Both the position numbers and the translations under genes were made by a program. This document shows positions 1 through 64,000 of a stretch of DNA of 64,000 nt, piece by piece (positions within the stretch are counted from its first letter, which is position 1; each line of letters starts with the position of its first letter). The stretch is from Natrarchaeobius halalkaliphilus (GTDB lineage Archaea > Halobacteriota > Halobacteria > Halobacteriales > Natrialbaceae). The notes beneath the pieces were generated by a model. That model had not been told where the DNA came from and made no database searches. It saw nothing but the letters and a program-made list of their open reading frames with translations. The stretch is from positions 434,001-498,000 of the forward strand of contig NZ_REFY01000002.1 in the NCBI RefSeq assembly GCF_003841485.1, in the 5' to 3' direction.

Positions 1-198
1 CGGTCGCTCGAGGTCGAGATGAAAGTCGTCGAACGAGCGGAGTTCCATCCGATCGGTTCGGTAGTAGGTGCCGCCGCCGTCGGCGTCCGGTCGTCCGTCG
101 TCGGTACGCTCGGTCCAGTCGACGAGGTCGCGAAGCTCGTCGCAGATGTGGACCGACGCCCGGTCGGCGCGGCTCTCGACGATCGCGAGGTCGCTCAT
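1..198 (-). CDS. dtdA: D-aminoacyl-tRNA deacylase, N-terminal part (runs off the window)
   Basis: Only the first 66 codons are present. The ATG is at 198 and the frame stays open to base 1. The start SDLAIVESRADRASVHI followed by an acidic, Gly-rich stretch and YYRTDRMELRSFDD resembles the N-terminus of archaeal DtdA (GEK1 family), which removes D-amino acids wrongly attached to tRNA. A TTAACC-like box about 25-29 bases upstream of the ATG fits a leaderless transcript. The family call is from recognition of the N-terminus only, because catalytic regions lie outside the window. Confidence 0.72.
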   Translation of the reverse strand, partial: MSDLAIVESRADRASVHICDELRDLVDWTERTDDGRPDADGGGTYYRTDRMELRSFDDFHLDLERP

Positions 199-242
199 AC
201 CGTTCTTCCGGCACCGGATGCGGTTAAGTCGCCGGATTTCGC

Positions 243-1187
243 TTACGGGAAGAGGAGATACACGAAGACGCAGTACCCAATGACGAGCGCGCCGCCGTCG
301 AGCCTCGAGAGGCGACGATCGTATCCCATCAGTCCGACCAGAACGACGGTGAACAGTATCAGCGCGGGGATCTCGAATCGGAGCGTCTCCGAGGCGACGG
401 AGATGGGCGTGATGAGTGCGACGACCCCGAGGACTGCGAGAACGTTGTAGATGTTCGATCCGACCACGTTGCCGATCGCGAATCCGGTTTCGCCGCGAAC
501 GGCCCCGACGACTGACGCTGCCAGCTCGGGGAGGGACGTCCCGAGAGCCAACACGGTGAGGCCGATGAAGAGATCCGAAAAACCAAGCATCGAGAGCAGT
601 TCGGTCCCGCCGCCGACTAACCACCGCGAGCCGACGACCAGCGCGACCAATCCGCCGAGGACGAGAGCGATATCCCGACGTCGGATACCCTCGCCTGCGT
701 CAGGTTCGTCCACGACCGACGCGGGATCCGCACCGACGTAATAGAGCAAGTACCCGGTGAACCCGGCGAGAACGGAAAGAAAGATCGCTCCCTCGAGACG
801 ACCGATCGTCCCGTCAGCGCCGAGGACGGCGAGCAATAGAGCCGCAAAAACCATGAACGGAACGTGGCGACGCATGACCGTCTCACTGACCGTCAGCGGC
901 TTGATGAGGGCCGCGACGCCGAGGACGAGCCCGATGTTCGCGACGTTCGACCCGAGGACGGCTCCCAGGCCGATGTCGGTCGAGACGTCGAGGGCCCCGA
1001 TGAGCGCGACGAAGAGTTCGGGAGCGGTCGTCACGAACGCGATCACCGTCACGCCGACGGTCGCAGCACGGAGCCCAATCCCGAACGCGAGGCGTCCGGC
1101 ACCGGCAACGAGTAACTCGGCACCGACGTACAGCGCAACGACACCCGCCGCCAGGACGAGCACGGAAAACCCGGTCCCGGAGAACAT
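243..1187 (-). CDS. CaCA-family sodium/calcium exchanger-like membrane protein
   Basis: A 314-residue membrane protein with about ten hydrophobic segments arranged as two homologous halves. Each half has an alpha-repeat: TTAPELFVALIGAL with GSNVANIGLVLG in the first, and GTSLPELAASVVGA with GSNIYNVLAVLG in the second. These acidic (PE) and GSN motifs form the ion site in the YrbG/CaCA family, which moves Ca2+ or similar cations against Na+ or H+ across the cell membrane. The ATG at 1187 is preferred over an upstream in-frame ATG because residues before it are charged and unlike the family, and a TATTTAGG box sits about 25-30 bases upstream. The transported ion cannot be read from the sequence. 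Confidence 0.88.
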   Translation of the reverse strand: MFSGTGFSVLVLAAGVVALYVGAELLVAGAGRLAFGIGLRAATVGVTVIAFVTTAPELFVALIGALDVSTDIGLGAVLGSNVANIGLVLGVAALIKPLTVSETVMRRHVPFMVFAALLLAVLGADGTIGRLEGAIFLSVLAGFTGYLLYYVGADPASVVDEPDAGEGIRRRDIALVLGGLVALVVGSRWLVGGGTELLSMLGFSDLFIGLTVLALGTSLPELAASVVGAVRGETGFAIGNVVGSNIYNVLAVLGVVALITPISVASETLRFEIPALILFTVVLVGLMGYDRRLSRLDGGALVIGYCVFVYLLFP

Positions 1188-1364
1188 GTGCGTGGCTACT
1201 CGAGAACGCCCTAAATACTGATCGCTGCCCAGTGACGCACCACCGAGGGATCGACCGTCTCTCGAGTCGACCGACCGCCCCCACAAATCGACCGATCAGC
1301 GCGAACGACGGTCGGTTTCCCGACAGGTCGACCGGAACGAGACCCGTAGGCAAATCCTGGTGAG

Positions 1365-1390
1365 GATTTTTGTGCTACACGTGGTAGCAC
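1365..1390 (+). promoter_or_regulatory. promoter with 7-5-7 inverted repeat (operator candidate)
   Basis: Bases 1372-1390 read GTGCTAC-ACGTG-GTAGCAC, a perfect 7-bp inverted repeat around a 5-base centre. It ends five bases before the ATG at 1396, just downstream of a T-rich TATA-like stretch (1365-1371). A protein bound there would cover the expected start of a leaderless transcript, so a repressor site is the natural reading. The regulator is unknown. Confidence 0.5.
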
Positions 1391-1395
1391 CGCCC

Positions 1396-1839
1396 ATGGA
1401 CGGATTACGCTGGGTTCAGTTGACCGATCGGGAACGTACGGCGTTTCTGGGGACCGGCGGAACTGGCGTTCTCTCCTTCGGAACGGAATCGACGGATCCA
1501 CCGGCCTCGCTCCCGGTTTCGTACGGCTATTTCGACGACGATCAGGCGTTCTACTTTCGCCTGTCGTTTCCGGAGGGGACCACCAAGGACGACGTGATCG
1601 AAAATCCGGTATCGTTCGTGACCCACGGCGAGACGGACGACGGCTGGCGAAGCGTGATCGCAACCGGGACGTTAGAGGAGCTAGGGGAGTTCCCACACGA
1701 GTCGGTCGAAGTGCAGGGAATGTGGGCGGTCGATATCCCCAAGGTCGACGTCTTCGACCGTCCGCGAGACGAGATTCCGTTTCACGACTTTCGACTGGAT
1801 CCCGAGCGACTGACCGGTCGAAAGAGCGTCACAGAGTGA
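1396..1839 (+). CDS. pyridoxamine 5'-phosphate oxidase family / FMN-binding split-barrel protein
   Basis: A 147-residue cytoplasmic protein counted from the ATG at 1396. The order of elements is typical of small FMN-binding split-barrel proteins of the PPOX/FMN-reductase type: LTDRERTAFLGTGGTGVLSF (first strands), PVSYGYFDDDQAFYFRLSFP, then NPVSFVTHGETDDGWRSVIATG. Such proteins bind FMN, F420 or haem and act as reductases or are of unknown role, so the substrate is not assigned. An upstream in-frame ATG at 1360 would put the palindromic operator inside the coding region and is less likely. The stop codon at 1837-1839 overlaps the first base of the 82-bp palindromic element. Confidence 0.75.
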   Translation: MDGLRWVQLTDRERTAFLGTGGTGVLSFGTESTDPPASLPVSYGYFDDDQAFYFRLSFPEGTTKDDVIENPVSFVTHGETDDGWRSVIATGTLEELGEFPHESVEVQGMWAVDIPKVDVFDRPRDEIPFHDFRLDPERLTGRKSVTE

Positions 1840-1920
1840 TACGGTTTGCTGTGACTTTTTACCGGAGCGACCGCGAGCCGTCCTGCGGTCGATCCGGTAA
1901 CGACTTACAGTAGACCGTAT
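1839..1920. repeat. 82-bp palindromic repeat, copy A
   Basis: An imperfect inverted repeat with ends ATACGGTTTGCTGT and ACAGTAGACCGTAT. The two arms agree at about 29 of the outermost 36 positions. Its first base is the last base of the upstream TGA stop. A second 82-bp element with the same ends but a different GC-rich core lies at 30458-30539. It could work as a transcription terminator for the FMN-binding protein gene and possibly for bioB, which ends 75 bases away. Confidence 0.75.
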
Positions 1921-1995
1921 GAGACGCTCGTCGTCGACGCGGGAAATCTGGCCTGGAGTCGAGTCCGGGAGATTACCGACTCGAGAGACGGAACG

Positions 1996-3036
1996 TTATC
2001 GATCGGTGATCGCGTCCGGGTCGAAGTCGTTCGTAGCTCGGTTCGGCTCGAGTCCGGCCCGATCGACGACCTCGAGATCCGCGGCGGGTGATTGACCGTC
2101 CGTCGTGAGGTAGTCCCCGATCAGGATGCCGTCCGCACCAGCCTCGAGCGGGCGGTGCTGTTCGTCGGGGGCCAGATTGACCTCGCGTCCACCCGTGAGT
2201 CGAACCCGCGCCTCGGGGTGGAGCAGTTTGTAGACGGCGACGGTCGCGACGATTTCGTCGGTCGTGATCTCGACGTTGCGATCCGCGAGCGGCGTGCCTT
2301 CGATCGGGTTCAAGACGTTCACCGGCAGCGACGAGACGCCCATCTCCTGAAGGGCGATAGCTGCATGGACGCGATCGGTCGGCGTCTCGCCCATGCCCAG
2401 GATTACCCCCGCACAGAGCTCCATGCCGGCTTCCGTTGCGATCTCGAGCGTTCGGACGCGGTCCTCGAAGCTGTGCGTGTCGACGATTTCGGGGAAGTAC
2501 CGCGGAGAGGTCTCGATGTTGTGATTGTAGTGGTTGATCCCGGTGTCAGCGAGAATATCGGCTTCCTCGCGGGTAAGGATGCCGAGCGAGGCGTCGACCT
2601 CGAGATCGCACTCGTCGCGGACGAGCCTGATCGCCTCGAGGACCTCCTCCCACTCGTCGGGGCGGCGGTCCTTCGAGACGCCTTTCTCCGCGAGGACGAT
2701 GCCGAAACGCTGGGCACCGTCCCGTTCGGCTCGTTTGGCCGCCTCGAGAACCCGCTCCGGGCCGAGGAACTCGTAGGTGTCGATGCCGGTGTCGAAGTGG
2801 ACCGACTGCGCACAGAAGCCACAGTCCTCGGCGCAGTTGCCCGCCTTCGCGTTGACGATCGAACAGGCGTCGACCGTCCCGTCACCAAAGTGGTCGCGAA
2901 CCACGGACCCGGCTTCCGCGAGCGCCTCGACCGGCTGTGCGATAAGCGCCAGTCCGTCGGTTCGATCCAGGCGTTCACCGGCGAACACCCGCTCGAGCGC
3001 GTCGTCGATCGTTTCGTTTCCAGTCTCGTAAACCAC
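1996..3036 (-). CDS. bioB: biotin synthase (radical SAM)
   Basis: A 346-residue protein. The radical-SAM signature CAEDCGFC binds the 4Fe-4S cluster. NYNHNIETS-type (here HYNHNIETSPRYF), GMELCAGVILGMGE and LPVNVLNPIEGTPL are BioB hallmarks. The enzyme inserts sulfur into dethiobiotin, the last step of biotin synthesis. I start at the GTG at 3036, giving VYETGNETIDDALERVFAGE. The longer open frame beyond it only runs antisense through rbcL. An AATTATCC box about 27 bases upstream of the GTG (3060-3068) suggests its own leaderless promoter rather than co-transcription with rbcL. No other biotin gene is visible nearby. Confidence 0.95.
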   Translation of the reverse strand: MVYETGNETIDDALERVFAGERLDRTDGLALIAQPVEALAEAGSVVRDHFGDGTVDACSIVNAKAGNCAEDCGFCAQSVHFDTGIDTYEFLGPERVLEAAKRAERDGAQRFGIVLAEKGVSKDRRPDEWEEVLEAIRLVRDECDLEVDASLGILTREEADILADTGINHYNHNIETSPRYFPEIVDTHSFEDRVRTLEIATEAGMELCAGVILGMGETPTDRVHAAIALQEMGVSSLPVNVLNPIEGTPLADRNVEITTDEIVATVAVYKLLHPEARVRLTGGREVNLAPDEQHRPLEAGADGILIGDYLTTDGQSPAADLEVVDRAGLEPNRATNDFDPDAITDR

Positions 3037-3149
3037 AGACGAATGAGTTGTTGACGGAAGGATAATTCTTGTGACTTTCCGGCGACAGATCGCCCGACGA
3101 ACAGCGTCCCGGAGTCGGTGGTCGATGAGAGGCGAGCGGTGGCGGCCCG

Positions 3150-4400
3150 CTACCGCGGCGTCTCGGCTCCCCACTTCTCGAGTGCGGTCGCGAGTTCCTC
3201 GTGCTCTTCGGCGTCGGCCTCGAGCGAGACGCCCTCGAGGCTGGCCTCGGTGGCCTGCCGGAGCGCCTTCGCGCCGGCGTGCGTTCCGTCCGGATGGCCG
3301 TGGATGCCGCCGCCGGCCTGAATACAGATGTCCGTCCCGAGCGCGTCGATCAACTGGTCGACGACGCCGGGGTGGAGCCCGCCGGAGGCGACCGGCAGGA
3401 CCGGCTGCAGACCGTGACACTCGCCGTGGAGCCAGGCGTTGATCCCGGGCGTATCCTCGTTCTCGAGTTTGCCGAGGCCCGCGGTTCCCGTGTGAATGTG
3501 GTCGACGCCACAGAGGCGCGCGATCTGTGCGATGACGCGCATCGAGACGCCGTGGTGGTCCGTGCGGTCGAAGGCGGCGTGCATCGCGCGGTGGGCGTGG
3601 ATCGCGAGGCCGTGGTCTGCACAGCGCTCGCGAACCGTCTGGACGGCCGACCAACCGCAGGTGATCACGTCGATCATGACGAACCCGCCGCCGTGTTCGG
3701 CAACCAGATCGACGCGCTCTAACATCTTGTTGGTCTCGGCCGTCACGTTGACGAGGTAATCCTTTCGCTCACCGACGTCCTCCTGGACGCGGTCTCTGGC
3801 AGCGAGACTCTCCGCGAGTCGGTCCTCGAAGGGGTTGAACGCCTGATCGGTGAGGTTCTCGTCGTCTTTCAGCAGATCGATACCGCCGCGCCAGGCGGCT
3901 TCACCGACGTCGACGTGGGCCGACGTCGACAGCCCGACCTTCGGCTTGGGAACGGTCGCGAGGACCGGACGCTCGCCGGCGTCGAGCAGCTCGTTGGCGA
4001 CGCTCGTTCCGAACTGCGGCCCCGGAAACCCGTCGACGATCGACGCTGGCCAGGTACAGTCCTCGAGTCGAATCGAGTCGACGGCTTTCATCCCCATTAT
4101 GTTTCCGGCGATACACGAGAGTATTTGTGGCATGCTCCCCGTCTCGAACAGATCGGCGGGATAGGCAACGGTTACCCGGCTGCCGTCGATCCCGCAGGCG
4201 ACTGCACCCAGATCGGTCAACTCGGCCTCGTCGACGTGTAACGCGGCCCAGGTTCCGTTCGACGATTCGGAGGCGACTCGGCTCGCTGCCGCCTCCATCG
4301 ACATATCGGTCGCTGGATCGATCGTGAACGTACAGACCAGATCCGTCGACGCTGGTTCGTACTCGAGGTCGAGGAAGTCGTCGTACTCGATTCCGGTCAT
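3150..4400 (-). CDS. rbcL: form III ribulose-1,5-bisphosphate carboxylase/oxygenase large chain
   Basis: A 416-residue RuBisCO. Visible motifs are KPKVGLS at 152-158, GGIDLLKDDEN at 172-182 (Lys178 is the expected carbamylated lysine, followed by the metal-binding D-DE), HAHRAMHAAF, and HTGTAGLGKLENED (loop 6 lysine). The sequence style and the haloarchaeal setting indicate form III. In archaea that form works with AMP phosphorylase and ribose-1,5-bisphosphate isomerase to turn nucleoside monophosphates into 3-phosphoglycerate, not in a Calvin cycle. I start at the ATG at 4400 (MTGIEYDDF); the frame upstream is a shadow. No small subunit and no AMP-pathway partner is seen in the window. Confidence 0.96.
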   Translation of the reverse strand: MTGIEYDDFLDLEYEPASTDLVCTFTIDPATDMSMEAAASRVASESSNGTWAALHVDEAELTDLGAVACGIDGSRVTVAYPADLFETGSMPQILSCIAGNIMGMKAVDSIRLEDCTWPASIVDGFPGPQFGTSVANELLDAGERPVLATVPKPKVGLSTSAHVDVGEAAWRGGIDLLKDDENLTDQAFNPFEDRLAESLAARDRVQEDVGERKDYLVNVTAETNKMLERVDLVAEHGGGFVMIDVITCGWSAVQTVRERCADHGLAIHAHRAMHAAFDRTDHHGVSMRVIAQIARLCGVDHIHTGTAGLGKLENEDTPGINAWLHGECHGLQPVLPVASGGLHPGVVDQLIDALGTDICIQAGGGIHGHPDGTHAGAKALRQATEASLEGVSLEADAEEHEELATALEKWGAETPR

Positions 4401-4545
4401 GGCAACTGCCGTTCTTCGTTTCCTCGAGTAATAAGGATTGGCGCGAGGACCACGTGACGAAGCCGACCGGAACCGATTACGTTCGTGACAGTAAAAATTC
4501 CAAAACTTAATTATCTGTGATAATGTACTAGAACAGAGCGAGTCC
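4401..4545. promoter_or_regulatory. divergent promoter region rbcL / acidic protein
   Basis: This 145-base gap between divergent starts is AT-richer than its surroundings. On the + strand, AAAACTTAATTATC (4502-4515) is a TATA-like box about 31-44 bases before the ATG at 4546. On the - strand, the stretch TTACTCGAGG close to the rbcL ATG and CCAATCCTTATTA 25-40 bases away could serve rbcL. No clear operator was seen. Confidence 0.4.
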
Positions 4546-5322
4546 ATGACCGACAGTACGATCGACGACAAACCGGGTGACGGCGGGTTCGACGTCGGGT
4601 CGAGTGCCGACGAACTGTTCGGGGAGATCGAAGAAGAGCCTCTCGAAGCGGATGTCGATCGATCGGACGAGGACGGGGACGAAACAGGCACAGAACACGA
4701 GGGAGAACCGGCCGATGAAGACGACACCGGCGTCGAAGATCAGACGGCTGCAGCCGTCTTCGGGCAACTGAAAAACGAGGTCGTCGCTGACGGAGCGGAC
4801 GGCGTCCTCGAGGACGAAACTCCGGAGGAGATCATCGCGGGTGCGGACGAACCCGATCCCGAGCCGGCGGAACCGATCGACGACGACCTGCTCGCGGACG
4901 AAGACGAACTGGCGGATCTTCTGCTCACGGAACGGACCAAAGGCGAAGAGTTCCTCTGGGTCGATTCGGGATCGTCGACCGAGGATACTGGGACCGAACC
5001 GGATACGGCTCCTGGTTCTGACGCGAAATCACAGCAAGGTGAGACGTCCGAAGTCGATCTGGAGGCCGAGACAGCGGCCACCCCGGAATCGATAGCCGAC
5101 GAAAACGTCGACTCCGGATCGAACGGCCGTGACTCGAGTCACACCGACGACGCCGAGGCGATGGACGACCGTGTCGATGGGGGCCTCGAGGTGACGGACG
5201 AACGAATGGATGAGGGCTCCGACGTCGATTCGCCACAAGACGATAGCGACGTATCGGAGACCGACGGCGATACGGGTGGCGTGATCGGTTGGATTAAGGC
5301 CACGATCGGGCGGGTATTTTGA
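4546..5322 (+). CDS. long acidic, probably disordered protein with hydrophobic C-terminal helix
   Basis: A 258-residue protein, very rich in Asp and Glu with almost no predicted order. The better-structured part is around DELFGEIEEE near the N-terminus and DELADLLLTERTKGEEFLWVD in the middle. The last 15 residues, GGVIGWIKATIGRVF, form a short amphipathic, positively charged helix. That is the layout of a soluble acidic body tethered to a membrane or partner by its tail. The genes at 22556 and 29692 share this design. No known domain is recognised and the function is unknown. It lies divergent from rbcL. Confidence 0.7.
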   Translation: MTDSTIDDKPGDGGFDVGSSADELFGEIEEEPLEADVDRSDEDGDETGTEHEGEPADEDDTGVEDQTAAAVFGQLKNEVVADGADGVLEDETPEEIIAGADEPDPEPAEPIDDDLLADEDELADLLLTERTKGEEFLWVDSGSSTEDTGTEPDTAPGSDAKSQQGETSEVDLEAETAATPESIADENVDSGSNGRDSSHTDDAEAMDDRVDGGLEVTDERMDEGSDVDSPQDDSDVSETDGDTGGVIGWIKATIGRVF

Positions 5323-5431
5323 GCTCGTTTTGAGATCGATCGGGAGTGGCGTTCGTGGGCGTAACTGTTCGTGATTGACCTCTAGGCAGAGTGCGAATCA
5401 GAGCTATAGGAACGGCGCGTGTTCTGGTACC

Positions 5432-5728
5432 ATGGGACATTCATATCGTACGGAGCCCGATCCGCCGGAAGAGCCGACCGAACGCAGTGAATCCGACGCT
5501 CGAGAAACCACCGACGCGCTCCGGAGCGGAGCGTGGGTCGCGATTTCGTCGATATTCGGACTGGTATTCCTCGTCGCAACGCTGACGCAACTCATTCGAG
5601 TGCTCGTTCCCACGTCACCCTACGGCGGACCGACGCTTCTCAACTGGCTGCTGTTCGTGGCCGTCGTCCTCGCGTTCGCCGTCGCCGTGACGTGGAGCTG
5701 GCGAGAGCGGACCACGATTCCGCAGTAA
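5432..5728 (+). CDS. small two-helix membrane protein
   Basis: A 98-residue protein with an acidic, Pro/Glu-rich N-terminal tail of about 30 residues. Two hydrophobic segments follow (roughly AWVAISSIFGLVFLVATLTQ and LLNWLLFVAVVLAFAVAVTW), then a short basic end. I start at the ATG at 5432, which has a GAGCTATAGG TATA-like box (5400-5409) about 25 bases upstream. It is unlike any named family I recognise, and the function is unknown. Confidence 0.7.
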   Translation: MGHSYRTEPDPPEEPTERSESDARETTDALRSGAWVAISSIFGLVFLVATLTQLIRVLVPTSPYGGPTLLNWLLFVAVVLAFAVAVTWSWRERTTIPQ

Positions 5729-5787
5729 CGACCGCTATACGAAATCCGTGTGGTGAAACCCCGTCGCTACAGCTGGTTATCGACCGA

Positions 5788-6660
5788 TCACTCGAGGAAC
5801 GCTTCGATGTGATCGGCGACTTCCTCGGGCGTATCACCGACCGGAACGCCGGCATCGTTCAGCGCGTTGATCTTGCTCTCTGCGGTGCCGGTCCCCGACC
5901 CGGAGACGATCGCACCCGCGTGACCCATGCGCTTGCCCGGCGGGGCGGTCCGACCGGCGATGAAGCCGGCGACCGGCGTGTCGACGTGTTCGTCGATGAA
6001 CGCGGCGGCTTCCTCTTCGTCCTCGCCGCCGATCTCTCCGCACATGGCGATCGCGTCCGTCTCGGGATCGTTCTCGAACAACTCGAGAGCGTCGACGAAA
6101 TCGGTGCCGATGATCGGGTCACCACCGATGCCGATGGCGGTCGTCTGGCCGATACCGCGGTTGGTGAGGTTATCGACGACCTGGTAGGTCAGCGTCCCGG
6201 ACCGAGAGACGAGACCGACGTTCCCCGAAGAGAAGATGTTTCCGGGGAGGATACCCAGTTTGGCCTCGCCGGGTGTGATGAGGCCGGGACAGTTCGGACC
6301 GACGAGTCGCGTCTCCGTCTCCGAGAGACGCTTGTTGACCCGCGCCATGTCCTGCGTCGGGACGCCCTCGGTGATCGCGACCGCGAGATCGAGGTTCGTA
6401 TCGAGCGCCTCGAAGATCGCGTCGCCCGCGAACGCGGGCGGAACGAAGATGACGGACGTATCGGCGTCCTCTTCTTCGACCGCCTCCTCGACCGTATCGT
6501 AGACCGGAACGCCGGCGGCTTCCTGACCACCCTTGCCGGGAACCGCACCGGCGACGACGTTGGTACCGTACTCGATCATCTGTTCGGCGTGGAAGTTGCC
6601 CTCTCCGCCGGTAATTCCCTGTACCACGACGCGCGTGTCGTCGTCGACTAATACGCTCAT
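5788..6660 (-). CDS. sucD: succinyl-CoA synthetase (ADP-forming), alpha subunit
   Basis: A 290-residue TCA-cycle enzyme subunit. It has a CoA-binding Rossmann start ([18 protein letters not shown]), [13 protein letters not shown], and the phosphohistidine motif [13 protein letters not shown] near residue 245. It converts succinyl-CoA to succinate with phosphorylation of a nucleoside diphosphate, as a complex with SucC. The start overlaps the sucC stop by four bases (ATGA, 6657-6660), which shows one sucCD transcript. The length equals the family norm. Confidence 0.97.
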
Positions 6661-7808
6661 TGTTCGTTCACCTCCGCGGCGTACTCGACGGTACGCTCGA
6701 CTGCATCCTCGAGGGTCTGTTCGACCGTTACGAGGTCCTCGTTCAGAATCTCCATTCCCTCTTCCCAGTTCGTTCCCGCCAGCCGAACGACGACCGGCTT
6801 TGGAATCTCGTCGAACTGCTCGAGCGCCTCGTTGATCCCCCGGGCGACCTCGTCGCCACGGGTGATGCCGCCGAAGATGTTGAAGACGACGCTGTCGACG
6901 TTGTCGTCGGAAAAGACCATGTCGAGCGCGTTCGTGATTCGGGACGCCTTTGCTCCGCCACCGACGTCGAGGAAGTTCGCCGGCTCGCCGCCGTAGTAAT
7001 CGACGAGGTCGAGCGTCGTCATCACCAGCCCCGCACCGTTGCCGATGATCCCGACGTTACCCTCGAGGCGGACGTAATCGAAGCCGTACTCGTCCGCCTT
7101 CTGCTCGAGTTCGTCGCCGCCGGTGGCTTCTTCTTCCATCTCGGCCAGCTCGGGCTGGCGGAACAGGGCGTCTTCGTCGATGTTCATCACGGCGTCGGCG
7201 GCGACGACTTCGTCGTCGCTCGTGACCATGAGCGGGTTGATCTCGGCATCGGAACCGTCGCGGCTCTCCCAGAGGTCGTAGAGCGTCATGAGAACGCTCG
7301 AGACGTCGCGAGCGACGGTTCCGTCGACGTCCGCACCGTAGACGGCTTTACGGGCCTGATACGGATGCATGCCGAACGACGGATCGATGTGCTCGGTTGC
7401 GATGGCACCGGGGTCTTCTTCGGCAACCTGTTCGATGTCGACGCCGCCTTTCGTCGAGACCATCGCGACGGGCTTGCCCTCGGCACGGTCCATCGTGATG
7501 CCGACGTAGAGTTCGTTCGTAAAGTCGACGGCCTCTTCGACCAGAACGCGGTCGACGTGGTAGCCTTTGAGATCCATCCCGATGATCGACTCGGCCGCCT
7601 CGCGGGCCTCGTCTTCGTCCGATACGAGTTTGATCCCGCCGGCTTTCCCCCGTCCACCGACCTGTACCTGCGCTTTGACTGCGACCGGATACCCGATCTC
7701 CTCGGCCGCGGCGAGAACGCCGTCGACGTCGGAGGCGAGTTGTGATGCCGGCGTCGGTACCCCGGCATCGGCGAAGACGTTCTTCGCCTGATATTCGTGG
7801 AGTTTCAT
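6657..7808 (-). CDS. sucC: succinyl-CoA synthetase (ADP-forming), beta subunit
   Basis: A 383-residue ATP-grasp subunit starting [20 protein letters not shown], the usual family N-terminus. For that reason the ATG at 7808 is preferred over one two codons upstream. The Gly/Lys-rich [14 protein letters not shown] forms the nucleotide grasp, and [19 protein letters not shown] and [14 protein letters not shown] are conserved C-domain motifs. It binds the nucleotide and succinate and works with SucD. It is the first gene of the sucCD operon. The promoter should lie in 7809-8111, where no obvious operator on this strand was seen. Confidence 0.97.
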
Positions 7809-8111
7809 AGGCATTCGAACGGGTGTGCTGGCCTTGCTTAAATCCTGTTAGTTTCCGCCGTCAGCCCCGCTCGACCACGCGTATCGGGCGTCTACCGTCG
7901 GAGTGTTGAAAGGTCGAGAGCCACACCACGAGCGCGAGCGCTTTCAGGGGCGAATCAGCACGAGATACCTGGTAAGTACCAGCGAACAAATAGAATATGG
8001 GTTGAATGTACCGTCTCGCTGAGTGGCGAAAATCACCACTACGGGTAGAACATCATTCGATTATGAGTTGTGATTTGTGGCGATTATTCGCAACCTTCTT
8101 TAGCCACTCAC
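7809..8111. promoter_or_regulatory. divergent promoter region sucCD / ppsA with TrmB-like box
   Basis: A 303-base gap without a gene. For ppsA, GATTATTC at 8082-8089 is a TATA-like box about 25-30 bases before the ATG at 8112. TACC-GTCTCGCT-GAGTG at 8009-8025 differs by one base in each half from the haloarchaeal TrmB consensus TACT-N7/8-GAGTA. There are also two small palindromes: CTGGT-AAGT-ACCAG near 7969-7982, and GTGG-CGAAAATCA-CCAC near 8023-8039. ppsA is a known TrmB target in Halobacterium; here the site is only a degenerate match. Confidence 0.4.
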
Positions 8112-10472
8112 ATGTCCACGCAGATAGAGATGGCTGTACTCTGGCTGGACGAGATCAGTGCCGGCGACCTCGAGACGGTCGGCGGGAAAGGTGCTTCCCT
8201 CGGTGAACTTACGGGTGCTGGGCTGCCGGTTCCGCCGGGGTTCGTGGTGACTGCGGGGACGTATCGATCGTTCATCGAAGGTGCCGGGATCGACGACGAG
8301 CTGTTCGAGTCCGTCGACATCGATGCCAACGACTCGAGCGCACTTGCGGACGCTGCCGACCGCGCGCAAGAACTGATCATCGAAACGCCGTTTCCCGACG
8401 AGCTGCGCGAGGAGATCCTGGCCGCGTACCACGACGTGGGAACCGACGGAGAGGCGTTCGTCGCGGTTCGGTCGTCCGCGACGGCCGAGGACCTGCCCGA
8501 CGCCTCCTTTGCCGGCCAACAGGAGACGTTCCTGAACGTCACGGAAGACCAGCTCCTGAATCGCGTTCGCGAGTGCTGGGCCTCGTTGTTCACACAGCGG
8601 GCGATCTACTACCGACAGGAACAGGGATTCGATCACGCGACGGTCAACATCGCGGTCGTCGTCCAGCAGATGGTCGATGCCGAAAAGTCCGGCGTGATGT
8701 TCACCAGCCACCCCTCGACGGGTGATCCGACGATGATCATCGAAGCCGCCTGGGGGCTGGGCGAAGCCGTCGTTTCCGGAGCGGTCTCACCGGACAACTA
8801 CGTCGTTCCTCGAGACGAGGGAGTGACCGACGTCACCGTCGCCGAAAAGAAGGTGATGCATCTCAAAGATCCCGAGACGGGCAAAACCGTCGAGCGGGAC
8901 GTTCCGGATGACAAACGTAATGCGCGCGTGGTCAGCGACGAAGAAATCGATCAGCTCGTCGAACTCGGTGAGCGCGTCGAGAATCACTACGACGAGCCCC
9001 AGGACGTCGAGTGGGCGATGGTCGACGGCGAAGTCTTCATGCTCCAGTCCCGCCCGATCACGACGATCGACGAGGCGGCGGAAGACGACGTCGATTCCAC
9101 GGCCGCCCCGCGGACCGCCGCAGGCGTAACTGACGGAAGCGGCAGCGTCAAAGCCGATCAGGCGAGCGTCGATTCGGAATCGGAAAACGGCGGCTCCGGC
9201 GAGATCCTCGTCGACGGGCTCGGATCGAGTCCCGGGATCGTAAGCGGCCCGGCGAAGATCGTCAAAAAGCTCGACGATCTCGCGAAAGTCAGCGACGGGG
9301 ACATCATCGTCACCGAGATGACGATGCCCGATATGGTTCCAGCGATGAAACGCGCCTCCGGGATCATCACCGACGAGGGTGGGATGACCAGCCACGCCGC
9401 GATCGTCTCTCGAGAACTCGGCGTTCCCGCGATCGTCGGGACGACCAACGCGACGACCGTCCTAGAGGACGGCCAGGCCGTTACCTTAGACGGCGAGAAA
9501 GGAGCCGTTCTCGAGGGAACGGAAGTCGAACCCGAAGACGAAACCGAGCCGGTCGAGGAGGTCCGCCCGCAATCGCCGGTCAAGCCGATGACGGCGACGG
9601 AGGTGAAGGTCAACGTCTCGATCCCCGAAGCGGCCGAACGAGCGGCTGCGACCGGTGCCGACGGCGTCGGCCTCCTTCGAACCGAACACATGATCCTCTC
9701 GCTGAACCAGACCCCCGAGAAGTTCATCGAGGAAAACAGCGCGGACGCCTACATCACGGAACTCCTCGAGGGAATCCGGAGCGTTGCCGACGAGTTCTAC
9801 CCCCGCCCCGTCCGCGTTCGAACGCTCGATGCACCGACGGACGAGTTCCGCCAACTCGAGGGCGGCGAGGACGAACCCAAAGAGCACAACCCGATGCTCG
9901 GCTACCGCGGTATTCGCCGTTCGATCGATCGAACCGAGGTGTTCGGCCACGAACTCGAGGCGTTCCGTCGACTCTACGACCTCGGCTACGACAACGTCGA
10001 GATCATGTTTCCGCTGGTCAACGACGCCGAGGACGTCTACCGCGCCAAACAACGCATGATCGAGGCGGGGATCGATCCGGACAAGCGCAAGTGGGGCGTG
10101 ATGATCGAGACGCCCGCATCGGCGCTCTGCGTCGAGGAGATGGCTGCCACCGGCATCGACTTCGCTTCCTTCGGAACGAACGACCTCACCCAGTACACGC
10201 TCGCGGTCGACCGCAACAACGAGCACGTCGCGGATCGATTCGACGAGCTTCACCCCGGCGTCTTGCGGCTCATCGGTGACGTCATCGAAACCTGTCGCGA
10301 ACACGACGTCGATACGAGCATCTGTGGCCAGGCCGGCTCCAAACCCGACATGGTCCAGTTCCTCGTCAACGAGGGCGTCAGCTCCATCTCCGCGAACATC
10401 GACGCCGTCCGCGATGTCCAACACGAGGTCAAACGCGTCGAACAGAAACTCCTGCTCGAGTCGGTTCGGTGA
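8112..10472 (+). CDS. ppsA: phosphoenolpyruvate synthase (pyruvate, water dikinase)
   Basis: A 786-residue gluconeogenic enzyme making PEP from pyruvate, ATP and water. Domains in order: an N-terminal nucleotide-binding domain (VGGKGASLGELTGAGLPVPPGF, then EDLPDASFAGQQET), and an acidic Ser/Gly/Asp-rich linker of about 50 residues (about 322-370). Next is the swivelling phosphohistidine domain with GGMTSHAAIVSRELGVPAIVG near residue 423, then a C-terminal PEP/pyruvate barrel ending with the catalytic-Cys motif CGQAGSKPDM near 737. The ATG at 8112 fits a leaderless promoter; an ATG at 8130 (MAVLWLDEI) is the alternative start. The linker looks longer than in non-halophile relatives. Expression probably opposes that of pyk at 18392. 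Confidence 0.96.
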   Translation: MSTQIEMAVLWLDEISAGDLETVGGKGASLGELTGAGLPVPPGFVVTAGTYRSFIEGAGIDDELFESVDIDANDSSALADAADRAQELIIETPFPDELREEILAAYHDVGTDGEAFVAVRSSATAEDLPDASFAGQQETFLNVTEDQLLNRVRECWASLFTQRAIYYRQEQGFDHATVNIAVVVQQMVDAEKSGVMFTSHPSTGDPTMIIEAAWGLGEAVVSGAVSPDNYVVPRDEGVTDVTVAEKKVMHLKDPETGKTVERDVPDDKRNARVVSDEEIDQLVELGERVENHYDEPQDVEWAMVDGEVFMLQSRPITTIDEAAEDDVDSTAAPRTAAGVTDGSGSVKADQASVDSESENGGSGEILVDGLGSSPGIVSGPAKIVKKLDDLAKVSDGDIIVTEMTMPDMVPAMKRASGIITDEGGMTSHAAIVSRELGVPAIVGTTNATTVLEDGQAVTLDGEKGAVLEGTEVEPEDETEPVEEVRPQSPVKPMTATEVKVNVSIPEAAERAAATGADGVGLLRTEHMILSLNQTPEKFIEENSADAYITELLEGIRSVADEFYPRPVRVRTLDAPTDEFRQLEGGEDEPKEHNPMLGYRGIRRSIDRTEVFGHELEAFRRLYDLGYDNVEIMFPLVNDAEDVYRAKQRMIEAGIDPDKRKWGVMIETPASALCVEEMAATGIDFASFGTNDLTQYTLAVDRNNEHVADRFDELHPGVLRLIGDVIETCREHDVDTSICGQAGSKPDMVQFLVNEGVSSISANIDAVRDVQHEVKRVEQKLLLESVR

Positions 10473-10495
10473 CCCCCTGAACGGGACGATTCGGC

Positions 10496-10645
10496 TTACT
10501 CATCGGTGCGCTCCACCGGAACGGCTTCCTCCTCGATTTCGCCATAAAACGAACGAAGAGCGGCTTTCGTTGCCGAGTAGACCACGATCCAGATGACACC
10601 GAACAGGATGAGGATTCCGGTGACAGGCTCGACCGGACTGTCAAT
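10496..10645 (-). CDS. 49-residue single-helix membrane protein, possible ATT start
   Basis: This reading frame has one membrane segment (GILILFGVIWIVVYSATKAA) followed by RSFYGEIEEEAVPVERTDE and a TAA stop at 10496-10498. Its composition, hydrophobic helix then basic then acidic tail, is convincing for a small membrane protein. No ATG, GTG or TTG lies between the upstream in-frame TAA and the body, so the only plausible start is ATT at 10643-10645 (giving DSPVEPVTG). Either a rare initiation codon is used or an ATG was lost by one substitution. The gene is convergent with ppsA. Function unknown. Confidence 0.5.
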   Translation of the reverse strand: MDSPVEPVTGILILFGVIWIVVYSATKAALRSFYGEIEEEAVPVERTDE

Positions 10646-10906
10646 TTACGAGTGTATGTGTGAAGAAATTATCGATCGAGTACTGTTGGGTAGTGCTGTC
10701 CTGGGCGACGCAGCACTGCCCGTGATGAGGAACCACTCCACGACGCAATCTCGAGGATACCGAAGAGAACGTGAGGCGAGAACTCGTCCCGGTGACGAAC
10801 GTGCGAGAGCGATCCGAGCGAATACGAAACACCGTCGAACCGCGCTACTCGACTCGTTTGTCGGCCAAACGCAACGCATAAGCGATCGACCGTTCACGTC
10901 CCTGAT

Positions 10907-11992
10907 ATGCAGATGGAGCCGCAGCCGTTCGACCGGGTGCTCTCGTCGATGTGTACGGAACCCCACCCGGTGGCACGCGAGGCGGCCGAACGGTTTCTCG
11001 CGACGAACCCCGGGGATCCGGGGACCTATCGGACCGTCTCCGCACTCGAGGACGATGCTATCGCCATCCTGGGCGAGATCGCCGGCCTCGAAGAGCCGGC
11101 AGGCTACGTGGCGAGCGGCGGGACGGAAGCGAACGTTCAGGCCGTTCGGATAGCCCGCGAACGTGCCGACGACCGTCGACCGAACGTCGTCATCCCCGAC
11201 TCCGGTCACTTCAGCTTTCACAAGGCTTCGGACGTTCTCGGCGTCGAGTTGCGGGTCGTTCCGACCGACGACCGCCACCGGGCCGACGTAGCGGCTGTCC
11301 GCGCCGCCGTCGACGAGGAAACGGCGCTCGTGGTCGGCGTCGCGGGATCGACCGAGTACGGCCGCGTCGATCCGATCGTAGTCCTCTCCGAGATCGCAGC
11401 CGATGCCGGCGCTATGTGCCACGTCGACGCCGCCTGGGGCGGATTCGTCCTGCCGTTTACCGACTACGAATGGCACTTCGACCACGCGGCGATCGATTCG
11501 ATGACGATCGATCCCCACAAGATGGGACAGGCGGCCGTTCCGGCGGGCGGATTGCTCGTTCGTTCGTCCGACCTCCTAGACGAACTCGCCGTGGACACGC
11601 CGTATCTCGAGTCGACCGATCAGGCGACGCTCACCGGGACCCGATCGGGAGCAGGTGTCGCCAGTGCGGTTGCGGCGATGGACGAGTTGTGGCCCGACGG
11701 CTATCGCGGCCAGTACGTTCGCTCGCAGAACAACGCCGAGTGGCTCGCAGGTGCGCTAGAACAGCGCGGATACGCGGTGGTGGAACCGACACTGCCGCTG
11801 GTCGCCGCCGACATCCCGCAGTCGACGTTCGACGCCCTGCGCGCGGAGGGATGGCGTCTCTCCAGAGCAGCGACGGGCGAGGTTCGGATCGTCTGTATGC
11901 CCCACGTCACTCGAGAGATGCTCGCTTCGTTCGTCGACGATCTGGATCGTCTCGAGTCTCGGTCGAGTGCTCCCACGGCGGGTGACGACTGA
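10907..11992 (+). CDS. mfnA: MfnA-type PLP-dependent decarboxylase (L-aspartate/L-tyrosine decarboxylase)
   Basis: A 361-residue group II PLP decarboxylase. [19 protein letters not shown] is the cofactor phosphate loop, [13 protein letters not shown] holds the conserved Asp/Ala, and [16 protein letters not shown] carries the PLP lysine at about residue 204. In methanogens MfnA makes tyramine for methanofuran. Haloarchaea lack methanofuran, and archaeal homologues have been shown to make beta-alanine from aspartate for coenzyme A, so that role is more likely here. The start chosen is the ATG at 10907 with a CATAAG box about 28 bases upstream. A small membrane protein gene follows after five bases. 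Confidence 0.92.
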
Positions 11993-11997
11993 TCGAG

Positions 11998-12327
11998 ATG
12001 GCGCTCGATCGAATCGACGGGATCGCGTTCGTCGGCTTCGTTCTGGTGGGCGTAGCGGCGACGGTCCTCGACGGGGCGCTCGCGGCTGCCGCACTGGCTG
12101 GCGTGTTGCTCTCGGTCGCGAGCTGGCGACTCTACGGCGGACGACCCTGGGAGGCGCTGGGCTGGCTCTCGTGGGTCGGTGCGGCGGTGACGCTCGTGAT
12201 CGATCCCGGTGGGCTGACGTTTCTGGTCGCGTTCGGTGGCTTTGGACTCGTCGGGATCTGTCTCCTCGTCGGCGATCGACTCGGGTTCCTTCCGGACGTC
12301 TGGACCGTCGGAACAGCGACGAACTGA
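11998..12327 (+). CDS. small hydrophobic membrane protein
   Basis: A 109-residue protein with about four hydrophobic stretches: IAFVGFVLVGVAATVL, ALAAAALAGVLLSVA, ALGWLSWVGAAVTLVID, then FLVAFGGFGLVGICLLVGD. The Trp-rich centre (WRLYGGRPWEALGWLSW) is notable. It starts five bases after the mfnA stop, so it is probably co-transcribed, although nothing ties it to CoA synthesis. It is unlike any named family I recognise. Confidence 0.7.
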   Translation: MALDRIDGIAFVGFVLVGVAATVLDGALAAAALAGVLLSVASWRLYGGRPWEALGWLSWVGAAVTLVIDPGGLTFLVAFGGFGLVGICLLVGDRLGFLPDVWTVGTATN

Positions 12328-12353
12328 GCGCTCCAGGACGGTGAACAACGGTG

Positions 12354-12380
12354 GGATGACGGATAGACTGGCTGTCATCC
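12354..12380. terminator. inverted repeat between convergent genes (weak terminator candidate)
   Basis: GGATGAC at 12354-12360 pairs with GTCATCC at 12374-12380 across a 13-base loop, in the gap between the convergent ends at 12327 and 12406. There is no clear T run, so the assignment rests on position and pairing only. Confidence 0.25.
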
Positions 12381-12405
12381 GCAAACGAGCCCGAACGGAT
12401 CGACG

Positions 12406-13773
12406 CTACAGATCAGCGAGCCACTCGCTGAAGGGGCCCGTCAGGAATTCGACGTAGTCGAGGACGCCGAGGGTGAGCGCGACGAACAGTGCCAGAACGA
12501 CCGGGATACGCACCGCCCAGATCCAGGCGGTTCCGTACCCCCCGAGATCACCGATGCCACGCTCGAGTTCTTCGATCGCGAGCGTCGACAGGGACCACCC
12601 GACGAGGATCATCAACAAGAGCCCGCCGAGAACCAGCAGGATCTGGTCGGCAAAGAGGTCGAACAGATCGAGCAGGACGAGGTCGTACGCCGACGGGATG
12701 CCGAGCAGAAACATGGCGCCGCCGATACCGATCGCGGCCGTCATCCGGTCGACGTTTCGTTCGTCGATCGCGTAGGAGACGACGACTTCCATCAGGCTGA
12801 TCGCACTCGAGAGCGCGGCGATGGCGACGGTGCCGAAGAACACCGCCCCGATCAGCCAGCCGAGGGTGAGATCCCCGAAGGCTGCCGCGAGCGAGACGAA
12901 GATCGCACCCGCGCCCGGATCGCCCGGATCGATGCCTGCGGTAAAGAGGATCGGGAAGACGATCAGTCCCGTGACGAACGCGATCATCGTGTCGAAGCCG
13001 ATGACGATCGCGCCGTCCTCAGCGAGGTTTCGGTTCTCGTCGAGATAGGAGGCGTAGGTGATCATCACACCCATCCCGAGCGAGAGGGTGAAAAAGGCCT
13101 GCCCGGCCGCGGCGGGCAGGATACTCGTCCAGTTTGCCGCGATTACGTCCCACTCTGGCGCGAGGTAGTAAGCGTAGGCGTCGCTCGCCCCCTCGAGAGT
13201 GGCGGCGTATATCGCGAGTCCGATCGTGATGGCGATGATCGCCGGGACCATCACCTTGACCGCGAGCTCGATTCCGCGTTTGACCCCCAGCCCGACGATG
13301 AGTATCACCGCAGCCATGAAGACAGCGTGGAGGAAGATCGCGTCGAGACCGCTTGCGAACGTGACGAACTGGCCCTCAGCTTCGCCGGCATCTGCGAGGT
13401 AGCCGTCCTGAAGTCCGAGTATCGTATAGCGGATCGTCCAACCGGCGACGACGCTGTAGTACGAGAGGATGACGAACCCCGTTGCGACGAAGATCCAGCC
13501 GACGTAGCGCCACGCGCCCCCGCCGATCTCCTTCAACGCGCCGACCGGATTGCGTTCGGTGTGGCGACCCACGACGAACTCGACGAGCATCGCCGGGAAG
13601 CCGACCAGAACGATGAATAACAGATACATCAGCAGGAAGCCTGCACCACCCTCCTGTCCGACCTGAAACGGGAAGCGCCAGATGTTCCCGAGGCCCACCG
13701 CACTCCCGACGGCCGCCAGGATGAATCCGATACGAGTCGCCCACGTCTCCCGTGGCATGTTGACGGTGCTCAT
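12406..13773 (-). CDS. sodium-dependent transporter, SNF (neurotransmitter symporter) family
   Basis: A 455-residue protein with about 11-12 membrane segments. The start region WATRIGFILAAVGSAVGLGNIWRFPF is the hallmark of the NSS/SNF family; its Gly-rich unwound first helix binds substrate and Na+. SYYSVVAGWTIRY and AFFTLSLGMGVMITYASYL are the usual helix 3 and helix 6 motifs. Such proteins bring amino acids or related amines into the cell with Na+. The substrate is unknown. A good TATA box, TTTTATAAAA at 13793-13802, stands about 22-29 bases before the ATG. Confidence 0.93.
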   Translation of the reverse strand: MSTVNMPRETWATRIGFILAAVGSAVGLGNIWRFPFQVGQEGGAGFLLMYLLFIVLVGFPAMLVEFVVGRHTERNPVGALKEIGGGAWRYVGWIFVATGFVILSYYSVVAGWTIRYTILGLQDGYLADAGEAEGQFVTFASGLDAIFLHAVFMAAVILIVGLGVKRGIELAVKVMVPAIIAITIGLAIYAATLEGASDAYAYYLAPEWDVIAANWTSILPAAAGQAFFTLSLGMGVMITYASYLDENRNLAEDGAIVIGFDTMIAFVTGLIVFPILFTAGIDPGDPGAGAIFVSLAAAFGDLTLGWLIGAVFFGTVAIAALSSAISLMEVVVSYAIDERNVDRMTAAIGIGGAMFLLGIPSAYDLVLLDLFDLFADQILLVLGGLLLMILVGWSLSTLAIEELERGIGDLGGYGTAWIWAVRIPVVLALFVALTLGVLDYVEFLTGPFSEWLADL

Positions 13774-13792
13774 GACATCTTATGGCACGTTA

Positions 13793-13802
13793 TTTTATAA
13801 AA
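13793..13802 (-). promoter_or_regulatory. TATA box of the SNF transporter gene
   Basis: TTTTATAAAA is the clearest archaeal TATA element in the window. It lies 20-29 bases from the transporter ATG, matching leaderless transcription. metG, on the other strand, appears to use GTTTTACG near 13848-13855. Confidence 0.55.
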
Positions 13803-13879
13803 GATTGTCGGGAGCGTTAAACAAGTCTCAGCGATCGAAAACCGGCGGGTTTTACGCCGCCCAGCGAAAGAGTACGGGT

Positions 13880-15991
13880 ATGAGCACCGACGAGTTTCCG
13901 ACGGACCGCCCCGCGGTCGTGACCTGCGGGTTGCCCTACGCCAACGGGGACCTCCACATCGGTCACCTCCGTGGCTACATCGGCGCGGACGCCTTTCGCC
14001 GCGCGCTCGAGACCCTCGGACAGGAGACCGCCTACGTCTGCGGCTCGGACATGCACGGCACGCCGGTCGCCGTCAACGCCGAGAAAGAAGGCGTCGCCCC
14101 CGAGGCGTTCGCACTCGAGTGGCACGAACAGTACGAGGAGACCTTTCCACAGTTCAACGTCGATTTCGACAACTACGGCCACACGCACGACGAGACCAAC
14201 ACCGACCTGACGAAAGAGATCGTCCGGACCCTGGACGAGAGGGGCTACGTCTACGAGAAGGAGATCCAGGTCGCCTACGATCCCGAGGCCGACCAGTATC
14301 TTCCCGACCGGTACGTCGAGGGGACCTGCCCCTACTGTGGCGAGAAAGCCCGCGGCGACGAGTGTGACGAGGGTTGTCAGCGTCACCTTGAGCCCGGCGA
14401 GGTCGAGGATCCGACGAGTACGATCACCGGAAACCCGGCCGAGTACCGGAACCGTTCACACAAGTTCTTCGAGGTCTCGGAGTTTTCGGACTACCTGAGC
14501 GAGTTCCTCGACGGCCTCGAGGGAACGTCGAATGCGCGCAATCAGCCCCGGCAGTGGATCGAAGACGGCCTACAGGACTGGTGTATCACGCGGGATATGG
14601 ACTGGGGGATCGACTACCCCCACGGCGACGACGAGGACGGCGACGACCTCGTCCTCTACGTCTGGGTCGACGCCCCCATCGAGTACATCTCCTCGACGAA
14701 GCAGTACACGGAACGCGTCGGAGCCGACGAGTACGACTGGGAACGCGTCTGGACGGAAGACGGTGACATCGTCCACGTCATCGGTCGCGACATCATCCAG
14801 CACCACACGATCTTCTGGCCGGCGATGCTCGAGGGGGCCGGCTACAACGCGCCGCGAGCCGTCGCCGCAACCGGGTTCATCACCATCAACGGCAAGGGTC
14901 TCTCGACCAGCCGAAACCGGGCGATCTGGGCGAAGGAGTACCTCGAGGAGGGCTTCCATCCCGATCTCCTACGATACTATCTGACGACCACGGGCGGCCT
15001 CCAGCAGGACGTCGACTTCTCGTGGGACGCCTTCCAGGAGAAGGTCAACGGCGAACTCGTCGGTACGGTCGGCAACTTCTGGTACCGATCGTTGCTGTTT
15101 GCCTATCGAAATTACGAGGGAACGCCCGACGAAGACGCCTCCGAGGAAGTCAGCGAGCGGATCGAGGCCGCGATCGGTGACGTCCGCGAAAGCGTCAACG
15201 GGTACGATCTGCGCGGCGTCGGCCAGGCCGCAACCCGACTCGCACAGTTCGGCAACGAATACATCCAGCGCAACGAGCCCTGGAAGCTCACCGACGACGA
15301 GCCCGAGAAAGCGGCACAGGTCATTCGCGACTGCGTCCAGATCGCAAAGGCCGTCGCCGTTCTGCTCGAGCCGATCACCCCCGACAAGTCACAGGCGCTG
15401 TGGGGACAGATCGGCGAGGACGGCGAGGTAGCGAACGCCCACCTCGAGGACGCCCTCCAGTCACCGCCGCGCAACTTCGACGAACCCGGAGAGCTCTTCG
15501 AAAAGATCGAAGACGACCGCGTCGACGAACTCGGAGAGCAACTCGAAGCGCGAGTCGCCACCGCCTCGGACGACGAGGGAGAGGAAGCCGAAGGCGACGA
15601 CACCCCGGCGGACGAACCCGACGATACGGCCGATTCGGGGTCGGAGACGGACGGCCTCGAGCCCCTGCTCGACGAGCGCATCGGCTTCGAAGACTTCCAG
15701 AACGTCGACATCCGCGTCGGCCGCATCGAAACCGCCGAGGGCATCGAAGGTGCGGACGACCTCGCGCGACTCGAGGTCGACATCGGCTTCGAGATCCGCC
15801 AGGTCGTCGCGGGGATCAAGCAACTGCACGATCTCGATGAGCTGCCGGGGACGAAGTGCGTGCTGCTCGCGAACATGGAGCCTGCGGAGCTGTTCGGCGT
15901 CGAATCGAACGGGATGATCCTCGCCGCCGGCGAGGAGGCGGACCTGCTGACGACCCACGACGACGCAGAGATTGGCGAGAAAGTTCGGTAG
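13880..15991 (+). CDS. metG: methionyl-tRNA synthetase
   Basis: A 703-residue class I synthetase charging tRNA-Met. The HIGH motif is in GLPYANGDLHIGHLRGYIGA, and the zinc cysteines are CPYCGEKARGDECDEGC. The KMSKS loop is the variant KGLSTSR near residue 338. After the anticodon-binding domain come an acidic Asp/Glu linker and a C-terminal OB-fold tRNA-binding domain (about 602-703; VDIRVGRIETAEGI and MEPAELFGVESNGMILAA), related to EMAP/Arc1 domains and fused here rather than separate. The ATG at 13880 is chosen; the upstream extension is antisense to the transporter start. Confidence 0.97.
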   Translation: MSTDEFPTDRPAVVTCGLPYANGDLHIGHLRGYIGADAFRRALETLGQETAYVCGSDMHGTPVAVNAEKEGVAPEAFALEWHEQYEETFPQFNVDFDNYGHTHDETNTDLTKEIVRTLDERGYVYEKEIQVAYDPEADQYLPDRYVEGTCPYCGEKARGDECDEGCQRHLEPGEVEDPTSTITGNPAEYRNRSHKFFEVSEFSDYLSEFLDGLEGTSNARNQPRQWIEDGLQDWCITRDMDWGIDYPHGDDEDGDDLVLYVWVDAPIEYISSTKQYTERVGADEYDWERVWTEDGDIVHVIGRDIIQHHTIFWPAMLEGAGYNAPRAVAATGFITINGKGLSTSRNRAIWAKEYLEEGFHPDLLRYYLTTTGGLQQDVDFSWDAFQEKVNGELVGTVGNFWYRSLLFAYRNYEGTPDEDASEEVSERIEAAIGDVRESVNGYDLRGVGQAATRLAQFGNEYIQRNEPWKLTDDEPEKAAQVIRDCVQIAKAVAVLLEPITPDKSQALWGQIGEDGEVANAHLEDALQSPPRNFDEPGELFEKIEDDRVDELGEQLEARVATASDDEGEEAEGDDTPADEPDDTADSGSETDGLEPLLDERIGFEDFQNVDIRVGRIETAEGIEGADDLARLEVDIGFEIRQVVAGIKQLHDLDELPGTKCVLLANMEPAELFGVESNGMILAAGEEADLLTTHDDAEIGEKVR

Positions 15992-16059
15992 CGGACCCGC
16001 ACGAATCTGCACGTTTATCCACGGTATTTCGACAGTCGGCGCGTCCCTGGCCTGCCGGG

Positions 16060-18144
16060 TTAGAACGGAACGCGAAGCAGGTTCCAGTACCACAGCAGCC
16101 AGCAGAAGCCGATCACGCTTGCGACGACGAGCGCGTAGTGGATCCTTGAGAGCCGACCCCAGTAGCCGTCGCGCCAGGAAACGACGGCGTATCCCGCCGA
16201 CGCGGCGGCACCGCCGGCACCGAGCAGCCCCAGGAGCGAGACGAGTTCGTACGCGAACGGCGGGTCGCTCAACAGCGTGTGCGGGTACAGAACCAACAGT
16301 GTAACCACGCCGGCGACGAAGGCGAACAGAGAGGCGATCGAACCGCCGGCGATCCAGCGCGCACGCGCCGGCCCGGCGAACGACAGTCCGAGCGTGGATC
16401 GCGACTGGGGTTCGTCACCGACGGACGCTTCAGAAGCACTCGAGGCCGAATCGTCGTTCGATCCCAACTCCGGGCCGTCGCTCGGGTCTCCCCCGCCGAA
16501 GCGCCGCCAGCCCCACGACAGCGGCCAGGCGGCCAGCCCGGAGACCATTCCAAGCGCCGTCACGCCGGCGAGTCCGCCGTGCAACGAGAGCGACTCGTGG
16601 CGCGAGATCCGTTCGTACGCGTGAAAGCCGGTGAAGAGGTGAGTCAGCTCGCCGCCGTCGTCGCGAAACGCGAGCGTCCCGGTTCCGTCGACCTCGTCGA
16701 AGACGAGCGGCTCGCGTTCGATCCACCGGGTCGTCCCGCCGTCACTGTCGGTGACGAGGTATCCGTCGTCGTCGACCGAGACGTCGATCTCGCCGGCCTG
16801 TAGCGTCGACGACAGTCGAGCATGGGTGGACTCCGCGATCCGCACGCCGCGGTACGTTCCGGCGAGATCGTCCGTCCGCTCCGGGAGGCCGTCCGGCTCC
16901 GTCTCGATCGAGGATTCCGCGTCGGTTCTCGGAACGAACTCCTCGAAGAACGCGTCGAGGACCTCGGCGTTCGCCGCGGCTCCGGTGTTCGTGTTGTACG
17001 TGAGAAACAGGCCGAGATCGTACTCCGGGACCAGTAGCAGGTAGCTGTAGAATCCGGGCACCATCCCGTCGTGATGGAGGACTCGAACGCCGCGTCGCTC
17101 GTCCTCGAGCAGTCCGAACGCGATGCCGGAGACCGCCTCGTGGTGGGTGAACCACCTGTCCAGCGTCGCGTCGACGGACTCGGACTCGAGGATCCGTCCA
17201 CCGTCGACGGCCCCGTCGCCCAGCAGCGCTCGCACGAGCTGCGCGACGTCAGTTGCCGTCGCGACCGCCGCGCCCGCGGGTGCGATCTCGAGGCCGAGTT
17301 CGGGTGCCTCCCCGACGGTGCCGGCAAAGGCCGTGTAGCCTTTCGAGACGCTGACGCCGTCGGGGACCGGCTGCTCGAACGTGGCGGTCGTCATCGACAG
17401 CGGCTCGAACAGCGACTCCGCTACGTAGTCCTCGAAACTCGTTCCCGCAACGTCGGCCACGAGCTGTCCGGCGAGTGCGGTCCCGTAGTTCGAGTACGAC
17501 GCGATTTCACCGGGCGGTCGAACCCGTTCCGGTTGCGATTCGTTCAACACGTCGGCCAGAGCTCTTCGCTCGTCTGGATCGTCAATCCAGGTACCCCGAA
17601 ATCGCTCCTCGAAGCCGGCCGTATGGGTCGCGAGGTGGGCGACGGTCATCGGCTCGTCGTACGCGTCGGAAATCGAGACGGACTCGAGGGAGTTCCGGAC
17701 GTCCTCGTCCGGATCGATTCGCCCTTCCTCGATCAGTTGCATCGCGGCAGTCCAGACGAACGGTTTCGAGACCGATCCGATCCGGAAGGTTGTTTCGTCG
17801 GCGTCGACTGGGATTCCATCCGCGCGGTCAGCGTCGCCGAATCCGCGCGCGAGCTCGACACCGTCGCTTCGGACGACGGCCATCGACGCGCCGACGACGT
17901 CGTGGTCGTCGAGCAGGTCCGGGACGGTCTCGTCGACGAACGTTTCGAGTCCCTCGAGGTCGACGTCGGGGGTCGTTGCATCGGTCGTCCGTCGCGTCTC
18001 GGACGACGAAGGGGATCGACTCGTTGTCGCAGTTTCGGGGCCGGGTTCGCCGCGACCACGCCGAGTGAGGCAGCCCGCGAGCGACGCCGTACCGAGGAGG
18101 GCCGATCCCGAGAGAATCCGTCTGCGGGGTAGTCGTCTTGACAT
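16060..18144 (-). CDS. Tat-exported lipoprotein, serine hydrolase of the beta-lactamase/PBP class C fold with C-terminal membrane domain
   Basis: A 694-residue protein. The N-terminus has a twin-arginine stretch (PRRRILSGSALLGTASLAGC) ending in a lipobox LAGC, so it is probably exported by Tat and lipid-anchored. A Ser/Thr/Asp-rich spacer follows, then a class C beta-lactamase-like domain with SVSK (near residue 125, nucleophile Ser and Lys), YSN (the Tyr base motif) and HHDG. After about residue 480 come four hydrophobic segments that place the hydrolase outside the cell. Haloarchaea lack murein, so the substrate is likely a peptide or ester, not peptidoglycan. Not shown to act on antibiotics. 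Confidence 0.88.
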   Translation of the reverse strand: MSRRLPRRRILSGSALLGTASLAGCLTRRGRGEPGPETATTSRSPSSSETRRTTDATTPDVDLEGLETFVDETVPDLLDDHDVVGASMAVVRSDGVELARGFGDADRADGIPVDADETTFRIGSVSKPFVWTAAMQLIEEGRIDPDEDVRNSLESVSISDAYDEPMTVAHLATHTAGFEERFRGTWIDDPDERRALADVLNESQPERVRPPGEIASYSNYGTALAGQLVADVAGTSFEDYVAESLFEPLSMTTATFEQPVPDGVSVSKGYTAFAGTVGEAPELGLEIAPAGAAVATATDVAQLVRALLGDGAVDGGRILESESVDATLDRWFTHHEAVSGIAFGLLEDERRGVRVLHHDGMVPGFYSYLLLVPEYDLGLFLTYNTNTGAAANAEVLDAFFEEFVPRTDAESSIETEPDGLPERTDDLAGTYRGVRIAESTHARLSSTLQAGEIDVSVDDDGYLVTDSDGGTTRWIEREPLVFDEVDGTGTLAFRDDGGELTHLFTGFHAYERISRHESLSLHGGLAGVTALGMVSGLAAWPLSWGWRRFGGGDPSDGPELGSNDDSASSASEASVGDEPQSRSTLGLSFAGPARARWIAGGSIASLFAFVAGVVTLLVLYPHTLLSDPPFAYELVSLLGLLGAGGAAASAGYAVVSWRDGYWGRLSRIHYALVVASVIGFCWLLWYWNLLRVPF

Positions 18145-18334
18145 CGGTACCGTCTGTGGATTCCAGCAGAATCGGTATATGTATTTTGGTCAATATTTCA
18201 CCCCCGATATCAGGAGGTGGTCTCGGTGGCGAACGGACAGGCGGCTTTGGAAGGGCGGTCCGACCGAACCGATTGGAGTGGCAATCGACGGTAACCGTGC
18301 GCTCGCGTTCGATCGACCGTCAGTAAAAAAACAA

Positions 18335-18350
18335 TACTCGAGGGCGAGTA
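18335..18350 (+). promoter_or_regulatory. TrmB-type regulator box in the pyk promoter
   Basis: TACT-CGAGGGC-GAGTA matches exactly the consensus TACT-N7/8-GAGTA known for TrmB of Halobacterium salinarum, which controls glycolysis and gluconeogenesis genes including pykA and ppsA according to sugar supply. It lies 42-57 bases before the pyk ATG and directly upstream of the TATA-like TGTATCTTTTTG (18356-18367). Confidence 0.65.
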
Positions 18351-18391
18351 AGTCCTGTATCTTTTTGACCGTGCTCGCGCTACCTCGAGCC

Positions 18392-20149
<1,758 letters not shown>

Positions 20150-20239
20150 GACGGTCCGCCGTTTCGCTTTATGGAAATCCGTACGAGCGCTCGAGACTGC
20201 GACCGCGGCTTTTTGATGGCTCGCCTACTAGGGGTGGGT

Positions 20240-20641
20240 ATGTCAGACGAGACGTCCGACGTCGACGGTTCGGGTGAGTCCCAACCGACGTCGGACGGTC
20301 ACGACGCGGACAGCGAGTGGGAGTGGGGGAAAACCGAACCAGTCCCGAGCGAGGATCCGCCTCGAGACGGCTCGAGTGACATCGAACCGGTGTCGACGGC
20401 GACGGACACCGACTCCGAGACGGAGAGGGATCGAATCCCCATCGATCTCTCGAGGACGCCGGCCGACGACGATCGGACGGAACCCGACGAAGACGAGGAT
20501 GAAGACGACCCGTACGCGCCGGAACCCAGCTCCACGCCGATCGTTGCCGGTGAGCCCGACCTCGAGAACGCGCTGTTCGTGATCATCGGGGCACTCGCGA
20601 TGATCCTCGTCACCGTCCGCCTGATTTGGATCCCATTGTAG
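20240..20641 (+). CDS. acidic tail-anchored membrane protein
   Basis: A 133-residue protein. The first 105 residues are acidic and disordered (Asp/Glu/Ser/Pro, with a DEDEDEDD run). The last 25 form one membrane helix (ALFVIIGALAMILVTVRLIW). This makes a tail-anchored protein with its acidic body in the cytoplasm. The ATG at 20240 follows a GC-rich spacer 90 bases after pyk, and an earlier in-frame ATG at 20171 is less likely. Function unknown. Confidence 0.7.
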   Translation: MSDETSDVDGSGESQPTSDGHDADSEWEWGKTEPVPSEDPPRDGSSDIEPVSTATDTDSETERDRIPIDLSRTPADDDRTEPDEDEDEDDPYAPEPSSTPIVAGEPDLENALFVIIGALAMILVTVRLIWIPL

Positions 20642-20729
20642 CCCGACCGGGATACCCGTCCGCCAGTATAGCCACCGTCGAGTTTCGGTCCGGAGTTCCG
20701 ACTGGTCGACACAGCTATACGTTTTCCGT

Positions 20730-21434
20730 GTGTCGAATTTCGACGAACTCATGAACTCGGTCCAGTCGGTCCTCGACCGATACGCCGGCGGGACGCCGTA
20801 CGAGCGACTCACCCGACAGTTTCTCGAGTTCGATCGGTGGAGCGGCGACGATCCGCTGTTGCTCGTCGCTGAGACTGCGGTCGCGACGACCGGACAGCGA
20901 TCCGCCGGCGGACGGAACGCGGACGTCTCGGAGTTTCGCGACGCGTTCGTCGCGACGGGACGTGTCGACTCGTTCGAGACACTCGCCGGTCTCGAATCGG
21001 AAGACGCGGGTCTCTCGGAGGTCTTCGCCGCGGCACGGACGCGCCGCGTGCTCCTCGAGGTCGCATCCGTCCTTTCGGCGCGTCCCGAAGCGGACGACCT
21101 CGCGGCGCTTCGTGGGTGGGCCGGGGAAGCCGACCAGTACCGATACGACGAGGACCCCATCGGCTCGATTTCTGGGATCGGCCCATCGAGCTTTCAGTAC
21201 CTCCGACAGCTCGCCGGCATGGACGTGGCGGCACCCGACGCGACGGTCAGCCGATTCGTCGATACCGTCGACACCGAACTCGAGTCCGCCACTCTCGAGA
21301 CGACCTCACCGCTCCTGACGATCGCTTCCTGTGAGTGGCTGGCGATCGTCTCGGCGTACAGTCCCATAGAGATCGATCGAATCGCCTGGTGGACGTTCGC
21401 GGACGAAGACGAGCGCCAGGTCGCCCTCAGTTGA
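20730..21434 (+). CDS. conserved protein with helix-hairpin-helix motif resembling HhH-GPD glycosylases
   Basis: A 234-residue protein with a GTG start. The segment SISGIGPSSFQYLRQLAG followed by APDATVSRFVD resembles the helix-hairpin-helix plus Pro/Asp region of endonuclease III-type DNA glycosylases (compare L-P-G-I-G-x-K-T with V-D-T-H-V-x-R). No Fe-S cysteine loop and no catalytic Lys of endonuclease III are visible. It may have the fold without the enzyme activity. It sits between the acidic protein and aroE. Function unassigned. Confidence 0.6.
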   Translation: MSNFDELMNSVQSVLDRYAGGTPYERLTRQFLEFDRWSGDDPLLLVAETAVATTGQRSAGGRNADVSEFRDAFVATGRVDSFETLAGLESEDAGLSEVFAAARTRRVLLEVASVLSARPEADDLAALRGWAGEADQYRYDEDPIGSISGIGPSSFQYLRQLAGMDVAAPDATVSRFVDTVDTELESATLETTSPLLTIASCEWLAIVSAYSPIEIDRIAWWTFADEDERQVALS

Positions 21435-21603
21435 TTTCCGTGGCTCGGTCACCGACGCGTTCGAAGCCGCCACACGAATCGATATCGGTCGGCCTCGGTC
21501 TGACGTGGTGTAATACCGTCGGCTGACGGCGCGTTTCCGTCGACGACCGGGGCGTTCGAAAGTCACATCGGTTATGGGTGTGCCGCATCGAGAGTGAACA
21601 GAG

Positions 21604-22434
21604 ATGGCTATGGATGTCTTCGGTCTGCTCGGAAACCCGGTCGGACACTCGCTGTCGCCGCCGATGCACGAGACGGCCTACGACGAGCTCGGACTCGACG
21701 CGCGGTACGTCACGTTCGAACCCGAGACGGACGAACTCGAGGCGGCGACCACCGGGGCGGACGCTCTCGGAATCGCGGGACTGAACGTAACCATCCCGTT
21801 CAAACAGGACGTCCTCGAAATCGTCGAACCGGACGACCTCGCGGCGCGAATCGGTGCGGTCAACACGATCGACTTCTCGCGGTCGAGCGGGTCGAAAACG
21901 GAGCCGCCGACGGGGCACAACACGGATGCAGCCGGCGCGATGCGTGCGCTCTGTGATCACGACGTGACGGTCGATGGCGCACGCGCGGTCGTCGTCGGCG
22001 CTGGCGGTGCCGGTCGAGCGATCGCCTTCGGCCTCGCGGACGCGGGTGCGACCGTCGACATCGCAAACCGGACCGAATCGACCGCTCACGATCTCGCCGC
22101 GGACGTTCCCGGCGCGACGGGACACGGTCTCGAGACGGACGCACTCGAGACGCTGGTCGGTGACGCCGACGTACTGGTCAACGCGACGAGCGTCGGGATG
22201 GAAGAAGACGCGACGCCGGTCCAGGCCGACGTGCTTCACGGCGATCTCGTGGTCATGGATGCGGTTTACCGGCCGCTCGAGACGCGACTGCTGTCAGAGG
22301 CGGCCGCCGTCGGAGCGACCACCGTCGACGGGGCGTGGATGTTACTCTATCAGGGCGTCGAGGCGTTCGAACTCTGGACCGACGAACGGGCACCGGTCGG
22401 GGCGATGAACGAAGCGCTCCGGGCCCGGCTCTAG
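21604..22434 (+). CDS. aroE: shikimate dehydrogenase
   Basis: A 276-residue NADP-dependent enzyme reducing 3-dehydroshikimate in the aromatic amino acid pathway. Motifs: [17 protein letters not shown] (shikimate binding), GLNVTIPFK with the catalytic Lys, [14 protein letters not shown], and the nucleotide loop [20 protein letters not shown] with NRTES. The C-terminus [15 protein letters not shown] is typical. An alternative ATG six bases downstream (MDVFG) cannot be excluded. Confidence 0.96.
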
Positions 22435-22555
22435 GTTCCTCGAAATCCGCCGTTCGTCCCGAGAACGGATCGTGACAATTTGTGTGTGTTTTTTGGCGGA
22501 AATACGTGTACGGTATTGGACGAATTTAAGTGCAAGAGACGAGTATCTCTCCACA

Positions 22556-23269
22556 ATGGGAATCCTCCAAACGCTGAAGTCACTGTTGGGGCTCGGTGAT
22601 TCGAGTCCACAGCGGCGGGAGTCTCGAGAGGTCGGTGTAACCGTCGAACGGGAGAGTTCGCGCGGGGAAGTCGGACACGACGAAGACGATTCGGATCCAG
22701 CCGCGGCCGGCTCCGACGCTGCCGGCTCGACGGCATCGCTGACGGAACCGTCGGACGATCCTGACCGGGCCGCCGAACCCGCTGAGGCCGCCGGACCGAC
22801 CGAATCGGACGCGACGCCGGCATCGGAACCGGACCCGGCGGACGGAGTCAGTCACATCGAGGAAGCCGAGAGCCCCGAACCGACAGACGCCGAGAGTCCC
22901 GAATCGAGCGACGAACACGACGGACCGGAACGTGACGAGGCGAAGTCGGACTCGGTGGTCGACGAGACGGGGTCAGACTCCGAGACCGACGAGACGGAGT
23001 CTGATTCGGAGTCGAACGAACTCGAGAGCGATTCGGAGTCGGCGACGGAGGACGACGGATCCGACTCTCCTCGAGACGCGGACGACGAACACGGAGAGCC
23101 CATCACCTCGATCAAGGGGATCGGACCGGCCTACGCCGACCGCCTCGCGGACGCGGGCGTCGAAACCGTCACCGAGCTCGCTGATGCCGACGCGGCGGAA
23201 CTCGCCGGCGGCACGGACATTTCGGAGAAGCGAATTCAGGGCTGGATCGACCGCGCAGCGCTTCGGTGA
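22556..23269 (+). CDS. acidic linker protein with amphipathic N-terminus and C-terminal helix-hairpin-helix domain
   Basis: A 237-residue protein in three parts. First is a short amphipathic helix, MGILQTLKSLLGLG. Then come about 160 disordered residues of Asp/Glu/Ser/Pro, including an S-D-S-E-T-D type repeat. A compact C-terminal HhH domain (ITSIKGIGPAYADRLADAGV, about 175-237) closes it. HhH domains of this type bind DNA or mediate protein contacts. Together the parts suggest a membrane- or partner-tethered DNA-binding protein, which is inference. ATTTAAG at 22524-22530 is a TATA box about 27-32 bases before the ATG. Confidence 0.72.
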   Translation: MGILQTLKSLLGLGDSSPQRRESREVGVTVERESSRGEVGHDEDDSDPAAAGSDAAGSTASLTEPSDDPDRAAEPAEAAGPTESDATPASEPDPADGVSHIEEAESPEPTDAESPESSDEHDGPERDEAKSDSVVDETGSDSETDETESDSESNELESDSESATEDDGSDSPRDADDEHGEPITSIKGIGPAYADRLADAGVETVTELADADAAELAGGTDISEKRIQGWIDRAALR

Positions 23270-23300
23270 CGCCGGCGCGTATTGCCATCAACGGCTTCAG

Positions 23301-23567
23301 TTAGATAGAGAGATCCGCTTTCGGTCGAACGACGTCGACGTCTTCGGCGTCGACGTGATCGACCTCGAGAAAGTGGGGGATGTAGTTGCGTTTCTCGTAG
23401 TCTTCGTACTCCGAGTCGTCGCCAACGGTACACCAGAGCTGGACCTCCTCGGGACCGTTCCACTCCCCGTTTCGGTTGATTCCGAAACAGACCACTTCCT
23501 CGTCGTCGTATTCGACGATGGCCCCTGCACGGATTCCGGGATCGCCGTAGATGATGAGTTGCTTCAT
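23301..23567 (-). CDS. haloarchaeal HAH_0734-type conserved protein
   Basis: An 88-residue protein beginning MKQLIIYGDPGIRAGAIVEY, with EVVCFGINRNGEWNGPEE and QLWCTVGDDSEYEDYEKR. I recognise this as a small family conserved in haloarchaea and without known function. It is soluble and acidic, with two cysteines too far apart for a zinc site. The ATG at 23567 is followed directly by conserved sequence. It is divergent from the zinc-ribbon protein at 23706. Confidence 0.72.
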   Translation of the reverse strand: MKQLIIYGDPGIRAGAIVEYDDEEVVCFGINRNGEWNGPEEVQLWCTVGDDSEYEDYEKRNYIPHFLEVDHVDAEDVDVVRPKADLSI

Positions 23568-23705
23568 GCTCGAGCGTTCACAGGAGAGGGGATTAAACGC
23601 TTCGAAGATCGAAACGCACCTCGAGAAGACTGGCCCGCTTCGAATGCGCGCCGACGATTGCTCGTGATCGATGGGGCTTTTGAACGGCCCGACGTAGACC
23701 CGCCT

Positions 23706-24440
23706 ATGAAGATACGCGGGGAGCGCGAGTGTCAAGAGTGCGGGACCCGCTGGTCGTACTACGAAACGGGCAGCATCGGCTGTCCCGCCTGCGGTAGCCT
23801 CCACAGCGTCGGGACGGACGACCGCACCGAACACACCGACCAGCAGGTCGCGTTCGATCTCACGACCGTCCGGTCCGACATCGACGACGCGTCGATCGAC
23901 GACCTCGCAGACCGGGCTCGAGACCGCTGTCGCGAGTACGTCCGACGACGGGGATTCATCAACGCCGGCGAACTGTGCGACCTCGACGAGACGTACCTGA
24001 CGGCGAGCGAACTCCACCACGTGGCCGACATCGTCGCTCGAGAGTTCGATCTCGAGGAACGCGAGGAGCTGTACTTCCTCGCGCTGTTGCGTGACGGCGA
24101 CGAGGGTGAGCGACCGCCACCTGACGACGTTCCGACGACGTTGCGAGCGGGGCGTGGAATCGCGTACGCGAACGCAGTCCGGGAGTACCGACGGGACGTT
24201 CGGACCTGGATCGACGTCCACGATCGCGACCTCGCGGCGGGCGAACGGAGCACCCTCGAGACGCTGGGCGAGCACGTCACGCGGATTCGGATGCTCGAGG
24301 GGGACGTGAGTCCGCGGACGGCCGAGCGGCTGATCGAGGCCACGCGCGACCTCGCTGACGGGCTCCGGGGAGACGAACTCGCGCTCGGTCGGGCACAGGA
24401 TCGACTCGCTGCGCTCGAGGGTGCAGACGAACGTGGATAA
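23706..24440 (+). CDS. zinc-ribbon protein with helical body, haloarchaeal family of unknown function
   Basis: A 244-residue protein. The first 30 residues hold a zinc ribbon (CQECGTRW then CPACGSLHSVG). The rest is helical and charged, with two apparent helical bundles separated by the loop ERPPPDDVPTTLRAGRG. It resembles conserved haloarchaeal proteins of unknown role. The ribbon suggests nucleic-acid or protein binding. The ATG at 23706 immediately precedes the ribbon. No operon partner is evident, since folD is convergent downstream. Confidence 0.7.
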   Translation: MKIRGERECQECGTRWSYYETGSIGCPACGSLHSVGTDDRTEHTDQQVAFDLTTVRSDIDDASIDDLADRARDRCREYVRRRGFINAGELCDLDETYLTASELHHVADIVAREFDLEEREELYFLALLRDGDEGERPPPDDVPTTLRAGRGIAYANAVREYRRDVRTWIDVHDRDLAAGERSTLETLGEHVTRIRMLEGDVSPRTAERLIEATRDLADGLRGDELALGRAQDRLAALEGADERG

Positions 24441-24508
24441 TCGATCGAAGACGGACAAATCGAGCAGCGAAACGGCAGGTGAACGATCTGACGACGAGCC
24501 GAGCGGCG

Positions 24509-25402
24509 CTACGGCAGGTCGACCGGAACGCCTTCCTGGAGGCTCGCGGCTTTGACCGTGTTGTAGAGCAACATCGCGCGCGTCATCGGACCGACGCCGC
24601 CGGGGACCGGCGTGATCGCGTCCGCGTTCTCCGCTGCGGTCTCGAACTCGACGTCGCCGACGAGTTCGTAGCCCTTCTCGGTGTCCGCGTCCACGCGATT
24701 GACGCCGACGTCGATCACGACCGCACCGTCGTCGATCATCGAGCCGTCGATCAGCTCCGGAACGCCGACCGCCGCGACCACGACGTCGGCCTGACGGGTC
24801 TTCGCAGCGAGGTCTTCGGTGCGGGAGTGACAGATCGTCACCGTGGCGTTTCCGTCGTCCGCCTTCTGGACGAGGAGGTTCGCGAGCGGTTTACCGACGA
24901 TAGCCGATCGCCCGACGATCGTGACGTCCGCACCCTCGGTGTCGACTTCGGTTGCCTCGAGTAACTTCTGGATGCCGTGAGGTGTACAGGGGCGAAATCG
25001 CGCATCGCCAGCGACGAGTCGCCCGACGTTCTCGGGGTGAAAGCCGTCGACGTCCTTCTCGGGATCGACCCGGCGGATGACGTCCCGGTAGTCGACGTGA
25101 TCGGGAACCGGAGCCTGAACGATATAGCCGTGCACGTCCGGATTATCGTTGAGATCCGCGATCGAATCGTACAACGTTTCCGGCGAGGCGTCGCCGTCGA
25201 CGTCGACGTGAACGCTCTCGATACCGACCTCCTCGCAGTCGCGCTGTTTCATGTTCACGTACGTCTCACTGGCGGGATCGTCACCCATCAACACGGTCGC
25301 CAGCCCGGGCCGTGCGCCGGCGTCAGCAAGCGCTTCGATGGAACCCGTCAGTCCGTCACGGATCTCGCTCGCGACGGCGTTGCCGTCGATGATCTCGGTC
25401 AT
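24509..25402 (-). CDS. folD: methylenetetrahydrofolate dehydrogenase / methenyltetrahydrofolate cyclohydrolase
   Basis: A 297-residue bifunctional enzyme interconverting one-carbon folates in the cytoplasm. Motifs are YVNMKQRDCEEVGI (active-site Lys), GYIVQAPVPDHVD (usually V-Q-L-P-L-P), VGRSAIVGKPLANLL (nucleotide binding) and TPVPGGVGPMTRAMLL. It lies divergent from glyA, with a 165-base shared control region, and the two enzymes work on the same one-carbon pool. Confidence 0.97.
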   Translation of the reverse strand: MTEIIDGNAVASEIRDGLTGSIEALADAGARPGLATVLMGDDPASETYVNMKQRDCEEVGIESVHVDVDGDASPETLYDSIADLNDNPDVHGYIVQAPVPDHVDYRDVIRRVDPEKDVDGFHPENVGRLVAGDARFRPCTPHGIQKLLEATEVDTEGADVTIVGRSAIVGKPLANLLVQKADDGNATVTICHSRTEDLAAKTRQADVVVAAVGVPELIDGSMIDDGAVVIDVGVNRVDADTEKGYELVGDVEFETAAENADAITPVPGGVGPMTRAMLLYNTVKAASLQEGVPVDLP

Positions 25403-25567
25403 TACTCGAGCAAGCGACCGCGAGGCTAATCAACCCTCGGGTTCGTGCTCATATCTGTCTGTCTGTGTCGTGAAATACCCACCTACGTGGATAGATTCGC
25501 TCAACAGTAGTGGCTTCACTTGCCGAGGAAGGGTACACTTATACAGCCGTCGAACCCCACATCGATT
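25403..25567. promoter_or_regulatory. divergent promoter region folD / glyA
   Basis: A 165-base gap between two one-carbon genes. On the + strand ACACTTATACAG (25537-25548) is a TATA-like box about 25 bases before the glyA ATG. On the - strand an AT-poor stretch gives no clear box. Sharing a control region would allow the pair to be co-regulated. Confidence 0.4.
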
Positions 25568-26815
25568 ATGGAACACGAGCACGTTCGGGACGTCGATCCC
25601 GCCGTTGCCGATGCACTCGAAGGAGAAGTCGACCGTCAGCGATCGTCACTGCAGATGATCGCGAGCGAGAACCACGCCAGTCGCGCGGTCATGGACGCAC
25701 AGAGCAGCGCACTCACGAACAAGTACGCCGAGGGCTATCCCGGCTCGCGCTACTACGGCGGCTGTGAGTACGCCGACGAAGTCGAACAGCTCGCGATCGA
25801 TCGTGCGACAGAACTCTTCGGTGCGGAACACGTCAACGTCCAGCCCCACTCGGGCACGCAGGCCAACCAGGCCGTCTACTTCGCGATGCTCGAGCCCGGC
25901 GACAAGATCCTCTCGCTCGATCTGACCCACGGCGGCCACCTCAGTCACGGTCACCCGGCGAACTTCGTGGGCCAGCTTTACGACGTCGAACAGTACGAGG
26001 TCGACGCCGAGACGGGCTATCTCGACTACGACGATCTCGCAGAGCAGGCGGACGACTTCGAGCCGGACATCATCGTCTCGGGCTACTCCGCGTATCCCCG
26101 CGAGATCGACTGGGAGCGCATTCAGGAGGCCGCCGATGCGGCCGACGCGCTCCACCTCGCGGACATCGCACACATCACCGGTCTCGTCGCCGCCGGCGTT
26201 CACAGCTCGCCCGTCGGAATCGCGGACTTCGTCACGGGTTCGACGCACAAGACGATCCGTGCCGGACGGGGCGGGATCGTCATGACGAGCGAGGAGTACG
26301 CGGACGACATCGACGCGGCCGTCTTCCCCGGCGGACAGGGCGGTCCGCTCATGCACAACGTCGCCGGGAAAGCCGTCGGCTTCGAGGAAGCCCTCCAACC
26401 CGCCTTCGAGGAGTACGCCGAGCAGACGGTCGCGAACGCGAAAGCGCTCGGAGAAGCCCTGGTCGACAACGGCTTCTCGCTCGTCTCCGGCGGAACCGAC
26501 AACCACCTGGTTCTCGTCGACCTCCGCGAAAGCCATCCCGACACGAGCGGCGGCGACGCAGAGGAGGCGCTCGAGGACGCCGGGATCGTCCTCAACGGAA
26601 ACACGGTACCGGGTGAGACGCGCTCTGCGTTCGATCCAAGCGGTATCCGAGCCGGAACGCCCGCCCTCACCACTCGCGGATTCGACGAGGACGACTGCCG
26701 GACGGTCGGCAACCTGATCGCACGAGTCGTCGACAGCCCGGACGACGAGGACGTCACCGCGGACGTGCGCGAGGACGTCGAGTCGCTGTGTGGACAGAAC
26801 CCGCTGTACGATTGA
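25568..26815 (+). CDS. glyA: serine hydroxymethyltransferase
   Basis: A 415-residue PLP enzyme that interconverts serine and glycine and loads one-carbon units on the folate carrier. Motifs: SLQMIASENHASRAVMDAQS, NKYAEGYPGSRYYGGCEY, VNVQPHSGTQANQAVYF, and GSTHKTIRAGRGGIV with the PLP lysine near residue 226. I start at the ATG at 25568 (MEHEHVRDVDP) because the extra upstream residues are not family-like and the TATA box fits this start. A hairpin with T-rich tail follows the stop. Confidence 0.97.
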   Translation: MEHEHVRDVDPAVADALEGEVDRQRSSLQMIASENHASRAVMDAQSSALTNKYAEGYPGSRYYGGCEYADEVEQLAIDRATELFGAEHVNVQPHSGTQANQAVYFAMLEPGDKILSLDLTHGGHLSHGHPANFVGQLYDVEQYEVDAETGYLDYDDLAEQADDFEPDIIVSGYSAYPREIDWERIQEAADAADALHLADIAHITGLVAAGVHSSPVGIADFVTGSTHKTIRAGRGGIVMTSEEYADDIDAAVFPGGQGGPLMHNVAGKAVGFEEALQPAFEEYAEQTVANAKALGEALVDNGFSLVSGGTDNHLVLVDLRESHPDTSGGDAEEALEDAGIVLNGNTVPGETRSAFDPSGIRAGTPALTTRGFDEDDCRTVGNLIARVVDSPDDEDVTADVREDVESLCGQNPLYD

Positions 26816-26824
26816 CATTCTCCG

Positions 26825-26850
26825 CGCGCTAAAGCGCGAAGCTTTCTCTT
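26825..26850 (+). terminator. hairpin with T-rich tail after glyA
   Basis: CGCGCT-AA-AGCGCG at 26825-26838 forms a six-bp GC stem with a two-base loop, followed by AAGCTTTCTCTTT. It begins nine bases after the glyA stop and fits a terminator. The same sequence also resembles the end hairpin of IS200/IS605-type elements (see findings). Confidence 0.45.
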
Positions 26851-26899
26851 TGACACTCCGTAACGATCGGCGTGTTCCAGCGCGAGTTGTCTCGGTAAC

Positions 26900-27682
26900 T
26901 CACTCGAGTATCCGCTCGACGTCGGCCAGCGAGTCGAGGACGTAATCCGGCTTCACGGGAGACGACGCGACAGCCGACCGATCCGTCACGCCGGTGAGGA
27001 CGAGGGCGGTCGTCATTCCGGCCTGCTCCCCGAGCGCGATATCCGTATCGAGGCGGTCACCGACGACGAGCGTGTCCTCGGCGTCGATCTCGAGTCGACG
27101 CTTGGCAGCCGATGCGGCGATCGACGATGGTTTCCCGAGAATCGCATCCGGCTCACGTCCGGCGACGGCTTCCATCGCGGCGAGAATCGCTCCGGAGCCG
27201 GGTATCGTTCCGCCGTCGACCGGGATCGTCGCGTCGGGATCGGTCCCGTAGAACGGAACGCCGTTCTCGAGCGCATCGAGCGCAGCCGAAAGCCCCTCGT
27301 AGGAGAACGCCCGATCGAACGAACCCAGGACCACTTCAGCCTCCGCGGGTTCGTCAGTCAGGCTGACGCCGGCTTCGTCGAGAATCGACGCGAGCCGGTC
27401 CCCGCCGACCAGAAACACCCGTTCGTCGTCGTACGTCTCGGAGAGGTACGACGCGGAGACGGTTGCCGAGGTCAACACCGTGTCGGGGCCGACATCGATC
27501 CCGTGTGGATCGAGTTTGTCACCGTAGTGGTCGCTCCCGCGCGTGGGGTTGTTCGAAAAGAGCAGGCGCGAACAGCTCGCGTCCTCGAGCGCACTGATCC
27601 CCTCGATCGCACCGGGAATCAACTCCGAGCCCAGAACGATCGTTCCGTCGACGTCGAGGATCACGCCCTCGTAGTCGGTCAT
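26900..27682 (-). CDS. HAD-superfamily phosphatase, NagD/HAD-IIA type
   Basis: A 260-residue soluble phosphatase. The nucleophile motif is GVILDVDGTIVLGSELIPGA, the second is LLFSNNPTRGSDHY, the third Lys is in ILGKPSS, and the metal-binding DD-like motif is VVGDRLDTDIALGEQAGM. This is the order of NagD and 4-nitrophenylphosphatase/phosphoglycolate phosphatase relatives of the IIA cap subclass. The substrate is unknown, and nucleotide or sugar phosphates are plausible. The ATG at 27682 (MTDYEGV) is chosen; the 60-residue extension upstream has no family resemblance. Confidence 0.88.
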   Translation of the reverse strand: MTDYEGVILDVDGTIVLGSELIPGAIEGISALEDASCSRLLFSNNPTRGSDHYGDKLDPHGIDVGPDTVLTSATVSASYLSETYDDERVFLVGGDRLASILDEAGVSLTDEPAEAEVVLGSFDRAFSYEGLSAALDALENGVPFYGTDPDATIPVDGGTIPGSGAILAAMEAVAGREPDAILGKPSSIAASAAKRRLEIDAEDTLVVGDRLDTDIALGEQAGMTTALVLTGVTDRSAVASSPVKPDYVLDSLADVERILE

Positions 27683-27912
27683 CGACGCATCGTAGGCCCG
27701 GTGAGCGATTGAGTGTTTGGATTCGAGACTTTTGATCGTCAATTTGGACACCGTCCGTCGGCCGGATCGCTCGAGTTCGGAACGGACGTCTGCAGCGCCG
27801 TTATTTCGTACGTTCGATGACGGATCGAGCGAGCCAGTTGTGATACCGGTGTGGTCCCTCGCCACGGTCGCATGTGGGAATTCTTATCCGCCGGCCCTCC
27901 GTACGCTCCGGT

Positions 27913-28383
27913 ATGGGACTCGAGGTCGAACCGCCAGCGCCGCCGGAACTCGAATTCGTCGACCCGAACGAGTACGATGACGCCACGATCAGCGCCGACG
28001 GAGCCGACGAGATCGACTACCGTCGCGAGGAACTCCAGGAGTTCCTCGAAACCGGCGCGTGGGACGACGCGCTCGCGGAGTGGCTAGAGGATACGGACCT
28101 CGACGAAAACGAGTACGCCATCGCCCGCGATCTGGATCTCTTCGCGGAGTTCGACTTTTTCTGGGACGACTTTGCGGACAGAGTCGGCTATCACGCACCC
28201 GGGATTCCGGAGGACTGGCAGACGCGGGAGTACCATCCCGATCTCGAGACGTGGGGGACGGTCTCTGCGATCAACGCCGAACTGACGGAGTTCGGCCAGA
28301 TCGTCTCCGTCGTCCTCAAAGAGGAGTACATCGACTGGGAGGCCGAGTACGAACCGCCGGACGATCTCCCGGACTTCGAGTAA
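27913..28383 (+). CDS. acidic conserved haloarchaeal protein
   Basis: A 156-residue acidic protein, rich in Asp, Glu and aromatic residues, without membrane segments or known motif. The middle (ELQEFLETGAWDDALAEWLE) and DLFAEFDFFWDDFADRVGYH look like ordered helices. A TCTTATCC-like TATA element sits about 26 bases upstream of the ATG at 27913. Function unknown. Confidence 0.68.
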   Translation: MGLEVEPPAPPELEFVDPNEYDDATISADGADEIDYRREELQEFLETGAWDDALAEWLEDTDLDENEYAIARDLDLFAEFDFFWDDFADRVGYHAPGIPEDWQTREYHPDLETWGTVSAINAELTEFGQIVSVVLKEEYIDWEAEYEPPDDLPDFE

Positions 28384-28395
28384 CGAGCCAACCGC

Positions 28396-28536
28396 CTACT
28401 CGCGTCCGATTGCGATGTTTTGCGTTCGACCGCCACACTCGGGACAAGCGCCCAGCGTGTCGGTGGTTTCGCGGTAGCCACAGTCACAGCACTCGTAGTG
28501 TGAGCGGTCGGGCGTGTACGGATCGGTGTAGACCAT
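28396..28536 (-). CDS. 46-residue zinc-ribbon (rubrerythrin-like) protein
   Basis: A short gene coding for a protein that starts MVYTDPYTPDRSHYECC and continues with DCGYRE, then CPECGGRTQNIAIGRE. The pairs C-x2-C (CCDC) and CPEC form a rubredoxin-like zinc ribbon. Haloarchaea carry many such 45-50-residue proteins, often called rubrerythrin-like, with unknown function. The ATG at 28536 has a GATATAACC box just upstream on the same strand. Confidence 0.75.
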   Translation of the reverse strand: MVYTDPYTPDRSHYECCDCGYRETTDTLGACPECGGRTQNIAIGRE

Positions 28537-28737
28537 GTTACATGGGAGGTTATATCACTGATAACGATTGTGTTGGATCAATAGAATCCAATACATATTC
28601 ACGAAAGTATTAGTATCCCCTAAAGAACTGGTTGTTCGTCCATACCTGTCGTCGAGAGGATCGACGGAGCGTGAGCGGACGCGCCACCGGTTCGCGAAAC
28701 CGAACGGTAAAAACCTCCGAGTCGGTTGGAACGTGGT

Positions 28738-29646
28738 ATGGAGGTCGTTGCCCGGCTGCTGGCGCTGCTCGTGTTGTTGCTCGTCGGAGCCGGACTGCGA
28801 ACGACCGGCGTTCTGGACAGGAGGCGGGTCGCTGGTCTGAACACCATCGCCTACTACGTCGCGCTGCCGGCGCTCGTCTTCGTCTCGACGTACGATCAGA
28901 ACGTCGCTGATCTCCTCTCTGTCGCACTCGTCGGTGGGCTCCTATTCGTGTTGGGTACGACCGCCGCACTCGCGTGGGTGGTCCACCGAAACAGGGGTTC
29001 GAACGACCGCTCGAGCGTCGCAATCGTCCAGTCGTATCACTCGAATCTCGGCTATCTCGGGCTCCCACTCGTCGCGGCGACGTTCGACGCCAGGGTGACG
29101 GCGATCGCGAGCGTCGTCCTCGGGGTCGTGACGCTGACCCAGCTTCCGATGACGATCGTCGTACTTTCGACGCTCAACGGCGCTGATGCCGCGCTCGTGG
29201 GCGAAATCCGAGGCATCGTGAAAAACCCGGTGTTGCTCGCACTGATCGTCGGGCTCGCCGTCGGCTCAGCCGGCGTCTCGATCCCGTCGACCGTCGCGTC
29301 CGGCTTCGACGCGGTCGCCGCGCTCGCCTTACCGATCGCGTTGCTTTGCGTCGGCGCGTCGCTTCAGGTCGAAGCTTCGACGATCGATTTCGGAGCGGTC
29401 GTGTCGGTGATCGCTCTGAAGATCTGTTGTATGCCGATCCTCGCCTGGCTCGTCTTCTCCGCGCTCGGCGTCGATCCGGCGACGTTCACCGCGGCGGTCG
29501 TTATGCTCGGAACGCCAACGGCCGTCTCGACGTACGTCTTCGCGGCCGAACTCGGCGGCGACAGGAAGTTCGCCTCGTTAAACGTCTTCGCAACGACGCT
29601 CGCTTCGATCGTGACGCTGTTCGTCCTCATCACGCTCGTCAGTTGA
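28738..29646 (+). CDS. AEC (auxin efflux carrier) family transporter
   Basis: A 302-residue membrane protein with about ten helices in two halves. The first half has NTIAYYVALPALVFVSTYDQN and SYHSNLGYLGLPLV. The second has ALALPIALLCVGASLQ and GTPTAVSTYVFAAELGGD. These are the conserved Asn/Pro crossover regions of the AEC/BART family, which exports or imports organic anions such as malate. Substrate unknown. The ATG at 28738 is preferred to a TTG four codons upstream. Confidence 0.88.
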   Translation: MEVVARLLALLVLLLVGAGLRTTGVLDRRRVAGLNTIAYYVALPALVFVSTYDQNVADLLSVALVGGLLFVLGTTAALAWVVHRNRGSNDRSSVAIVQSYHSNLGYLGLPLVAATFDARVTAIASVVLGVVTLTQLPMTIVVLSTLNGADAALVGEIRGIVKNPVLLALIVGLAVGSAGVSIPSTVASGFDAVAALALPIALLCVGASLQVEASTIDFGAVVSVIALKICCMPILAWLVFSALGVDPATFTAAVVMLGTPTAVSTYVFAAELGGDRKFASLNVFATTLASIVTLFVLITLVS

Positions 29647-29691
29647 GTGTCCGAAGGGGCCCGTCGGGACGCGAGCCTGCCCGACTCGAGC

Positions 29692-30399
29692 CTATCTGGA
29701 AAAGAGTCGTGCGATCCGTCCGAACAGTCCGGTCCGTTCGTCGCCGCTCGAGTCGTCGTCGGAGTCCGCGTCGTCCCCGGAGACGGCGGTCGACGCGTCG
29801 GTTTTCGCCTCTCCGCCGACAGCATCCGTCCGATCTCGATTCCGGTCGTCTCGGATCGTCTCTGCTCCACTCGCGCGTTCTCCGATCACCTCACTCGGCG
29901 GTCCGGCCGTCGATTCACCGGTGTCGAGGTCGTCCATCGAGAGCTCGATCTCGTCGATTTCGGGCGTCGACTCCCGCCCGCCCCCGGTTTCGGCGGCTCG
30001 GACATCCGAACCAGTGACGTCGCCGCTATCGATTCGCGCCTTGAGCGCATCGACGGTGTCGTCAACGGTCGGTTCGGAGCCATCGACAGTTGACGGAGGC
30101 GCTGTCTCGGTCGTCGGCCTGGATTCGTCGGAAGCGGCCCTGGGCTCACTGGTCGCCGCCCTGGGTTCGTCGCTGGGCAGCTCGGCCTCGTCGGTCGACG
30201 TCTCGAGTTCGTCGGTCCGGTCGCCGTCGTCTGCAGTATCCCCCGTCGTCTCATCGAGGGACGAGAGAATGTCGTCGACGCTCCGCTCGGAAACGACCCG
30301 GCGAGGACCGCCGCCGGGCGCTCCGCCACCGGACTGACCATCGTCGGTCGATTCGTCCCCCTCGGTCCCGTCGTGGTCCGGTGATCGATCGTCACTCAT
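29692..30399 (-). CDS. acidic disordered protein with basic amphipathic C-terminus
   Basis: A 235-residue protein of Asp, Glu, Ser, Thr and Gly with no recognised domain. One conserved-looking element is SERSVDDILSSLDETTGD near residue 40, and a second is TPEIDEIELSMDDLDTG near 150. The last 13 residues (TGLFGRIARLFSR) are an amphipathic, basic helix that could bind a membrane. The overall plan matches the protein at 4546 (tail GGVIGWIKATIGRVF). The 82-bp element B lies upstream, between it and the YihY gene. Function unknown. Confidence 0.68.
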   Translation of the reverse strand: MSDDRSPDHDGTEGDESTDDGQSGGGAPGGGPRRVVSERSVDDILSSLDETTGDTADDGDRTDELETSTDEAELPSDEPRAATSEPRAASDESRPTTETAPPSTVDGSEPTVDDTVDALKARIDSGDVTGSDVRAAETGGGRESTPEIDEIELSMDDLDTGESTAGPPSEVIGERASGAETIRDDRNRDRTDAVGGEAKTDASTAVSGDDADSDDDSSGDERTGLFGRIARLFSR

Positions 30400-30457
30400 C
30401 GTGGGTGTCTGTCGGTTCCGGTACTATAACCCTTTTCCCGGATCGATCAGCGGCCTC

Positions 30458-30539
30458 ATACGGTTTACTGTAAATCATTGCCGGCGCACCCGCCGCCCGG
30501 GTTGCGGGTGCGCCGGTAAATCGTTACAGTAATCCGTAT
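30458..30539. repeat. 82-bp palindromic repeat, copy B
   Basis: Ends ATACGGTTTACTGT and ACAGTAATCCGTAT enclose a very stable core (CCGGCGCACCCGC paired with GCGGGTGCGCCGG). It has exactly the same length and ends as copy A at 1839-1920, but a different core. Read on the - strand its first base is the last base of the T-G-A stop codon of the YihY gene, mirroring copy A. It is likely a terminator or a palindromic mobile repeat. Confidence 0.8.
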
Positions 30540-31321
30540 CACTCGGCGATCAGCGGCCTCGAGCGAACGACGTTGAGGACGGCCCCGACGAGGATGACGA
30601 TGCCGGCGAAGTAGAGCCAGGTGACCAACAACAGGACCGCACCGACCGCGCCGTAGGCCTGATACCGTCCGGCGTTCGCCGCGTAGAGCTGAAAACCGGC
30701 CTGCAAGATCGTCCAGCCGACGGCGGCGAACACCGCGCCGGGGAGGACCTCGGTGAGATCGACGGGAACGGGTGGGAGCACGTAGTAGATGGGAACGAAC
30801 ACGAGTACGAGTCCGACCAACAGAGCGACCCAGCCCACCACGCCGCCGAAGGGAATGCTCCCGGCGACGAGTCCGAGGACGGCACCGACGACGACCATCA
30901 GTGCAAGCGCGAACGCGCCCGCGACGATGACGGTGAGGCCGTCGCGAACCTCCTCTGTAAGCGAGTCCTCTGAGACCTCGTCGTACACCTTATCGAACGC
31001 GAGGCTGAGGCCGCGAAACACCTTGAGAGCACCCCAGGCGGCCACGACAAGGGCGACGACGGTCGCCTCCGCACGACCGGCTTCGGTCGTCAAAGCGTCG
31101 GTCACGAGCGCTTCACCCGCCTCGGGGAGGAAATCGCCAGCGACGAGAACGAGTCGCTGAGCGACGTCCTCGCCGCCGAGGAGGGAACCGACGACGAGGG
31201 CGAGCAAGACCATGGGAATCAGCGAGACGAACGCGTAGTAGGCGAATCCGGCCGCGAGAAAAGTGATATCGCGATCCGTAGCCGTTCGATAGATCGAGGT
31301 CAGCGTCTCTTTCGCCACCAT
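30539..31321 (-). CDS. YihY/BrkB family membrane protein
   Basis: A 260-residue protein with six membrane segments. The start DITFLAAGFAYYAFVSLIPMVLL and the later AWGALKVFRGLSLAFDKVYD, and GRYQAYGAVGAVLLLVTWLY near the end, are the family signatures (YihY, once called ribonuclease BN). The biochemical role of the family is unsettled. I start at the ATG at 31321 (MVAKETL), two codons after an alternative ATG. The stop codon is shared with the end of repeat copy B. Confidence 0.9.
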   Translation of the reverse strand: MVAKETLTSIYRTATDRDITFLAAGFAYYAFVSLIPMVLLALVVGSLLGGEDVAQRLVLVAGDFLPEAGEALVTDALTTEAGRAEATVVALVVAAWGALKVFRGLSLAFDKVYDEVSEDSLTEEVRDGLTVIVAGAFALALMVVVGAVLGLVAGSIPFGGVVGWVALLVGLVLVFVPIYYVLPPVPVDLTEVLPGAVFAAVGWTILQAGFQLYAANAGRYQAYGAVGAVLLLVTWLYFAGIVILVGAVLNVVRSRPLIAE

Positions 31322-31423
31322 ACACAATCCACGGAGGGGGACACCAAGAATCTGTTATCCGCTTTCAGATTCTGGGTATCGGACAGCCCCGTGGCCACTC
31401 TTCGCGGTCGTTCTCCCCGTGGC

Positions 31424-32185
31424 CTACCACTCGTGACAGAAGTTGTGTGAGGCGTAGACTGCACCGTCGTCCGCGATGTAGACGCCGACGCCGCCACGGT
31501 CCCAGCCGGGACCGCCGTGCTCCTCGAGGATCGCTTCGCGGTGGCTCGTCGAGTTCATCCACTGATCGACGAGACCGGTTGCGAGGTCTTCTGCGGTGTA
31601 GTACTCCACGGTGTCTCCGTTTCCGGGGCGTTCGATCGGTCTGTCGATCCACGTCAGGGCGATGTTCTCGCCGTAGCCGCGACAGTAGTCGTCGACTTCG
31701 CTGAAGCGGTCGTATGGTCCCTCACCGTCCGGGTTTCCGTGCGAAAAGTAATCGCGGTGAGCCATATCGTAACTGTGGGCCCGCGAGACGGAGGCGACGG
31801 TTCCGTCCCACTCGAGCGACTCGAGACCGTGATCCGCGCGCCGGTCGTTAACCGCCGCGTGGACGAAGTCCTCGACCGCATCGGAGCGAACCGTCTCGAC
31901 GTCGGTTTCGTAGCTCGAGACGCCGGGATCGTCCGGGTCGGTGACGTCCGGGTCGCGTTCGCCGGCAGGCGGCGGGTTCGAACTCGGATCCGGACGATCC
32001 TGAAGGTCGATTCCGTCGGCGTCTTCGGCGCGCTCTATGAGTGTAGTTGCGAACGTGGCCGCCCCGAGTACAACCGCGCTCACGAGAAGTACGAGGACGA
32101 CCAGACGCCCCAGCGCTCGCAGAATACCACGCTCGGACCGGTCACCGGACGTACTCTCCGACTTCGACCGCGGCCGCCGTGTCAT
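31424..32185 (-). CDS. CAP/SCP-domain protein, membrane-anchored
   Basis: A 253-residue protein. A basic cytoplasmic start leads into one membrane anchor (LGRLVVLVLLVSAVVLGAA), then a Pro/Asp-rich spacer. The C-terminal CAP (cysteine-rich secretory/PR-1) domain has VHAAVNDRRADHGLESLEWD, ARAHSYDMAHRDYFSH-like and GYGENIALTW, then MNSTSHREAILEEHG and VGVYIADDGAVYASHNFC. The conserved His/Glu residues of the domain are visible. The domain faces outside the cell. The role of archaeal CAP proteins is unknown. The ATG at 32185 is chosen, since the longer frame overlaps the gene upstream. Confidence 0.85.
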   Translation of the reverse strand: MTRRPRSKSESTSGDRSERGILRALGRLVVLVLLVSAVVLGAATFATTLIERAEDADGIDLQDRPDPSSNPPPAGERDPDVTDPDDPGVSSYETDVETVRSDAVEDFVHAAVNDRRADHGLESLEWDGTVASVSRAHSYDMAHRDYFSHGNPDGEGPYDRFSEVDDYCRGYGENIALTWIDRPIERPGNGDTVEYYTAEDLATGLVDQWMNSTSHREAILEEHGGPGWDRGGVGVYIADDGAVYASHNFCHEW

Positions 32186-32262
32186 CGTCCGTCGACTCAC
32201 CGACCCGAGACAAGACTGTCCGGGTGCGTTGCAGTCACTGATACGGTCCGCTGCCCCGACGG

Positions 32263-32565
32263 TCACTCCCCGCCGAAGATCGTCTCGTGGATTCCCAGAA
32301 CGAGTCCGGGAACGACGGCCATGAAGAGGTGTTCCTCGATCGGGATGCCGGCGACGTCGACACCGGTTCGGAGGTTAATATCGAAAACGCCGACGGCGAG
32401 CGTGTACCGGTCCCAGACGTACGCGATCGGATAGAGCGCGAGGATCGTCACCGCGGCCTTTCGAAGCGCACCCGCCCGCTGGAGCAAGACCAGGGCGACG
32501 GTGCCCCAGAACAGTTCAGTCACGAGGTAGGTGTACCGACCGAAGACGCTGATATCTGGTCGCAT
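32263..32565 (-). CDS. lycopene cyclase domain protein, single-domain
   Basis: A 100-residue membrane protein with three hydrophobic segments. It carries the motif GIPIEEHLFMAVVPGLVLGI (the P-x-E-E-x-x-F box of CrtYc/CrtYd lycopene cyclases) and YPIAYVWDRYTLAVGVFDIN. Typical haloarchaeal CrtY cyclases contain two such units, so this one-unit version is like the split bacterial subunits. It might need a partner or be a relict. It could act in C50 or retinal carotenoid synthesis, which is inference. No other carotenoid gene lies nearby. A bent half-copy of the palindromic repeat lies just downstream (32241-32253). Confidence 0.78.
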   Translation of the reverse strand: MRPDISVFGRYTYLVTELFWGTVALVLLQRAGALRKAAVTILALYPIAYVWDRYTLAVGVFDINLRTGVDVAGIPIEEHLFMAVVPGLVLGIHETIFGGE

Positions 32566-32664
32566 ACATCACTACTATTGGTTAACAGACAAAATCGTTG
32601 GCACGCAACGGTGGGAACAGGCAGTATCTTCAAAACCCCTGCGGCAGTATATCGGATCGGAACG

Positions 32665-33822
32665 ATGAATATCGCTGATATCGCCACACAGGACTACATC
32701 GAAGTCGACGTTGGGACGCGAATGGGGAAGGTTCGTTCGACCTTCGAGAACGGCAACCCCAAAGGAATTATCGTCACTAACGACGGGGAGTACGAGGGCG
32801 TCATCAGCGAACGAGAGGTCCTCCAATCTCACGTCGAGGACGACGCGAAGGTCGCAGCACTCACCAAACCGAGCCGGAGCGCACCCGCACCGAAAATCGA
32901 CCGACACGAGGACGTCCGAGAGACCGCTCGCGTGCTCGTCGAGAGCAACGCCAAAGTCGCACCAGTTTTCGAACACGACGAACTCTGGGGCGTTATCAGT
33001 GACGACGCCATCCTCGAGGCGGTCCTCGAAAACCTCGATACCCTCACCGTGGAGGATATCTACACCGATGCGCCGGTCACCCTCACCGAGGACGACGGAA
33101 TCGGCAAGGCGATCAACTACCTTCGTGAGCACGGAATCTCCCGATTGCCGGTGTTGAACGACAGCGGCTTTCTCACCGGCGTCGTAACCACACACGACAT
33201 CGCGGACTTCGTTATCCGCGAGAACCACACGACGACGACCGGCGACCGCGTCGGTGACAGCGATCGGTTGCTCGACGTTCCCATCTACGACATCATGACC
33301 AGCCCGGTTCAGACGACGACGCTCGACACCACCGCGAAAGAGGCCGTCGAGACGATGCTCGAACTCGATTACGCCGGGTTGATGGTCACGCCCGAAGACG
33401 ACGACCGCGTCGTCTCCGGCGTCATCACGAAGACCGACGTCCTCCGAGCGTTGACGTTCACCGAAGAGGAGTACATGGACGTCCAGATCACGAACGTTTC
33501 GTTGCTCGATACGATCTCTCGAGAGTCGATCGTCCAGAGCATCGAGGACGTCTCGGACAAGTACGCCGACATGCAGGTGATGCACGCCCACGTCCGGTTC
33601 ACAGAGCACAAGGAGAAACTGCGCGGTACGCCGCTCGTGCAGTGTCAAATCCGCCTACGGACGAACAAAGGTCAGGTCGCAGGCACCGGCGAAGGGTACG
33701 GTGCGGAGAACGCCTTCCGCGTCGCACTCGACAAACTCGAGCGAAACGTTCTCGAGGTCAAAGGAATCACGGCAGACGAGGAGTACCGCGGTCAGCTCCT
33801 GCGAAAACTCAACGAGCTGTAA
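32665..33822 (+). CDS. four-CBS-domain protein with C-terminal HPF-like domain
   Basis: A 385-residue protein. Four CBS units occur in order, at about 1-58 (GIIVTNDGEYEGVISEREV), 70-125 (APVFEHDELWGVISDDAIL), 128-190 (ISRLPVLNDSGFLTGVVTTHDI) and 215-280 (GLMVTPEDDDRVVSGVITKTDV). They would sense adenine nucleotides. The last about 75 residues (HAHVRFTEHKEKLRGTPLVQ and GQVAGTGEGYGAENAFRVAL) resemble the HPF/S30AE ribosome-binding fold. A nucleotide-sensing ribosome or translation regulator is a plausible inference. The ATG at 32665 is chosen, as upstream sequence is antisense to the cyclase. Confidence 0.8.
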   Translation: MNIADIATQDYIEVDVGTRMGKVRSTFENGNPKGIIVTNDGEYEGVISEREVLQSHVEDDAKVAALTKPSRSAPAPKIDRHEDVRETARVLVESNAKVAPVFEHDELWGVISDDAILEAVLENLDTLTVEDIYTDAPVTLTEDDGIGKAINYLREHGISRLPVLNDSGFLTGVVTTHDIADFVIRENHTTTTGDRVGDSDRLLDVPIYDIMTSPVQTTTLDTTAKEAVETMLELDYAGLMVTPEDDDRVVSGVITKTDVLRALTFTEEEYMDVQITNVSLLDTISRESIVQSIEDVSDKYADMQVMHAHVRFTEHKEKLRGTPLVQCQIRLRTNKGQVAGTGEGYGAENAFRVALDKLERNVLEVKGITADEEYRGQLLRKLNEL

Positions 33823-33909
33823 GCGGGCTCGACTCGCCCGCTCGCGAGCTCCACACGAACCTGACAGTCGAACACAAAGTCTATACCGGATGACCGTGGG
33901 TGCTATCGT

Positions 33910-34842
33910 ATGGCCGCTATCGAACTCCGCGGCGTAACCAAGCGCTACGAACGCCGTGGCATCCTCCACACGGACTCCGTTACCGCCCTCCAGAACGTCG
34001 ATCTCACCGTCGAAGACGGTGACGTGTTCGGATTTCTCGGTCCGAACGGTGCCGGAAAATCGACGGCGATCGACATCATGCTGGACTACGTCGCGCCGAC
34101 CAGCGGATCGGTCAGGGTCCTCGGCCACGACGTCGACTCCGACAGCGTCAGCGTCAAAGAACGGACGGGCGTCCTCCCGGACGGATACGGACCGGTCAGC
34201 GAACGGACCGGACGGGAACACCTCGAGTTCGCGATCGACGCCAAAGACGCCGACGACGATCCGGACGAGCTGTTGGCCCGGGTCGACATGCTCGGCCCGG
34301 ACGGCTACCCCGTCGATCAGTACTCGAAGGGAATGGCCCAGCGACTCATGCTCGCGATGGCACTCGTCGGTGAGCCGGATCTCCTCGTTCTCGACGAACC
34401 CTCGACCGGACTCGATCCGAACGGAGCCCGAACGATGCGACGGATCGTCCGCGAGGAGAACGACCGCGGGGCCACCGTCTTCTTCTCGAGTCACATTCTC
34501 GAGCAGGTCGAAGCCGTCTGCGATCGGGTCGCAATCCTCGACGCCGGTCGGCTCGTGACGGTCGACAGCATCGACCGGCTGCGAGACACCGTCGGTGGGT
34601 CGGCGCGCGTGAGACTCGAGCTCTCGACGGTCCCCGACGGCGTGATCGAACGACTGGAGGGTATCGAGGGAGTCTCGAGCGTCGACGTAGACGCGACGAC
34701 GGTCGACGTCGCGTGTGAAAACCGTGCCAAAGCGCCGGCCATCGCGACCTGTTACGATTCGGATGCGACGGTAACGGACGTCTCGACGACGGAGCCGTCG
34801 CTCGACGAGCTGTTTGCGACCGTTACGGAGGGAACCGCGTGA
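33910..34842 (+). CDS. ABC transporter ATP-binding subunit
   Basis: A 310-residue ATPase. Walker A is GFLGPNGAGKSTAIDIM, the signature is QYSKGMAQRLMLAMAL, Walker B is LLVLDEPSTGLDPNG, and the switch His is in FFSSHILEQVEAVCDRVAIL. The C-terminal about 90 residues (VPDGVIERLEGIEGVSSVDV) are the usual tail of the CcmA/drug-exporter type. It energises export by the permease encoded next, whose GTG overlaps its stop by four bases (34839-34842). The substrate is unknown. Confidence 0.95.
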   Translation: MAAIELRGVTKRYERRGILHTDSVTALQNVDLTVEDGDVFGFLGPNGAGKSTAIDIMLDYVAPTSGSVRVLGHDVDSDSVSVKERTGVLPDGYGPVSERTGREHLEFAIDAKDADDDPDELLARVDMLGPDGYPVDQYSKGMAQRLMLAMALVGEPDLLVLDEPSTGLDPNGARTMRRIVREENDRGATVFFSSHILEQVEAVCDRVAILDAGRLVTVDSIDRLRDTVGGSARVRLELSTVPDGVIERLEGIEGVSSVDVDATTVDVACENRAKAPAIATCYDSDATVTDVSTTEPSLDELFATVTEGTA

Positions 34843-35684
34843 CTGACGCGGGTGCGGCCAGCCGTCTCGCGCTGTTCGCACGCGAAGACGTTCGAGATGC
34901 CGTACGCGAACGTCAGGCGCACGTTCTGGGTGTTCTGTTCGTCCTGTTAGGTGGGGGACTGGCGTATTCGGCCGGACGAACGGCACAGATGGTTTCCGCC
35001 GAGATCGAACTCGTGGGTCGGCTGGTCGGTCCGCTCGCGCTGTTGATTCCGCTCGTCGCGCTCGGACTCGTCGCCCCCGCGATCGTCGAAAAACGAGCGA
35101 CCGGTGCGCTCACGGTCCTGCTTGGACTGCCCTTTTCGCGACGGACGGTCGTCCTCGGAACGGTTCTCGGGCGGACGATCGTCATCGCGGCCGGCGCACT
35201 CGCGTCGCTGATCGTCGCCGTTCCAATCGCGTTGATGATGGGCGTCTCGGTCGACCCTGTCGACCTCCTCGGAGTTGCACTCGCTTTCGGGGTTCTCGCG
35301 GTGACGTTCACGGCGATCGCCGTCGCGATTTCCACGCTGACGCGGACGTCTACGCGCGCCTCCTTCGGTGCCTTCGGGACCTACGTCGTCTTCGTCTTTG
35401 GCCTCTGGGCGCAGCTCCCGATGCTTGCGCTGTACGTCGTCTCCGGTTTCGAATATCCAGAGACGGTCCCGACGTGGGTCGAGTTCGTCTCGGCGCTGAA
35501 TCCGATGACCGCGTTTACGAACCTCGGCGGTGCCGTTTCCCCACTCGAGAACGTGGCGTTCAGCTCGGTCCCGACCGAACCCGCCGTCTACGAACGGCCA
35601 TCGGCTGCGCTCGTTATCTTGCTCGCCTGGATCGGCGTCTCGGTCTGGGTGAGTATTCTGCGATTCGAGCGAACCGATCTGTAG
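34839..35684 (+). CDS. ABC-2 type transporter permease
   Basis: A 281-residue membrane protein starting with GTG inside the stop region of the ATPase gene, so translationally coupled. It has six hydrophobic segments. The first cytoplasmic helices LALFAREDVRDAVRERQAHV and LVAPAIVEKRATGALTVLLGLPFSRRTV are the NosY/ABC-2 coupling motifs. Copper-linked NosY proteins look like this, but no copper gene is nearby. With the preceding ATPase it forms a simple two-gene exporter. Confidence 0.92.
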   Translation: MTDAGAASRLALFAREDVRDAVRERQAHVLGVLFVLLGGGLAYSAGRTAQMVSAEIELVGRLVGPLALLIPLVALGLVAPAIVEKRATGALTVLLGLPFSRRTVVLGTVLGRTIVIAAGALASLIVAVPIALMMGVSVDPVDLLGVALAFGVLAVTFTAIAVAISTLTRTSTRASFGAFGTYVVFVFGLWAQLPMLALYVVSGFEYPETVPTWVEFVSALNPMTAFTNLGGAVSPLENVAFSSVPTEPAVYERPSAALVILLAWIGVSVWVSILRFERTDL

Positions 35685-35794
35685 TGGCCGCGAGTGGGCT
35701 CCGTCGCTGACCGTCGTCGATCGGCTCCTCGCGCATCGCAACCGGTCACGTCGTCGCACCGCCGCGTTTCGTGGCCATCGGCTCCGTCGGCACC

Positions 35795-36523
35795 TCAGCG
35801 ACGGCTGGCAGTTTCGCCGCCGTCGACGCCCGCGTCAGTGATCCGGAACTGGGCGGATTCGCCCACCGCTTTCGAGCGGTGTTTCTCGAGCGTCGCCCGC
35901 CGGTTCCCGCCGCGGAACCGCTCGAGTCGAAGAACGACTCCGGTCCAGTGTTCTAACGTGTTCCCCCCGAGCGCACGCGTCCGATCGGAGTCCGGGTCGG
36001 AAAACACCTGGTTCGTCAGGACGACGGCCAGATCGTGCTTTCTGGCGAGCGAGAGGAGGTGTGTCACCTGTCGGGCAACGCGACGAAGGGCTTCTCCGTC
36101 GTCGCCGTCGGCGGTTCGCTCGAGTCGGTAGAACCCCGTCGCGCTGTCGAGGACGATCAGATCCGCCCGCTCAGCGAACCCTTCTGCGTCTCGGACGGCT
36201 TCTGCCTGCTCCTCGAAATCGAGTGCGTCCTCGATGACGATCCGCGAGGCGACCGTTTCGATCGCGGTGGACTCGTCTCCGGGTTCACACTGGGCCGCAA
36301 GCAGTTGCTCGAAGCGGTCGACCGAAACGCCTTCCGTATCGATGTAGACGACGGTGCCACCGTCGACCGCCGTCGCGACTGCAGCCGAAAGCGCCAGGTT
36401 CGTCTTTCCCGCCGCCGGCGGACCGTACAGTTGCGTGACGGCTCCGCGTTCGAACCCTCCGCCGAGTAACTCGTCGACCGGAGTACAGCCGGTTGGAATC
36501 GCCTCGTCGTTCACGACCGGCAT
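35795..36523 (-). CDS. radB: DNA repair and recombination protein RadB
   Basis: A 242-residue RecA-fold protein, shorter than RadA because it lacks the N-terminal HhH domain. It starts PVVNDEAIPTGCTPVDELLG, then has Walker A YGPPAAGKTNLALSAA and Walker B ADLIVLDSATGFYRLERT. The end KHRSKAVGESAQFRITDAG is typical. RadB is a RadA paralogue that assists homologous recombination in archaea. The ATG at 36523 is chosen. It is divergent from the RuvC-like gene, with an 81-base shared promoter. Confidence 0.95.
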   Translation of the reverse strand: MPVVNDEAIPTGCTPVDELLGGGFERGAVTQLYGPPAAGKTNLALSAAVATAVDGGTVVYIDTEGVSVDRFEQLLAAQCEPGDESTAIETVASRIVIEDALDFEEQAEAVRDAEGFAERADLIVLDSATGFYRLERTADGDDGEALRRVARQVTHLLSLARKHDLAVVLTNQVFSDPDSDRTRALGGNTLEHWTGVVLRLERFRGGNRRATLEKHRSKAVGESAQFRITDAGVDGGETASRR

Positions 36524-36604
36524 TCGTAACGTTCGCGCAAAAAGCCCCCGGAACCCGGCCGGCCATCGAGTACGTTTATTCGCATCGGACCCGAATCGGA
36601 ACTC
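36524..36604. promoter_or_regulatory. divergent promoter radB / RuvC-like gene
   Basis: The 81-base gap has GTTTATTCGC (36574-36583) on the + strand, about 22-31 bases before the GTG at 36605. On the - strand, GGCTTTTTGCGCG (near 36534-36546) lies close to the radB start. Both are leaderless-type boxes, so the two genes may be expressed together. Confidence 0.4.
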
Positions 36605-37429
36605 GTGATCGTCGTCGCAACGTCGGACTTCGAACTCTACCACGGCGTCGTCAACGAACTCCGCGATCGCGGGAGTCAGTTTACGACGATCGAACCCGAT
36701 CAGACGCTTCCAGAGCCGACCGACGTGGTCATAACCGGAGCCGATCACGCCGATTCGTTCGACGAGATACCGACGATCGTTGCCGATCCCGACGAGCCAC
36801 GGCTCGCGGTCGATCAGGCGCTTACGACCGTCCGCGGCGACACCGGTCGGACGATAATCGGCGTCGATCCCGGACGGAAACCGGGAATCGCCGTACTCGC
36901 CGGGGAAACGGTCGTCGCCGCGTTTCAGGTTCCGCTGTCGGACGCAGTCGCGGTCATCCAACGAGAGGTGAGCGAGGCCGCCGATCCGCTCGTCCGCATC
37001 GGGGACGGCTCCCGACTGCAGAGTACGGCGCTCGTCAATGACCTCGAGGACGTGCGAGTCGAACTCGTCGACGAAACGGGGACGACCCCCTACCTCGGAA
37101 CCGGTGCCAGGGGAATGGAGGACGTTCTCGCCGCGGTCAACATCGCTCGCCTCGAGGGCGAAGTGGTCGAGGCTCGAGAGATCGAGCCGACGGCAGGCGA
37201 ACTACAGGTCATCAAAGACCGGTCTCGAGAGCGAAGCGAGACGAACCGGGCTATCGACGAATCCCTGGCCAGGCAGGTCGCGCTCGGGGAGTTGACGATC
37301 GAACGGGCGCTGGCCGAACATCGAACTCGCGGCGCAAATCACCGTAACGACGACGGTCGAGAGCGCGGACCGGACGATCGCGAAGAAGACAACGCGTCGT
37401 CGAATCGATCCTCGAGCGAGGACGCGTAG
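36605..37429 (+). CDS. RuvC/YqgF-like RNase H-fold protein
   Basis: A 274-residue protein with a GTG start. The N-terminal 90 residues form a small alpha/beta domain (MIVVATSDFELYHGVVNELR). The core begins IIGVDPGRKPGIAVLAGE, the first strand and Asp of RuvC/YqgF RNase H-fold proteins. VRIGDGSRLQSTALVNDL and VELVDETGTTPYLGTGARG supply later acidic residues. The last 40 residues are an acidic/basic tail. Being divergent from radB, it may resolve or process DNA junctions, which is inference from fold and neighbour. It is unnamed. Confidence 0.72.
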   Translation: MIVVATSDFELYHGVVNELRDRGSQFTTIEPDQTLPEPTDVVITGADHADSFDEIPTIVADPDEPRLAVDQALTTVRGDTGRTIIGVDPGRKPGIAVLAGETVVAAFQVPLSDAVAVIQREVSEAADPLVRIGDGSRLQSTALVNDLEDVRVELVDETGTTPYLGTGARGMEDVLAAVNIARLEGEVVEAREIEPTAGELQVIKDRSRERSETNRAIDESLARQVALGELTIERALAEHRTRGANHRNDDGRERGPDDREEDNASSNRSSSEDA

Positions 37430-37437
37430 TTCGGGTC

Positions 37438-38139
37438 TCAGCGCGTCGTCGCGATCCACATCCGCTGGACCGCCGGTCGGTTGACGAGCCACCATCCCCC
37501 AGCGCCACCGATGCACCCGACGAACGCGAGCCAGCCGTCGGCGCTTCCGGCCGTGACGAGCAGCGCCATCACGCCGAGTACGCCCGCGGTGGCGAACGCA
37601 CGCATCGGCTCCAGACCAGTCGCCTTCGCCGCGAGCAACAGGTATCCGACACCGAATCCGACCGACGCGACGACGTCGACGAGGTAGTGGACGCCAAGAG
37701 CGAGGCGGGAAAAGCCAACGACGGCGATAACGATCGAAGCGATGAGGAGTCGCCCTCGAGCGCTGAACCGATCGCTCCAGTACGCAAGCGATACCCAGAG
37801 GACGGTCGCCGCCATGGTGTGTCCGCTCGGAAAACCGGTTCCCTCTCGCGGGACGGCCTGGAGCGACGCTGGCGGGCGCGGGGAGTCAATCGTCGTCTTC
37901 AACACCAGCGTCAGCGCGAGTCCACCGAGAACGATCGCCACGAGCGTAGCCGTCTCCCTCGAGAGGAGGTGATCGGAGCCACTATCTGCCGATCGGTAGA
38001 CGTCGACGACCACCAGTATACCAAGCACGCCGACGACGACGAGTTCGTCGCCGAGCAACGCCGTTATCTCGAAGATCGGACCGGCCCACTCGGGGAGCAC
38101 CGTGCGGATCAGCTCCGTGACGCCGACGTCTCGGTTCAT
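37438..38139 (-). CDS. PAP2-family membrane phosphatase
   Basis: A 233-residue protein with about six membrane helices. The three catalytic motifs are in order: KTTIDSPRPPASLQ (K-x6-R-P type), GFPSGHTMAATVLW, and SRLALGVHYLVDV. Such enzymes remove phosphate from isoprenoid or phosphatidate lipids at the membrane surface. Archaeal members may recycle the polyprenyl or dolichyl carrier used for glycans, which would suit the glycan locus that starts 330 bases away (inference). The ATG at 38139 gives the normal length. Confidence 0.9.
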   Translation of the reverse strand: MNRDVGVTELIRTVLPEWAGPIFEITALLGDELVVVGVLGILVVVDVYRSADSGSDHLLSRETATLVAIVLGGLALTLVLKTTIDSPRPPASLQAVPREGTGFPSGHTMAATVLWVSLAYWSDRFSARGRLLIASIVIAVVGFSRLALGVHYLVDVVASVGFGVGYLLLAAKATGLEPMRAFATAGVLGVMALLVTAGSADGWLAFVGCIGGAGGWWLVNRPAVQRMWIATTR

Positions 38140-38470
38140 TGTGAGTGATCGCCACCGTTCGATCGGTGCGGAAACGGAAGAGTGGATGACCAGTATTTCG
38201 GCCCGCAAGTTAACTCTTTCACCGGAGAATCCGGTCGGAGAGGGAGTCGTGAATCGATCGGAGAAAAGCAGCGAGCCGATCGAACACTCACTCGACCGAC
38301 GACAGTGACTGCCCGAACGGAGAGGCCGATGGGACAGTCATCAGGTGTGTAGTGACGTACAGTGGTTACGATAGGTCCTGCCGAGAATCGCGAGGAGTAC
38401 TCGGCGGTCCTAAGGTAACAGGCAATTACAGGGAGCAGCTATTTAGGCGACTTTGGAATGGTCGTAGCAC
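38140..38470. promoter_or_regulatory. intergenic region with promoter of the glycan locus
   Basis: A 331-base gap between the divergent PAP2 and nucleotidyltransferase genes. I see no coding frame that looks real. TATTTAG at 38440-38446 is a TATA box about 25-31 bases before the ATG at 38471. The remainder is ordinary GC-rich DNA without obvious repeats. Confidence 0.45.
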
Positions 38471-39244
38471 ATGCACGCTGTCGTCCTCGCGGCCGGAAAA
38501 GGAACTCGTCTGCGGCCGCTCACCGAAGACAAGCCGAAGGCACTCGTCGAAGTCGACGATCGACCGATCATCGAAGACGTCTTCGATAACCTCCTCGAGA
38601 TCGGTATCAGCGAACTGATCGTCGTCGTCGGTCATCTCAAAGAGCAGATCATCGATCGGTACGGCGACGCGTACGAAGGCGTTCCGATCACGTACGCACA
38701 CCAGCGCGAACAACTCGGACTGGCACACGCGATCCGCCAGGTCGAGCCACACGTCGATGACGACTTCGTGTTGATGCTCGGTGACAACGTTTTCCGAGCG
38801 AACCTGGCGGACGTCGTCAATCGACAACGGGAAGCACGGGCCGACGCCGCGTTCCTCGTCGAGCAGGTTCCGTACGACGAGGCCTCCCGGTACGGCGTCC
38901 TGGATACGAACGAGTACGGCGAGATCGTCGAAGTCGTCGAGAAACCCGCGGAGCCGCCATCGAACCTCGTGATGACCGGGTTCTACACGTTCACGCCGGC
39001 GATCTTTCACGCCTGCCACCTCGTCCAGCAGAGCGACCGCGGCGAGTACGAACTCCCCGACGCGATCGATCTGCTGATCCAGTCCGGACGAACGATCGAC
39101 GCGATTCGGATGGAAGGATGGCGAGTGGACGTCGGCTATCCCGACGATAGGGACCGCGCGGAAACACAGTTACGACAGGAGACGGGCCCCCTCGTCGAAT
39201 CTTCGACGGAATCCGAACAGCCCACGGAATCCACAACGGACTGA
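38471..39244 (+). CDS. sugar-nucleotide synthesis nucleotidyltransferase (RmlA/AglF type)
   Basis: A 257-residue enzyme joining a sugar-1-phosphate to a nucleoside triphosphate. The start MHAVVLAAGKGTRLRPLT with DKPKALVEVDDRP is the signature (G-x-G-T-R-L-x-P-L-T, Lys). DDDFVLMLGDNVFRANLAD holds the metal Asp, and VVEKPAEPPSNLVMTGFYTF is the sugar-binding part. AglF of Haloferax, a glucose-1-phosphate uridylyltransferase for N-glycosylation, is the closest named type. The nucleotide and sugar are not certain. Six bases separate it from the next gene, the epimerase, so it heads an operon. Confidence 0.9.
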   Translation: MHAVVLAAGKGTRLRPLTEDKPKALVEVDDRPIIEDVFDNLLEIGISELIVVVGHLKEQIIDRYGDAYEGVPITYAHQREQLGLAHAIRQVEPHVDDDFVLMLGDNVFRANLADVVNRQREARADAAFLVEQVPYDEASRYGVLDTNEYGEIVEVVEKPAEPPSNLVMTGFYTFTPAIFHACHLVQQSDRGEYELPDAIDLLIQSGRTIDAIRMEGWRVDVGYPDDRDRAETQLRQETGPLVESSTESEQPTESTTD

Positions 39245-39250
39245 TCCCGG

Positions 39251-40270
39251 ATGACGAACGTTCTCGTTACCGGCGGTGCCGGATTCATCGGCTCGCACCT
39301 CGCCGCGTCGCTTCTCGAGGCGGGCCACACCGTTACCGTCCTCGATCCGCTCGATCCGTACTACGATCTCCGAATCAAAACGCACAATCTCGAACGGTGT
39401 CGCGAGATCGGCGGTGATTGCTTCCAGTTCATCGACGGATCGATCACCGACGAAGAACTCGTTCACTCGGTCGTTTCGAGTCACGATATCGAGGTCGTCT
39501 ACCACCAGGCTGCTCAGGCGGGCGTTCGAACGAGCGTCGAGAACCCGAAAAAACCCCACGAGATCAACACGACCGGGCTGCTTACGCTCTTGCTCGCGGC
39601 CGATGAACACGGCGTCCACCGGTTCGTGAACGCGTCGTCCTCGTCGGTCTACGGCGAGGTGGAGTACTTACCATACGACGAGGACCACCAGACGGTTCCA
39701 CGAAGTCCCTACGGCGTGACCAAGCTCACCGGCGAACATTATTGTCGTCTCTGGAACGAGATCTACGACGTTCCGACCGTAAGCCTCCGTTACTTTACGG
39801 TGTACGGTCCACGGATGCGTCCGAATATGGCGATTACCAACTTCACCTCGAGGTGTCTCAACGGGGATCCGCCGATCGTCTACGGGGATGGCCAGCAGAG
39901 CCGCGATTTCACCTATATCGACGATATCGTCGATGCGAACCTCAGTTTGCTCGAGACGTCCGACTGTGACGGCGAGGTCGTAAACGTCGGCTCGACGCGG
40001 ACGATCACGATCGAAGAACTCGCAAACCACGTCATCGCTGAAACGAACGCCGCGGTCGGGATCGAGTATGCGGACGCCAGAGAAGCCGATGCACGCCACA
40101 CACACGCCGACGTTACGAAAGCTGGTGAGTTACTCGATTACGAACCGACGACCGGAATTCGCGACGGCGTTTCGCAGTTCGTCGACTGGTACCGTTCGAA
40201 TCGTGAGTGGTACGAGCCGCTGGTCTTCGCATCACGGGCGGGAGAGTCCTCGCCGTCCCAGACGTCGTAA
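39251..40270 (+). CDS. NAD-dependent epimerase/dehydratase, UDP-sugar 4-epimerase type
   Basis: A 339-residue SDR-extended enzyme. NAD is bound at VLVTGGAGFIGSHLAASLLE, the catalytic Ser is in NASSSSVYGEVEYLPYDE, and the Tyr-Lys pair is in SPYGVTKLTGEHYC. RYFTVYGPRMRPNMAI and YGDGQQSRDFTYIDDIVDAN match UDP-glucuronate or UDP-glucose 4-epimerases. It follows the nucleotidyltransferase, so it likely modifies the sugar nucleotide that enzyme makes. Its stop overlaps the next gene's start (TAATG). A related gene decayed at 45115-45836. Confidence 0.92.
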   Translation: MTNVLVTGGAGFIGSHLAASLLEAGHTVTVLDPLDPYYDLRIKTHNLERCREIGGDCFQFIDGSITDEELVHSVVSSHDIEVVYHQAAQAGVRTSVENPKKPHEINTTGLLTLLLAADEHGVHRFVNASSSSVYGEVEYLPYDEDHQTVPRSPYGVTKLTGEHYCRLWNEIYDVPTVSLRYFTVYGPRMRPNMAITNFTSRCLNGDPPIVYGDGQQSRDFTYIDDIVDANLSLLETSDCDGEVVNVGSTRTITIEELANHVIAETNAAVGIEYADAREADARHTHADVTKAGELLDYEPTTGIRDGVSQFVDWYRSNREWYEPLVFASRAGESSPSQTS

Positions 40271-42717
40271 TGGCTGACGAAGCCGATCCCGACGCGATCG
40301 CTGAGGCCACGGCGTCGTTTCGCGATCAATACGACGACGGAGAGCACACGCTCGAGACGGTTCTCTCGGTCGACGACGAGTACGAAACCTGGACGTTCGA
40401 CGATCTTCCGCTCGATTCAGGAATCTTCGGGGAGCTCGTCTCTCGCGGTATCGTGAGGAAACGCGACGGCGAGTACCGTATCTCGAGTCGCGAAGGCGTC
40501 CGGGCCGGACTCGAGGGGAGAGCGGTATCCACGGTGGACCAGGACGATCCGCGGCGTGCTCTCTCGAGTCCGATCGCACTCGACGTGCGTGCAGGAGCGG
40601 CACTCGTCTGTGCGCTCGCCTTCCTGTTCGGAATGCGGGTGCTGAACTATCGGTCGGTGGTGCGTGGCGAACACGTCGTTTCCCCGGCGAACGATCCCTA
40701 CTACTACCGGTACTGGATGGAAACTCTGCTTTCGGAGTCGGACGGAATCACGGATACGACCGTCGTCACGGACATGCCCGACGCCGCCGCCTCGCGCCGA
40801 CCGCTGACGCACGCTTCGAATTGGGCGCTTGCCGAACTCCTCGGCGGCGATCAGTGGGCTGCGGACATGGTCGCCGCCTGGCTCCCGGTCGTCGCGACCC
40901 TCGCGCTCGGAATCGTCGTCTACTGGCTCGCCCTGATCGTCACCGACGACACTCGAGTCGGGATCGCATCGGTCGGTCTCCTCGCACTCACGCCGGTACA
41001 CGCGGTCTACACGAGCATCGGCTTTCTCGAGCACCGCCCGTACCAGTACCTCTGGATTGGGGTGACGATTCTATCGCTCGCCTGGCTGGCCGTCGACGTG
41101 CAGCGGCGGCGAGAACGTGCGTCGAGACCACGAGTAGCGATCCGTGAGCACCTGCTGTGTCCGTGGACGTGGATCGCCGCAATCGTTCTGGGGATCGCAC
41201 TGGCGTTCTCGGTGCACTCCTGGGGTGGGTCGATACTGCTGTTCGTTCCCCTCGGCGCGTACGCCGGACTGAAAATCGCTCTCGACGTTCGGGCGGGCCT
41301 CCCACCGATGGCCGGGAACGCGCCGCTGCTGGTCGGAGTCGGCATCGGCGGAGCGATCACCGTGCTCTTGCACGTTCGGTGGGGCTGGCACGAACCGTTC
41401 ACCGCCGTCGTCTCTTCGATCGTCGTCGTCGGCATCGTGGCCGTCGCCGCCGTCGGAGAGCTGTGGCACCGCCTCGAGTGGCCCACTCTCGGAATCCTCG
41501 CCTTCGAAGGCGGAATCGCCGCTGTCGGCGTCAGTGCACTGTGGTATCTCCGCCCCGATGAGTGGACGCGACTCGAACAGCGAGCCGAGGACCTGTTCGC
41601 TCGGGAGGGTGCGACGGAAACCGGGTCGCTGTTCACGACGGAAAACGCGGTCGTACTCGAACCGATGGCCCAGCTCGGACCCACGTTTTACATCGCGATC
41701 GCCGTACTGGGGTGGGCCGCCTGGACCGTCTCCCGACGGTACGATCCGGCGTGGGGGGTGCTCGCCGTCTACAGCCTATTCTGGCTCGTGCTGGCGGCGT
41801 TTCAGGTTCGCTTTGCGGCACAGCTGTCGATCGTGGTATCGGTCCTGGGTGGATTGGGACTCGTCCACCTGCTGGCGTGGCTCGATCTCGTCCGGACTCC
41901 AGTTCCGTTCCGAGAGTCCACCGCGAGCGCTCGAGATACGGTTGGACCGAGCGCTCGTGATACCGCGGCCGACGGGGGCGACCGCGAGCCGAGTATCGCT
42001 CTCCCGGAGGACGGGCGCACGCTCGGAGCACTCATCTGGATCGCGTTGCTGGTCTGTGGGTTGAGCCTGATTTTCGTGCCGACGTTGAGTGCCCAGACGG
42101 TCCACAGCGACGCACAGTTCGAGGCCGCGATGGCTATCGACGACCACGCGGCCGACCGAGAGACCCCGAAGACCTTCGTGTTGAGCGAGTGGGGCGACAA
42201 CCGCATGTACAACTACTTCGTCAGCGGCGAATCCTCGAGTTACTGGTATGCTTCCCGACACTTCGAGGAGTTCAGGACTGGCGGAGATCCCGACGGCTGG
42301 TACGAGGAGTTCAACGAGAGCGACGTCGGATACGTGGTCCTCACCGAAGCGGGGGGATACGACGAGCGAAATGCACAGCGACAGCTCCACGACGAACTCG
42401 GAACGGGCAGCGACGGAGAGACGCCGCTCGAGCACTATCAGGCGGTCTACGTCGACGACGAGGTGACGGCCTTCGCGGTGGTTCCAGGTGCCACGATCAC
42501 TGCAGACGGTGAACCGGGCGAAGAACTGTCGCTCGAGACCGAGGTACCCGTCTCGGGCGAAACGGTTACTTACGAACGAACGGCTACCGTCGACGACGAC
42601 GGAACGCTGGCGGTGACGGTACCCTATCCCGGAGAGTACACCGTCGGTGAACGAGAGATCGACGTCCCAGCGCGAGCCGTCGAAACCGGGTCGGTACTGG
42701 AACTCGAGCAGTCCTGA
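40270..42717 (+). CDS. STT3/AglB-like oligosaccharyltransferase homologue with altered motifs
   Basis: An 815-residue membrane protein. A soluble N-terminal part of about 100 residues resembles a winged helix (WTFDDLPLDSGIFGELVSRG with IVRKRDGEYRISSRE). Then come about 12 membrane helices and a C-terminal extracellular domain. In the first outer loop DPYYYRYW (near 142) matches the STT3 D-x-Y-Y motif. The second outer loop has EHRPYQYL (near 253) where AglB usually has D-H-H. Where STT3 has W-W-D-Y-G it reads SEWGDNRMYNYF (near 640). The fold is clear but catalysis is uncertain. Its neighbours are sugar-nucleotide genes. Confidence 0.8.
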   Translation: MADEADPDAIAEATASFRDQYDDGEHTLETVLSVDDEYETWTFDDLPLDSGIFGELVSRGIVRKRDGEYRISSREGVRAGLEGRAVSTVDQDDPRRALSSPIALDVRAGAALVCALAFLFGMRVLNYRSVVRGEHVVSPANDPYYYRYWMETLLSESDGITDTTVVTDMPDAAASRRPLTHASNWALAELLGGDQWAADMVAAWLPVVATLALGIVVYWLALIVTDDTRVGIASVGLLALTPVHAVYTSIGFLEHRPYQYLWIGVTILSLAWLAVDVQRRRERASRPRVAIREHLLCPWTWIAAIVLGIALAFSVHSWGGSILLFVPLGAYAGLKIALDVRAGLPPMAGNAPLLVGVGIGGAITVLLHVRWGWHEPFTAVVSSIVVVGIVAVAAVGELWHRLEWPTLGILAFEGGIAAVGVSALWYLRPDEWTRLEQRAEDLFAREGATETGSLFTTENAVVLEPMAQLGPTFYIAIAVLGWAAWTVSRRYDPAWGVLAVYSLFWLVLAAFQVRFAAQLSIVVSVLGGLGLVHLLAWLDLVRTPVPFRESTASARDTVGPSARDTAADGGDREPSIALPEDGRTLGALIWIALLVCGLSLIFVPTLSAQTVHSDAQFEAAMAIDDHAADRETPKTFVLSEWGDNRMYNYFVSGESSSYWYASRHFEEFRTGGDPDGWYEEFNESDVGYVVLTEAGGYDERNAQRQLHDELGTGSDGETPLEHYQAVYVDDEVTAFAVVPGATITADGEPGEELSLETEVPVSGETVTYERTATVDDDGTLAVTVPYPGEYTVGEREIDVPARAVETGSVLELEQS

Positions 42718-43026
42718 GTTGTGTCGAGCGGTGCGGCGCGTGAAAAGCACCGTATTGGTCGGGTACACTCGGGTTTCGGCCCGAAACGGTGCTCTTACCG
42801 ATACTTCACATCACCGAGACCGGCCGACTGTTCCGCCAGAACGCAGTGCTCGGTGTGAGGAATCAGTCAGTCGAACACGGACATACAATACGTGTATCGG
42901 TATCGTCCAGCACATCGTTTCAGCTCCGGAACATGCAATTGTGTCAGACTGAAAAACTTTCGGTAGTCGACGCTCTCGAGAAAACATCAAATGGAATATA
43001 GTATCTGTTGGTGAGGCACGCAGTGA
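42718..43026. other. intergenic region, promoter of the glycosylphosphotransferase gene
   Basis: A 309-base gap. GAATATAGTATC (42994-43005) is a TATA-like box about 22-33 bases before the ATG at 43027. I see no convincing gene; the short frames present have no haloarchaeal amino acid bias. No repeat was seen. Confidence 0.4.
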
Positions 43027-44457
43027 ATGGTCACCGGCTGGCAGTACCGAACGGTAAGTGTACTCGGCGTACTGGTGCTTACCATCGGTGCCGTCGCACT
43101 AGCGAACCATCCGACGGCCCAGCTCTTGTTCACGACCTACGTTCCCGTGTTTAACCGACTCGAGGTAACCGTGTTGAGCGACCGGTCGCTGTACTGGGCG
43201 ATCACGCTGAGCGTCGTCGCGGTCGGGTGCAGTCTCGTTCCGCTGTACAAGCCCCAGCCACGTCGCGTCCTCGATACCGTCGTTCTCTCTCAAAAGCGTA
43301 TCCTCGTCGCCGGTCTCGCGATTGCAACGCTCGGATACTTCAACTGGTCTCATCGCCTCCCACGGGCGACGCTCGTGATGACCTTCGCCATCCTGGGTAT
43401 CGTCGTTCCCGCGTGGTTCGTCTGGATCCGCCGACGCCCGCCCGAGGAGGCCGACCGGACGCTCGTCGTTGGCGACGACCTGGAACAGATCGAACGCATC
43501 TCGCCGTCGGTTTCGGTCCCCGTTCTTGGCTACCTCTGTCCGTCCGTCGTGAACGTTCGCGGCGAGCCCACATCCGTCGAGACCGCAGCCGACGGCGGCG
43601 TCACCGTCGGCGACGGCGGCGAGCGGGACCGACTCGAGACCCCGAACCGTCTCGGTGGCCTCTCGCGCCTCGAGAACGTCCTCTGCGAGTACGACGTCGA
43701 CACCGTCGTACTCGCGTTCCTCAATGCCGACCGCGCGGAGTTTTTCGGCGCGCTCGATACGTGTCACGACCACGGCGTGTCCGTGAAGATCCACCGCGAG
43801 TACGCCGACAGCGTGCTCGTCTCTGAAGGTGACGTCGGCGAGATCGTCGACGTCGACCTCGAGCCGTGGGACCCGCTCGATCACCTCTACAAGCGCGTCT
43901 TCGACGTCGCGTTCGCGACCGTGGGGCTCGCGGCGTTCGCCCCGCTGTTCGCCGTGATCGCGCTCGCGATCAAACTCGACAGCTCCGGGCCGGTGCTGTA
44001 CAGCCAGGACCGCACCGCCGGCTTCGGGGAAACCTTCCCCGTCTACAAGTTCCGGACCATGGTCCCGGAGGGCGAGTCGGTCACTCCCTCCGAAGACGAG
44101 GAGAACGACCGGATCACCGGCGTGGGACGGGTGTTGAGGCGGACACATCTCGACGAGCTTCCCCAACTGTGGTCGATCCTGGCGGGCAACATGAGCGTCG
44201 TCGGCCCGCGGGCCGCGTGGACCGAAGAGGAGGTCCTCCTCGAGGAAGACGCGCCGGCGTGGCGAAAGCGCTGGTTCGTCAAACCCGGACTGACCGGACT
44301 GGCACAGGTGAACGACGCGTCCAGTACCGATCCCGAAACGAAGCTGCGCTACGACCTCGAGTACATCCGACGCCAGTCGTTCTGGCTCGACCTGAAGATC
44401 GTCGTGCGGCAGGTGTGGAGGGTGCTCGAGGACGTGCTCGAGATGCTCGGCCCATGA
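43027..44457 (+). CDS. polyprenyl glycosylphosphotransferase (WcaJ/WbaP type), glycan-initiating
   Basis: A 476-residue protein. The N-terminal half has about four membrane segments and a soluble CoA-binding-like domain. The C-terminal sugar transferase domain has LYKRVFDVAFATVGLAAFAP (membrane entry), the catalytic stretch YKFRTMVPEGESVTPSED, RRTHLDELPQLWSILAGNMS, VGPRAAWTEEE and FVKPGLTGLAQVND. The enzyme transfers a sugar phosphate from a nucleotide sugar to a polyprenyl (dolichyl) phosphate, the first step of a surface glycan. It precedes the decayed epimerase/dehydrogenase operon. Confidence 0.94.
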   Translation: MVTGWQYRTVSVLGVLVLTIGAVALANHPTAQLLFTTYVPVFNRLEVTVLSDRSLYWAITLSVVAVGCSLVPLYKPQPRRVLDTVVLSQKRILVAGLAIATLGYFNWSHRLPRATLVMTFAILGIVVPAWFVWIRRRPPEEADRTLVVGDDLEQIERISPSVSVPVLGYLCPSVVNVRGEPTSVETAADGGVTVGDGGERDRLETPNRLGGLSRLENVLCEYDVDTVVLAFLNADRAEFFGALDTCHDHGVSVKIHREYADSVLVSEGDVGEIVDVDLEPWDPLDHLYKRVFDVAFATVGLAAFAPLFAVIALAIKLDSSGPVLYSQDRTAGFGETFPVYKFRTMVPEGESVTPSEDEENDRITGVGRVLRRTHLDELPQLWSILAGNMSVVGPRAAWTEEEVLLEEDAPAWRKRWFVKPGLTGLAQVNDASSTDPETKLRYDLEYIRRQSFWLDLKIVVRQVWRVLEDVLEMLGP

Positions 44458-44599
44458 ACCCGATCGATAGTACGCTGGTGGACGTGTTCACTCAGTTACC
44501 AGGTAGCTGGTGGGGCCGCTCGATGATTTCGTCGCAGGCGTTCAGCTTCCGGCGGGCAGACGGGCGAGACAACAACGCTGGCTTCAACGAGGCTCGTTA

Positions 44600-45115
44600 T
44601 AGATGACAGCAAGCCGACCTCCCCTCTCCGTACTGATGTCGGTCTATCGCGACGAAACGGCCGACCACGTACGAACGGCGCTCGAAGCTCGTCCTGACGA
44701 TCTCGTCGGCCGCATCCGGGTAGACCGTGCTGGAACAGACGCAGAGAATTCCCCGGTCGGGAACGTATTTGGCGACGGTACGGCGCGCGATTCGGACGGC
44801 GCTCATGTCCGGCTCGTCGCCGTTCATGTCGGTCGGGACGGCGATGATGAAGGCGTTGGCCTCGAATGGCATGTGGGATCCGTGGTCGGTTCGAGGCCCG
44901 CCTCGAGCGCCCGCGCCACGTCGCAGTCGGAAATATCGTCGACGTGCGACGATCCGTCCCGGAGGTCGGCCATTCGGTCCTCGTCGATGCCGAAGTCGAC
45001 AACGTTGAATCCCGCCGCGGAGAAGTGACACGCCGGCAGGAGTCTGACGTAGCCGATGCCGACGACCACGACGGTCGCTGTTCGATCATCGGTTTTTTCG
45101 TTCGGGAGGCGTCAT
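44600..45115 (-). pseudogene. decayed UDP-sugar 6-dehydrogenase (wecC-like) fragment
   Basis: The - strand shows, in two different frames, the start of a nucleotide-sugar dehydrogenase. First come VVGIGYVRLLPACHFSAAGF and DEDRMADLRDGSSHVDD, then, after a shift near 44875, EANAFIIAVPTDMNGDEPDM and SSTVYPDAADEIVR. The ATG at 45115 overlaps the stop of the epimerase pseudogene, but six A residues (T at 45093-45098 on the + strand) put the following residues out of frame; removing one A restores the match. The NAD loop reads G-I-G-Y-V-R where relatives have G-Y-V-G. The gene breaks off around 44600-44660, without the catalytic Cys half. An intact homologue is at 48693. Confidence 0.85.
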
Positions 45116-45836
45116 CAGATCACCTGCTCGTACGCCGACGCCGACCGGCGTTCGTCGATGACATCCCGAACGGTCCGAACGAGATCGGTTTGCGGATGCC
45201 AACCGAGCGTCCGCTCGCGTTTCTCGACGTTGGGTTCGCGCTGTTGTGGCTCCTCGAAGCGCTCGTCGAAGGCGACCTCGTACGGACGTGTTCGATTTCG
45301 GGGTCTGAGCCGGTGAATTCGATCACTAGCTCGGCGAGGTCGTTGATGCTCGTCGGGACAGGGGACCCCACGTTGTACACGTCACCGTGAGCGACGGGAG
45401 TCTCGAGCAGGTCGCGCGTGACGCGGACTGCATCCCTCACGTGGTGAAATTCCGCGTCTGGGCCCCATCGCCGTACACTATCAGTGGTTCGTCGTTCAGG
45501 GCCTGCTCGACGAACGTCGGGACGTCGTACTTCGAGGCAGCCTCGAGGACGAGTTCGTTCCGCGGAGGTTGGTCTCGAGGCTCTCGAGCGGTTCATCGAC
45601 GATCTTCTCGACACCCACGGCAGCCGCGAGGTGGTAGATCTCGCCGGCGCGTTTGATACACTCCTCGACGATGGGCTCGCTTCGGATATCAGAGGAGATG
45701 ACCTCGAGGCGAACCGAGTCGGGCAGGTTGTCGATCGATCCGGTCGAGAAGTCATCGACGACCAGTACGTCTCGAACAGGGAGTCGACGAGGTGGGACCC
45801 GATGAAGCCGCCACCTCCCGTGACGAGCGTTTTCAT
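45115..45836 (-). pseudogene. decayed NAD-dependent sugar epimerase
   Basis: Pieces of an SDR epimerase follow each other on the - strand. They are MKTLVTGGGGFIGSHLVDSL (start at 45836), [93 protein letters not shown], and the end REPNVEKRERTLGWHPQTDL. They lie in different frames, with shifts near 45775, 45562, 45440 and 45288 and an internal deletion of roughly 100 residues near 45515 that removes the catalytic Tyr-Lys region. An operon of two genes has clearly decayed here together with the dehydrogenase fragment. Confidence 0.88.
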
Positions 45837-46312
45837 GACACAGTACACCCATTTGCTTCCGGCTTAGCATTACAACGGTCAGTAACGCAATCGAAACATA
45901 ACTGCTGGAAGGATGTTGGAAATATGGTTTTATAACACCGGCCGCTCGTCGAGGAAGGGACGAAATAACGCGTTTCGGTCGAAGGGTGGCGGGGGTAGCG
46001 GCGCGTCCCGCCGGTGTCGGACGGGACGACAGCGGTAACTTCGGGCTCGAAACCGGCGGCCACCCCGACCGGGCGGTCGAACGGATCGTTGAGACCGATC
46101 GTCGGCCGACGGTTGGTGCGTACTAGTCCCCCGACGAAGGCGAATCGAACCGACCGTCGTTTTCGGAGTTGGCTCCTAAGTTCGAGATCGAAACGTCGCG
46201 AGAGGGCGGGACTATACGGGTCTCGGGCCACCGCCTCGAGGACGCGAATGAGGAACGGGATGTGGATGTAAGCACTGGACAATTAACTGTGTGGTCGGGA
46301 CGTAGTCAACCA
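45837..46312. other. intergenic region between pseudogenes and GT4 gene
   Basis: A 476-base stretch. Near 45934-45942 the - strand has a TATA-like TTATAAAAC, perhaps the old promoter of the decayed operon. AATTAACT at 46281-46288 is a TATA box for the gene at 46313. A 149-codon frame on the - strand (45833-46282) shows no family resemblance and I do not accept it as a gene. Confidence 0.4.
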
Positions 46313-47572
46313 ATGGCGGACGACTCCGAATCCGTACTCGTCGTGACGCAGTATTTCCCGCCGGAAACGGGAGCGTCCCAGACGAGGTGGGATGAGCTCT
46401 CGAGACGCTGGTCGGACGAGGTCCCCGTGACCGTCCTGACCTCCGCCCCCGATTATCCAGAGGGAGAACTGTACGACGGCTACGACAACCGGTGGTTGCG
46501 ACGCGAACGAAGGGGCGACGTCGAGGTGCTCTACACCAAAACAATCACGTCCTCGAGCGGAAACCTCCTCCGTCGGAGCCTGAAGTTCGTCTGGTTCATG
46601 CTTATCTCGACGATCATCGGCATTCGATACACGTCCCCGTCAGTCGTCGTTGCCACGTCGCCACAGCCGTTGACCGGCGTTTCGGCCTGGATCACCGCCC
46701 GGGTCAAAGGAGGATCGTTCGTGTTCGAAGTTCGTGATCTCTGGCCCGAGTCGATTCTCGCAGTCAGCGAGTTCGGCAATCGGTTCGTCATCCGGGGTAT
46801 GGAACGAACGGTGGCGTTCCTGTACCGGCGCGCGGACCACCTCATCGTGGTTTCACAAGCTTTCGTAGATCCGATCGCGGAGTGCGGGGTCGACCGGTCG
46901 AAGATCTCGTTTCATCCTAACGGGATCGACCTTGAGTTCTATCGGAGAGGACCCGCCGAGTCCCCGGTGGTGGACGATATCGACGACGAGTTCACCGTCT
47001 CGTACGTGGGCACGATCGGGCGGGCACACGGGCTGTCCGTCGTTCTCGACGCAGCCCTGGAACTGGATGACGTCCAGTTCGTGCTGGTCGGCGACGGGGC
47101 CGAACGCGAGGAACTCGAAGTCCGGGCTGCCGGACTCGACAACGTCGTGTTCGCCGGCCGCCGACCGAAGGAGGAAGTGCCGGCCATCCTCCGGGAATCG
47201 GACATCGCTCTCGTTCACCTGAAGCCGCGCGATGTCTTCGAGACGGTGATCCCGTCGAAGCTTCTGGAGTCGATGGCGGCCGAACTCCCGATTATTTTAG
47301 GAGTTCATGGCGAAGCCGAGCGAATATTGACAGAGGCGGACGCTGGCATCGCTATCGAACCGGGGAGCGGTGACGAACTGATCGCCGCGGCGGAGCAACT
47401 TCGGGAGAACCCGGAGCAGCGGCAGATGTTCGCCTTCGCAGGACGAGAATACGTGGTCGAACAGTTCGATTGGGAGACCATTGCCGACGCGTATCTAACG
47501 ACTATCACCGAGGATCCAGACCAACGGAGTGATGCGAGACCGGAACAATCCGTAACGAACGCGGACCTTTAA
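46313..47572 (+). CDS. glycosyltransferase family 4 (WbuB-like)
   Basis: A 419-residue GT-B enzyme. The N-terminus SVLVVTQYFPPETGASQTRW is typical of WbuB/FnlC-type transferases. The donor-binding domain carries FTVSYVGTIGRAHGLSVVLD, VQFVLVGDGAEREELE, and KPRDVFETVIPSKLLESMAA (the E-x7-E region). The enzyme would add a sugar, often fucosamine or a related N-acetyl sugar, to a lipid-linked glycan. The ATG at 46313 is favoured over an earlier one because AATTAACT stands about 25-32 bases upstream. It is followed after 41 bases by wecB. Confidence 0.9.
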   Translation: MADDSESVLVVTQYFPPETGASQTRWDELSRRWSDEVPVTVLTSAPDYPEGELYDGYDNRWLRRERRGDVEVLYTKTITSSSGNLLRRSLKFVWFMLISTIIGIRYTSPSVVVATSPQPLTGVSAWITARVKGGSFVFEVRDLWPESILAVSEFGNRFVIRGMERTVAFLYRRADHLIVVSQAFVDPIAECGVDRSKISFHPNGIDLEFYRRGPAESPVVDDIDDEFTVSYVGTIGRAHGLSVVLDAALELDDVQFVLVGDGAEREELEVRAAGLDNVVFAGRRPKEEVPAILRESDIALVHLKPRDVFETVIPSKLLESMAAELPIILGVHGEAERILTEADAGIAIEPGSGDELIAAAEQLRENPEQRQMFAFAGREYVVEQFDWETIADAYLTTITEDPDQRSDARPEQSVTNADL

Positions 47573-47613
47573 GTCCGAATCCGGGATCCAATACGTGACG
47601 AATCATCAGGTCA

Positions 47614-48696
47614 ATGTCATCCACGCTAAGTTTCGTACTAGGGACAAGACCGGAGATCATCAAACTCTCTCCAGTGATCCGGGCCTGTCAGCGAAGAGAG
47701 ATACCGTTCTCGATCGTCCACACCGGGCAGCATTACTCCGAAAAACTCGACTCGGTGTTCTTCGAACAGCTCGGACTGCCCGCGCCCGAGTACAACCTGA
47801 CCATCGGATCGAGCAGTCACGGCGAGCAAACCGGGCGGATGGTCGTCGAGATCGAATCCGTCTTGGAGAAAGAACGACCCGACGTCGTACTAGTGCAGGG
47901 CGACACCAATTCGGTGCTCGCCGGGACGATCGCGGCAACGAAGCTAGATCCGATCTTGGTAGGTCACGTGGAAGCAGGGCTCAGGAGTTTCGACCGAGAC
48001 ATGCCCGAAGAGGTCAATCGCCGGCTCGCCGACCACGCCGCGGACTACCTGTTTCCGCCGACTGAAACGGCTCGAGACCAGTTACTCGAAGAGGGTCTCC
48101 CTGCCGAGTGGATGACGATCACCGGTAACACGATCGTCGACGCCGTGACGGAAAACACCAGCATCGCCCACGAGCGAAGCGACGTTCTCTCGGAATTCGG
48201 GGTGCGAGAGCGGTTCGCCCTATTGACGGCCCATCGCGCCGAGAACGTCGACGATCGGGAACGGTTCGCTTCGCTGATCGATAGCGTGGCAGCGGCCGTA
48301 CGGAAACACGACCTTTCCGTCGTCTATCCGATCCATCCGCGAGCGGAGAAGCGGATTTCTACGCTCGATATCGACGTTCCGGAGGAGATCACGCTCGTGG
48401 AACCGCAGGACTTCCTCGATTTCCTCGTCCTGGAGGACGAAGCCGAGATCGTCTTCACCGACTCGGGGGGCGTCCAAGAGGAGAGTTGTATCTTACGAAC
48501 CCCCTGCGTGACACTTCGGGACAACACCGAACGGCCCGAAACTATCGCAGTCGGCGCGAACCGCATCGTCGGCGTGGAACGGGCGAGCGTCGTCAACGGT
48601 GTCCGAGAGATGCTCGCGGTCGAACCTGACTGGAAGAACCCGTTCGGCGACGGAACGGCAGCAGAACAAATCCTCGATGCGCTCGAATACGAATGA
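47614..48696 (+). CDS. wecB: UDP-N-acetylglucosamine 2-epimerase
   Basis: A 360-residue enzyme converting UDP-GlcNAc to UDP-ManNAc. Motifs: VLGTRPEIIKLSPVIRAC, VHTGQHYSEKLDSVFF, VLVQGDTNSVLAGTIAA, VGHVEAGLRSFDRDMPEEVN, LLTAHRAENVD, and IVFTDSGGVQEESCIL near the end. All are conserved in WecB. The next gene, wecC, overlaps its stop by four bases (48693-48696), a coupled pair that makes UDP-ManNAcA for the glycan. Confidence 0.96.
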   Translation: MSSTLSFVLGTRPEIIKLSPVIRACQRREIPFSIVHTGQHYSEKLDSVFFEQLGLPAPEYNLTIGSSSHGEQTGRMVVEIESVLEKERPDVVLVQGDTNSVLAGTIAATKLDPILVGHVEAGLRSFDRDMPEEVNRRLADHAADYLFPPTETARDQLLEEGLPAEWMTITGNTIVDAVTENTSIAHERSDVLSEFGVRERFALLTAHRAENVDDRERFASLIDSVAAAVRKHDLSVVYPIHPRAEKRISTLDIDVPEEITLVEPQDFLDFLVLEDEAEIVFTDSGGVQEESCILRTPCVTLRDNTERPETIAVGANRIVGVERASVVNGVREMLAVEPDWKNPFGDGTAAEQILDALEYE

Positions 48697-49955
48697 TGGA
48701 CGACAACCCACGAATCTGCGTTCACGGACTCGGCTACGTCGGTCTTCCGACAGCGGCGATCCTCGCGAACTCCGGATTCGACGTGTACGGGTTCGACGTG
48801 GATCCCCAGCACCGACGCGACCTAAAGAATCAGGACTTCACGTTCGAGGAACCGGACCTCGAGCGGTTCGTGAGCGGCGCACTCGAGGACGGACTGACGA
48901 TCGTCGGTGATCCACGGCCGGCGGAGTTTCACGTGATCTGCGTGCCGACGCCGTACGACGAGAATCTCGATCGGACGGACCTCACGTACGTGGAGGCCGC
49001 CGGGGAAACCGTGGCGTCGCTGTTGCGTCCTGACGACACCGTAATTCTCTCCTCGACGGTCCCCCCGGGGACGTCCGCCGAGAAACTCAGAGAGATCGTC
49101 GAACGTGAGGGATTCTCGGCGTCCGAAGATGTGGTGCTCGGCTACAGCCCCGAAACTGTGTTGCCCGGAAACACGCTCCGGGAGCTCCGGGAGAACGACA
49201 GGCTCGTCGGCACGGTCGGCGGGCGACAACCGGACCGAATCGTCGCGCTGTACGACTCGTTCGTCTCGGGGGATATCAGGACGACCGACGCGACGACGGC
49301 GGAGTTCGTCAAACTCGTCCAGAACGCGTACCGCGACGTCAACATCGCGTTCGCGAACGAGGTGGCGAAGCTGGCCGACGAGTTCGAAATCGACTCTCGA
49401 GGGTCGATCGCGCTGGCGAACAATCACCCGCGCGTGGACATCCTTCGACCGGGACCGGGCGTCGGCGGCCACTGCATCCCGATCGATCCGCTGTTTTTGA
49501 ACCACGGCAACGACATCCCGATGCTCATCGAGACCGCCCGCCGGGTCAACGACGGGATGGTGGGATTCGTCGAGCAGCTTCTCGAGGCGGCGCTTGGAGA
49601 ACTGGCGGGATCGACAGTCACGATCCTCGGAGTCGCGTACAAGGGCGGCGTCGCCGATACGAGAAAAAGTCCGTGCTTCGCGCTGATCGATCGGCTCGCG
49701 AGAACGGAGGTCGACGAAATTCGATTGACCGATCCGTACGTGAACGGAGAGGTGCGCGGACGGGAACTGGTGGCGCTAGAAGAGAGTCTCGAGGCGAGCG
49801 ACGCCTCCGTGATACTGACGGACCACCCGGAGTACGGGGCGCTCGATCCGGAGGTGTTCGCGGACCGGATGGCAGGTCGGACCGTCGTCGACACGCGAGC
49901 GATGGTGGACGAGGACCGATGGGCCGCTGCCGGTTTCGACGTCCATCAGGTGTGA
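48693..49955 (+). CDS. wecC: UDP-N-acetyl-D-mannosamine 6-dehydrogenase
   Basis: A 420-residue enzyme oxidising the C6 hydroxyl of UDP-ManNAc with NAD. NAD binding: ICVHGLGYVGLPTAAILANS. Catalytic region: TTAEFVKLVQNAYRDVNIAF and VGGHCIPIDPLFLN with the nucleophilic Cys near residue 260. The sugar-binding C-terminal domain has ILGVAYKGGVADTRKSP. All the residues missing from the decayed homologue at 44600-45115 are intact here. It probably gives UDP-ManNAcA with WecB. Confidence 0.95.
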   Translation: MMDDNPRICVHGLGYVGLPTAAILANSGFDVYGFDVDPQHRRDLKNQDFTFEEPDLERFVSGALEDGLTIVGDPRPAEFHVICVPTPYDENLDRTDLTYVEAAGETVASLLRPDDTVILSSTVPPGTSAEKLREIVEREGFSASEDVVLGYSPETVLPGNTLRELRENDRLVGTVGGRQPDRIVALYDSFVSGDIRTTDATTAEFVKLVQNAYRDVNIAFANEVAKLADEFEIDSRGSIALANNHPRVDILRPGPGVGGHCIPIDPLFLNHGNDIPMLIETARRVNDGMVGFVEQLLEAALGELAGSTVTILGVAYKGGVADTRKSPCFALIDRLARTEVDEIRLTDPYVNGEVRGRELVALEESLEASDASVILTDHPEYGALDPEVFADRMAGRTVVDTRAMVDEDRWAAAGFDVHQV

Positions 49956-49961
49956 GAGGTT

Positions 49962-51719
49962 GTGACGGACCACCTGACGCTTCTGGGCACCGCGATGAAC
50001 AAGCGTCCCGAACAGCTTCTCGGCGTCTGTAAGCGGTCGCTCAAGGGGAAGCTGCTACCCCGTCTTCCCGTGAACGTCGACCGACGGTACGAACGTCGAA
50101 CTCCGGAGAACCCGACCGCCGTCGTCGAACCGATTCGAGAGAACACGGCGGAACTCCAGCGAAGTACCGCGTCCCGGCGCGAGACGTTTCGGGAGCGAGC
50201 GAACGACGCGGCGGACGGAACCCTGACCTTTCTCAACGAGTCCGTGGAGTTTCCCGACGGCGATCGAGTTTCGTTGTCGCCCGAGCGGTTGGAGGAGCAG
50301 TCTCTCCACTGGAAGCTGAAGTGCTGGGGGTTCGAACACCTGAAGCCGGTCTGGCTCGGGTATACGGACCCGAAAGCGCTTTCGGGTGACCAGCGACGAA
50401 TTCACCGGCGGTGGCTTGACGAGTGGATAAACGCCCACCCGATCGCCGCGGAGCCGGGATATCTTCGGCGGGAATGGATGCCCCACGCGGTCTGTCTTCG
50501 AATCTGGAACTGGAGTCGATACGACGCGACGTTCGGGGAGGGATTGTCGCCGGATTTTCGCCGCGACATCAGGCGATTCGTCTACAAGAACGCGGCGTTC
50601 CTCTCGGACAACGTCGAGTACGGCGTCGGCGGAAACCACCTGATCGAGAACGGGGCCGCGCTCGTGATCGCGGGCGTCTACCTCGACGAGGATCGGTGGC
50701 GTCGGCAGGGACGGCAGATCCTCGAGCGCGCGGCGTCGAATCAGTTCTTCGACGACGGCGGTCACGTCGAGCGATCGCCGATGTACCACGCGATCGTCTG
50801 CCAGCGGTATTTGAGCGCCCATTCGCTGTTGAGTACCGTGGGGGAACCGTCGGGCGAGATCTCACGCTGTGCCCTCGAGAGCGCCCGGTTTTTGCAGCGG
50901 TTGCGCCCGCCGGACGATCGGATTCCGCTGTTAAACGACTCCGTGTTCGGCGAGGCACTGGCGCTGACGGAGTGTCTGGCGTACGCTCGAGCGGTCGGCG
51001 TGAGCGACGGCTCGAGCGGAACGGAAATCGGTCGGATGGACGGCTCCGGATTCTACTGGCTCGGAGGCGGGGACGACAGGATGCTCGTGGCGGCCCACGA
51101 AATCACGGTTCCGCACCTCCCCGCCCACGCCCACGCCCACCCCGGACACGTGTGTCTCTGGATCGACGGGCAGCGGGTGTTGACCGACACGGGCGTTTAC
51201 GAGTACGCTGCGGGGCCCCGTCGCCAGCACGCTCGAAGCGCCCGAAGTCACAACACGGTACAGGTCGGCCGAACGGAACCCGCCCGGATGGCGTCCTCGT
51301 TCTGGCTGTGGGGCCGTCTCGGTCCAACTGTGTCGTTCGCCGAAACGGACGGGACGCTCGAGTTCTCCTATTCCGTGGATGGAATCGGTCGTCCAACGTA
51401 TAGACACGATCGAAAGATCACTCACGAGTCCAGAGTCTGGACGGTGGGCGATCGGGTCGACAGTAACGGGAAACCGGTGACGAGTCGACTGCACGTCCAT
51501 CCGGCGTTCGACGCGAGGATGGCGAACGATCGGGTCCGGATCGAGGACACGCAGGCGGAACCGGTCCTCTCCGTGGCCCCGTCCGGACACGAACGAGTTT
51601 CGGTCGAGACGGCACCGTACTATCCCGAGTACGGACGGGAACGCCCTCGAGACGTGATCGTCCTGCGACACTCGCAGTCGGAACCGCTCTGGGTGCAGTT
51701 CGAGAGTTCGACGGAGTAA
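49962..51719 (+). CDS. heparinase II/III-family protein (polysaccharide lyase-like)
   Basis: A 585-residue protein. The N-terminal alpha/alpha barrel has WKLKCWGFEHLKPVWLGYTD, RIWNWSRYDATFGEG and YGVGGNHLIENGAALVIAGV (conserved His in G-N-H). The heparinase II/III C-terminal region has HAHAHPGHVCLWIDGQRVLT and SARSHNTVQVGRTEPA, with the catalytic Tyr/His area. A GTG start six bases after the wecC stop suggests one transcript. No signal peptide is obvious, so it may act on intracellular lipid-linked glycan or be exported otherwise. Such genes occur beside oxidoreductase genes in polysaccharide loci, as here. Confidence 0.85.
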   Translation: MTDHLTLLGTAMNKRPEQLLGVCKRSLKGKLLPRLPVNVDRRYERRTPENPTAVVEPIRENTAELQRSTASRRETFRERANDAADGTLTFLNESVEFPDGDRVSLSPERLEEQSLHWKLKCWGFEHLKPVWLGYTDPKALSGDQRRIHRRWLDEWINAHPIAAEPGYLRREWMPHAVCLRIWNWSRYDATFGEGLSPDFRRDIRRFVYKNAAFLSDNVEYGVGGNHLIENGAALVIAGVYLDEDRWRRQGRQILERAASNQFFDDGGHVERSPMYHAIVCQRYLSAHSLLSTVGEPSGEISRCALESARFLQRLRPPDDRIPLLNDSVFGEALALTECLAYARAVGVSDGSSGTEIGRMDGSGFYWLGGGDDRMLVAAHEITVPHLPAHAHAHPGHVCLWIDGQRVLTDTGVYEYAAGPRRQHARSARSHNTVQVGRTEPARMASSFWLWGRLGPTVSFAETDGTLEFSYSVDGIGRPTYRHDRKITHESRVWTVGDRVDSNGKPVTSRLHVHPAFDARMANDRVRIEDTQAEPVLSVAPSGHERVSVETAPYYPEYGRERPRDVIVLRHSQSEPLWVQFESSTE

Positions 51720-51784
51720 TTTCCCGATGAACGGCCATATGCTGGCAATAAAAAAGAAACGTCGAACGGTGGTGGGTGGTTATA

Positions 51785-53947
51785 ATGCGCCAACTGCAGC
51801 AGGATTTCAGCAGCGGGGAACTACAACTCGCCGAGATTCCGCAACCCCGCACGTCCTCGAACGGCGTTCTCGTCGACACTCGCTACTCGCTAGTGAGTGC
51901 CGGGACCGAACGGGCGATGATCGAACTGGCGAACAAAACCCTCCTGGGAAAAGCGAAAGAGCGTCCGGACCTCGCCAAACAGGTCATCAACAAGGCGCGA
52001 AACGACGGCCTCCGTTCGACGTATCACTCGGTACGGTCGCGTCTCGACAAACCGCTTCCGCTCGGCTATAGCTGTTCGGGACGTGTTATCGACGTCGGAG
52101 ACGATGTCACCGAGTTTTCCGAGGGCGATTTAGTCGCCTGTGGCGGTGCCGAATACGCGACCCACGCCGAAGTAAACCACGTCCCGGAGAACCTCTGCGT
52201 CTCCGTTCCCGACGGGGTTTCGCCCCGCGATGCGGCGTTCACCACCATCGGTGCGATCGCATTACAGGGAGTTCGTCGCCTCGAGCCGACGCCGGGCGAA
52301 CGGATCGCGGTGATCGGGCTCGGGCTCGTCGGACAGCTCGCAGCCAAACTACTGTCCGCGTACGGACACCCGGTACTCGGAATCGACATCGACGAGTCGA
52401 AGGTTGCGGCAGTGGACGAACTCGAGGCGAGCGCCGTCATCGAACAGGATAACGTGGAGTACATTGCGGAGTCGTTCGGCGACGAAGGCGGCGTTGACGG
52501 CGTGATCATCGCTGCGGCAACGGATTCGGACGAACCCGTCGAACTGGCCGGGAAAATCTGTCGAGAACGAGGTCGGGTATCGGTCGTCGGCGACGTCGGC
52601 ATGGATATCCCGCGGTCGGAGTACTACGAGAAAGAACTTGACTTTCGGCTCTCCAGATCGTACGGCCCCGGCAGGTACGATCGGTCATACGAGGAGAAGG
52701 GGCTCGATTATCCGATCGGCCAGGTTCGATGGACGGAAAATCGAAACATGGCGGAGTTCCTTCGACTCGTCGGAGACGGACGCATCGACCTCGAGGGACT
52801 CGTCTCACACACGTATTCGTTCGGCGAGGCACTGGACGCGTACGATTTCATTCTGAACGGCGGCGACTACACGGGTGTCGTTCTGGAGTACGAGCGCCAA
52901 CCCGAACGGGAGAACGGCCGGCTCGACCTCGAGTCAGTTCCGAAGCGGTCGGTATCGAACGAGATCTCCGTCGGTGTAATCGGCGCCGGTACCTTCGCGA
53001 CGGGCACGCTGTTGCCGGCGATATCGAGCGTCGACGACCTGAGTATCGCCGCTGTCGCCACCGCCACCGGCGGCAGCGCTCGAGCGGTCGGCGAGAAGTA
53101 CGACGTCGATTTCGTCACGACCGACTACGAGGAGATCGTTCGCGACGACGGAATCGACCTCGTCGTCGTCGCCACTCGCCACGATCTGCACGCCGAAATC
53201 GCCGTGAGCGCGCTCGAGGCCGGGAAGGACGTCCACGTCGAGAAACCACCCGCACTCGATCGAGAGGAGCTATCAGCGCTCGTCGAGGCGGAACGGTCCG
53301 CGGACGGCCGGTTGATGGTCGGATACAACCGCCGGTTTTCGGACCCGGCTCGAGAGATCGCGGACGAACTGGCCGGCCGCGAGACGCCGTTTATGGCGCA
53401 ATACCGGATCAACGCCGGTTCCGTCCCGCTCGATCACTGGACTCTCGATCCGGAGGAAGGTGGCGGGCGAATCGTCGGCGAGGTCTGTCATTTCGTGGAT
53501 CTGATCCAGTATTTCGCAGAGAGCAGTCCGAGCCGCGTCTACGCCTGCGGACCCGCGGTGCCCGAAGACTCTCCGACGCGGCAAAACGTCCAGGCGACGG
53601 TGGAGCTCGAGGACGGTTCGACCGGAGTCATCACGTACACCACACTGGGGGACGACTCCGACGACAAGGAACACGTCGAAGTCTTTCACGGCGAACGAAG
53701 CACTACCATCCGTGATTTCAAAACTGGTCGACTCGGCCTGAATCAGGCGAAGGGGTTCGAGAGTGAATTCCGGGAGTTCGCCTCGGCGATCCAGAACGGT
53801 CAGTCCGCTCCGATCGGTCTCGAGGAAATCGTCCAGACGTCGTTGACCACGTTCGCGATTCGAGAATCGCTGACAGAGTCGGAAGTCGTCGAACTGTCGC
53901 CGATGTCGTTCCCCGGCACTAGTATCGAGGGGAGGGGGTTCGATTAG
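51785..53947 (+). CDS. two-domain oxidoreductase: zinc-less alcohol dehydrogenase-like plus Gfo/Idh/MocA fusion
   Basis: A 720-residue fused protein. Part one (about 1-360) is a medium-chain dehydrogenase-like domain with LGYSCSGRVIDVGDDVTEF and the Rossmann stretch RIAVIGLGLVGQLAAKLLSA. Part two (about 395-720) is a Gfo/Idh/MocA domain with ISVGVIGAGTFATGTLLPAI, DVHVEKPPALDREELSALV (catalytic Lys of E-K-P) and GEVCHFVDLIQYF. The fusion occurs next to heparinase-like genes in glycan loci of bacteria and archaea. The ATG at 51785 follows a TATA box (AATAAAAAAG, 51747-51756), so it may have its own promoter. The sugar oxidised is unknown. Confidence 0.88.
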   Translation: MRQLQQDFSSGELQLAEIPQPRTSSNGVLVDTRYSLVSAGTERAMIELANKTLLGKAKERPDLAKQVINKARNDGLRSTYHSVRSRLDKPLPLGYSCSGRVIDVGDDVTEFSEGDLVACGGAEYATHAEVNHVPENLCVSVPDGVSPRDAAFTTIGAIALQGVRRLEPTPGERIAVIGLGLVGQLAAKLLSAYGHPVLGIDIDESKVAAVDELEASAVIEQDNVEYIAESFGDEGGVDGVIIAAATDSDEPVELAGKICRERGRVSVVGDVGMDIPRSEYYEKELDFRLSRSYGPGRYDRSYEEKGLDYPIGQVRWTENRNMAEFLRLVGDGRIDLEGLVSHTYSFGEALDAYDFILNGGDYTGVVLEYERQPERENGRLDLESVPKRSVSNEISVGVIGAGTFATGTLLPAISSVDDLSIAAVATATGGSARAVGEKYDVDFVTTDYEEIVRDDGIDLVVVATRHDLHAEIAVSALEAGKDVHVEKPPALDREELSALVEAERSADGRLMVGYNRRFSDPAREIADELAGRETPFMAQYRINAGSVPLDHWTLDPEEGGGRIVGEVCHFVDLIQYFAESSPSRVYACGPAVPEDSPTRQNVQATVELEDGSTGVITYTTLGDDSDDKEHVEVFHGERSTTIRDFKTGRLGLNQAKGFESEFREFASAIQNGQSAPIGLEEIVQTSLTTFAIRESLTESEVVELSPMSFPGTSIEGRGFD

Positions 53948-54340
53948 ACTCGGAGGCGGCCGTTGTTGCTCGAGTCGGAAGCCTACCACCGTTCACGAAA
54001 CGCAATCAATTAGTAGTGGTGTCTTGGATTTTTTCGGATCGTGTGTATTTTACTTTCCAAAAATAACTACAGACAGGGCTTCGGCCCCCGAGAACATATA
54101 AGATTTTGATCTATTACGGAAATTTAAGCGGACCGGTGGTGTAATAGTGATGGTACAGACATGGATTCCTGTGCTAAATCAGTACATGACATGTGTCCAG
54201 CCCCGTTCCAGAATATCGCAGTTTTTCTCAAGCTATTTCATTTTGATAAACAATATATCAATTTACCTTCACAAAAGTGTTGGTAGAGTCCTACATCAGT
54301 TTTGATTACAGAAATATAATAGATAAAAATCTAGATAAAA
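53948..54340. other. AT-rich intergenic region, start of the low-GC island
   Basis: Base composition falls sharply from about 53990. No convincing gene is seen in these 393 bases. AAATATAATAG (54311-54321) is a TATA box about 20-30 bases before the ATG at 54341. No attachment site or flanking repeat could be identified. Confidence 0.45.
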
Positions 54341-55474
54341 ATGAAAATTGGGATTAACGGCTTGGCAGCAAAGATGGGCGGCGGTGTGACATACCTGCAA
54401 CATCTCGTAACTAATATTCTGGAGGTTTCAGACCACAGGTTGCATTTCTTTGTTTCATCAGTAGCAGTAGAGCGATTCAATCTACCTATAGAATCGGATC
54501 AATTGACGGTCGAATCGGTCGATACATCCGGGACTGCGAGTCGATTGTGGTACGAGCAGACATACATTCCCCGACAAATCGTCAGAGAGAACATTGACCT
54601 CTTGTATTCACCTAGTGAGATTCCTCTTCTAATGTGTCCCTGCAAGCAGGTCGTAGCGAATCAAAATTCTCACTTGTACTATGATATTGACACCGAAGAA
54701 TCCTTCCGGCAGCAAGTTCGGAAACGAGTGCTTGCGAGGGCATTAGAGGTATCACAGTCGATTTCGGAGTCAATGATATTCGTGACGGAGTCATCGAAAC
54801 GGAAGGCAGCACGCGAATTAGCGATTTCAGAAGACAACGCATATGCGATCCACCACGGTGTTGACCCGTCGTTCGGGGATGCATCTAATGAAGGACTGAT
54901 CACCCCAGCGGAAGAACGTGACTATATTCTCATGGTATCTACCCTATATAAACATAAGAATGTACATAATTTAATTTTGGCATATTCTCGACTCCCGGCA
55001 GAGACTCGACATAAGCATCCGCTCATTATTATCGGCGACAAAACAACTGACAAAGAATACACACAAAGAATCGAATCGATGGCGAAAGAATTAGAGGTTG
55101 CAGAAGATGTATCCCTTGTAGGCCGTGTCCCTCTGAGCGAGGTCAAGTCCTATTACAGTAACGCTCACCTGTTCGTCTTTCCATCGCTAATCGAATCGTT
55201 CGGGCTACCGCTACTGGAAGCAATGACCGCTGAAGTCCCTGCTGTAGCCTCCGCAAGTGCGTCTCTTCCTGAAGTCGGTGGTGACGCAGTGCTGTACTTT
55301 GATCCGAAAGATCCAGACCAGATATCCGTTATCATCGAACAAGTATTGAACGACGAAAAGCTGCGGGAGGACTTGATCGTTCGTGGCCGAAATCGAGTCA
55401 AGGAATTCACGTGGGAAAAATGCGCGGAAGAAACAATCGAAATATTTGAGAAGGCTGTCGATCCCAATGAGTGA
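54341..55474 (+). CDS. glycosyltransferase family 4
   Basis: A 377-residue GT-B enzyme. Start MKIGINGLAAKMGGGVTYLQ is like mannosyl/rhamnosyl transferases, and VVANQNSHLYYDID holds the acceptor-side helix. The donor domain has YILMVSTLYKHKNVHNLILA, RVPLSEVKSYYSNAHLFVFP and SLIESFGLPLLEAMTAEVPA (E-x7-E pair), then SASLPEVGGDAVLYF. It would add a sugar to the lipid-linked glycan. Codons are AT-rich compared with the genes to the left. No partner gene is close on the same strand. Confidence 0.9.
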   Translation: MKIGINGLAAKMGGGVTYLQHLVTNILEVSDHRLHFFVSSVAVERFNLPIESDQLTVESVDTSGTASRLWYEQTYIPRQIVRENIDLLYSPSEIPLLMCPCKQVVANQNSHLYYDIDTEESFRQQVRKRVLARALEVSQSISESMIFVTESSKRKAARELAISEDNAYAIHHGVDPSFGDASNEGLITPAEERDYILMVSTLYKHKNVHNLILAYSRLPAETRHKHPLIIIGDKTTDKEYTQRIESMAKELEVAEDVSLVGRVPLSEVKSYYSNAHLFVFPSLIESFGLPLLEAMTAEVPAVASASASLPEVGGDAVLYFDPKDPDQISVIIEQVLNDEKLREDLIVRGRNRVKEFTWEKCAEETIEIFEKAVDPNE

Positions 55475-55821
55475 TCGTGTTATAAAATCTAACTTATAGC
55501 ATGAATTTCTCACGTCCTGAGTCGTGCCTTCGCTCATACTTGGTGATTACAATGACGAGCTAGGGACACAACGAAACGAACACTTCTGTTTGTACGTGAA
55601 CGCGGCTTTAGGCACGTGACTGATCGGCGTAATTTTTGCACATCTTGATCCAGTCACTAGTGAAGTTCAACCAAAAAATCTCTCGGTGAAGAACGTCCTG
55701 AAGTGGTCTCTACCCGTAAAGATCCCGATGAAATCTCGTTCTCTAGGTCTTGCACACTGGTTCGATAATATTTAGCGTCTTTCAAGACTACTATATGAGT
55801 GCTATCAGTCGGTTTGTATAG
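55475..55821. other. intergenic region with a possible coding remnant
   Basis: A 347-base gap without an intact gene. In one + frame VPSLILGDYNDELGTQRNEH (from 55524) meets a stop near 55618. A continuation, VKNVLKWSLPVKIPMKSRSL then GLAHWFDNI, ends near 55774. This looks like a decayed tail of an enzyme, but I cannot name it. Confidence 0.35.
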
Positions 55822-57030
55822 TTAATCTGTAACAAATGAGTGAGCAACGAACCCAAATGTGACTACAAGAATTACTGAAGGAGCAGTGAAGTGAAAAATG
55901 GTCACCGACTCGAACAATGAGTAGATCCAGTAACTGGTCAGGATCGCCGGAAATACCGCTGGCATCGTGTTTACTCGGTCTCGTACAGAAACCAACAATA
56001 TCCGCGCAAACATGTACAGATACAATATGAATGGCCCAAGACCACCCCACAGTCCCAGCATGTAGTATGCGTTATGTGGCTGAGTCCCGCTCTGGGTGGC
56101 GAGGCGTGAATTCCCTGGTCCATATCCCAAGAATGGCTGCTTTTGCATCGAATCAATCGCGTGTTTCCATCGCCATGCTCTTGGCTCCGACACAAGTTCG
56201 ATTAGGCTAGGAACAGGACCAATTCCAGTGGGTGCGAGAACAAGCAAGCTTCCAATAATACCGGACAGGCAGAATATTCGAACTATAGTCGTGGAGAAGT
56301 GGTGTATCGCTATGAACGTCACAACGCCAACAATAAGTGCAATGAAACCCCCTCGAGATCGCGTCAGTATTAAAGATATCAGTGGGAATAATAGCGCAAT
56401 TCCAGAAATCACTATCTCGCTCATTGGTTTTTTACTTACTGCAGTTCTTAGATAGCTGACTCCAGCGAGAACTCCAGGGAGAAGAACTACAGATAACTGG
56501 TTCGGATTCTCGAGCCCAGCAATAGGGACTTCACCATATCTTGCTTCCCCGAATATAACGTACTCCTCGTAAGGCACAGCACGGAGCAATTCCACTGGTC
56601 CAATCGATTCAAGTGGCAGGATGAGTGCGAGGACGCTAAATAATCCTAGAACGAACGAAATCAAGAAAATATGAAACAGGAACGATCCACTACTGTACAC
56701 TTTCGGGATAATGAAAATTGCAGTTCCGCTAATGGCGATAGCCGCCACAGTTTGCAAAACTGATTGCGATATAGTTGGTGAAACTGTAACGGAGCTAATT
56801 ATAAAGAAAGCCCAAATAGCCAATAGTGGGAGAAAAATAAACCTTGGTAATTCAATGTACTCGTCGTGTCTACTTGACCAGAGCATGCAAATGCCGAAGA
56901 CGGTTCCCAAAATCAATACGTTCACTACTTGTGTATTTCCGAACATAGTGAACGAGAGTAAAGATAGAAATAGCAGAATGAAAATAATAATGGAAGCGAT
57001 CTTAGAATGAAATTGACCGAAGGCACTCAT
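55822..57030 (-). CDS. O-antigen polymerase/ligase-like (Wzy/WaaL) membrane protein
   Basis: A 402-residue protein with about 12 membrane helices. The region RWKHAIDSMQKQPFLGYGPG followed by PHNAYYMLGLWGGLGPFILY is the conserved outer loop of the O-antigen ligase/polymerase family (PF04932), with its His-Asn and Gly-rich sequence. Such proteins join glycan repeats or ligate them to a lipid outside the membrane. The start ATG at 57030 has AGATATTTTCATAGG upstream on its strand; another ATG lies at 57054. It is opposite in direction to the other glycan genes and AT-rich. Confidence 0.85.
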   Translation of the reverse strand: MSAFGQFHSKIASIIIFILLFLSLLSFTMFGNTQVVNVLILGTVFGICMLWSSRHDEYIELPRFIFLPLLAIWAFFIISSVTVSPTISQSVLQTVAAIAISGTAIFIIPKVYSSGSFLFHIFLISFVLGLFSVLALILPLESIGPVELLRAVPYEEYVIFGEARYGEVPIAGLENPNQLSVVLLPGVLAGVSYLRTAVSKKPMSEIVISGIALLFPLISLILTRSRGGFIALIVGVVTFIAIHHFSTTIVRIFCLSGIIGSLLVLAPTGIGPVPSLIELVSEPRAWRWKHAIDSMQKQPFLGYGPGNSRLATQSGTQPHNAYYMLGLWGGLGPFILYLYMFARILLVSVRDRVNTMPAVFPAILTSYWIYSLFESVTIFHFTAPSVILVVTFGFVAHSFVTD

Positions 57031-57054
57031 AGCACCAATCGGGACCACCTCCAT

Positions 57055-57374
57055 CCCTATGAAAATATCTGTTAGTGGTATCGAGTTTCAAGGATTATAA
57101 CCACGAGAACTGCGAATGACGGTCTGATGGCTTCAATGTATTGCTTCGACTTTCATCCGTTTTTGCTGAGCCTCCGTAGCCGGTGATCAGTGGTAGGAAC
57201 TACCTTTGAAGGATTTGTGATGTTGATGATCTTTTCCGCATCCTCGATCAGCAACGTCAACAGTCCAGCAGCGAATAGGGGAGATATTTCGTCAGATCGC
57301 AGAGGATGAAATGGGTTCTAATCATCAGCCATTCCTGTAGGAAGTTACTAGTTGAACAAATCATAACTGTCGGT
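57055..57374. other. intergenic region without recognised gene
   Basis: A 320-base AT-rich stretch between the Wzy-like gene and the IS6 remnant. No coding frame with family resemblance is seen. Near 57061-57072 there is a probable TATA element of the Wzy gene. Confidence 0.4.
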
Positions 57375-57395
57375 GGCACTGTCTAGTTGAGCACC
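57375..57395. repeat. IS6-type end sequence, copy 1
   Basis: GGCACTGTCTAGTTGAGCACC lies just outside the cut C-terminal side of the transposase remnant, where an IS6-type terminal repeat belongs. A copy differing in one base occurs at 62769-62789. Confidence 0.6.
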
Positions 57396-57398
57396 TCC

Positions 57399-57743
57399 TT
57401 AGCTGGTACTCGGCCATCGAGTGCTCGATACGAGCATCTCAGTGAGTCGATGCAGAAACGCTGCCACCGGATCGGTTCCACGGTGGTTGTACACGTCGAT
57501 TTCCGATAGCAGCTTCGACTCTGTGCCGATCGCAGTGTACAGCCACTTTTTCTCGCCGTCTACCACGATGTCGACAGCGACCCGCCAACGGTCGAGCAGT
57601 CGCGGGTCGTTCTGGGTATTTGATAGTTTATACGACCAGTTCCAGGTTTTGCCATGAAAACGGTCAATGCCCAGTAATTCGATTACTGCAATGACCTCCC
57701 GAACTGACAATCCCATTGAATCTAGGCGCACCCCGAACACCAT
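57399..57743 (-). pseudogene. IS6-family transposase, truncated
   Basis: About 115 codons remain. DSMGLSVREVIAVIELLGID, RFHGKTWNWSYKLSNTQNDP, then RVAVDIVVDGEKKWLYTAIG, ESKLLSEIDVYNHRGTDPVA and AFLHRLTEM are the N-terminal third to half of haloarchaeal IS6-type transposases, with the first DDE Asp region (V-A-V-D). The matching sequence stops after LTEM, and the last residues to the stop are unrelated. The catalytic second Asp and Glu are missing, so the element is dead. Confidence 0.85.
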
Positions 57744-57885
57744 GACGGGTGTTGGAGTGCGCTCGTTCTTCCAAATCGTTCGTACAATTTACGAGACCCG
57801 ATAGAAAGACCTTTTCGAAATTTTGGGTTCAATAGTTCTCTTTCCTAGAAAAGATTATTAAAGGATGGCAAATTACGTCGTGGCC

Positions 57886-58791
57886 ATGGATGAAGGTTTA
57901 GTATCAGTCATCATTCCGACATATTATCGAAATAACGAGTTGGAGTCAGCAATCGAAAGTGTATTGAGGCAGACATATAAAAACTGCGAAGTAATTGTAG
58001 TCGATGACTCCGGAGAACAATACGCAAAAAGTTTAGTAGATTGCTATGATGGTGTTAATTACATAGGGTTAGAAGAAAATAGAGGGGCAAATTATGCTAG
58101 ATCAATTGGCACATATAAATCTAATGGATGCGCCATCCAATTTTTAGATGATGACGATATAATCCATGAGAAAAAGATAGAAAAGCAGATGGCTCTTTTA
58201 AACAGATATTCAGGTGTAGTATATTGTGGGTTTCAAAGGAACAATATAATTCATTTACCACCAGAAAGAGGAAAGGGAAACGTGTTAAAGGTGACACTCG
58301 GGTTTGATTTAAATAAATGTATTACATCCTCCATGCTAATTAGAACTGATTTAGTTAAAGATATTCTACCCTTCCCCAATTTACCTGGTTCGGATGACAC
58401 TTACTTAAAAATAGAGTTGGCAAAGCGAACATGTTTTGATTTTGTTTCTGAACCATTAGTTGAAAAACGTAGTTTGAATGATTCAAGAGGATCAGGTGAA
58501 GGTGCCCTCTATGGCATGAAAGAGGTTATAGAATTATTCGATGGACTTTATAATGAATATGATCCTGAGGTCAAAAAATCAGCTATTTCATCATTCTACT
58601 TGAGAAAAGGGAGTTTAGAATTGGAAAAGTCAGGTTGGTCTCATCGTGCCACCATCGACATATTTAAATCTCTAGTTTATTCCCCAAATATATTTAATAT
58701 TGGGTATTTTCTATGCGCAATATTTGGGCGACCAGGAGTTAAAGTAGGGAAGTTTATATTCAATAAAGCTAGTAACAACCGTTCAATGTAA
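57886..58791 (+). CDS. glycosyltransferase family 2
   Basis: A 301-residue GT-A enzyme. VSVIIPTYYRNNELESAIES, SVLRQTYKNCEVIVVDDSGE, ENRGANYARSIG and the metal motif QFLDDDDIIHEKKIEKQM (D-x-D type) are typical. It would transfer a sugar to the growing glycan at the inner membrane face. The hydrophobic C-terminus (FNIGYFLCAIFGRP) could touch the membrane. An ATG at 57865 gives seven more residues; I prefer 57886 because GATTATTAAAG stands about 28-35 bases before it. Lowest-GC gene of the window. Confidence 0.88.
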   Translation: MDEGLVSVIIPTYYRNNELESAIESVLRQTYKNCEVIVVDDSGEQYAKSLVDCYDGVNYIGLEENRGANYARSIGTYKSNGCAIQFLDDDDIIHEKKIEKQMALLNRYSGVVYCGFQRNNIIHLPPERGKGNVLKVTLGFDLNKCITSSMLIRTDLVKDILPFPNLPGSDDTYLKIELAKRTCFDFVSEPLVEKRSLNDSRGSGEGALYGMKEVIELFDGLYNEYDPEVKKSAISSFYLRKGSLELEKSGWSHRATIDIFKSLVYSPNIFNIGYFLCAIFGRPGVKVGKFIFNKASNNRSM

Positions 58792-59239
58792 CTAGTACTT
58801 CTAGTTGATCCTTCAACAATAAGTTTGATGATATTGTCAGAGACTGGCTCTCAGTGACCAAGCGTACGCTTGACAAACGCCATGCGTGTGCGATGCTGGT
58901 ATCGAAAATTTCGCAAGATCGTCCTACTGGTTGTCGGCTACAACATTAAGCGTGCTGTGATCTAAGTAAATCCAATGTCGTATGGCGATTGACCAACTCC
59001 TTTCTGGACTGAGAATGGATTCGTAATCACCGCTAAGCTCTCGAGATAACGACTGTAACAAGTTTCAGTACCTCACAAAGCGTTACCAGCTAATTCGATC
59101 TGAGTCTCCAGTTTCGTCCTGACGAGTCATCACGAGTGGGTGAACTACGCTGATCGAAGAGGGAGCTGTCGCTGTCGGTGGCGATTAGCCGCCGATGCGA
59201 CGGCGTTGCCACTCGCGGTGAGGCTTGCTCCGTCGGTGG
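58792..59239. other. intergenic region with IS debris
   Basis: The 448-base gap contains the transposase tail listed at 58858-58965. Further right GAGTCTCCA (59102-59110) is a possible left end of the ISH3-type element. No intact gene was seen. Confidence 0.45.
58858..58965 (+). pseudogene. C-terminal remnant of a transposase (IS5-like)
   Basis: The + frame ending at 58965 reads MRVRCWYRKFRKIVLLVVGY then NIKRAVI and a stop. This is the characteristic end (W-Y-R-x-F-R-x-I-V and Y-N-I-K-R-A-V) of haloarchaeal IS5-type transposases. Upstream, in another frame, VTKRTLDKRHACAM continues the same protein, so a frameshift separates them. The rest is lost. Confidence 0.65.
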
Positions 59240-60406
59240 TTACCGGTGGAACCGATCGTCCGGTGGCCGATTTGTGGGGACGGCCCGACGCACCGCGAGG
59301 GACGTCCACGCTGCCCGTCGGATCATGTTGATGAACTCCTTGAACGGCCAGGACCAGAGGCGACGCCCGCCACGGCGGGGCGTCGCCACATACTCCCAGT
59401 GTAGATACCGCCACACGTTCTGCAACAGCAGGCTCACCACGACGTACAACAGCCGTACGACCGGATCTTGCGTCGATGTCGTCGCAATACTCTGTTCGGA
59501 CAACCGGTAGCTGGCCTCGATACCGAAGCGTTTCGCGTAGTGGTATCGAGCGTCTCGTGGCGTGTCGATGAACGGCGCGTCAGCGGCGTAGCCGTGACGC
59601 GCCACGCCATGTTCGTTGTAGCGTCCATTCTGGTAGGCACAGTCGATGTAGACGGGAAACTCGACGGTCACAGCTGGACCGTCGAGTTTCCCCGTCAGGT
59701 CGTGTTGGATGACACGACTCCAGCCTTCAGAGAGTTCCTGCTTGATCGTCTTTCCCCAGCGGACGATCGGCATCACGTAGGCGTAATTGGGCGCCTGAAG
59801 CAACGTGAGACACTTGCTGTCGTAGAATTCACGGTCGAGATAGACGGCCTTGACGCTGAAGTCAAGGCCGTCGAGCACACCGAGAAACTCAGCGAGGACA
59901 CAGCTGGCAGTGTCGCCGTCTTCGAGACGGCGCACAGTCAGCGTAAATCGCTTGTTCGTCACACGTGCGTAAAGTGTAGCGTACGCGTGGAATGCAGTGG
60001 TTCCACGTTTCGCTTCCGAATGATAGAGGCCGTCCGTCTCGTCCTCGTCACCGTAGTAGGGCCGCAGGTGGAGGTCTGCGCAGACCTCCACCTGCTCGGG
60101 AAGTACGTCGAGAACGTCCTTCTGAAGCAGCGTATTGCCAATTCGTTCGACCGACTCCAAGTCGAACTTCTCGCGGAGGTGGTACAGAACCGTGTTGTGG
60201 TGGGGTGAATCTTCGCTCTTCTCGCAGAGTGTCGAAACCGAGGTCCCGTCGGCGCATGTGCCGACGAGGACCTCGTGAACGTCTTCAGACGTCGTTTTGG
60301 CGTTGAGAGCGAGGTCAAGCTCAACTTCCTCGTCAATCGTGTTGACGAGGAAGTTAAGAACCTGGTCCTCATGGATTGAACCGTCTGCTTGCGTGGGATT
60401 GAACAC
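59240..60406 (-). CDS. ISH3-family transposase
   Basis: A 388-residue transposase of the ISH3 type found in haloarchaea. The acidic residues expected for DDE chemistry lie in VCADLHLRPYYGDEDETDG, AVYLDREFYDSKCLTLL and AKRFGIEASYRLSEQS. The frame is full length and undamaged, so the element may be active. The gene contains at least seven near-perfect inverted repeats, including a perfect 32-bp palindrome at 60064-60095. It is GC-rich inside an AT-rich island, so it arrived separately. The ATG at 60406 gives the usual length. Confidence 0.9.
   Translation of the reverse strand: MFNPTQADGSIHEDQVLNFLVNTIDEEVELDLALNAKTTSEDVHEVLVGTCADGTSVSTLCEKSEDSPHHNTVLYHLREKFDLESVERIGNTLLQKDVLDVLPEQVEVCADLHLRPYYGDEDETDGLYHSEAKRGTTAFHAYATLYARVTNKRFTLTVRRLEDGDTASCVLAEFLGVLDGLDFSVKAVYLDREFYDSKCLTLLQAPNYAYVMPIVRWGKTIKQELSEGWSRVIQHDLTGKLDGPAVTVEFPVYIDCAYQNGRYNEHGVARHGYAADAPFIDTPRDARYHYAKRFGIEASYRLSEQSIATTSTQDPVVRLLYVVVSLLLQNVWRYLHWEYVATPRRGGRRLWSWPFKEFINMIRRAAWTSLAVRRAVPTNRPPDDRFHR
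60064..60095. repeat. perfect 32-bp palindrome inside the transposase gene
   Basis: The sequence from GCAGGTGGAGGTCTGC to its exact reverse complement has no spacer. On the - strand it codes for the region EQVEVCADLHLRP, which contains a conserved acidic residue of the transposase, so the palindrome lies in functionally constrained DNA. Confidence 0.9.
60323..60355. repeat. 14-bp-arm perfect inverted repeat in the transposase gene
   Basis: AACTTCCTCGTCAA and TTGACGAGGAAGTT are separated by five bases (TCGTG). It codes for NFLVNTIDEEVEL near the transposase N-terminus. Confidence 0.85.
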
Positions 60407-60939
60407 ACCATCGGCAAGCAGACATCCTACCTAGTCACTTACCATTTAGTGGAGACTCTCGGATTTGTCCCGACTGCATCAAGTCGCCTTGTGAAGTACT
60501 GATACCGATCCGCCACGACGGCTAAAACCGAGCGATCGGATCTTTCGTGGTCGTGGTTGCTCGCGGCCGGCGAAGTAGTCGATAAACCCGTTTCGGTCGC
60601 AGATTAACTGCGGTAGAGCTGTTCAACGCGTTTCGGTGGGTAAGGGATGCGTACACGAACGACCTCGCCGTATTTCTCTGATTGTCCGGTTGATAGAAGA
60701 ACACAGATCGCGAGCGGGAACTCAGATTCCTGCTCATTTTCGTTATACATGCGATAAATTGTCATGTATGATTTGTACCTCTCTAACATCTATATTCGAC
60801 TATTACACCCGAACCGTCCTCGATAGAGGTGATTCCAATTCCGTCGGCTTACCCTTGTCATAATCTCGTATTGTCGTTCCAGGCCAGGGTCACAATACGG
60901 TTCGATGATGGTCGGAACAATCGAACTTGAATCCTAACG
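60407..60939. other. intergenic region, no confident gene
   Basis: A 533-base region. The right end of the insertion sequence is expected near 60458. A - strand frame at 60604-60789 (NEQESEFPLAICVLLSTGQS, then EKYGEVVRVRIPYPPKRVEQ) has a sensible composition and may be a small protein or a remnant, but it matches no family I know. Otherwise nothing is seen. Confidence 0.4.
60604..60789 (-). CDS. possible small protein of unknown function
   Basis: A 61-codon frame with ATG at 60789. The part from about residue 14 (MYNENEQESEFPLAICVLL) through VRVRIPYPPKRVEQLYRS looks protein-like, so a start at that inner Met is also possible. There are no neighbours on the strand and no recognised motif. It lies beside insertion-sequence debris and could be a fragment of a longer gene. 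Confidence 0.25.
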   Translation of the reverse strand: MLERYKSYMTIYRMYNENEQESEFPLAICVLLSTGQSEKYGEVVRVRIPYPPKRVEQLYRS

Positions 60940-61206
60940 ATGGGACGACCGACAGGATTTATGACCGCTCATCTGGGAACACACGACGTCCAGATGTCGT
61001 CTTCAGACACCGGAGCTATTTCCCGTTGTGAGAAACTTGAGGACCCTTTCAATGACGCTCGCTTCGATCCGATGTTCACGGTGATCTTCCTTGGCCTCAT
61101 GTTGGTAGCTGCGGTACTCAAGGGGATCGGTCGGAGTTTCATCTTGTCGATCAACGAAATCGCCCCTGTTGACGGCTCCGTAGCGAATTTACAACTGATT
61201 GAATAA
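60940..61206 (+). CDS. small protein with one membrane segment, perhaps a remnant
   Basis: An 88-codon frame. The first 45 residues are hydrophilic (SSSDTGAISRCEKLEDPFND). One hydrophobic helix follows (MFTVIFLGLMLVAAVLKGIG), then a short polar end. No family is recognised. A later ATG at 60961 is possible. It lies 37 bases before the GT4 gene, in the AT-rich island, and may be a broken gene. Confidence 0.35.
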   Translation: MGRPTGFMTAHLGTHDVQMSSSDTGAISRCEKLEDPFNDARFDPMFTVIFLGLMLVAAVLKGIGRSFILSINEIAPVDGSVANLQLIE

Positions 61207-61242
61207 TCGTTCATATAAATCACTCATGGGGAAATATAACTA

Positions 61243-62442
61243 ATGAACATATTAATGACAATTTGGGGTGACTACCCGCCCGATGCCAGAGTTAGAAAGC
61301 AAGCGAAGACACTTCTCAACGCTGGCCATAATGTCAGAATTCTTTGTGAATCAGATTCCCCCGGTATCGAAAATATAAAGGGGGCTACTGTCCACCGAGT
61401 ATATCGTCCGGATCCGGGCCATAACCTACGAGATGTTCCGCGTTCCATCGAATTACTTCTAAAAAATGTAGATCCATTATGGAGGGACGAAGTTCAAAAT
61501 GAAATTAAGAAGAATGTCGATATAATTCACGTACATGACCTTCCACAAGCAAGAACTGTACTTCAAGAGAGCAACGTACCTGTTATTTTGGATCTTCACG
61601 AGAATTATCGTAAGGCAATCTATCACTATCGGCCGGACCTGAACTTTTGGAAGATACTGACCAATCCAAAAATACTAGCGAGACGAGTATGCAAGCCTCC
61701 TTGGCGCTATCATTGGGAGCAGAAATTTGCGATGAAAAACGCCGACCATGTACTAGCAGTAGTTCCAGAAGCTAGGGACGAATACATCCGGTCAGGAATC
61801 GATCCGGAGGCCGTTTCGGTCGTTTCAAATACTGTTGATTTAGAGTGGTTTGATAGACATATACCAAATTCCGACGACCTGTATTCCGAAGAATTCACAC
61901 TTACTTATGTTGGTAGTGTGTCTGGACCACATAGAGGTTTAGATACGGTAATTCGGGCAATCCCTCGGATTAAAAAGGAGATTCCAAATGTCCTCTTTCG
62001 AATTGCGGGAGGAGGCCAACTGAACGATTTAGAAGATTTGGCAAATAACCTGGGAATTCGGGATCACATTGAATTCACTGGGTGGATTGACGAAACAGAA
62101 TTCCCGAAATATATGTCAAGTGCAAACATTGGACTGTTACCTCATCGATCAAATGGTCACACCAATACAACAATCGCTCACAAATTGTTCCAGTACATGG
62201 CTGCAGAACTTCCGGTAATTGTGACTGATACGCGTGCTGTGGGTCGAGTTGTTAGAGAAGCCAGCGCAGGTGTTGTTGTCCCACCAGAAGAGCCGAATGC
62301 TATCGCTGACGCGGCTATTAACATCTTCCAATCAGAAGTTGGTAGAATTTATGGGAAAAACGGACGAAATGCAGTAGAGTCAAAATATAATTGGTCCCAT
62401 GATAGTAAACAACTCCTGAAGGTATATGACAAGTTGTGTTAG
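61243..62442 (+). CDS. glycosyltransferase family 4
   Basis: A 399-residue GT-B enzyme. Start MNILMTIWGDYPPDARVRKQ with NAGHNVRILCESDSPG. VDIIHVHDLPQARTVL and ILDLHENYRKAIYHYRPDLN are the acceptor-side motifs. TLTYVGSVSGPHRGLDTVIR, IAGGGQLNDLEDLA and GLLPHRSNGHTNTTIAHKLF with QYMAAELPVI form the donor site. It would extend the same glycan. TCATATAAATC (61211-61221) is a TATA box about 22-32 bases before the ATG. AT-rich codons throughout. Confidence 0.9.
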   Translation: MNILMTIWGDYPPDARVRKQAKTLLNAGHNVRILCESDSPGIENIKGATVHRVYRPDPGHNLRDVPRSIELLLKNVDPLWRDEVQNEIKKNVDIIHVHDLPQARTVLQESNVPVILDLHENYRKAIYHYRPDLNFWKILTNPKILARRVCKPPWRYHWEQKFAMKNADHVLAVVPEARDEYIRSGIDPEAVSVVSNTVDLEWFDRHIPNSDDLYSEEFTLTYVGSVSGPHRGLDTVIRAIPRIKKEIPNVLFRIAGGGQLNDLEDLANNLGIRDHIEFTGWIDETEFPKYMSSANIGLLPHRSNGHTNTTIAHKLFQYMAAELPVIVTDTRAVGRVVREASAGVVVPPEEPNAIADAAINIFQSEVGRIYGKNGRNAVESKYNWSHDSKQLLKVYDKLC

Positions 62443-62869
62443 AGTCAACTAAAGGCACTCAAACTCTATATTATATTCCTAGTTTTCATAATATACATAG
62501 CAATAGATATTCACTTATGCTATATAAATCGATATTGTACTGAATATAGGCGCAAAAATCATGCGCGTTTCATTATTAGGCTATTCCCTCATCAAACCTG
62601 ATCGATCTAATCTGGAACTGCGCCCACCACGACTTCTTACCGAGAACTGGCGAAGATACCGACGAATTTCGAGATCTTACTACTCTGCGTACGAAGAGTG
62701 ATCAGAGCATCCTCTGAACATTTGGAAGAAACGGCCGATCTATAGTAGACGTTAGAAATAATTGCTCAGGCACTGTCTAGTTAAGCACCCCATAGCGAAA
62801 ACCGGATACGCCTGGGAAATCAGTAGGTTTGATTGGTTTCGGCCATTTAACATAGCTATTATAAGAGTT
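62443..62869. other. intergenic region with IS6-type end
   Basis: A 427-base AT-rich gap. A 45-codon + frame from 62561 (MRVSLLGYSLIKPDRSNLEL) could be a gene fragment, but there is no support for it. The IS6-type end copy lies at 62769-62789. CATTTAAC (62844-62851) is a TATA-like box for the gene at 62870. Confidence 0.4.
62769..62789. repeat. IS6-type end sequence, copy 2
   Basis: GGCACTGTCTAGTTAAGCACC differs from copy 1 (57375-57395) by one base and lies in the same orientation, about 5.4 kb away. No transposase is beside it. Confidence 0.6.
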
Positions 62870-63592
62870 ATGACTGATGGCAACCTTGTGGCGAGAGCCT
62901 TTGAGAAACTGCGGGAGGACGGCCTGGCTGAATTGTCTAAAGCTATCTACCGAACAATAGCACCCTGGCAATACCTAATTCAATTACATGGATACAAATA
63001 TCGTTTCAACGGTCACCCAGGGGTAGGGAATCCGACTAATCTCATCACGGTATCACCGGACCTTATCACCCACCGCATAGCGACTTCATGGTTAGACGAA
63101 CCCCTTTCGCAAGGGGTCATGATCCGGGGCGGGGATTGGGACCTCAAAGCCAAACCGTTTGAGGAAAGCCCGAAGTATCGTTATATCAGCGAATTCGCCG
63201 AGCGTGATTGTCCGCCCCCCGAACGAACGGAAGTTGTACCCGAGTGGGGAAAATCAGAGCAATATCTCATAGAATTCGAACGTCTGTACGAGTCAATTCA
63301 AACGGACGGTTTTCAAACGCAATCAGAGCTTCCGGATGGCGGCGGCGTTGTTAATGAAATAAACATCTGTATTGGCCGGGATGGCACGATGATCGTTAAG
63401 CACGGATATCATCGGGTGGCTATCGCGAAGGTTCTAGAGCTTGATGCGGTTCCGGTTTACGTTCGGGTCCGACACGAAGACTGGCAACGTCACCGAGACG
63501 AGGCATGGGAAGCTGACTCCGTCAAGCAACTAAGCGCTGAAACACGTCGGCATATTTCCCACCCCGATATCCGTCAAGCTCTAGACCGATAA
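62870..63592 (+). CDS. protein with ParB/sulfiredoxin-like domain, glycan-locus associated
   Basis: A 240-residue protein. The second half has INICIGRDGTMIVKHGYHRV followed by AIAKVLELDAVPVYVRVRH. That is the G-x-H-R motif and strands of the ParB/Srx fold, which in relatives binds nucleotides or modifies proteins. The first half (VARAFEKLREDGLAELSKAI and RTIAPWQYLIQLHGYKYRF) is helical and basic. Such proteins occur beside glycosyltransferases in haloarchaeal loci. The ATG at 62870 is chosen because the longer frame starts inside the IS6-type end. Function unknown. Confidence 0.68.
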   Translation: MTDGNLVARAFEKLREDGLAELSKAIYRTIAPWQYLIQLHGYKYRFNGHPGVGNPTNLITVSPDLITHRIATSWLDEPLSQGVMIRGGDWDLKAKPFEESPKYRYISEFAERDCPPPERTEVVPEWGKSEQYLIEFERLYESIQTDGFQTQSELPDGGGVVNEINICIGRDGTMIVKHGYHRVAIAKVLELDAVPVYVRVRHEDWQRHRDEAWEADSVKQLSAETRRHISHPDIRQALDR

Positions 63593-63860
63593 ATATAATA
63601 TATAAATATCTTGAAACTATATATATATTGGTGGATCGCCCGGTGAACTTCGGTCGCCTGCCTGAGAGCTTTGTATTCGGTGGGTCACCGCTCGGATAAA
63701 CGTCCTCACCGCGGAACGAGGTAGCTGTATCATCCGTTCTAGCTTAGCGACTGACTGAGACGGTGATCACGCCGAAATTGCGTCGACTCTGACCGCAATC
63801 ATACCGAGATCGCTGCTGTTCCAGCAAACCAGCCGGTTCTTGATCATGTCTCCCGTCGAA

Positions 63861-63892
63861 GGCGGCGCACTCGCAGTCGTGAGTGCGCCGCC
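63861..63892. repeat. perfect 12-bp inverted repeat, hairpin 1
   Basis: Arms GGCGGCGCACTC and GAGTGCGCCGCC, loop of eight bases (GCAGTCGT). Very stable stem. Confidence 0.7.
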
Positions 63893-63938
63893 GTTCCAGA
63901 GCCGTCGCTGATCAAGCCGGGGCGATCCAGCCCGTCTC

Positions 63939-63971
63939 GTCAGGCGAGTTCCTTACCAGAACTCGCCTGAC
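63939..63971. repeat. perfect 12-bp inverted repeat, hairpin 2
   Basis: Arms GTCAGGCGAGTT and AACTCGCCTGAC, loop of nine bases (CCTTACCAG). It begins 46 bases after the end of hairpin 1. Confidence 0.7.
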
Positions 63972-64000
63972 TCTACCTGTTCACGTAACCTCGGACGGTG

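Follow-up and report, generated by a model that had tools for sequence, protein, structure and literature searches.

Fold-back palindromes in an ISH3 transposase gene of Natrarchaeobius halalkaliphilus and in other haloarchaeal insertion sequences

Why should a transposase gene be packed with near-perfect inverted repeats? The question arose from a 64,000-nucleotide stretch of the genome of Natrarchaeobius halalkaliphilus (hereafter the window), in which the initial annotation had noticed seven short-loop palindromes within 1.17 kb of coding DNA and had argued that chance alone should give almost none. All seven were recovered in place, together with two hairpins that it had not listed, one over the start codon and h484 (Table 1). 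The gene scored 374.4 bits with the NCBIfam model of the ISH3 family (cut-off 225) and lies in an element bounded on both sides by terminal inverted repeats, in agreement with this family. The ends of the element were first placed through copies in other genomes with differing flanks and then by a search for the end-repeat pattern. In a protein search, the gene was the sole match of its kind in the 3.5-Mb, 12-contig genome. ISH3 insertion sequences generate a short target-site duplication. The 5 bp on either side of this copy, compared by eye, are unequal (agttt at 59061-59065 and atacc at 60502-60506), which may mean that the flanks were altered after the insertion; old copies can lose the target duplication. 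The element is flanked by two ORFs (57865-58791 and 61243-62442) whose translations, judged by eye, are glycosyltransferase-like.

Table 1. Features of the ISH3-type element and presence of its hairpins in relatives
Feature	Coordinates	Strand	Description	Relatives
ISH3-type element, whole	59066..60501	-	bounds are the terminal inverted repeats, by pattern	
Terminal inverted repeat, side 3' of gene	59066..59081	+	CAGTACCTCACAAAGC, 0 mismatches to pattern	
Degenerate hairpin, 3' noncoding part	59165..59204	-	by eye; score below 9	
ISH3 family transposase gene	59240..60406	-	full-length, 388 aa, stop-free open frame; NCBIfam NF033541	
Hairpin h1034	59359..59387	-	10 perfect outer pairs and an inner stem (9-10 outer pairs for h815 and h1034)	at least 75% paired in 79/79 aligned homologues
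Hairpin h815	59574..59603	-	9 outer pairs and 3-4 inner pairs	at least 75% paired in 78/79
Hairpin h734	59651..59696	-	16 perfect pairs and a 7-nt loop at 59654-59692; outer pairs beyond a bulge	
Hairpin h550	59843..59872	-	12 perfect pairs, loop of 6	loop inverted in several relatives
Hairpin h484	59903..59942	-	score 9.5; weaker than in relatives	spans 49 nt in relatives; at least 75% paired in 71/79
Hairpin h328	60064..60095	-	perfect 32-bp palindrome	palindrome at this position in 80/80 distinct ISH3 sequences
Hairpin h151	60239..60275	-	14-15 pairs and one bulged base (15 pairs and one bulged base from the DNA fold); core 60241-60272	at least 75% paired in 79/79
Hairpin h68	60320..60358	-	14 perfect pairs (60323-60355), 17 with one mismatch, loop of 5	at least 75% paired in 50/79
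Start-codon hairpin	60383..60423	-	perfect 10-nt arms, 21-nt loop, score 9	similar hairpin visible in L011, L012 and L014
Terminal inverted repeat, side 5' of gene	60486..60501	-	CAGTACTTCACAAGGC, 1 mismatch to pattern	

Palindromes in the window's gene and in its ISH3 relatives

The array is real and is not explained by chance. The gene contains five ungapped palindromes scoring at least 10, while synonymous-codon shuffles (n = 300) gave a mean of 0.25 with a largest value of 2 and shuffles of codon order (n = 300) a mean of 0.03. When bulges were tolerated, seven palindromes reached this score compared with 0.30 in synonymous shuffles (n = 20; largest value 2), so that the codon-shuffled versions, on which the expectation of the initial annotation was staked, fell far below the real gene. 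Across the whole window, 15 bulge-tolerant hairpins scored at least 11, and five of them lay inside the transposase gene. As single-stranded DNA, each of the nine hairpins of the gene gave a stable fold (-11.3 to -21.0 kcal/mol, z from -3.4 to -8.4), and the longest palindrome spans 46 bp. Low complexity or G+C content was dropped as a cause because the shuffles keep codon usage, and binding sites for one protein were dropped because the arm sequences differ between hairpins. In stretch L111, three ISH3-type elements carry a strong hairpin (score 14.5) directly after the stop codon (23232-23270, 42692-42731 and 46821-46860).

The homologue sample came from a scan of a genome collection, which gave 80 loci, and from 125 genomes of the family, with matches in 82. 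Near-full coverage was found for 101 out of 110 loci (nine were dropped for short coverage), representing 80 distinct sequences. With nucleotide identities of 68-93%, these sequences carried palindromes at the same gene positions (around 68, 328, 550, 734, 1034 and 1115). The option that the palindromes are new, which the initial annotation had proposed to decide by a base-by-base comparison of ISH3 genes, was therefore discarded: the positions are conserved across ISH3 relatives and the array is not private to the window's copy. Synonymous diversity relative to codon usage was 0.69 across 290 codons outside the seven palindromes and dropped to 0.26 across the 80 codons within them (Mann-Whitney P = 1.8e-18), and more dips appeared at gene positions 466-510, the place of h484, and at both gene ends. 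As an argument against selection, this low synonymous variation could in part be explained by the coupling of the arms and the constraint on the protein, without selection on structure.

Pairing itself was then followed in an alignment of 44 sequences. The 140 named pairs were paired in 90.8% of cells, compared with 30.6-46.3% when the partners were slid by 1-3 columns, and doubly changed cells numbered 72 versus 10-24 after sliding. Similarly, the covariation score reached 0.066 against 0.021-0.042 for slid partners, and none of 500 shuffles was as high. Further pair types did not rise above the shuffles of this alignment, 435 of the 500 being as high. When changes were placed on a tree (79 sequences, hairpins at least 75% paired), Watson-Crick pairs turned into A-C in 85 events, into G-T in 79, into other mismatches in 74 and into other Watson-Crick pairs in 25, the last comprising 23 on internal branches and two at tips. 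Compensatory base-pair changes, as expected of a structural element, were thus present in both the ISH3 alignment and the tree. Locus L017, which has six stops and a duplicated stretch, was excluded from the synonymous-diversity, wobble, tree-event, loop-inversion and pseudogene counts. In ISH3 copies with at least two stops the arms changed relatively faster (P = 1e-5), a result that concerns only three sequences and becomes P = 0.07 without L072. The arm breaks of stop-bearing copies were clustered (h328, h484 and h411 in L071; h411, h484 and h550 in L072), which suggests that frame-shifted stretches were aligned out of register, and the comparison was set aside.

Hairpin arrays across transposases and ordinary genes

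An annotated set made up of nine stretches of haloarchaeal plasmids and the window contained 32 haloarchaeal DDE transposase CDSs ("haloarchaeal" standing, for part of the genomes, for kinship to the window's genome at the level of the same order or nearer). These CDSs carried 5.9 hairpins per kb compared with 0.19 expected from shuffles. Some annotated CDSs are not a multiple of three in length, through joining or frameshifts (for instance L154 4209-5092, L115 12301-13370 and L229 19737-20784), and their synonymous shuffles are partly out of frame, the hairpin counts being independent of the reading frame. Hairpins per CDS numbered 7-8 in IS66, 7 in IS4/ISH8, 6-11 in ISH3, 5-6 in IS5 and 5 in each of IS630, ISH6 and IS1595. 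Three further stretches yielded 8 in IS66, 6 and 7 in IS1595, 6 in ISH8, 5 in IS701, 2 and 3 in IS630 and 1 in TnpB. When sequences with stops or a broken frame were left out, the intact full-length genes held 6-8 hairpins in 15/15 IS66 and 25/25 IS4 genes and 4-11 in 74/74 ISH3 genes. Distant haloarchaeal members of one family, with 27-45% amino-acid identity, had a similar number of hairpins, and the aligned places were largely, although not wholly, different. Spacing was even in IS66 (CV 0.19 compared with 0.66 for random placement; 0.3% of placements as even) and weakly regular in IS4 (CV 0.37; 7% as even) and ISH3 (0.41; 15%), sequences sharing at least 35% of 11-mers having been thinned.

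Several genes departed from this pattern. ISH7B had no hairpin, an IS6-like gene had one and ISNpe3 (IS630) had two, while five TnpB genes carried 0-1 each and the IS200 TnpA none; IS6, TnpB and IS200 genes seem to be exempt from the array. The 604-aa ISH7B transposase (L111 26884-28698) aligns to the C-terminal portion of the ISH3 model with 63 bits, below the cut-off, and is a natural exception for comparison. The single hairpin of the IS6-type transposase was found in L154 14650-15267. 

The remaining haloarchaeal ORFs of at least 200 aa (n = 237) contained 45 hairpins in 294 kb, or 0.15 per kb, and only eight had at least three. Pfam transposase families were matched by five of these, one was a pyruvate kinase, one matched IS4 below the cut-off, and the last (L150 9084-9839) had no match. 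This unannotated ORF, with three hairpins and neither a Pfam nor an NCBIfam match, is possibly a transposase remnant. The pyruvate kinase gene (PF00224, 376 bits; window 17564-20146, plus strand) has three hairpins scoring at least 10 and is the only such non-mobile gene in the window. Another 69 ORFs added nine hairpins in 88 kb, three of them in one IS4 transposase ORF. The pyruvate kinase gene on the one hand and, on the other, ISH7B, IS6 and ISNpe3, which are wholly or nearly without the array, count against the reading of a selected array given below.

Outside the haloarchaea the same families looked different. A phylum-wide search for the ISH3 family returned 30 loci, 25 of which had an ORF of 250 aa (the other five were not counted). 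All 12 loci from the window's order or nearer, the window's gene among them, had 4-11 hairpins, whereas all 13 from outside the order had 0-1, including two with G+C contents of 0.52 and 0.55. Likewise, 19 non-haloarchaeal transposases from Sinorhizobium, Agrobacterium, Aeromonas, cyanobacteria and methanogens (IS21, ISNCY, IS5, IS110, IS630, IS66, IS91, ISH3, IS1 and one without family) carried three hairpins in 21.7 kb, or 0.14 per kb; the methanogen and cyanobacterial controls are mostly of low G+C, those from rhizobia, Aeromonas and Salinibacter being the better match. No hairpin was found in twelve further non-haloarchaeal ORFs, one of which (L218) was the sole Salinibacter transposase ORF. 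The top count among bacterial controls, two hairpins against 0.05 expected, belonged to a Sinorhizobium IS110 gene (L228 32211-33401).

Strand symmetry, loop inversion and the acting form

In which molecule would these hairpins act? One explanation is that they work only in the sense mRNA, where they would impede or halt ribosomes or make processing sites accessible, an effect that the RNA chaperone SmAP1 would relieve; the initial annotation had similarly proposed mRNA structures that limit transposase synthesis. In its favour, sense RNA was more stable than synonymous shuffles in 24 genes (z from -3.0 to -13.4) and a predicted hairpin spans the start codon. In addition, PMC10134880 describes ribosomes accumulating at the 5' end of an ISH3 transcript, where SmAP1 also binds and a processing site lies, and reports that IS4 and ISH3 transpose less once smap1 is deleted. 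The antisense RNA of the same 24 genes was, however, likewise more stable than its shuffles, with no difference between strands. A helix of sense RNA should also accept G-U far more readily than A-C, which amounts to G-U only on the other strand. No such excess of sense G-T over A-C was found inside the arms: the events numbered 79 and 85 in ISH3, 9 and 7 in IS4 and 2 and 2 in IS66 (11 and 9 for the latter two combined), which makes 90 G-T against 94 A-C in the three families together. The pairing constraint of the arms is thus strand-symmetric and does not reflect simple mRNA folding. A G-T excess just outside the arms (51 versus 7 cells) was not used as evidence because, by hairpin class and with sequences sharing at least 35% of 11-mers thinned, few classes carry it when taken singly, so that it rests on few independent hairpins. 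Altogether, the extra stability of the sense RNA was borne out, but the equal stability of the antisense and the equal tolerance of G-U and A-C argue against selection on sense mRNA alone, an explanation that we consider unlikely.

The loops gave a second line of evidence. The loop of h734 reads CCAGCTGTG in the window's gene and in L047 and CACAGCTGG in 43 others, a change from HSW to PAV. In h1115, the 14-nt loop region of L104 has 12 differences from that of 40 others when compared directly and none once it is reverse-complemented, and in h815 of L110 an inverted stretch of 16 nt leaves one difference compared with nine in direct orientation. Loop inversion was also seen in h1034 of L108 and repeatedly in h550. 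By our criterion, an inverted loop pair was present in six out of nine hairpins (weakly in h328) and in one out of 625 control windows outside hairpins, the controls being 10-nt windows without flanking arms and thus an imperfect match for short loops such as that of h550. In the unrelated family IS4, three of five hairpins had inverted loops, one exactly over 14 nt. Inversion between arms is what is expected of template-switch quasi-palindromes, and the pattern fits the signature of template switching between the arms during DNA synthesis. The involvement of template switching, which the initial annotation had suggested as an origin, is therefore upheld by the relatives, by the window's own gene and by IS4.

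Could template switching be the whole answer? The array would then be a functionless mutational by-product, in which chance quasi-palindromes are perfected by template switching and the coupling of arms and protein mimics conservation. In its favour, template switching is recognised by loop inversions and paired changes, strand symmetry is expected of it, and changes are frequent at pairs with both bases in third codon positions (471/498 and 474/495). Such a process should nevertheless hit all long-resident genes, which is at odds with the low density in the 237 other ORFs and the 0-1 hairpins of each TnpB gene. Nor does it predict at least four hairpins in every intact member, the refilling in distant subfamilies or the regular spacing in IS66. 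Furthermore, terminal branches showed mostly single breaks (169 single, 2 double), indicating that immediate correction of the arms is not the rule. The mechanism thus stands, but alone it does not account for why transposases and mostly not other ORFs carry the palindromes, and a mere by-product appears improbable to us.

Just as improbable, in our view, is a DNA-level role other than expression, in which the fold-backs would alter how copies recombine, how the DNA is replicated or repaired, or how a host nuclease or defence system attacks the element. Strand symmetry, the stability of the nine hairpins as single-stranded DNA (-11.3 to -21 kcal/mol), the hairpins in the noncoding ends and the loop inversions, which suggest DNA folding or copying across arms in vivo, would all suit such a role, but it offers no reason for the exemption of TnpB, IS200, IS6 and ISH7B.

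A possible brake on transposase expression and its closest known parallels

The reading that we prefer is that of a selected fold-back array, kept by template switching and probably restraining transposase expression; taken as a whole, we give it an even chance of being right. The transposase genes of many haloarchaeal insertion sequences are filled along their full reading frame with short fold-back palindromes at intervals of 80-220 bp, their arms measuring about 9-20 bp and their loops 0-12 nt. The results above show that the numbers of this array far exceed chance, that its positions are conserved in the subfamily, that its synonymous sites are constrained and that its changes are compensatory and include inverted loops. 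Template switching between arms during DNA synthesis would produce perfect arms and inverted loops, and selection would keep the array in transposase genes. We infer selection because, within one host class, many transposase families that are not related to each other have the array, which is scarce in the other genes of that class and in the same families elsewhere, and because template switching alone does not account for the restriction to these genes, the floor of several hairpins per intact gene or the refilling at new sites. Given the strand symmetry of the constraint, the fold-backs are likely to act in the DNA or in both transcripts, and may do so as DNA hairpins or cruciforms or in sense and antisense transcripts; antisense RNAs overlapping transposase genes (58/846) are reported in PMC6523106. 

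How such fold-backs would matter to the element is suggested by Halobacterium salinarum. According to PMC10134880, its mobilome mRNAs are abundant, SmAP1 binds 24 of the 33 mobilome transcripts, and four of the 33 proteins were detected, three of which were TnpB. In the data given there, the families that yielded protein are, ISH2 aside, those that are without hairpins here. Abundant mRNA, proteins that mostly go undetected and protein-yielding families without hairpins make a brake on transposase expression the most likely role of the array, by which a highly transcribed element would yield very little enzyme; the link between hairpins and low protein is a cross-family correlation within a single published data set, and this role is the least certain part of the reading.

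The hairpin arrays of haloarchaeal transposase genes point to a hitherto undescribed constraint on the elements. Should the array be functional, a layer of control common to many haloarchaeal mobile elements would be written into DNA fold-backs above the protein code, and unrelated transposase families would have arrived at it independently. A functional array would also provide a testable physical basis both for the Halobacterium puzzle of abundant transposase mRNA with almost no protein and for the loss of ISH3 and IS4 transposition upon smap1 deletion (PMC10134880). We put forward, more tentatively, a convergent structural code of haloarchaea, in which unrelated DDE lineages would have acquired even, strand-symmetric fold-backs that a haloarchaea-specific factor reads on DNA or on both transcripts, that are renewed by template switching and that the same transposase families lack in other hosts. 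Both structure-based control of transposases and palindromes in coding sequence have precedents; convergence across the clade would count as a new kind should a dedicated factor be found. With their conserved arms and recurrently inverted loops, these genes also serve as a natural archive of template switching in an archaeon, and synonymous-site statistics on transposase genes under such a double constraint are not neutral.

Full-text searches, whose coverage leaves out most subscription papers, returned no description of such hairpin arrays. The closest systems each share part of the pattern. Mitochondrial genes of Nematomorpha contain perfect inverted repeats inside protein-coding sequence, kept together with the protein sequence and up to 284 bp long in respiratory genes of four animal species (PMC6649704). 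Perfect inverted repeats in conserved coding sequence were likewise found in the window's gene, but none of hundreds of bp, its maximum being 46 bp. Unlike those of Nematomorpha, the haloarchaeal arms measure 9-20 bp, are many per gene and occur in several unrelated transposase families while being scarce in the remaining genes of their hosts. Arm correction, paired changes and loop inversion are shared with the template-switch upkeep of hairpins in RNA genes (rRNA genes and microRNAs; PMC8794818) and with inverted repeats in yeast coding genes (yeast genes in general; PMC8604942). In contrast to both, many loci here recur in one mobile-gene class of one host class.

In the IS10 and IS200 type of control, a structure at the 5' end acts through the ribosome-binding site. 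Together with ISPpu9 (PMC8450116), IS10 (PMC5006887) and the 5' hairpin control of IS200 share with our elements an element-encoded structure over the start of the transposase gene, here the predicted hairpin at 60383-60423. Unlike in these systems, the hairpins of haloarchaeal transposases fill the whole reading frame.
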